From assembly GCF_000003605.2 (NCBI RefSeq), contig NW_003141833.1, forward strand, positions 1 to 34,919: DNA of 34,919 nt, given 5' to 3'. Both the position numbers and the translations under genes were made by a program. Below, piece after piece: positions 1 to 34,919 of the stretch (position 1 is the stretch's first letter; each line of letters starts with the position of its first letter). Source of the DNA: Saccoglossus kowalevskii. Its lineage: Eukaryota > Hemichordata > Enteropneusta > Harrimaniidae. The notes under the pieces are model-generated. The model had not been told where the DNA came from. It searched no databases and saw only the letters and a list, made by a program, of their open reading frames with translations.

Positions 1-313
1 TACTAGGATTTAATTTTACTATTTCACAGATGAGTAAAATCCACATACCCGGTAATTAAATCTACATGACATGCAAAATACATAAAAATGATGTTTCCTG
101 ACAAATTTGTGAAATTAAAACACAGTGATCATGCTCCATTCCTCAAAATATTGAAATTAAAAGTCAGTGAAAATAAATGGTTTTTCAGTAGCCAATCTTT
201 TAGATCTATTCCAACAATTAATAAACCTGGCTTAAAATATGAAGCATAAAAATCCCACATTGTGTTAAAAGCATTTCCCAGTGAATTAAATAAAGATCCT
301 GAGTTTGTAGAAG
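1..313. other. Intron 5 sequence left of the minisatellite
   Basis: AT-rich intron with no ankyrin-coding segment in any frame of the minus strand. The next PPP1R16-like exon must lie beyond the window edge. Confidence 0.6.
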
Positions 314-973
314 AACAACTGTATGACATAATGTGTACCTACCAGTGTGGCTCCTCTGTGATTGGCTGAACAACTGTATGACATAATGTGTACTTACCAG
401 TGTTGCTCCTCTGTGATTGGCTGAAAAACTGTATGACATAAAGTGTACCTACCAGTGTAGCTCCTCTGTGATTGGCTGAACAACTGTATGACATAATGTG
501 TACCTACCAGTGTAGCTCCTCTGTGATTGGCTGAACAACTGTATGATATAATGTGTACCTACCAGTGTAGCTCCTCTGTAATTGGCTGCACAACTGTATG
601 ACATAAAGTGTACCTACCAGTGTAGCTCCTCTGTGATTGGCTGAACAACTGTATGACATAATGTGTACCAACCAGTGTAGCTCCTCTGTGGTTGGCTGAA
701 CAACTGTATGACATAATGTGTACCTACCAGTGTAGCTCCTCTGTGATTGGCTGAACAACTGTATGACATAATGTGTACCTACCAGTGTAGCTCCTCTGTG
801 ATTGGCTGCACAACTCTATGACATAATGTGTACCTACCAGTGTAGCTCCTCTGTGATTGGCTGCACAACTGTATGACATAATATGTACCTACCAGTGTAG
901 CTCCTCTGTGATTGGCTGAACAACTGTATGACATAATGTGTACCTACCAGTGTAGCTCCTCTGTGATTGGCTG
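314..973 (-). repeat. 55-bp minisatellite, 12 copies, made from an exon-intron junction
   Basis: Exactly 12 x 55 bp; the landmark TACCTACCAG recurs at 336, 391, 446, 501, 556, 611, 666, 721, 776, 831, 886 and 941 with no indels and only scattered substitutions. Read on the minus (gene) strand each unit is CAGCCAATCACAGAGGAGCT, ACACTG, then GTAGGTACACATTATGTCAT and ACAGTTGTT: the last ~25 bases of exon 5 plus the first ~30 bases of intron 5. Every unit therefore holds a CTG|GTAGGT donor and a preceding CAG|CC that could act as an acceptor. The copy at 391 reads GTAAGT (consensus donor) and the copy at 666 reads GTTGGT. Unit length is 1 mod 3, and reading through from exon 5 reaches TAG at the third copy. 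Confidence 0.95.
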
Positions 974-1072
974 CATTGATATCTCCTCTAATTGCTATTA
1001 GGTCTTTGATGTCTGAAAGCATTTGTTTGGCTTGGCGTTGACGAATCTGCTTCATTCGTATTCTGTCAATTC
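948..1072 (-). CDS. PPP1R16A: PPP1R16-like exon 5, 3' end lies in a repeated splice junction
   Basis: 125 bp, phase 1 in, phase 0 out. Acceptor TTTGACTTCCAG after a 122-bp intron (1073-1194). Encodes GIDRIRMKQIRQRQAKQMLS, then DIKDLIAIRGDINAANHRGA and TL. The QMLSDI...GATL pattern is the PPP1R16 linker leading to ankyrin repeat 4 (family ...GATLLHIAGANG). The coding end CTG is followed by donor GTAGGTAC. The last 25 coding bases and the first 30 intron bases form one unit of a 12-copy, 55-bp tandem array, so the position of the true donor is an inference. Copy 12, the one contiguous with exon 5, is the only one that keeps the family protein in frame. The next exon (LH.A...) is not in the window. 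Confidence 0.83.
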
Positions 1073-2095
1073 CTGGAAGTCAAATGAATTTTAATTTGCT
1101 AAAAAAAGTCAGTACGATATGTCCTAATAATTAAAAAAAAATAATATAATACAAAACATGTATCTTAGTTACCTACTAACTTTTTTAAACCTACCTTGTT
1201 CCAGCATATGTTTTTCTATAACCAGTTTAGTTTCGCTATTAGGTGGGGCATGTTCCACTGCAAAATTACCATCAATGTCCAAAATGGATGGATCAGCACC
1301 GTTCTGAAGAAAACAATAATTATGAATTAATGACTCTATACCGCAGTAACTAAGCATTCAATTCCGAGGCTTGTTTGTTCATTTCTTACAAAAAATCCAA
1401 CCAATTATAGACTTCTGGAAGTAGAGTATAACAAATAATAAACTAAGAATGTATATACAAATTTTATGTTAGATATTTATATATAATTTTTTAACCATAC
1501 TTGCTGCTATTAAATACTAAAATAATAAGGAGACGCTTATTGAAAATAGAGAAACGTTGAACGTGTAAAGTTGCCAAAACAAAATTGAAAATGTTGAAAA
1601 CATTTGTTCATGGAATGTCTTAGGTACCAAACAGGAAGACAAAAGTTATATTATTAATAATAGCAATATTCCAGATAGATTAAAAAGCGATGTCCAGATG
1701 ATGATAATATTATGAGTTCAAGAGACGACATGATAATAAGTCAAGGTGGTGAATATTTATGGAAGTCTAATGTTTATGTTTAGAGAGGATATTTATGGTC
1801 ACAACTATTTGCATATTCATGAGCAAGTTACAGTAGCTACGTCATCAGTGGCTTCAAGTGGGGTACAGTTTAAGCAGTATTTTCTGACTTATCGTATCTA
1901 CCACCACCCCATCTCACCACCAGGGGCTTTGTATAGTTAACATATATGCTTTCATTGCGAAAGTATCATTGCGAAAGCTCAGAACAGAAGAACAAAGTTT
2001 CTAAAGAAGTGGGGGCCTTTTATTGAATATTATGATCTGTAAATGTTTTTCTGTTTTCTTTTTTTGTTGTTTTGTCTGTAATTTGTAATTTTTGC

Positions 2096-2127
<32 letters not shown>

Positions 2128-5100
2128 TGCTTTCTCCCTCAAGATTAAGCTTTCATCTATTTTATCACTTCGATTTATTTTGTTCTTATTTTACCTATAT
2201 CTGTTGTGTCATAAATACAAAATATTTGAAATCAGAAATAGCAATAACTGACATTTTACTTTTAATAGTATTAAATGAGTATTGAACTAAGAGAACAGTT
2301 GCGTAAATTCAGACTCGCAAATCACTATCTCAAAATTAAAATGGGTAGACACGCAAAACCTAAAAATCTATAACTTATGTACTGCTATGGAAATTGTAGA
2401 CGAGACTCACTTCGTACTGTCATGCACAGGCCCCTCTACACTGTGTCATGCAAAAAATACCAACAGCAAAGAATTTCTTTTTAACGCAGAAAATGTAAGT
2501 AAAAATATTATTTCACTGTTTCGACAAAAAACAAGAAATTCTCCAGTTCAGATAATATCGTGTTAGCACATACAAAAACAAGCAGATCATTTTCTTTAGT
2601 ACAGACGATGCTATACAGAATAAAATCTGACTCAAGAAAGATATATGCATTTGAAGATACTTTTGATACCAGAAAACCTCCTGCATTGATGTAATACAAT
2701 ATTTGGTGAAACAGCCTCAAAAGTGAAATCGATTGAGAGCTGAAACAACAGAATACACTTCAAGGGGTAACAGTTTAAATGCAACTTTTAACTTTAAAGG
2801 AGTGATGTACATCTCTAGCTGATGTAGAACTGCTACTATTACCATGACAACGATTTTAATTACACATTGCAAGTGGTCTCAGAAAATAAAACTGCAAATG
2901 ATCATCATTAGTTTTGAAGGGTGTCGACCACACCCAGTTGTAAAACTACTGCAAAGATAAGGTAGAAACAGTAGGTATGGTGGTCTAGGCAGCAAAACCT
3001 TTTCAGCACCATGCAGACATTCTCGCCCAAATGGTTTTGCATTTTTTTCTTATATTCTCCAATGATTCTGGAAATGAACTCTAATTTTGGAGCCAACACA
3101 CAAAATTTGAGTCAATTTACAGTTTTTAATTGAAAAAAATTGGCTATTTTTGACCCAATCTTCTGAAGGAAAGTGCAGACTATAAATGGGACTATTTTGT
3201 GAATTTGTGATTAAAAGAGAGAACTGGTGGTGAAAAGGTTACTTCACATGCATTCATGACATGTGGCGCATTTCAGTATGACAATTAAACTTCACTTCAC
3301 GTACGCACGTACAGGGACGTCTGACGGCCAACTTTTCCAACATAATTTCCTCAATTTTAAAACGATGCTAGATGGAGCAACACCAACCAGGTGTGCATGC
3401 GTGAATACTAAATTGATGGTGTACTTCAAATCAGATCAAATCAGACCTCAGACCAAATTTGTTTTGTCATATTTCTATGATAAAAAGTTTTTTTTGGTGA
3501 TAATTTGGATATTAATAAACAGCGTGGGGGCCTCGGGCTCACGATAGCTACGATTACTTTAGAGACTATGTACTTTATAAAATCAATTTTATTCTGGTGC
3601 ATAAATCCACATAGCAACATGATGATTATCAACTATCCGTATGTCCAGGATGTAAATATTTAACAAGACTTGCATTTATAAAATTTTATAATTCATTTTC
3701 TGGAAAAATTCATGAGGTCAGTTGGCGTCTCATGTAAAACAGACCACACCCAAAGTGACCTTTATCGGCACCATATCTACCATCTGCTTGAAGGTGTATT
3801 ATTTGATGAAAATAACACCATATGGACATTTTGTACAAATTACTGTCCACCTACAGGTACATGTGGATAACTGACACCAATAGGTCAAAACTCCTCTCAC
3901 TCACAAACACCAAGTTTGGAATAGTTCAGAATGATGTTTATTTCTAATCATTAATACTGACACAAATGTCTTTAATGTCATTGATGTGCAGATCCTATGC
4001 AATTAATCTAAATTGATCATTTTGATCAAAGCAAGCATGCATCAGAATAGATATTATTAATTGTTAACAAATAACCACAAAGCTAAATCAATAATTAAAA
4101 AAAAAATGTTAAGCCTATTTTACTGAGGGAATTTTGCTGAAACATGACCACAAAAAATATATATTTGCCCTGATGTATATTGTCAAATTTTATTAAAAGT
4201 TCATTATGTTCCATTAATAAGTAGAAACAAGAAAACTTGATAACAATTAAGGTTCCAATTAAATTATTAATTAAAAAATCACACGGTTCACATCATCAGA
4301 TTCAGCTGACTGGAAAACAGGTGTTTAGTCAAATTAATCTCATCAAATTAACCTGTCCAATGCCTGATTTATACAAAAATCTTATCATATGCCACATTTT
4401 GTGGTTTTAATACAAATCAATTTAATGTCCCAGATAAAATCACAGCAGGGTTCATGTACATGTAGGTCCGATTTTTAAGATGTCTAATCAGATACCAAAT
4501 TTCGCAATTTACAAGATCAGATTTATCATTCATTAATTTATATTAATGAAGAAACAGTAATGGTCACTAAAAATATGCATATTCTATTACAATATTACTT
4601 ATGTACCACCTGAATTTATGAGGTTAAAAATATTAGAATCTGTTGGAACAAAGTCAAAGTCAAAATCTTTATCATTATCTCCACTGACTAATGTGTTGGA
4701 TCATGCACAAACTCTTGATGAAAAGCATTTACCGCCATGATGTATTCTTGCATGATTTGACCTGCAACAACATTTTTTGATCTTATGGGTCAAGTCTGTT
4801 ATTAACCAAATAGAATGCTGTTTTATACCGAAGCAATTCTTTGGAAATTCCCGAAGACTTTCTGGTAACGCAATGCGGAAGTTAATATAAAAATGGGCGC
4901 TTGGGCAGGCATGGGAGCTAACTTGGTCTGATACGGTATGTATGATGTATATGTGTATGTGTGAAGTTTGAATGTACCGGTAATCTGTCCTGGCGTGTCT
5001 AAGATATAGGTTCGGATACACACACAGACGCACAGACACATAAATGCACGCACACACACAGGGACAAATAATCACTTCGTGAAAGCGCGAGATACTGACC

Positions 5101-8100
5101 GGATCCCAATTAAATCAACTACTTACTGAAAGTAAAAGAGACGAAAGATCTGGGTTATCACAGGCACTTGCAACGTGTAATGGTGTCCACCAATCATCGT
5201 CTTGACGATTCACATCAGCTCCTTTCTCAATGAGTGTCTCAGCTGCAGAAAGATTATCCTCCATACAGCACTGTAAATGGGTAGAGAATAGTTAGTAGTT
5301 GTGTGTGGTTAATAAGATACTGGTATATTGTTCATACTGCATTGTAAAACAAGTGTAGTGGAGAATAGTTATCATAAGTTATGGATGGTTAAAAAGATAA
5401 ATACTGTTATATTGTTCATACTGCATTGTAAAACAAGTGTAGTGGAGAATAGTTATCATAAGTTATAGATGGTTAAAAAGATAAATACTGTTATACTGTT
5501 CATACTGAATTTAAAACAAGTGTAGTGTAGAATAGTTATCATAAGTTACAGATGGTTGATAAGATAATATTGGCATGTGATTGTATGATAGCTATAAGAC
5601 ATGATGAACACAATTTCAGAAAGTTGAAATAGCCAGTCAAATGACATAAAACAAACACTGGAATTAATTGTGTTTGTTGGTCAAACAAAACCATAGCAAC
5701 CATTGAAAGCAGGTGATGAGAGTAGGAATGAGGTATCAACTGCAAAGGTTAATTATGCTCATTATTGAAGTATCATTTTAATTAGAGTATGATATTCATT
5801 ATAAGTGAGTGAGATTCAGATTTTGAAATCCAACATGATTAATGTCCGGCTGGAATGTTTAATATGTTAAAACAAAGTATTCAAAATTACAAATCTCAAT
5901 TATGCAAGGTGAATCTGAGAAAATATACAAAAATACACATGCAGAAAAAAAGAAGAAGAATGTTGATACTGGTATTACAGTAGTTCTATTCTAAAAACAA
6001 TGATGTAATCATTATAATTACTGTAAAATAATTTACATTAATTAAATTTATTTTAGCTGAAAAGACATTTTGGTGTTTTGTATGGAATTATTTTCACTGA
6101 TTTTTGACAAGTTCAATGTAAAATATAAGGAAAAAAAGTATATTCGCTGGATTTTTTTTCACTGAATCATTCGAAAATAAGGAAAATTAATTCCAAGCGA
6201 AAATGAAGTATAGTATATAAAATTAATTAATATTCATGTTACTCAACTAATACTACATATACTGTTTTAATCTTAGGGTCCCTGAGAATAATAAAACATG
6301 AATTGTATAAAAGTTCCCCAATGGTACAATAATATTTCCTAGCAAAACTTGCAATTTTGGTGGGAAATGTTTTTGTCCATTTTTTGGGCAGGAAAAATCA
6401 TTTATACTACCATAATGAAAATAACCTGTCTAGTAACATTTTGAAAAGTGCATAACTAAAATCTTGTTCTTATGATAAGTGTAAATGTATTCATTCTGTG
6501 CAAATATTTCTATGTCTGACAGGAGTTTTAAATTTCTTGAAAATTATACAACGTCATGCTAGTTACATCAAAATTGAACTTTGTTGACATTTTATTAAGA
6601 TTGATAACATTTCTGGGTTTGAAGATAATCAGATTCAAAAATTTTGAGTAATTGAAACCACAATAAGAGGACAATTTTACGCAAAATGTAACCAATATCT
6701 ATGCCAATATACATGCCAAAATTTATCTTGGCCAAGACCACAAAGGGGTCAATAAAATATCCAAGTTTAAAAAAGATTGGATAATAAATGTTTTTGTCAA
6801 TGCAAGAAAAAAGGTTATACCAGAGACAACAACAACAACAACAACAACAAGGACAGACATTTTCTTCATTCAACAATGATAAGGCAAGATAAAAACCATT
6901 TTGAACTTTTTTATTCTATTTTATCAATCTAAATTCTTATTTAATTCCAAAGTGCTGAATTCTATTCATTAATTCAATTTTATATCTACCGGTATTCCAA
7001 TTTTATGAATTTTATTTTTGTTTATCAACTTTAAATAATTACACATTTTTGTCCAAGGTAAAACTTCATCTGACCACACCCTTCCAGTAATAAATAGTTT
7101 ATTATCGCTGAAAAAAAAATTCATACAATTGTCAAATTTGTGCGATTTGATGGGTTGCAAAAGTCATAGTGACTCCCTATGGATGGCAAATGTTCCTTTC
7201 TATAATTTTAAGGATTTTTTTTCTGAAATTTTTCTCATAGTGTGTTACCATAAATGAAAGTAAAATCCTGATGAGCAATTATGTACAAGGTTTTATGTAT
7301 TAAATGTTATTTTCACTGATTTTTGACAAGTTGCACGAAAAATAAAGGAAAAAAGTTGTTTTCACTGGATTTTATTTTCACTGAAACATACTGAAGATAT
7401 CAAAAATAAATTTAAAGTGAAAATAAATTATGCTACAGTATTATGTATCATTTCTTGGATGTGTTCAGCACATTTGGTATTTACTACAGTTATTACCCGG
7501 TATATGCAAATTACAGTAAGCTATTTTGTTTTTCGCTACTATCGATTTTTCAGCTTGCTCAATGTGTGATCATTATAGTAAGTACGAAATTTCGCAAAGT
7601 AACATTTCATCTCTCTTAAAAATGAAGTGGTTGACAGAAGATAATTATTAAGTCAGTGAATCTGGTAATTAATATGCATTTACACGTGCCGAGATGTTTA
7701 TCACCAAAACTATTTGGTTCAATTTATGATGATAAATGAAGAATTTATTAAGAAATTTGACATGAAACATATATTATATATTTTTTTATTTGCAAGCTGG
7801 AAGACAAATTATTAAAGATGGTTCTTTTCTCCCACAACATTGCATCGGCGGTAAAGTAGACACTCGTATACCGTTCTTAGCAAAAGGTCAGAGTAGTAAT
7901 ATACACTATCATACAATAATGATGCAGATATATTCAAAGGATGACAAAAATTATAAGTACTATTTGGGTTTTTATAACAACCTCACATTTACGGAGGATG
8001 TACGTTACATTTCAAATAAAAGAAAGGGATGTCTTATAAGTGTCATAAACATGTGCCATTCGCGAACTCTTCAAGACTTGTGACGATTCACAAGATTCTG

Positions 8101-11100
8101 TAAATAAACCACTTATGTATATCAGACGTGCAACGCTTTGTGGAGAGACAGGTCAATACGTTGATATTGCTGTCATTAACACGCACCCACTGACAATGAA
8201 ATATACAACAAAGCGTTAATTAACTCCCAGGAAATCAGGATTATAAGCACTTCAGATTGCGCGTTTATCTCCATGCTGTGTCATATGGATTTTATTATTT
8301 ACCGATAGTAGTTAAACATTACTAGTACGACCATTCATGGGCATATTTAAGTTACTTGGGAATTCAATTTATGAAAATATATCATCAAAATATCCTAACA
8401 ATTCATGATATACATATATAAATATAAGTGTGTACCAGTATATAATATAAATTTTGAGATATGAGGAGATATACTTTAAAAATCGTGTTTGTCCCATTTT
8501 TTGAAAAATAATAGGAAAATATAGTTTGAGGAACGATTTTTTTTCTATCTGCATTTTTGCAACATCATACAATAACATTACATTATAAAAATGAAGAAAA
8601 ATCTGATGACCAGTTTCCATGGTAGCAAATTATATCTTAGTAAAATATCGGTAATCATTTTTTCAAAAATGAATCTCTCAGTCAATTTTAACACCATATT
8701 GAAGTTTTGTTTATAAACGGATTATTTTAATATATTGCATGAGATACTTTTTTTCAAAAAAAAACAACATGATTAAAATTATTCAAATAACAATTTACTG
8801 GTAGTATATAATGTAGATATCCTGTCAACACAATAATAAGTACATGAAGTAGAAACTGAAATTGATTTTAATGAAATTCAAAATTATTCTACACAAATAA
8901 AGCAAAGTTCAAATGAACCCCAAACCATAAAATAAGGCCCATACTTATTTCCGAAAAAACTACTTGATATTCAGAAAATTACATTTACATGTATTTAAAA
9001 TATCAATTAAATAATTACTGGCACATAGACGTTTGTAAATTAAGTTCAACTGAATTACAAATCTTAAAATCAGCAAAATAAGAAAGTAACTGAATAAACC
9101 CATTTTCATGAAAATAATATTTATATATAATCCCCCAAGTCATGTGATCATGAACTTAGTATATATAATGAAAATTTCAAGTAACTTAATTCACTTTTAT
9201 CATGTCGTGGCCATTAATTGCTGACTTAATTTGTGTTCCAAGCCTCGCCTTCTGACCCACTGCAATGATACAATACATACGATTCACCACGGATATGTTT
9301 CGCCAATGTGTAAAGTGACGCATGGAACACAAATTATAGTCACCAATATCCGCGGCATGATAAAGGTGAAATGTATCTCATTAAGCCTACAAGAAACAAG
9401 TGCTATATATATATTTGATCTTAGTTATCAATTTATTCTGCACAATTGTTCTTGGTATTGATTTAAAATAAAATATCTCAGACAAACTGCAATAGTGGTC
9501 AATGTGCGACAAAAGTACATGTATAGTTAAAATTGCTATCAACTTTTTACAAACCATACCAACTATCAATGTAATTGAGCTCGTAGTTTTCAAGAAGAAG
9601 TTAAAAATAACAAAAATATTCACTAAAACCAGAGAAGTGAAGATATCATCACAAAATCTGACAGAGGTATTATGTTTTATGTACCTACATACCAAGTATC
9701 AAGGCAATTGAGCTGGCAGTTCTCAAGAAAAGGTCAAAAATAGCTTTTTTTTACTAAAAACGACAACAATATTTGCTAATAATTGAGAATTGACGATATC
9801 TTCAACAAATCTGAGAAACGTCATTGTAATGATTTGAGGCTATGACGTTTAGTTTAGTTATTTGCAGAATGATATTGATACATTGCCATGGAACATCTCG
9901 CGAGTATTTAGACTCAGTTCCAGGCCTAGCAGTTGAGCAATAAACACCTTGGCTACAAGTGCTCCTCTCCAGTGCGTTATTCTCCTCCCGGATTTTGATG
10001 ACCAATACTCACTTGGTTCACTCTACCTTGAGAAGTCTATTCTCAGTTCAGAGTCATCTACCTGTGGTAACTAAATACCAAGAATCAAAACAATTGAGCA
10101 AGTAGTTTTCAAGAAGAAGTTTAAAATATAATTGTTGGTGATGGATGGACAGACGACAACAGACAATCACCTATATAAATTGCTTTGCTCTGTCGTCTAT
10201 GACAATAGCGGGGCTAAAAAATGAATTAATTTTTAAGAAAATAATAAAATAACAATCTCAGTCTTTGCAGCCACTAGTTTGACTTCAACAGCTGGCCATA
10301 ATGGTGCACATGCACTGGTAAAAGCTTAACATGATTCCAAATACTGCCCCAGGGAAAAAATAAAAATGATGATGCAGGCATCAGTGGCTAAGATTCAAGT
10401 CTGAAGTAAAACAAGCAGCCTGTAGACTGATAAACCTCCACTGTTTGAGATGCATGGCATGGTGGGAATGAAATATCAAATCATTCAGCATAGCCATTTT
10501 CAAGATTACAAGAAAATTCACTAAAATTTAAAAAAAATTGAATTATTGACCATAAATGAATTAGTTTGACAGAGGAATAAATAAAATTAATCTGACAGTA
10601 GTACCAATCCAATGTACCGACATAACAGGATTGAAGGTATCCTCACAAAATGAAAAAAAACTTGAGATCCACCTGAAGTACCTACATATTGAATATCAAA
10701 ACAATTAGACTTTTGGTTTTCAAAAATTTGAAAATATCACTTTTTATCATTAATGAAAAAAATATCTATTACCGGTATTATAATTGAAAAATTAAAGATA
10801 TCATCTATAAATTAACAAATCTGAGAGAGATACAACTGAGGTATGCCTATATATTGAGTATAAAAGTAACTGAACTTTTTACCAAAAATAATCATCAAAT
10901 TAGAGAACTAAAGATATCACTGTGAAATAAACAAATCTGAAAATGCATGAACTCACAGTTTTCAACAGAAGTCAAAAAATTACTTTTTACCACAAAAACG
11001 CCAAAAATAATCATTAGTTTGAGAATATGAACAAACTTGAGGGTTCACATGAGATACATATACACACTAAGTATAAAACCAATCAGATTTGTGCTTTTCA

Positions 11101-14100
11101 GTAAGAAGTCTGAAATGTGAAAAGTTGACACAGACAGCGAACGACAGACAATGACGTACACAGTAATATGACTATCTTTGCTCGATAAAATCGACAGCAG
11201 AGTTAAAAAATAAAGCATTCATTAATTACTAAATGCATATGCAAAAATATGAATTATGTTTAGACACCATGCAGCATACAGTATCATGATATGTGTACAA
11301 GACTATGTGTGCTTATGGAGTATATTTCTGATAATAAATTTATTAAAAAAATTTCAGTTCAGGTGTACCGTCACAGCATCTCTAGATCAACACATGCAAT
11401 ATTTAGGTAAAATGTTTGGCATCTTAAAAGGCAATTTTCAGTATTTTTAACATGTTTAATAATTCTGTTTTTCATTTTACTATTGTGAAAATAAAAGAGT
11501 GATTTATTATAAATTATAAACATTTATCAAACGGCATTCGATAAAATATTAATAAAAATTTTTTAATGAAATAAAGATAAATCATGCCTACCGGTATGTT
11601 TTTCTTTTACTGAGATGCATTTCGAAAAAAAAGTTACCCACAATGCCAGGCATCTGTTTTTGCAGATTCTTTACAATTTCTCAAAGAAGGCTCATGACTG
11701 CATTTATACTAAATTCAAGTCGCAGGGGAACACCCATATACTATTTCACTCTTTTCTTTGAATATTTAATATGAATAGACGTGCATCACATGGAAATTAA
11801 CATTGATAGATTTATCTTTAATCTGATCCCTATTGATGTGAGATTAAAGTCAAATCTTCTATACCCTGGTTTTGTAAACTAAGCTGTAAGTGGAAGAATA
11901 TGTCATTTCATACAATATAAGAAATGTCACCAATATGATAAATGTACATGTACTATCAAATACTTTATTTTAGCTGGGAATAATTGTCGCTGAAAAGACT
12001 TTTTGGGTGTTTTGTATGGAATTTATTTTCACTGATTTGTGATGAGTTGAATGTAAAATATGAAAAAAAAGGTACATTCGCTGGATTTTATTTTCATTCC
12101 TTTAGCAAAAACAGCGAAAATTAATTCCAAGTGAAAATAAAGTATTATACAGTAAGTTAATTACATAATTATCTGTCTGATGATCTCACTGTATTGTACT
12201 TGCATCAATTTGCTTCTGAAAATTGATCGTACATGGTATCGTGAATCGAAATTGTAAACACACTCCAAAAACAAATTCTGGTTAAAAAAAAAATGTCTTC
12301 AGGAAAATTGTGCAGTACCGGATAAACATTTCAAAGTGGTTTTTAAAATGTTCCGGTTGTGGTTTGCGTGTTCAATACATTAATTATTATTCACATAAAA
12401 CATAATAATTCATTTGATGACTATGGCACTTCAAATTACCACAAAAGATGGCGGACATTTCTAGAGAAAACAGTTTATCATAGATATGAATTTAATAAGT
12501 TGCTAAATTGAAAATTTAAGGACTGCATGAATATTTCATGTCAATTTGCATAATTTGCTCCCAGTGAAATTTGCAACAAGTTCAATTTTCGCTGACTCAT
12601 GAGATTTATCACACACAAAAGCACATGTACCGGCATATGTGCATGTTTTTTTTTTTCACTGATAAATCATACGTCAGTCTTAAATACTGTAGAATACTTT
12701 ATTTTAGCTGGAATTAATTTTCGCTGAAAAGACATTTTGGGTGTTGTGTATGGAAATTATTTTCACTGATGTTTTGACAAGTTGTATGTAAAATAAAGGA
12801 GAAAAGGTATTTTTGCTGGATTTTATTTTCACAGGATCATTCTTTCAGCGAAAATTAATTCAAAGCAGATGCAGATGTTTATAGTCTATAAATGTGTTCC
12901 CTCAAAGGGGAAATATCATTACTATGGCACAGCATCTAAATATCACACCTGTTGCAAGTTACTGTATCCAGTTTTAATTTAGCAAGATAAAATTTTTGCA
13001 AATTCCGTAGTTCAGTGAAAATTGATAAATTTTGTACTAGTGAAAACAATTTCTAGCAGAAAAAAACTTTTTACAGTATAATCTGAAACTTTACAAATTG
13101 GGAAATGAAAACAAAATGACATGACTCTTTATACCACTGAGTGTACACATATACCGGTAACAAATCTTAGCGCTAAATTGAAACTAAAATAAAAATTTAA
13201 AACCGTATTAGTAACAAATTTGTTCATATAAATAAATCAAAACTCAACAGTTGTTGATGTTTTTATCATCATTACCATACTTAGCATGGGTTACAGATTG
13301 TGTAGACTATATTACAAATATTAAAATAGACACACACACATTGTGAGATGTACAATACAGAACATTTAAAAAGAATTGATTCTGATAAAGTATGAGCAGT
13401 CTATGTTCTGACAAAAATTTGTAATGAGGCGCATGGCAGTCATTTGAGAATTTGAAAGATTTGTATCATGAGCACTATTTAGACGCTATGTGTTATTAAC
13501 ATGCAAATTAAGAAAAACAAATCCTGTAAAAAACTAGTGTCAAATTCCAGTGCGAGTACATTGTAGTAAACAATCACACCAAAACAGACAAAGCTTATAT
13601 TGAAAATAGGCTTTTTATAGAGCAATTAAAACAATATGCTAATTACCTAATTAATATGTACATTCAACGAAAAGATCATCATTTCTCTCACGGTACATAC
13701 AACAAATAGATGCAGAAAAGACAGACATAATACCTGGAAGGACATAGGATAGGAACTCAGTTCAACAAAAATAAGAATCCAGTTTCAATTCATGTAGTTA
13801 CACAAGAAATATCTTTTTTTTTTATTTTACTCTGAACCAATCAATTATTGCAATCCCTGACATTACAGTTTGATCCCTAGACAATAATACTACATTGTTA
13901 TCATTAATAAATTATCAAAAGAAGGCAGATATGAAATGAAATGAACAATACTACTTTCAATATTGAACACTTACTGATAATTCTATTCAGCATAGACAAT
14001 CTTTATTTATTTTTTTCTATTCAGAGGAAATCCTAGATTTCATACTGAAATATTTGAATGCGACAAAAAGTAATATATTCGATATTCTGAATAATTTGGT

Positions 14101-17100
14101 CTATTGGAGCATGTCTGTAATAATTAAGAAGCACAAACTGCATTAATTCTATGCTCAATTATTGAAATATATTTTTTGACCGTATACTCGCCTCTGTCAT
14201 TATTTTACATGAGCTCACATGATTCTGATAGACCAAATTAAATAATTTCAAAACCTGGATAAATTTATTAATGGTTTAAAATTGAAATGAATGTTGGAAT
14301 TATTATGTAATAGACAAGGACTGAAATATAATTATGAATACATGTATGTTGTAGTCTTAAAATCTCACTGGTGTGAACAATGAGTGAGAAAAAATAATCA
14401 TCATACACCTAACATTATTCAATATTTCTTATTTTTATTCAATATTTCCTATTTGTATACGGTATTTCCTATTTTTATTCAATATTTCCTATTTTTATAT
14501 AGTATTTCCTTTTTTATTCAATATTTCCCAAATAGGAAATATTTCACTATTTCCTATTTGTTCGTTATGATATCAAATGAGTTCTTGTACAAATTTGTGA
14601 AAGAAAAGGAAATTCATTTCTGCAAAACTGACTGAGGAGAAATAAACATGTAATTATTAGGTACAAAGAAGTGTATATTTCCTCAGCTTGCAGCAGATAA
14701 GACATGAGCTACACTCCTGCAGTTACATTACGATAGTTCTAAATAATAAACATGAAAAGGGCAGCAACAAGCCACCATATATAACTCAACTGTTTTCAAA
14801 AGCCGGCAGTCGTCGCACTGCGTCCTGTTCAATATGGGACTCATAGCAAGTATACAACGCATGTGAAATACATTGTTTATTTACATGAAATTCGAACACA
14901 CGCTACGCGACGACCGCCGCGCTTTAAACATATTGGCTTTGGGTTTTTCTGCAGCCAAATTAGTGCACAGTAAATCCACATACCAAAATGATACTATAGA
15001 CATACTGGTATATAAATATTATAGAAATATAATATTTTCAGAATATCAATAGACACTGTTACTACAAAAAACTACTGATTACATATCAAATCACCAATAC
15101 AATTCCTTGTATTATATTAGCATTACACTCCAGTATGTTTAATTCTGAGTGTGTACTATAATGTGAATTTTGAATTTGTATATTATATACACCAAATGTG
15201 TTATAATTTATTAAAATTGATTTTTTATGATGAAAAAATATACATAGCATGGAGACTCAATGAGAATTTGTAGCATGAATACTGTTTAATATACATCTGA
15301 TGTGGATGGGGAAGAGAAAAAACAAATAAACAACATAAAATCATTACATAGCACTGTAGCCTTGGCGACAATAGCAACAAATTGATAGAAATTGATGTCC
15401 ACATATAACAAAGTAACAAGTGATTGATAACAATAGCTATTTACATAAAAGCAATTAAAAGTGCATTTATAAATGGGCATAATTTACGCTGGTAACTATT
15501 TTGTCCTGACTCTATTTTGGAAAACAAGCCAACTTAATTATGTCATTACTGTAGAACATGTCTTTTTCGCGAGCATGTCTTTTTAGTGAATTTAGCGAGA
15601 GAAATAATTCGCTAATTTAAGATGTCGCTAATGACTTTATTATAAATTCAAAATGGTGGCCAAACAATGCTTTTTCTCCACGCGCACTTTGTAAACAACA
15701 CAGAAAACGTAATAATCTGGAGCGCTTCCTTATTACACTTGACAGTTTTTCTTTGTTTTTATGGAGGTGATAACTGCGCATTTGTTTTGGCAGGCGACAG
15801 ACAAGTATTGTGAAAACAGGAAATCAACAAATATACAGAGAGATTCGCTAAATCAACATTTCACTATTACGTCATTTTACCACAATTCGCTAAAATAGTA
15901 TGTCGCTTTTTCAACAGTACATTCACACAGTATTGATCATTATTAACCGTATTCATGAAAAGTCTTTTAACAAAATACATTTTTATCACCACAACAATTG
16001 TGTTCATTTGCTTGCTGAGTGAAATGTATGACTTGCCGGTAATCAAATAGTTAACTTGTCTACTGGAAAGTAGTGCATCAAAGAAAATTTTTTTTTTATA
16101 TATTTGCAACATATCCAAAATATCCATATTTAATACTATCATAAAGTCACATGCAATAAAATATCAATAACATCTTATGTCTGATCCCTCTCGACTTAAA
16201 TTTAGAAAGATGATTCAATTTATTGTGATTATATTGCAAAGTACGTTAATTAAATTAAATCTCCATGTGTGCCAAAAATAACATGCTATTGTTTGAGTTC
16301 TTAAAACTAACGACTATTTACAGAATCCGACTTCTTTTTATTACATCATAGTAAACACCAATGAAGAATCTCAATTTCACCATACCCGGTACATACAAAA
16401 TAAGTACATCAATTCATGTTAAGAAAATATAAAGACAATGCAAATGAATTGTTCATGATACAATGATATACCTCAGTGAAAATAATGTTACAGGTATGCG
16501 AATAGAAATTAACATTTAATTAATTATTAATAATTAACACTTAATTAATTATTATATACGTATAATAATTTGCATATCCCTGGTGTGAAAATTTGATAAA
16601 GTAATTTAATTAACGATGTGTGGAAAGTGACACATTATCTTCACCTGTATATTCACAATACATGTATATATAGCTGGCTTACCTGGTGCAAGACACTGGT
16701 TCCGGTGACCGTAACCGTGTTCGGATCCACACCCCGATCCATCAAAGTCAACACTGAGGAGAAAGCAGATTTCCACGTGAATCGCCATGCCATGGTTAAA
16801 TCGCAGCATCTACAACAATCCCCTTTCAGCGATTATGATACGGGATAACAATTATGAAATTAACGTGAGCACACTTTCTTGACATGTCACCATTGCACAG
16901 TAAAATCCAAATTACAGTTGATCATTAGGACTCATCCATTTCACTGAAGGGTATGGCAGGTAGTTTCTTGCATAGGGTGTGGCATTTTGAAAGACTTATC
17001 ATTTTTCAGATTGGCCACTAGGTGGGGCTATAAAAAGTCAAAAGATCATTGCAGATGCTAAGCTCAAGAATCGATACCACATAGCGAAAATAATACTCAG

Positions 17101-20100
17101 ATAACAATTTACGCTGAAATGACCTATCTAATGATTTTTTTCTTTTAAACTGAGAAATTAACGAAAAAAAAAATTTGCAAGGATTTTACATTATTTGAAA
17201 TTGTTTTTAAATTCTACAATTTTATTAAGAGATTGTAGGTAGGAGTTAATTTTACAAAGGCCACTACATTTGTCTGTCTAAAATTACTACTGCTATATGA
17301 AATGAAATCTACCATCCATACATCTGTCTCTCAAAAAGACAGTGGTTGTCATCCTGTAAAAATACTTTATTTTAGCTGGAATTAATTGTTGCTAAAAAAG
17401 ACTTTTTGAGTGTTTTGTATTTAGTCTATTTTCACAGATTTTTAGCAAGTTAAATGTTAAACATAGAAAACAAGTCATTGTCAATGACACGTCCCCGTTC
17501 CGTTCATATTTGAGTGACATATACATTCAAAGCAGATCATGACCGAAATGCACCTGCATATGTACAACACATTGTGCTAAATCTGAACAAAATCCATCCA
17601 TGCATGACTGAGATCCGGTTCTGGAATTGTGAAAATATGTGATTTTGATGCATTTTCGGCCTTAAAATGGCCATCATTCCACTATTGTTAAGCAGATCAT
17701 GAAACAAATGCACATATCTATTTGTGACATGATGTACCATGTGTGTGTGAAGTTTGAACTTGATCAATCCAGATATGTCTTGGATACGGATCCAGAACTG
17801 AATTCTTTAACAAAATGGCCGCCAGTCGGCCATTTCGAACTTGATCCGAAAAAAAAGACGTGCATCAAGGTCCTATTATGTTTAATGTATGTACCAAATT
17901 TGAACAAATCCATCCATGCATAACTGAGATACGGGTCCGGAATGGTGAAAATGTGCGATTTCATGCATTTTCGCCTTAAAGCGCCGCCATTTGGCTATCG
18001 TTATGAGATCATGAAACANNNNNNNNNNNNNNNNNNNNNNNNNNNNNNNNNNNNNNNNNNNNNNNNNNNNNNNNNNNNNNNNNNNNNNNNNNNNNNNNNN
18101 NNNNNNNNNNNNNNNNNNNNNNNNNNNNNNNNNNNNNNNNNNNNNNNNNNNNNNNNNNNNNNNNNNNNNNNNNNNNNNNNNNNNNNNNNNNNNNNNNNNN
18201 NNNNNNNNNNNNNNNNNNNNNNNNNNNNNNNNNNNNNNNNNNNNNNNNNNNNNNNNNNNNNNNNNNNNNNNNNNNNNNNNNNNNNNNNNNNNNNNNNNNN
18301 NNNNNNNNNNNNNNNNNNNNNNNNNNNNNNNNNNNNNNNNNNNNNNNNNNNNNNNNNNNNNNNNNNNNNNNNNNNNNNNNNNNNNNNNNNNNNNNNNNNN
18401 NNNNNNNNNNNNNNNNNNNNNNNNNNNNNNNNNNNNNNNNNNNNNNNNNNNNNNNNNNNNNNNNNNNNNNNNNNNNNNNNNNNNNNNNNNNAAGGTCCTA
18501 TTATGTTTAATGTATGTACCAAATTTGAACAAAATCCGTCCATGCATAACTGAGATCCGGGTCCGGAATGGTGAAAATGTGCGATTTTGATGCATTTTCG
18601 GCCTTAAAATGGCCGCTATTCGGCTATCGTTAATCGGATCATGAAAAAAATGCATGTGCATATGTCCCATATAATGTGTGATGTATGAGTGAAGTTTGAA
18701 CTTAATCGGTCCATGCATGTTCGAGATACAGGTGATCACGGACGCACGGACGCACACAGGGCAAAACATAAGTCCCCGTTTTCGGACTGCGTCCGAACGG
18801 GGACTAAAAAGGTATATTCGCTGGATTTAGTTTTCACTGAATCATTCCTTCAGCAAAAATAGCATAAATAAATTCCATTACAATTTGGTCTTTTGATGAA
18901 ATTGGATGCAGTCTTAGTTTCTATATTAATAAAAAACAAAAACAAACAAAAAATGATTTTCTCACATTGTAATATTTTTTAAATATGGAATAACAATTAA
19001 ATCTTATGAACTGCCATTTGCAGTTCAAGCAGCAAGTAAATAAATAATGATTTAATCATGAAGGCATGTTAAGAACCACAACGTAGAGGACGATATTGGG
19101 TGAAAAAATTGGAAAGTTACAGTATCAGGAAAATGAACTGGAAATCAACATTTTTTTGCATGCTGGGAAGGGAGGGAGTTGAGAGAGGGAGTTGAGAGAG
19201 GGAGACTCTTTATTAGGTAAACAGATGACATCATTATTTTTTAGTAGCACAGTTTCACCTTCTTGATACACTTTTTTATTTGGTATTTATAAATATTTTT
19301 TATTACCCATAACAAAAAAAATTACAGGACTTACAGGAATTACAGTCTTATTAAAATTATGTCTACTTGATGCAAGACTAATGAAGAAAAACAAATAAAA
19401 ACATAAAATGTTTAGCAGAAAAAAAAAAAAAAAAAAAAACGGTAAAAGGCAGTACTGGGGTATATCATAAAAAAAGTGCCATATATGTAGCCAAGTAATT
19501 TATTTTAACAACAAGGCTGCAAATTGTTTTCATTTTATGTTAACTTTATTAATACTTAATCAGTATTTATTACAATATTTTCTAAATATTAATAACAAAT
19601 TATCTAGAAAGTTTGATTTTGTAGACGTTTTGGTCATGTTTCTCAGTTATAGATTGAAGAGCAAAATTCAAAAATAAAAAAATATAATAATGTAATTATA
19701 TCTCCAAAGAAGAAGAGAAAAAAAAATCACCATCCACATTATAAAGGGTTAAACAAACGTGAAACAAACATAACAAGTGTACCAGTACATCAAAATCTAA
19801 TCTGTGTTTATTACACTGTTTTTAATCAACAGTTATGCCCATACGTGCAGCCAGTCTATTATTTGACATGGTGAGAAAATATACGTCTTTTTAACTGTCA
19901 GCGGTTAAAGTGTGTTCAACTCTAGAGAATTCAAATATATAATGTGTTTTTCATACTAAAAAATACATTTTAAGGATTCTAGCAATTCCCCAAGCTCGCA
20001 AAATACATGTATCCACACCATGTTAATAAAAAGGAGTAGCGGTTGCCATGACTACATGTATGTGGGTCAAAATTTGAATGTATTTGAATGTAACCATGGT

Positions 20101-20389
20101 GCCCATGTTTGCGAAAAAACAAAAAACTGTGTTGATACTTACCTTCAATATCATCAAATCGACTGACCGCATCTCGTAGTTTGTCGAATTCGTTAAAATT
20201 TACTTGAGTTTTCTTCTTGTTGTGTCTCCTGATTCGGACTGGTACATTTTTTTCGGGTCTCTCCACTTGGTTGTATCTCTTTATCTGTTCTTGTCTCAGT
20301 TTCTTAGCGATCTTCATTCTCTGGCCTTTCGGCAAAATCTCTAGAATAGACTGGTCGATTTCCATCCTGCTAGCCAGCTGGTTTAACAT
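948..20389 (-). CDS. PPP1R16A: PPP1R16-like protein phosphatase 1 regulatory subunit (MYPT3/TIMAP family), N-terminal half, five exons
   Basis: Spliced minus-strand gene: join(20389-20143, 16753-16683, 5270-5127, 1303-1195, 1072-948), about 232 residues, open at the left window edge. Seen in the sequence: MyPhoNE-type motif RQEQIKRY (residues 32-39), basic RVxF-type PP1 docking motif KKTQVNF (59-65), then ankyrin repeats with a clear WTPLH core (134-138). The linker between repeats 3 and 4 (MLSDIKDLIAIRGDINA, then GATL) has the layout of vertebrate PPP1R16A/B rather than PPP1R12. Family knowledge: these proteins bind the PP1 catalytic subunit through MyPhoNE, RVxF and ankyrin surfaces, target it to substrates, and usually end in a prenylated CAAX box; that end is outside the window. 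All exon phases agree (1, 0, 0, 1, 0). The start is uncertain: ATG at 20389 fits the family length, whereas ATG at 20365 has the better context (AGGATGG). Assignment to 16A versus 16B cannot be made; invertebrates probably have a single homologue. Confidence 0.87.
1073..1194 (-). other. Intron 4 (122 bp)
   Basis: Short GT-AG intron (GTAGGT ... TTGACTTCCAG) between exons 4 and 5. By far the smallest intron of the gene in this window. Confidence 0.85.
1195..1303 (-). CDS. PPP1R16A: PPP1R16-like exon 4 (ankyrin repeat 3)
   Basis: 109 bp, phase 0 in, phase 1 out. Acceptor in the stretch TTGTTTTCTTCAG, donor GTAGGT. Encodes NGADPSILDIDGNFAVEHAP, then PNSETKLVIEKHMLEQ plus the first base of a Gly codon. 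This matches the family segment [21 protein letters not shown]...: the third ankyrin repeat, whose second helix is degenerate in PPP1R16 as well. The usual Asp-Gly-Asn (DGN) is retained. Confidence 0.87.
1942..2134 (+). mobile_element. 5'-truncated LINE 3' tail with poly(A) and 12-bp target-site duplication
   Basis: The body 1954-2122 is flanked by perfect direct repeats ATATATGCTTTC (1942-1953 and 2123-2134). It holds the last 24 codons of a reverse-transcriptase-type ORF (1968-2042; ends KFLKKWGPFIEYYDL-stop). That C-terminus resembles those of L1/Tx1-like LINEs (recognition by eye). A T-rich 3' UTR follows, then AATAAA (2098-2103) and an A-run of about 19. This is a textbook target-primed insertion, severely 5' truncated. 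It sits in intron 3, antisense to the host gene. Confidence 0.8.
2135..5126. other. Remainder of intron 3
   Basis: AT-rich intron. It holds a dispersed repeat at ~2895-3240 whose 3' part (GAGAGAACTGGTGGTGAAAA, 3212-3231) recurs at 23204-23223 as GAGAGAACTGCTGGTGAAAA, a weak (CA)n stretch at 5020-5060, and a possible tiny palindromic insertion at 2425. No exon with family similarity was found. Confidence 0.6.
2418..2450. mobile_element. Possible tiny palindromic insertion with 7-bp duplication (weak member)
   Basis: TGTCATG (2418-2424), then CACAGGCCCCTCTACACTG (2425-2443), then TGTCATG (2444-2450). CA...TG termini and a perfect 7-bp direct repeat as in the elements at 27-34.7 kb, but the palindrome is poor (CACAG/CACTG). 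It may have lost two bases at the right end. Confidence 0.35.
5127..5270 (-). CDS. PPP1R16A: PPP1R16-like exon 3 (ankyrin repeats 1-2)
   Basis: 144 bp, exactly 48 codons, phase 0 on both sides. Acceptor CCCATTTACAG; donor GTAAGT after TTACTTTCA. Encodes CCMEDNLSAAETLIEKGADV and then NRQDDDWWTPLHVASACDNP, followed by DLSSLLLS. It carries the conserved CC.(E/D)(D/N) after LHQ, the GADVN turn and the WTPLH helix start of ankyrin repeat 2, all in the order seen in PPP1R16 (HQCCID..., GANVNA, WTPLHAAA). An 84-bp tandem repeat begins about 10 bases upstream of the acceptor inside intron 2. Confidence 0.9.
5281..5567. repeat. 84-bp minisatellite next to exon 3 acceptor
   Basis: About 3.4 units. TTCATACTG recurs at 5331, 5415 and 5499, and GAGAATAGTTATCATAAGTT recurs within the units. 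The leftmost, most degenerate unit starts about 10 bases from the exon 3 acceptor. This is a second tandem array touching a splice junction of the same gene. Confidence 0.85.
5568..6018. other. Intron 2 segment, no feature
   Basis: AT-rich; no repeat or coding signal recognised. Confidence 0.5.
6019..6216 (+). mobile_element. MITE family A, copy 1
   Basis: About 198 bp. The left end TACTGTAAAATAATTTACAT leads into ATTTATTTTAGCTG; the right end is AATTAATTCCAAGCGAAAAT followed by GAAGTATAGTA. The ends are imperfect inverted repeats of about 35-40 bp (consensus TACTGTA..TACTTTATTTT..CTGGAATTAATTTTC). The interior has the shared landmarks TTTTGTATGGAATTATTTTC and TATATTCGCTGGATTTTATT-like. Confidence 0.75.
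6217..7289. other. Intron 2 segment with (ACA)n microsatellite
   Basis: Contains a perfect ACA trinucleotide run at about 6826-6850; otherwise AT-rich with no recognised feature. Confidence 0.6.
7290..7442 (+). mobile_element. MITE family A, copy 2 (left end missing)
   Basis: Matches the family from TTATTTTCACTGATTTTTGA onward to the right inverted-repeat end AAAGTGAAAATAAATTATGC, then TACAGTA. The left inverted repeat is not recognisable, so this copy is truncated or decayed. Confidence 0.65.
7443..9529. other. Intron 2 segment, no feature
   Basis: AT-rich. Several short ORFs have no recognisable family, poor codon structure and no flanking splice sites in a sensible frame. Nothing else supported. 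Confidence 0.5.
9530..10218 (+). mobile_element. Degenerate Helentron/pearl-like element, interrupted
   Basis: Shares core-unit phrases with the element at 23997-25075 (TTTTCAAGAAGAAGTTAAAA, CAAAAATATTCACTAAAA, GAAGATATCATCACAAAATC). The tail is GGACAGACGACAACAGACAA, a weak hairpin and terminal GGGGCTAAAAA. The stretch from about 9825 to 10050 is unrelated and probably a later insertion. Confidence 0.5.
10408..11208 (+). mobile_element. Helentron/pearl-like non-autonomous element
   Basis: Starts AAACAAGCAGCCT, identical to the start of the 23997 element. It holds several diverged ~150-bp core units (AAAATATCACTTTTTA, AATTAAAGATATCAT, AACAAATCTGAGAGAGAT) and ends in a tail with ACAGACAGCGAACGACAGAC and CAGAGTTAAAAAA. 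Confidence 0.6.
11209..11950. other. Intron 2 segment, no feature
   Basis: AT-rich with no recognised repeat or coding signal. Confidence 0.5.
11951..12154 (+). mobile_element. MITE family A, copy 3 (best-preserved ends)
   Basis: TACTATCAAATACTTTATTT leads into TAGCTGG on the left; AATTAATTCCAAGTGAAAAT then AAAGTATTATACAGTA on the right. Reverse-complementing the right end gives TACTGTATAATACTTTATTT, which matches the left end. About 204 bp, no coding capacity. Confidence 0.78.
12155..12684. other. Intron 2 segment, no feature
   Basis: AT-rich spacer between two MITE copies; no feature supported. Confidence 0.5.
12685..12870 (+). mobile_element. MITE family A, copy 4
   Basis: Left end TACTGTAGAATACTTTATTT then TAGCTGGAATTAATTTTCGC is the family consensus. 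The right end decays after GCGAAAATTAATTCAAAGCA. A related shorter relic with TACTGTA-type ends lies at about 12958-13080. Confidence 0.72.
12871..14422. other. Intron 2 segment, mostly featureless
   Basis: Apart from the possible MITE relic at about 12958-13080 (TTACTGTATCCAG ... TTTTTACAGTATAAT), nothing is recognised. Confidence 0.45.
14423..14562. repeat. 20-bp AT-rich minisatellite
   Basis: About five to six units of ATTTCCTATTTTTATTCAAT (variants ..GTATACGGT, ..TATATAGT) with a short inverted piece (CAAATAGGAAATATTTC) near the right end. Confidence 0.8.
14563..15546. other. Intron 2 segment, no feature
   Basis: Short local rise in CpG around 14800-14930; otherwise AT-rich. No coding or repeat signal is clear. 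Confidence 0.4.
15547..15925. mobile_element. Possible MITE-like element with TACTGT ends
   Basis: The left end TACTGTAGAACATGTCTTTT and the reverse complement of the right end, TACTGTTGAAAAAGCGACAT, both lead to TTTAGCGA. Two diverged direct copies of AATTCGCTAA...ATGTCGCT lie inside. Imperfect; the boundaries are approximate. Confidence 0.4.
15926..16682. other. Intron 2 segment near exon 2 donor
   Basis: AT-rich with palindromic TTAATTAATTATTAATAATT-type sequence at about 16510-16570. No other feature. Confidence 0.5.
16683..16753 (-). CDS. PPP1R16A: PPP1R16-like exon 2 (71 bp)
   Basis: Short exon bounded by a strong acceptor (CTGCTTTCTCCTCAG) and the donor GTAAGC. Phase 1 in, phase 0 out. 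With the last G of exon 1 it reads VLTLMDRGVDPN, then TVTVTGTSVLHQ, the end of the cap region and the start of ankyrin repeat 1. The family form is roughly V..FL...VSPD.CNEDGLTALHQ. The typical NEDG of relatives is replaced by TVTG, and TALHQ by SVLHQ, so this homologue has diverged at the first repeat. The exon is too short for ordinary ORF calling and was located by searching intron space for the missing LHQ/donor junction. Confidence 0.85.
16754..17352. other. Intron 1 segment, no feature
   Basis: AT-rich intron upstream of exon 2 apart from the exon's polypyrimidine tract and AG; nothing else recognised. Confidence 0.5.
17353..17474 (+). mobile_element. MITE family A, copy 5, left half (split by insertion)
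   Basis: AATACTTTATTTTAGCTGGA followed by ATTAATTGTTGC and the TTTTGTATTTAG...TTTTCACAGATTTTT interior. The family match stops at ..ACATAGAAAAC and resumes 1.33 kb later at 18805. Confidence 0.8.
17475..18804 (+). mobile_element. Helentron/pearl-like element inserted into a MITE
   Basis: Begins GTCATTGTCAATGACACGTC and contains GTCCCCGTTC (17491-17500). The core is made of ~157-160-bp tandem units starting GATCATGA (17534, 17694, 18007) with shared phrases CATGCATGACTGAGATCC and TTTTGATGCATTTTCGGCC. The tail is CGGACGCACGGACGCACACA. The 3' end is a near-perfect hairpin: GTCCCCGTT-TTCGGAC (18772-18787), loop TGC, GTCCGAACGGGGAC (18791-18804). It holds the assembly gap. No coding capacity, so non-autonomous. 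Confidence 0.75.
18019..18491. other. Assembly gap (473 N)
   Basis: Run of N inside the tandem core of the element at 17475-18804. Both flanks are core-unit sequence, and AAGGTCCTATTATGTTTAAT occurs at 17868 and again right after the gap at 18492. The true copy number is unknown. Long ORFs drawn across it are artefacts. Confidence 0.98.
18805..18885 (+). mobile_element. MITE family A, copy 5, right half
   Basis: AAAAAGGTATATTCGCTGGA onwards to CAGCAAAAATAGCATAAATA and AATTCCAT, the family's right portion. It continues the interrupted left half at 17353-17474. Confidence 0.78.
18886..20142. other. Intron 1 segment
   Basis: Holds a short purine repeat (GGGAGTTGAGAGA units, about 19170-19205) and an A-run of about 20 at 19419-19439 that could be the tail of an old retroposon. 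No coding exon recognised. Confidence 0.55.
20143..20389 (-). CDS. PPP1R16A: PPP1R16-like exon 1 (first coding exon in window)
   Basis: Encodes residues 1-82 plus one base of codon 83. The 3' end is GATATTGAAG followed by a consensus donor GTAAGTATC (phase 1). The protein carries ILEILPKGQRMKIAKKLRQE, which aligns without gaps to the basic N-terminal helix of PPP1R16, then MyPhoNE (RQEQIKRY), a basic linker, and KKTQVNF as the RVxF-type motif that docks PP1. The frame is open upstream to a TAA about 40 bases before the ATG. Possible acceptors (TTTAACCCAG near 20414, or GTTAAACCAG near 20378) leave open an extra upstream 5' exon. Two in-frame ATGs are candidates, 20389 (family-like length) and 20365 (strong context, A at -3, G at +4). 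Confidence 0.85.
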
Positions 20390-20410
20390 ATATAAGAGGT
20401 CAAAGTTCAA

Positions 20411-23400
20411 AACTGGGTTAAAGAATTAGTGAGGACATACAACCATAATATGCATTACATAAATACTAGAGGGTGGAGACAGCAAGTATAAAATAACGTC
20501 TTTTTTTAGAGTTATTTAACTTTACATAATGAATAACAAATCGTTAGAAAACAATAATGAAGTATACAATTTACATTTTAAACTGACGTGCGGTAACAGG
20601 TACACATGCGCTATGATTAGCTCAATAGAACTCACAGGAATATATGTTACCATACTAGCAGAGAATCACGACAATATTTGGAGTAGGTAAACAATGAGTC
20701 AACGCAAACACTCCTGCGCTATGCACATATCATACAGGTGGGTAGAGATGTCAAAAGGTCAAATAATTTAGGGTGGAGTAAATTTACCTGCAGACATATA
20801 CAAGTATATATATGTACATGTATGTGTTAAGGTAGAGTTACTTTTAGCGGTGTCTCTCTGTTTTCCGGTGTATGGAAGAGAGAAAATAATATAATAATTT
20901 TATATAATTTATTCACATAGTTTAAATTTTTTTTTTATTTTTGGTAATAATTGAAGTTAGATCTGAATGCATGTGTAAATAGAAAATGTGACAGCACTAT
21001 TGGATTTACATTGTACAAGGGTATATGGTCAAGATGCTGTGAACAAAAATAACTATATACTGTATTTTTTTTTTTATAGTAGCGCATAGATTATGTAAAT
21101 TACAAAGGTGTTTCTGTGAGGAAAACAAGTAACATAGATCAATGGTTGATGTAATTTTCAGGTTGTATGCGCTTAGAGTAATAGAGCAAATATGGTACAT
21201 TATTAAAAAAAAATAAAAATACCGAAAAATTTGAATAATGAAATTTAAAGCACAAGTGGTTTATCATTATTTTATTACCAACTGATTACTAGCATTATAT
21301 CAATAATCATAATATTTTTTTGAAATTAAAAAAATGGTAATTGAGACCAAAATGACTCAGGTTCAATAAATCAGTTCAAGTTCAATCAGCATGGTAAAAT
21401 GTGAGTGCTACCTATTCGTTTTCTAGTTTCCCAAAAACTATTTTATTAATTAGCCTAATTAGTAAAATTGGTCAAAAATTATATGAATTTGAGGACAGTT
21501 TATTTTTGATGATTTTGTCACTCATTTAAAAGTACAATATGTAAAAATGAAGGAAATTGCAATATTTTTATTTTTGTGTAGCATGTATGTAGTGACAGGG
21601 TTGTACTTTAAAATGGCTTAACAATGATGCTATATCATTCTCAAACCTTTAAATGGTAGAATTAAGATATACGGCAGGCAAAGGGTCACTTAACATAATA
21701 GACCTACTTGAAAGGTTAACAACACAGTTGATATTTCATTGTTTGTAGAGAACTATACACATAAGTGGTGTTCATGTTAGAGATCTCGGCATGAACAAAG
21801 TGGTCGACACAATTCAAAATGTATATGTGAATGATCAAGATTTTATCTCGATTCTAATCCAATCCAATCCGCCTGGCAGGACGGTCAGCTTGAAGAACCG
21901 GGTAATACCCTAAAGTAACTACGTTATTCCGTGATGAAATTATTTTCTTTTGTAAATTATAACTACCGGTACTTCACCCCTTTCTTTGCAGTTAAGAAAA
22001 AATCTTTAGTACATGTAGCTATCAATAACACATTTTTTAAAATTTGTTTACAGTAGGAAGAAATCAACACGAGAACCCTCTAGTAACACAAACGCACCAA
22101 GAATGTGTGCAAGTAAAAGGCTGGTGATGACAGATATACTAAACTGCAAAGAACTCTGGGAAAGACAATGGTGTAGAACATGAATATTGGGTTGACAGAT
22201 TTTGGCACAAGCCCCGGCCGTACTAAGTGTACATAGTTTCAGATTAATACACAACTGCTGTAATCCCTTAGATTATTGAAAATGTTCGCCAAGTATTGAG
22301 GTCTTGTAACTTGAATGTAGCTATAGATGCTGCGTTATCACTATAAATGTATGAGGCGTTTGCATCGGTTGTCTATTTCCAACACTGATTTACCGGTATA
22401 GCACTTCTCTCTTGTCATACGCTACATGGGAATTGGAAACTTAGTTGCAACAAAGGAGTACAGATGGAGGACATTTTTTGAGTATAAGTGAGCCCACCTA
22501 TAGGGACAGGATCAGGAAGTTGGCAACTTTAAGGTTGGAAAGTTGGGCCACTTTTCAATTTAGGTAAAACAAAAATAAATACATTTTGCTTCTCATCATT
22601 GTGCTCGTCTATATGAAACCTGTATCTTCCATTTTTTTTTTTTTTTTTCAATTTTGTCGACTCGCAAAGTGCACCACAGGTGGTAGAATGGGGAAATGTT
22701 TGTTTTATATTTCAAACAATAATTTGTCATTAAAAATGGATGTTTGATGCATGTATTCATTTTAAAAATGCATCACCTCCTAAATTTTCAATTAGTTTTT
22801 TTTTTGGATGAAAAGCAAAAGCTTTTTTTTTGGCCTTAAATTTATATTGTCGACCAATTGTTGTTTGTAACATTTAACATTTGACATGTAAAAAATAATG
22901 TGTACAGTAATTAATGCAAACAGCAATATGGTTTTTGCAAATTATCTGTATTAAAAATATCTTGCCAATAGCTAAACATCACCGAGCAGTTCTGTGTATT
23001 CTGTTGTGATTGAACTTTCAGCATCTTAGGGTGTCATCATGTGCCTTATCGCACACGTTATTTTGTTTGACAATATGCAGATGGACTGATATTACAAAAT
23101 AAATAGCCATTAGGTGACCCTCCCTATGACTACCTAGCTAATGTTACCACGGTGACAATGTGAAAATATTTTTTAACCTTTACACCACCAGAATTTGTGA
23201 TGAAAAGAGAGAACTGCTGGTGAAAAGGTGAGGTTAATTGAACGGAATGTATGATAAGATTTATTATAGTAAAGACAAATAATAATGCCAAAATACTTGA
23301 ACTTGAGAATGAGACCACTAAACCTCTTTTTGTGGTGTGAATCTGAGGGCAATCAATTTCAGGGGAAAATCTGCCAAACATGAAAATGACTTGTTAACAT

Positions 23401-23996
23401 TAGGAAGAAAATATTTTAATATTTTGAAAGGCACCTCAGGCATCTTCTGGCATCTGTCAATTTTTTTTGATCAAATTCTTGCCCACAACATTTTTTTAAA
23501 CAGAATCTAGAAAAAATCTGTTTACTTTCTCCCGAGATTCCACTGACAGTATTACAAAATAAATCGTTCTCCCTAATTCAGAATCTCACTCACAAATAAA
23601 CTTCTAATCAGAATCTAATAATAATTTGTTCACTTTCTTGCTACATTTTGCTAACTCAACCCACAATCAACACAACATATTTCCCTCATGCTGTTACAAA
23701 TTGGTAGCTGAGAATACAAGCCTTCGATTCTGCAGCATAAGTACCCCAAGATAATTGCTGAATCGATCATCTAAACTTCAGAATGTCTAATTTTCCATAC
23801 TTGGTCCAAAACTAAAATTGAAATATGAGAAGTATCCAAGTGATATATGTAAAAAATATCAACTAAATGTTTGCGAGAATATTTGCCAGGGTCAGAGGGT
23901 GTGAGATTCCCATTAAATATTTGTATGCAAACTATAGTGAAACAGTAGGAATCTGATCAAATTCTTGCAACAAATTAGATCCCAAAACTAGCTATT
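20411..23996. other. Region upstream of exon 1, no convincing gene
   Basis: AT-rich. A T-run of about 20 lies at 22629-22648. A small GC-richer block at about 21868-21902 could be a non-coding exon, but no splice evidence is decisive. The repeat with GAGAGAACTGCTGGTGAAAA at 23204 is shared with intron 3. No promoter elements could be assigned. Confidence 0.45.
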
Positions 23997-25075
23997 AAAC
24001 AAGCAGCCTCTCGGCTGAGATAGCTCCGCTGTTAGCAATGCACATTTCAATTAAAGAACAGAAGATATCATTAGAAAATGAACAATATGCATAGTATCAA
24101 TGCAATGGGACTTGCTGTTTTCAACAAGAATTCAAAAATATCATTTTTCACCATAAATGATTGTGGTTTTTAACAAGAAGAAAATATCACTTTTTACCAA
24201 AAATGACAAAAATATTCAACAAAATTAGAGAATTAAAGATATCATTACAAAATGAATAAATCTGAGAGAGGTCCACATGTAGTACCTATATATGTAATAT
24301 CAAAGCAATTGGACTTGCGGTTTAACAAGAAGTCGAAAATATCACTTTTTACCAAAAATGACAAAAATATTCACCAAAATTAGAGAATTAAAGATATCAT
24401 TACAAAATCAACAAATTTGAGAGTGGTTCACATGTAGTACCTATATATGTACGGTAATATCAAAGCAATTGGACTTGTGGTTTTTAACAAGAAGTCAAAA
24501 ATATCACTTTTTACCAAAAATGACAAAAATATTCACCAAAATTAGAGAATTAAAGATATCATTACAAAATGAACAAATCTGAGAGAGGTCCACATTTAGT
24601 ACCTATATATGTAATATCAAAGCAATTGGACTTGCGGTTTTTAACAAGAAGTTGAAAATATCACTTTTTACCAAAAATGACAAAAATATTCATTAAAATT
24701 AGAGAACTAAAGATATCATTACAAAATGAACAAATCTGAGAGAGATCCACATGTAGTACCTATATATGTAATATCAAAGCAATTGGACTTGCGGTTTTTA
24801 ACAAGAAGTCGAAAATATCACTTTTTACCAAAAATTACAAAAATATTCACTAAAATTAGAGAATTGAAGATATGATCATGAAATGAACAAATCTGAGAGA
24901 GGTCTACCCAAGGTACATATACACCAAGTATCAAAGCATTCAGGCTTGTAGTTTTCAAGAAGAAGTCGAAAAAGTAAAACATTGACACGGACGACGGACG
25001 CCGGACGACGATGGACGACGGACAATCACTCATATGATAAGCTCCGCTCGACAAAGTCAACAGCGGAGCTAACTA
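23997..25075 (+). mobile_element. Helentron/pearl-like element with ~157-bp core tandem repeat
   Basis: Starts AAACAAGCAGCCT and carries TAGCTCCGCTGTT near the 5' end. The core has about five ~157-bp units; ATATCACTTTTTACC recurs at 24184, 24340, 24501, 24658 and 24815. The tail is rich in GGACGACGGACG, then a 3' hairpin AGCTCCGCT (25040-25048) / AGCGGAGCT (25062-25070) and CTAA. The 5' TAGCTCCGCTGTT is also the reverse complement of the 3' AACAGCGGAGCTA. No coding capacity. The structure matches that described for molluscan pearl elements; the identity is an inference. Confidence 0.78.
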
Positions 25076-27060
25076 GAGAATATACATGATTGTATTTTTT
25101 CACAAAATATCTTTAAAAATGTTTAAAAATAATTGTATAAGTGTTTTTTTGAAACAGAATCTTTGCTCTGTAGTTAAATATATTTACTGTATCTATGAAA
25201 AATAGTTTTTATCATTTGAGCTAATTCATAATTTATTAAAACTCACTTGCCTTCTATTTATTTTTGCAATATTTTTTTGTTAGCCTTATTCACTTTACAT
25301 TGTTGTTGATTGGAATAAACTACAAATTTTACAGTGCCCAATTTTCCATGCTTGGTCTAAAACTAATGTTGAAATTTGAGAAACATCAAAAGAGATCAAA
25401 TCAAAGCAGTATTATGGGATATATTTTGTTTGTTTGTAGAATTTGGTGTATGAAGTACGGTAGTATGTGCTGTATACCAAATGCAACAAATACGATCAGA
25501 AAATGTTTGAGCAATAATGTAGAATCAGTGATGATAGAATTTTCAGAGACTTAGGGCATTAATAAGTTCAATCGAAGTTGCTCACGAAATTGCATGCAGT
25601 CTCTCTAATCGAAGATTTGTTTGATGTCAGAGGATTTGTTTGATGAACTCCAACTTCTCAAGTTGTCCTGTCCTTTTCTTTCTAAATTTATACATGTTAT
25701 AGGAAATTTTATAGCTTTCGTTGCCACTGCACCCACGCAGATCTGCAACATATGGAACATTTATACTTCCTGGGCTAGTTGTTCTCAGAGCGTTCAAAAG
25801 CGGGATTTGAAACAGCATTGCAGATATTTCAGATAAAAAATAAATCAGTCAGGTTAACTCGCAAACACCTTATAGGTTGGTATATACTCCTTGCGCTGCG
25901 CATGTGTGTCATTTGTGTTGATAAACATTGATTTTCCCACAATTCAATGCGCTCTCCAAATGGAAATTACAAGTATGAGGTTTGAACTGGGCGTGACGTG
26001 CATTACGTTAATTACTGCCCGTGACTCCTTTGATACCTTCCAATCACAGTCAGTTGGCGCACAAGTGATAATAAAATAAATGCAATATTTATTATATGGG
26101 GGCCGCCATTGTCATCAAAAATTGTCATTCCAGCTCAGCAGTCAATCAGCGACGTCCTTACAGTTAGATGACAATTTCAGTTTCAAATACGCCGGGAAAG
26201 TGTTCTATGTTCTTTGTGTAATTAGGTATTCGTATTTAAGAGATTTTTCCACACAAAAACAACGAATTCGGCCGAATGTTGTTACCGGTTGGCTTAATAT
26301 TACCCCAATGGATCGTATGTGAAAGATTGGTATTTTTGTCTTTATTTGGAGGAATCTGAAAAACGTGTTTCACAACTTGTCTCTTTCTTTAGTTTCATGC
26401 CGTTTTCAAGATGGTGGTCCCCATATAGTAAATATTGCATTTATTTTATTATCACATGTGTGCCAGCTGACTGTGCTTCCACTCACCAAAAAAAAATACC
26501 AAATGAAAACTTGATAACGTCTCAATTTGTACTCGTTGATCTGCGCAACATTCACAGTCACCATCTTTGTTTATATGAGACACATATACTAGTATCTTGA
26601 GCATGCGTGGCGCGACAACTACCGCCATTTAACTGCATACGGTATTCAAATTCATTGCTTATTTTACTATATATATATATATATACTTTCAATAAGATAA
26701 TACAACTTTAAACTCCATTACCAAGGTACTTAATATCTTGCGTACTAGTATCATTTTGGTAAAGCCAGACAACGTTTACACATAATTTTTTCCCACGATT
26801 TATACAATGGGTATACAAGAACTAATAACAACAGTTCAAACATGAAGAAAGCTGAAAGCGGGAATGGCTGCAAATAATCTTGATCTCGTATATAGTAAAT
26901 GTGTAACCTCCGCTGTGTTCCCTCGATCATATTTTACAACGATAGCGCGATCTCAGTAAACAGTACGTGACTGACGAAGAGTTTATCATAATCTCGCAGT
27001 CATGATTCGTAGATCCATTGGTAATCATTCAGCGTTTAATAATACTTCACTTTCGCTTTC
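25076..27060. other. Intergenic/upstream segment, no supported gene
   Basis: 25337-25400 repeats a ~60-bp phrase found at 23788-23850 (AATTTTCCAT.CTTGGTC.AAAACTA), on the other side of the Helentron-like element. CpG and GC rise slightly from 25.9 kb with GCCGCCATT (26101-26109) and ACCGCCATT (26620-26628) motifs. A (TA)n run sits at about 26669-26685. Short ORFs here have no recognisable family. Confidence 0.45.
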
Positions 27061-27101
27061 ATAAAAGCACGGTTACTAAAAAAGAGTAACCGTGATAAAA
27101 C
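27061..27101. mobile_element. Tiny palindromic element, 27 bp, duplication ATAAAAG/ATAAAAC
   Basis: Element 27068-27094: arm CACGGTTACT, loop AAAAAAG, arm AGTAACCGTG (10-bp perfect stem). The flanking 7-mers match at 6 of 7 positions (27061-27067, 27095-27101). Confidence 0.7.
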
Positions 27102-27521
27102 CGTATGAAACTTGGGAAACTTACAGGTAACAATACGTCCCGTCTTCACTATAGAGACTTGACTTTCTGGTTTTCACTTTACAAAAGTATACAATATCGT
27201 AACAGCACCATTGCTTATTATGAATACAGACAGGTAAGTCAAAGAACCCGGAAGTACCAAGACACGAAGCACCAAGACATCCTTCATTCTCCACCTATTT
27301 CTCGACGCTTGAGGGCGCTGGTGCATATCTCTGCATTGTACATGCATGAGGTTGAGAAAAAAAAATGAAACTGAGCGGGCTATTTGATAGTTATAAGACA
27401 TGTCAATCAATAACTAAACATATTAAATACAAAGCTGATTCCAGCGAGATAAATACTATACAGAATATTTAAATAGCTACATGACATTTTAGAGAATTGA
27501 CTTAAATGTATGAATTAAAGC

Positions 27522-27691
27522 GGGAGTGTCGTCACCTGCGCACGCGCGGGAATTGAGTCCCAAGAGACCAGGGCAAACAGGGCAAACGACAATAACAACA
27601 CACGCTAAAACGCAAAGACTCATGGGTAGACGCTTGTTTGAAAATAATGAAACGCTATGGCCATCTGGCACATGCGCAGGTGACGACTCCC
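27522..27691. repeat. Inverted-repeat structure with 19-21-bp arms
   Basis: Left arm GGGAGTGTCGTCACCTGCGC (27522-27541, next base A) and right arm TGCGCAGGTGACGACTCCC (27673-27691) are reverse complements except for two extra bases. Weaker similarity continues outward (ATGAAT). About 170 bp; could be a MITE or a foldback. It overlaps an NRF-1-like site. Confidence 0.65.
27537..27548. promoter_or_regulatory. NRF-1-like motif TGCGCACGCGCG
   Basis: Perfect match to the palindromic consensus YGCGCAYGCGCR. Rare in this AT-rich window and compatible with a CpG-type promoter nearby, but it lies inside an inverted repeat and no transcript start can be shown. Confidence 0.3.
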
Positions 27692-28659
27692 CCAGAAGCC
27701 TATTCATAAACGCAAATACGCAAAATTTAATTATTTTGCAATAAATTGTACTCCCGGGCAATAGAAAGATAATGGCCTAAAAAGTTCGGGGGTTACCAGC
27801 CTAATTTCGAGAAAATGGAAGTTATATTTTTAGTTTGATAGTGGCCATTTTGTAAGTATTACAACGCTTTCATCATCATAGGTCCCATCACAGTATATAT
27901 ATTGTGACTAATGGGGTATTTTTCGTTTTACTGAATTATTTCAAAAATCGAGTTTTAAAAAGGGCCTCTAATATTCCGAAAACCATGCTCAAGGTGACTT
28001 ATTATTTTCATATTTCACAATCAAGATTGTATTTTACTGTGCATATTTACTGTGTTTATTTGAACTAAATTCATGGCGACTTTTGTACAACATATTGTTG
28101 TCGTTTTTTCTCAATGTCTAAGAGATGTTCTTGTTTTGTTTGGCATTTTTTTCATTCAAGGGAAACTTACTCAAATAGTAGTTGCAGACTTTATATAACA
28201 TTTAACCAGCCTGCATTTGGCGTCTTGAAATTTGAGAGTAAATCAGCGATCAACCGTTTTTTACGATAGGAAAACTTGGTAATCCTATCACAAATGTAAA
28301 AGTTGCTACCACAAAATGGGACCAACAAACAACTTCTTTTCTTTCATTCCCCATGTAACCATAAACATGGAAAGAATATCATCCCCTGATTATACAACAC
28401 TTACATCAACACTTATTGAAAATAATCTTGGCATGGATTTGGAGATATTCGGTAGCGCATGGTCCTTTGTGGAAGGACTGTGCATAGGTGTCGTCAGGTT
28501 ACCGTTCGCTGATCGTGTACCTTAAAATACAACAATGTTACCGATATGTCTGATATACTTTACTGTGAGCTTAGAGTGTACTGGTTAAATTATATTGCCT
28601 GTAATGAGAATAAGAGCTGAATAAAACAATATTGTCTACTAAGATGGTGTCTGTGGAGG
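27692..28659. other. No supported gene
   Basis: Contains a 69-codon ORF (28316-28525) followed by AATAAA at 28619-28624, with no recognisable family. A hairpin GTCCTT...AAGGAC bounded by CATGG/CTGTG (28458-28482) lacks a matching flanking duplication. Confidence 0.4.
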
Positions 28660-28694
28660 AGTACACCATGGATGTAGTACATCCATGAATACAC
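28660..28694. mobile_element. Tiny palindromic element, 21 bp, duplication AGTACAC/AATACAC
   Basis: Element 28667-28687: CATGGATGTA, G, TACATCCATG (10-bp perfect arms). Flanks match at 6 of 7 bases. Confidence 0.75.
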
Positions 28695-29713
28695 TCAATA
28701 ATTACTAGTAGTTCAAAGGAGTATTTTCAAACGAATTTAATCTGATTTTCTGCATTGTTTTCTTTGCCTCTCAATTGTCGTTTCCGTTTATTCAGCCAAA
28801 GATACCTCGTTTACACGGCAGCATTTTATCGAGATGAGTTCGGCTCCGAAAAATCCCTGGGTTAAGCTTAGGTTGTACTCGGTTTGTAAAGTAAATAAAT
28901 CATGTCAAATTACAACGAAGAACAATACGAATAATTTATTAAGGAGGGAACCATGGATGTAAATGAACAAACTATTTACCTACAAATACTAGGCCCATGA
29001 ACAAACCAAACCTCCCAGAAGACTAACGTTTGTTTTCATGACTATGGCGTTGCTAGGTGTTAAGTCATTCTGTATTACACCACCTCTATGATTACACCCA
29101 TATTTGCAGGGTAGTGCATTACGAAACATCACGTCTCATAATGTTGTATTGATACACCGTGATTAATATACTAGTTCAGAAATAACAAATATAATACACA
29201 CTTCATTTGCTCAGAATTGTAGAAATATTGGTAATGTCGGATGAATGGACGACCAGAAACAGTCCACCCATGGATTTTTTTTCTTTCAGATATTTTAACT
29301 TATCATCGTGTTCAAACTTGAGAAAATTTGACTGACGCATAATTCTTTCCCATATGCCATCTTTTCGGAATTATACAGTAATATGTTTTAATATTCTTCG
29401 TCACCCCCTAATTAACAGAGATTTATGGTAATTCAAATGAATTGCGTTTTCAAGTGTTCAAGATCGTAAAAAAAATAAAATAAGCTGAGAACACTGCTTC
29501 TCGGTTCGATCTATACTTTCCGATACCGAGTTGACTCACGGAAATGTGTTTATTTATTGTCACCTGACATCACAAATATGCTTGGACTACATGTACAATT
29601 CACTTCTCTATTTTCTACTTTCCACCAATTAACAGGGGACTATCTGTTGTGCAGTCGGGCGGAACGAAAGCCGAGTCAACGACAAAGCGTGCCAAGATCA
29701 TCGAATATGCTTA

Positions 29714-29756
29714 GACGGACCATGGAAGTAGCTCCTTTCTACCTCCATGGACGGAC
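29714..29756. mobile_element. Tiny palindromic element, 29 bp, duplication GACGGAC
   Basis: Element 29721-29749 starts CATGGA-A-GTAG and ends CTAC-C-TCCATG (stem 6+4 with a central loop). Perfect 7-bp repeats at 29714-29720 and 29750-29756. Confidence 0.8.
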
Positions 29757-29786
29757 CATAGAGTTGTTTTAGTTCCATGGACGGAC
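29750..29786. mobile_element. Tiny element, 23 bp, sharing duplication GACGGAC
   Basis: Element 29757-29779 starts CATAGA and ends TTCCATG, weakly palindromic. Flanked by GACGGAC at 29750-29756 and 29780-29786, so it shares one copy of the duplication with its left neighbour. Confidence 0.7.
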
Positions 29787-29820
29787 TTGTTTACCTCTTT
29801 CAACTACGGACTAATTTGTA

Positions 29821-29838
29821 GCTCGAGCCGGCTCGAGC
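29821..29838. repeat. Perfect 18-bp palindrome GCTCGAGCC-GGCTCGAGC
   Basis: Self-complementary GC-rich palindrome in an otherwise AT-rich region. No 7-bp flanking duplication, so it differs from the CA...TG elements. Confidence 0.8.
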
Positions 29839-30106
29839 CAAGTTCGGCTCTACTAAACCCTCGGGGTTGAATTCCGATAGGGTTGAGTCCCGACATGGCT
29901 CCGATCGTGTAAACGCATCGGGGCCCAACTATCGGAGCCGGAATCACGCCCTCAATCGTCTTTTTCGAATAACCTCTCATTTCAATTATGGCGGAGACAA
30001 CATCTTTCATAATTTCACGAAATTTCCGGGTTGAATAAGAGGTACGCGTCCTAATATATAGTAACGAATTATTGCGATAAATTGATAGCTCAACGGGAAA
30101 CAGAAA

Positions 30107-30219
30107 ATGGCGTACGAAATTATGCGACAAAAACTCGAAAGAACGACTGAACGGAAACTTTTTAAAGACACTAAAGATAAAAATCGTAGAAGCGATCACG
30201 GTACGATGACGTGTTCCTG
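30107..30219 (+). CDS. Possible first coding exon of an unknown plus-strand gene
   Basis: ATG in good context (GAAAATGG) opens a charged reading frame beginning MAYEIMRQKLERTTERKLFK. A donor-like CTG|GTAGGT follows at 30219/30220, just before the in-frame stop at 30221. No downstream exon was identified and no family is recognised. It lies inside the possible transposon relic 28809-30699 and may be spurious. Confidence 0.2.
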
Positions 30220-30229
30220 GTAGGTTTAG

Positions 30230-30278
30230 ATTCTTCCATAGTTTCTCTATGATAGATAGAGAGAATCTGTGATTCTTC
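30230..30278. mobile_element. Tiny palindromic element, 35 bp, duplication ATTCTTC
   Basis: Element 30237-30271: CATAG-TTTCTCTAT near the left, ATAGAGAGAA and CTGTG at the right; about 12 paired positions around a short centre. Perfect 7-bp repeats at 30230-30236 and 30272-30278. Confidence 0.72.
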
Positions 30279-30709
30279 CTAGTAGTTTAGATATCACTAC
30301 AGTTGAATAGTTACAAAATGGTAATTTTGCATGACAATAACTTGAGCGAATAGGCTGTATTAGACGCATTTTAGCTGCCGTGTTTCCTGTTTATTCGAGA
30401 TACTAGTACCTAAATCGTAATACCAGTCATTGTCTTTTCTACCTCCATAGTCAGGCTCTTTTTTCTCCTAGCCCAACAGCATCATGCCATGTAAAGAAAA
30501 AACACAAGCACGACACTAAAATCGTTCTCAGTCACTAATTATTCAAGGGCACTGTTCCGTTCGACTCTGATCGAACTAAATCGAACTCTGGCAGATCTCG
30601 GTTCTCGTTCGGCTCCGATCGTATGAACGCATTGGAGATAATCTGCTGTTAATCCGTGGGAGAAGTAGTTCGGCTCCGATAGAATGCTGCCGTGTGAACA
30701 TAGTAAATG

Positions 30710-30741
30710 TATAAATCATGGAGGTACCTCCATGTATAAAT
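30710..30741. mobile_element. Tiny palindromic element, 18 bp, duplication TATAAAT
   Basis: CATGGAGGTACCTCCATG (30717-30734) is a perfect palindrome with perfect 7-bp flanks at 30710-30716 and 30735-30741. The shortest and cleanest member. Confidence 0.82.
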
Positions 30742-31359
30742 GAACTATTGATGAGATTGAAGCATTGGATACGCAAGATCCTCGTGCATATTTTGTTTTA
30801 TCATGGTTATATTTTATATTTATTAAGTTCAATTTAATTTAAGTTATTCCACGTCCCCGTGGTCAGAGTAAAACTAAGTGTCTATGATTTAATGGTTCAT
30901 ATTTATTATTTGTTTAGTTAGACAAATTTATATTTTTTTTCCAATTTCTTTCTTTTAACCAAACGTTTGACTAACAGTTATTGTCATTTTTTCAATAAGT
31001 TGAGATGTTTTTCTCCCGAATATGCATAAGCATTTCGAGGAGGCATATTTGCAGTGGCCATGTGTTGTATTCCCGAGTTTCATGTGTATATGTTCGAAAT
31101 GTGGCTGTGTTTACATAGATTATTGAAGTCATCTCAAAGTTGCCATACCTACATAATTTGACTCTGCTGTTACCACCCGATCGTCCCCATATCAATACGC
31201 AAACCATGAATACATGTACCAACAAATGATTACATTCGTTGCTTACCATTACACTTTATTTAGGTCGTATGCCGACTTTAAATACCGTGTTAAAGTAACG
31301 TCACCAACGAAACTCGTGACATTATGCGTTGCCACAAAACATGAAATCATCGTTGAAGC
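30742..31359. other. No supported gene
   Basis: AT-rich. A short CCACG/CGTGG hairpin lies at 30850-30863. No other feature recognised. Confidence 0.5.
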
Positions 31360-31399
31360 TACTAATCACAGCCCCTCTATATAGGGACTGAGTACTAAC
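31360..31399. mobile_element. Tiny palindromic element, 26 bp, duplication TACTAAT/TACTAAC
   Basis: Element 31367-31392 starts CACAG-C-CCCT and ends AGGG-A-CTGAG (10 of 13 positions pair). The flanks match at 6 of 7. The terminal TG appears mutated to AG. Confidence 0.65.
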
Positions 31400-31406
31400 A
31401 CAAAAC

Positions 31407-31620
31407 AAGTGGTGGCGGCACAGGGGGGAGGGGCAGGACGACCGCTCCCTGGAAAAAATATTGGGGGCGTCGCCCCTCTAAAATCAAACTGAAACCCCTT
31501 GTGTCAGCAAAATTTGCCCCTCAAAATGCAGGAAATAGCGTTTCAGAGAGTCTTCGGCCCAAGGTTGACGAGCTGATCTTGCCCCTCATGCACAATTTCG
31601 TGCCGCAACCTCTGACAACT
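31407..31620. repeat. Compositionally distinct GC-rich block, probable old repeat
   Basis: Rich in GGGGAGGGGCAGG, GGGGGCGTCGCCCCTC and TTGCCCCTCA, with CAAAATGCAGGAAATAGCGT. Strongly unlike the surroundings. No open reading frame of use; probably a decayed transposon fragment, family not identified. Confidence 0.35.
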
Positions 31621-32483
31621 ATCCTAGCATTTTATATTTTATTGAGAAGCTTGTAGATTGGCACATAGTGAGGATGACGTGGTTAACTCTGTGATTTCCC
31701 AACAATTCTTGTTATTTACCGGTGCTGGAGAAAGAAGAACTATATATACATAGTCGTGTTCAAAAACATATGTAACTACATTTTGTAAATTGAAATTGTT
31801 TGTTCTATTAAGAGAAAGCGAAAAGTATTTGTCGCAGCACTAATTCATTACTACTTTCACTAAAGGTCAAATCTGAAGTCATTCTGGATTATTTAAATAC
31901 CATGAGGGATGTACGGGCACCTCAAACACGTATCCAAGAGCGAGTTGTGCGGGCATGCATAAGTCACAACACTGATTTGTGCGTGTCGATCTACTTTCAT
32001 CTTATTTTTGTCTTTTTTATTTTGGTGCATTTAAAAATACGAATGGTACCACTATTCAAAACTGCATTCTTTGTCCTTTGGTTACTTGATAATGATATCT
32101 TACAACATATTTGACAGTACACGAAGACTTGACTTACGTGGCATCTGCATACCGTCCAAACATTCTGCGTGCCCGTACAACTCGCCCTCAGATAAGCTTT
32201 CGGTGCACCCGTAAATACATGATGCCATTCACGTTCGCCTTACGTAAACATCATTGTTTATAATCCCAAAAATAATAAACGATGGTGGCATCTTTGTTGA
32301 TTTTAGATTTACAGAAACCCCTCCTACAACAACGCTAGAATATAGTGGCACACAGCGCCGTTGTTGTGCCTTCAAATTTTTAAATCCAAAACTCCATTCC
32401 ATTCACTATGTAAACTAAATGTAAACTGTGAAAAAAATAATCCAAATCCGAGTATAATTTGTGCATGCACCGGCTGCTCTATG
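31621..32483. other. No supported gene
   Basis: A 70-codon ORF (31902-32114) has no recognisable domain. No repeat recognised. Confidence 0.45.
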
Positions 32484-32528
32484 GTCGGACCATGGAGCTA
32501 TAACAGATATATAACTCCATGGTCGGAC
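32484..32528. mobile_element. Tiny palindromic element, 31 bp, duplication GTCGGAC
   Basis: Element 32491-32521: CATGGAG-C-TATA at the left and TATA-A-CTCCATG at the right around a short loop. Perfect 7-bp repeats at 32484-32490 and 32522-32528. Confidence 0.8.
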
Positions 32529-34091
32529 AAACATGACATTGAAATAGAACATTATTAATAAAAAAAAGTCCGCCGGATACTGGACACAAAATCAGATTCT
32601 CAAATTTATTTGTCTTCCGTTGTGTCGGTTCATGGTAAATGGGAGCTATGTGCTGCACTTCGGTACATGCGTTTTCCTGGTAAGCCTAGTGTTCTTTGGG
32701 GGGATTTATTCATCGTCATTATTGCCGTTCGGTACACGACATTACGTCAAAAGTTGATTATATCGTTATATTTAATTTTCCAACTATCAACAACGTAGCT
32801 TTGAAGTTATGGTGCAATTCACTGTCGTTTGTCATGTTCTTACTAATTGTATAGTGCAGCAAATATGTTCGAATAGAGGTATTTCTTGGATGAAACCGTA
32901 ATAATTGAAAGGCATAGATTCGAGTCTTCTTTTCATTCTATCAATCTGGCTTTCACACACAGGTCACGTGATTGCGATCGTTCCCAATTAAATATACTAT
33001 TGATTCATTATGTGTTATATTCAATGTTCGGAGTCATTCGAAGTTCAAAGTGGCGTTTGATTGCGTATACTAGTATTGTAATCGCACAATGACATCACAC
33101 AGAGATAATACAACAAAGAAAAATGAAATATTCGGAATGTTAAAATTACAAAAGAGTTTTTATATACATGTATTACAAACGACGCATGAATCAATACGAT
33201 ATTGTGAAATACGTGAATTGAATGTCCAGTGGCGTTTTGTCTTACACTCACCCTGTCGCCCAAACACACCAAGAGGACTAATTTATAGAGTTTCGGCCAG
33301 TGTTTTGCAGAATGCGGGTTTTTTCGTCTTCGCACATGTTTCCTCACAAACAATAACTGGTGAATACGATTAGTTTATTTATGTCATTGTGTTAATAACT
33401 TGTTAATACATTAATAAAGCCTTTATTGCAGCCCCCTGGTACATGGCACGACAAGCACGGCATATATATTGTCATCTACTAATAACGTGTGCGTTACGAT
33501 CACGACCTATTTATTATTTTCTATTTTTTAAAGGGGAACCGCTCAATCCCATGGATTGCACCAAAGAATCATGGGACACTATTGTTTATGTTGTTTACAA
33601 TGTTAATCTATCTTTTGTTATCCATTGTTATTTTAATCCAGAAAGTAAATTTGTTGTGAAATTAATCTTAACTGGAAGGTGCCCCTTTAAATACGACTGA
33701 AAACAGAAAAAAAAAAACAGAATGTGTTATCGGGAAAGCCTATTGTTTTCTTTCGCAGATCATTCTGATGATGTCGGAAATGATAATACACACCGCGTGA
33801 CGATTACATTGTATATATTTGTAGATTGAATAAACATCTGGGGGATTAACATTTTAGTTTATTCAAACTGTGATTGACGGGTATTTTGCATATATTAGCC
33901 GCTATTGTAAAACAGCGTTGTTCACGTGCGTGTCACGGTACATTTCGGTCGCAAAGAACCATGGGTGAAATTGTTAGCGCATATATTCATGGTCCTACCG
34001 AGATATGTTCGGAGTCATAAGTAGGCCTCAAAACATCTACCCAGAGCTTGAGTCGAATTAGCATACTCATTTCGGGTGCCATCTTGCTCTC
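32529..34091. other. No supported gene
   Basis: Several ORFs of 62-102 codons on both strands, none with a recognisable family or convincing splice context. No repeat structure is clear. Confidence 0.45.
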
Positions 34092-34288
34092 TATATACCC
34101 TCGGTTTTGAGAATCAATTGCGGGCACTCACGAACAGACAGTCATAGTTATATATGATGACAAGAAAATCAAAATCTCGGAGCAATAAACGCACTTCAAA
34201 TTTCAATGTGAATAATATTACAAAAGTCATTTATTGTATGTGTTGGTCGTACTGTAAACCAGAAAAAGCACGTACTTTATTTTTATGA
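34092..34288 (+). promoter_or_regulatory. Weak candidate TATA core promoter followed by a 44-codon ORF
   Basis: TATATA begins at 34092. A CA dinucleotide in CGGGCACTCA lies about 30 bases downstream, and an ATG at 34154 opens MMTRKSKSRSNKRTSNFNVN and runs to TGA at 34286-34288. Spacing is plausible for a Pol II start, but the peptide is unknown and chance is likely in AT-rich DNA. Confidence 0.15.
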
Positions 34289-34372
34289 TGTCGTTAATGT
34301 ATGTCACGTACGTACTTCCCCCACCGAAAACAATATGGTCGTATATTTTATCGTAGTTTGCTACGTTCTAAG

Positions 34373-34448
34373 TTGGGTCGATTGTTGATGACTGTTCAAT
34401 CGAAACAGTCTTTCAAACATCAATGAGTTCGAACTATGACCGACCCAA
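34373..34448. repeat. 76-bp nested inverted repeat
   Basis: Outer arms TTGGGTCG (34373-34380) and CGACCCAA (34441-34448). Inner complementary pairs TTGATG/CATCAA and GACTGTT/AACAGTC allow a long interrupted hairpin. No obvious flanking duplication. Confidence 0.55.
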
Positions 34449-34626
34449 GATATATATATCTAAAATTTTAAACTACATAATTCGGTTGCCTACATGTAAC
34501 AAAACTGTATTTGAAAAAAAAATACAGCTGGCTAAATGGTGAGCTAGTAGTTTAATTACCAATGTAAGTGGATAGTATTTTTAGTATCCGCGATACAGTT
34601 CAGCACCCTGACTGGCTTGATTACTA

Positions 34627-34666
34627 CTTGATACATAGACCTTAGAAAGAAGGTCTATGCTTGATA
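34627..34666. mobile_element. Tiny palindromic element, 26 bp, duplication CTTGATA
   Basis: Element 34634-34659: CATAGACCTT, loop AGAAAG, AAGGTCTATG (10-bp perfect stem). Perfect 7-bp repeats at 34627-34633 and 34660-34666. Confidence 0.82.
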
Positions 34667-34667
34667 C

Positions 34668-34709
34668 TACTGGGCACAGTCCCTCAACACTGAGGGACTG
34701 TGTACTGGG
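34668..34709. mobile_element. Tiny palindromic element, 28 bp, duplication TACTGGG
   Basis: Element 34675-34702: CACAGTCCCTCA, loop ACAC, TGAGGGACTGTG (12-bp perfect stem). Perfect 7-bp repeats at 34668-34674 and 34703-34709. One base separates it from the right duplication of its neighbour. Confidence 0.85.
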
Positions 34710-34919
34710 TCAGGCAATGTACACACGTACCGTGAACCTATATTCAGTCAGCCGGTGTGTGTATCACTGTGTATTAAAACATGGAACTACTGTGGGGAAA
34801 GTTCTGCAACGTTTCAATGTTTTCGGATTTTACAAATGCAAACGCAATAACACGCGTTTTTATTTACCACTAACTTATTATATCGGTACTCTTCCGTTAA
34901 AAACGTCGCTATGGCAGTG

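Follow-up and report, generated by a model that had tools for sequence, protein, structure and literature searches.

The P transposase is described as cutting with a 17-nt stagger (PMC7776569). Junctions left after excision of the Drosophila P element are given in PMC2895639 (Table 1) in the order duplication, all or a portion of CATGATGAAATAACATA, templated filler or microhomology, complement, duplication. Galileo, within the same superfamily, has mostly 7-bp duplications with the consensus GTANTAC at a palindromic target (PMC4168063). A genome-wide catalogue of natural P-type footprints was not found in the open PMC literature. Between 27 and 34.7 kb of the window, ten short palindromes with CA...TG ends each lie between two 7-mers that match fully or at 6 of 7 bases, and these are very probably repaired excision sites of P-superfamily DNA transposons or of their non-autonomous derivatives. 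The initial annotation knew of no described class to match them; their form is that of P-superfamily excision footprints, and the Drosophila P junctions look alike.

The window is the stretch of 34.9 kb at the start of contig C3295 of a 572-Mb, presumably animal, genome (G000), with coordinates counted from position 1. All ten sites named in the initial annotation are present on direct inspection. Every one starts with CA and nine end with TG (31367 ends AG), while the flanking 7-mers match at 7 of 7 positions in seven sites and at 6 of 7 in three (27068, 28667 and 31367). The footprints carry no strand assignment, and are given here with the span that includes both 7-mers in brackets. The first, at 27068–27094 (27061–27101), is 27 nt long, with arms CACGGTTACT and AGTAACCGTG between ATAAAAG and ATAAAAC (6/7). 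The second, of 21 nt at 28667–28687 (28660–28694), has CATGGATGTA arms between AGTACAC and AATACAC (6/7). There follow two adjacent footprints, one of 29 nt at 29721–29749 (29714–29756) with GACGGAC on both sides, the other of 23 nt at 29757–29779 (29750–29786), which shares the middle GACGGAC and has unequal arms; it folds weakly, as had been noted, with 6 of 11 arm positions pairing. The right arm of 29721, read inward, is CATGGAGGTAGAAAGGAG and resembles a 38-nt palindrome type found on contig C560. GACGGAC thus occurs three times around two footprints at 29714–29786, which we read as two cycles at one target. The footprint at 30237–30271 (30230–30278) has 35 nt, unequal arms CATAGTTTCT and AGAATCTGTG, and ATTCTTC on both sides; with this length and these arms it is the least well explained of the ten as an excision product. 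The shortest, of 18 nt at 30717–30734 (30710–30741), is the perfect palindrome CATGGAGGTACCTCCATG between two copies of TATAAAT. A decayed member of the CACAGYCCCTCTATA type, 26 nt long, lies at 31367–31392 (31360–31399) between TACTAAT and TACTAAC (6/7), and is followed at 32491–32521 (32484–32528) by a 31-nt footprint with arms CATGGAGCTATAACAGA and CATGGAGTTATA and GTCGGAC on both sides. Of the last two, 34634–34659 (34627–34666; 26 nt) consists of 17 nt of left and 9 nt of right arm between copies of CTTGATA; the left 17 nt, CATAGACCTTAGAAAGA, recur unchanged at the start of a 34-nt footprint on C172 (142621–142654). The other, at 34675–34702 (34668–34709; 28 nt), joins 16 nt of left to 12 nt of right arm, is of the CACAGTCCCTCAACACC type, and has TACTGGG on both sides.

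A strict scan of the whole window (CAYRG...CYRTG, insert of 14–40 nt, at least 6 of 7 positions shared by the flanking 7-mers) returns nine sites, every one among the ten and all between 27,068 and 34,702, with none in positions 1–27,000. The right end of 31367, CTGAG, keeps this site out of the list. In 60 second-order Markov controls the mean was 0.03 strict sites, and with exact 7-mers it was 0 against 7 observed. With the criteria relaxed to exact 7-mers, a single strict end and an insert of 8–45 nt, the scan adds 28016–28041 and 29081–29090 inside the cluster, an overlapping pair at 2425–2443/2427–2445 outside it, and three matches in 10-kb loci sampled elsewhere (L014, L017 and L021); 10 Markov runs averaged 0.0 matches in the window and 0.4 in the sampled loci.

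The same arms recur throughout the genome. The CACAG type, for which the arms of 34675 gave the search pattern CACAGTCCCT-(0–30 nt)-AGGGACTGTG, occurs at 418 places, the CATGG type (CATGGAGGTA..TACCTCCATG, after the arms of 30717, which is itself too short for the pattern) at 189, and the CATAG type (CATAGACCTT..AAGGTCTATG, after the arms of 34634) at 117. Reversed-pattern controls gave 0 for each of the three end types over the 572 Mb, so that this genome-wide search came out above its controls. Among the first 20 listed CACAG places the flanks form an exact 7-bp duplication in 14 and one of 6/7 in three; one has 5/7 and two have no duplication, which counts against a reading as excision sites. 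Five CATGG places with flanks, four of them chosen as long perfect palindromes, show four exact 7-bp duplications and one of 6/7. Taking all 43 footprints with flanks (10 from the window, 1 from the sample, 20 CACAG, 7 asymmetric and 5 CATGG, the window, sample and asymmetric rows having been partly recognised via their duplications), the 7-bp duplication is exact in 32 and 6/7 in eight, and none of the 43 has an exact duplication of 4, 5, 6, 8 or 9 bp. The 25 rows picked by insert alone (20 CACAG and 5 CATGG) give 18 exact and four at 6/7. One constant duplication length had been taken to indicate one kind of transposase, and the 32 of 43 exact at 7 bp, with no other length, support this. An origin by chance, or by slippage-type formation of repeats in low-complexity sequence, draws on nothing beyond the fact that Markov models miss some processes that make short repeats; with controls near 0 and a single duplication length its probability is negligible, in agreement with the earlier judgement that coincidence is not credible.

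Under the excision reading, insertion of a P-type element would produce the 7-bp duplication. At either end the transposase would later cut one strand level with the border of the element and its partner about 17 nt further in, so that each donor end would keep a terminal-repeat tail of at most about 17 nt. End joining would trim these tails and join them directly, at microhomologies of 1–2 nt, or with short filler, to give the order duplication, left remnant, right remnant, duplication. Because of the 17-nt stagger of the P transposase, at most 17 nt of both terminal repeats would then be left between the duplications. Such a scar would be palindromic because the remnants are inverted repeats, and usually no longer than 34 nt; the inner sequences would vary with the several end types excised and the independent trimming of every joint. 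The arms, the duplications, their abundance across the genome and an intact element with these ends are observed; the enzyme, the position of its cut, the enzyme that makes the filler and the order of events we infer. Excision and repair are a familiar process, and most likely hundreds of such scars have been kept in one genome.

The lengths agree with this in large part. Among 50 listed CACAG places 45 are of 34 nt or less, with nine of 33 nt, seven of 34, one of 35, two of 36 and one each of 46 and 47 nt, the 46-nt row enclosing another listed row. As the CACAG pattern for 35–65 nt matches 71 places in the genome, at least 347 of the 418 are no longer than 34 nt. The longest perfect palindromes listed for this type are CACAGTCCCTCTATCAC and CACAGTCCCTCAACACC, each joined to its own complement (17+17). 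In the CATGG type 44 of 50 listed places are of 34 nt or less, and the longest perfect palindromes have 34, 36 and 38 nt (19+19); for CATAG, 40 of the 50 listed stay within 34 nt and ten exceed it, with a maximum of 42 nt. The 36-nt and 38-nt CATGG palindromes, together with the ten longer CATAG places, mean that 17 is not a universal limit: a 17-nt tail fits the CACAG type well, and the other types reach 18–19. The joints of the 50 listed CACAG places fall into 11 with microhomology (1–2 nt), 13 blunt and 26 with filler (1–17 nt), classes that rest on three assumed end consensuses, so that variant ends may account for some of the 'filler'. Longer CACAG members carry filler that looks copied, for example CTATCATAGATAGATAGAG. 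No constant inner body is shared between the terminal repeats of the listed places, and the arms are trimmed unequally.

Intact elements with the same ends also exist; the search for full-length elements covers one end type, CACAG. In the genome, 138 places carry its 17-nt end with a next base other than G. At one of these (L064, on contig C532) an inward-facing pair of ends bounds a complete element of 318 bp with ATTTCAC on both sides, the ends being identical over 17 nt and then diverging. Twelve other places were read. Five of them (L067, L069, L070, L071 and L073) are element ends, since a shared internal sequence continues beyond the end; L071 matches L064 at 95.7% over 70 bp. Six are asymmetric footprints, with the full 17 nt joined to a trimmed other side and a duplication that is exact in five and 6/7 in one. 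The class of the remaining place, L075, is ambiguous. The base after the 17-nt end is C in all five element ends and in 22 of 100 listed places; set beside the 418 footprints, this suggests that scars outnumber intact elements genome-wide, the two patterns being unequal in strictness. L067 and L073 are identical over 48 nt down to CTATTGTAC, after which L067 has a 34-nt CATAGACC footprint and L073 continues, so that the pair, with one flank of L067 read, is a possible empty site. The CATAGACC end of L067 was itself considered as the end of an intact element and is ruled out, being that same 34-nt footprint nested in an element. A further candidate, L065 on contig C2789, has two inward-facing 17-nt ends bounding 2,405 bp and was taken for a 2.4-kb element; it too is ruled out, as two copies of GTCAGTC enclose its left end, itself a footprint, and its outer flanks mismatch.

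The initial annotation held that the palindromes were inserted as units of 18–35 bp. As extremely short P-type MITEs, made of terminal repeats alone and themselves mobile, they would have the constant 7-bp duplications and the CA...TG ends that are seen, and would recur as identical inserts, as CACAGTCCCTGAGGGACTGTG does on C130 and C136. Many listed inserts are mutually unlike, though, and the arms consist of the outermost part of terminal repeats that belong to a longer intact element, L064; known P elements, moreover, are described as requiring more than 100 bp at each end for mobility (PMC1562414). Unequal trimming of the arms, and joints that vary between places and contain microhomology or filler, are what repair after excision predicts. 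We regard mobility of the palindromes themselves as very improbable. Another proposal of the initial annotation, palindromic products of a repair-coupled insertion, came near the mark, but the repair most likely follows excision.

The likeness of the ends to those of the P superfamily, remarked on at the outset, is upheld. A search for P-like transposases and for longer elements with the same ends, as had been advised, yielded 13 genomic matches to PF21787 (the P-type RNase H domain) as well as L064, but left the transposases unlinked to the ends. Pfam scans of five open frames gave PF21787 in three (best E 1.1e-27) and, in one, a weak zf-AD match below the cut-off; for one transposase frame the sole PDB match, a weak one, was the solved Drosophila P transposase (E 0.0048). 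Scanning the 13 transposase loci for ends gave three marginal matches; the exact CACAG ends listed genome-wide lie on none of these loci, and none of the 13 PF21787 genes is tied to the ends studied. The PF12017 profile has 0 matches in the genome and is uninformative, as it has 0 in control genomes too. At L041 a CACAGTCCC end lies next to a decayed transposase; this end was considered as a direct link and dropped, because similarity to another transposase locus extends to both sides of it. With no transposase gene tied to the ends, P membership rests on anatomy. The target sites (n = 41) have 2.22 of 6 complementary pairs against a background of 1.60 (z 3.6), and so are more palindromic than background, as in the P superfamily. 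The 7-bp duplications lean to GTYNRAC, a consensus that is palindromic by construction because both strands were counted; a motif score built from the same sites would be circular, and the palindrome measure alone was used.

The footprints could instead come from a non-P cut-and-paste superfamily whose cut likewise lies deep within the ends and whose insertion duplicates 7 bp. This would sit well with the lack of a P transposase linked to any element with these ends, although the duplication and the ends fit P. The 7-bp duplication and palindromic target are nevertheless as in Galileo, the 17-nt tails are as in Drosophila P, and P-type transposase domains are present in the genome. We know of no other superfamily with so long a stagger, and consider a non-P origin very unlikely.

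Excision footprints do not account for the density of the cluster. Ten occur in 7.6 kb, against one strict footprint in 145 readable kb sampled elsewhere (twenty 10-kb stretches, 14 of them from one contig, with 145,159 of 200,000 bases readable, two stretches being all N and others partly N). The 20 kb that follow the window are N except for 120 bases overlapping it. Over 34.9 kb the expectation for the three counted end types is 0.044 places, against two found (P ~0.001, the window having been picked for them). On contigs up to C506, where 0.53 pairs of footprints no more than 5 kb apart would be expected, there are three, all from a single spot on C8 at which one of three footprints (L045) is without a duplication; clustering outside the window is thus suggestive only. 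In 2-kb steps, G+C is 36–39% from 26 to 34 kb versus 24–35% in the preceding part, where one step contains 473 Ns. P elements are reported to hop locally and to favour promoters and origins (PMC7776569), habits that would fit as a cause. A tentative extension, which we hold possible while leaning against it, is that 27–34.7 kb is a true hotspot, entered and left repeatedly by P-type families with different ends (CACAG, CATGG, CATAG and CACGG), one 7-mer even being reused. Natural genomes would then hold P landing zones legible solely through their scars, scars would exceed intact elements genome-wide, and tail length would vary from 17 to 19 nt by family. If the clustering is real, natural P target preference becomes testable.

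Read as excision footprints, these sites would provide hundreds of natural repair junctions of one defined break type in a single assembly. These could reveal, with no experiment needed, where P-type transposases cut and how a non-model germline joins broken ends. They also serve as a warning that short palindromes between 7-bp repeats, easily mistaken for a new element class or for regulatory palindromes, can be scars. Among known systems, zebrafish THAP9 and Pdre2 resemble the present case in having a P-type transposase outside Drosophila and imprecise repair products after excision, but are described with 8-bp duplications and larger flanking deletions in assays (PMC10983969). The P-derived MITEs of Anopheles gambiae are, like the 318-bp L064, non-autonomous with P-type ends; their duplications are of 8 bp, and the main text of that report does not use the word 'footprint' (PMC1562414). 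The Drosophila element 1360, also of the P superfamily, was compared by target motif alone, as given in PMC4168063. Galileo shares the 7-bp duplication and the palindromic target, but has long terminal repeats, unlike here (PMC4168063). Closest are the junctions of Drosophila melanogaster P, which likewise have CA...TG ends and at most 17 nt of each end between the duplications, these being of 8 bp there and of 7 bp here (PMC2895639); the Drosophila data come from one element in one experiment, whereas the footprints described here arose naturally, belong to several end types and are fixed in an assembly.

Besides the ten palindromic footprints with their 7-bp duplications, weaker candidates lie at 2425-2443, 28016-28041 and 29081-29090 in the window, each between exact flanking 7-mers (TGTCATG, CATATTT and ATTACAC, respectively). 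At 30437-30456 the sequence TTCTACCTCCATAGTCAGGC resembles a solitary right arm of the CATGG type whose left side is gone. Elsewhere in the Saccoglossus genome, footprints appear to lie within or adjoin another of the same type at three sites, on contigs C202 (position 113574), C310 (61064) and C1211 (714503). The P-type transposase loci of this genome include L031-L034. Open reading frames are long at some of these loci, that of L031 reaching 610 aa; the zf-AD match at L033 is weak and falls under the cut-off.

The window also holds other repeats. Repeats of GGCTCCGATCGTRTRAACGCATYGG, together with related units GTTCGGCTCCGAT, occupy 29897-30686. An element of about 172 bp (27522-27693) has inverted ends of 26 nt, starting GGGAGTGTCGTCACCTGCGCAC, and a 1-kb query spanning it gave at least 48 matches in the genome. 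There are two longer inverted repeats, the first (31896-32229) with arms of 67 nt, 70% complementary and spaced by 200 nt. The second (26042-26478), with 68-nt arms that are 90% complementary and 301 nt apart, is MITE- or foldback-like.
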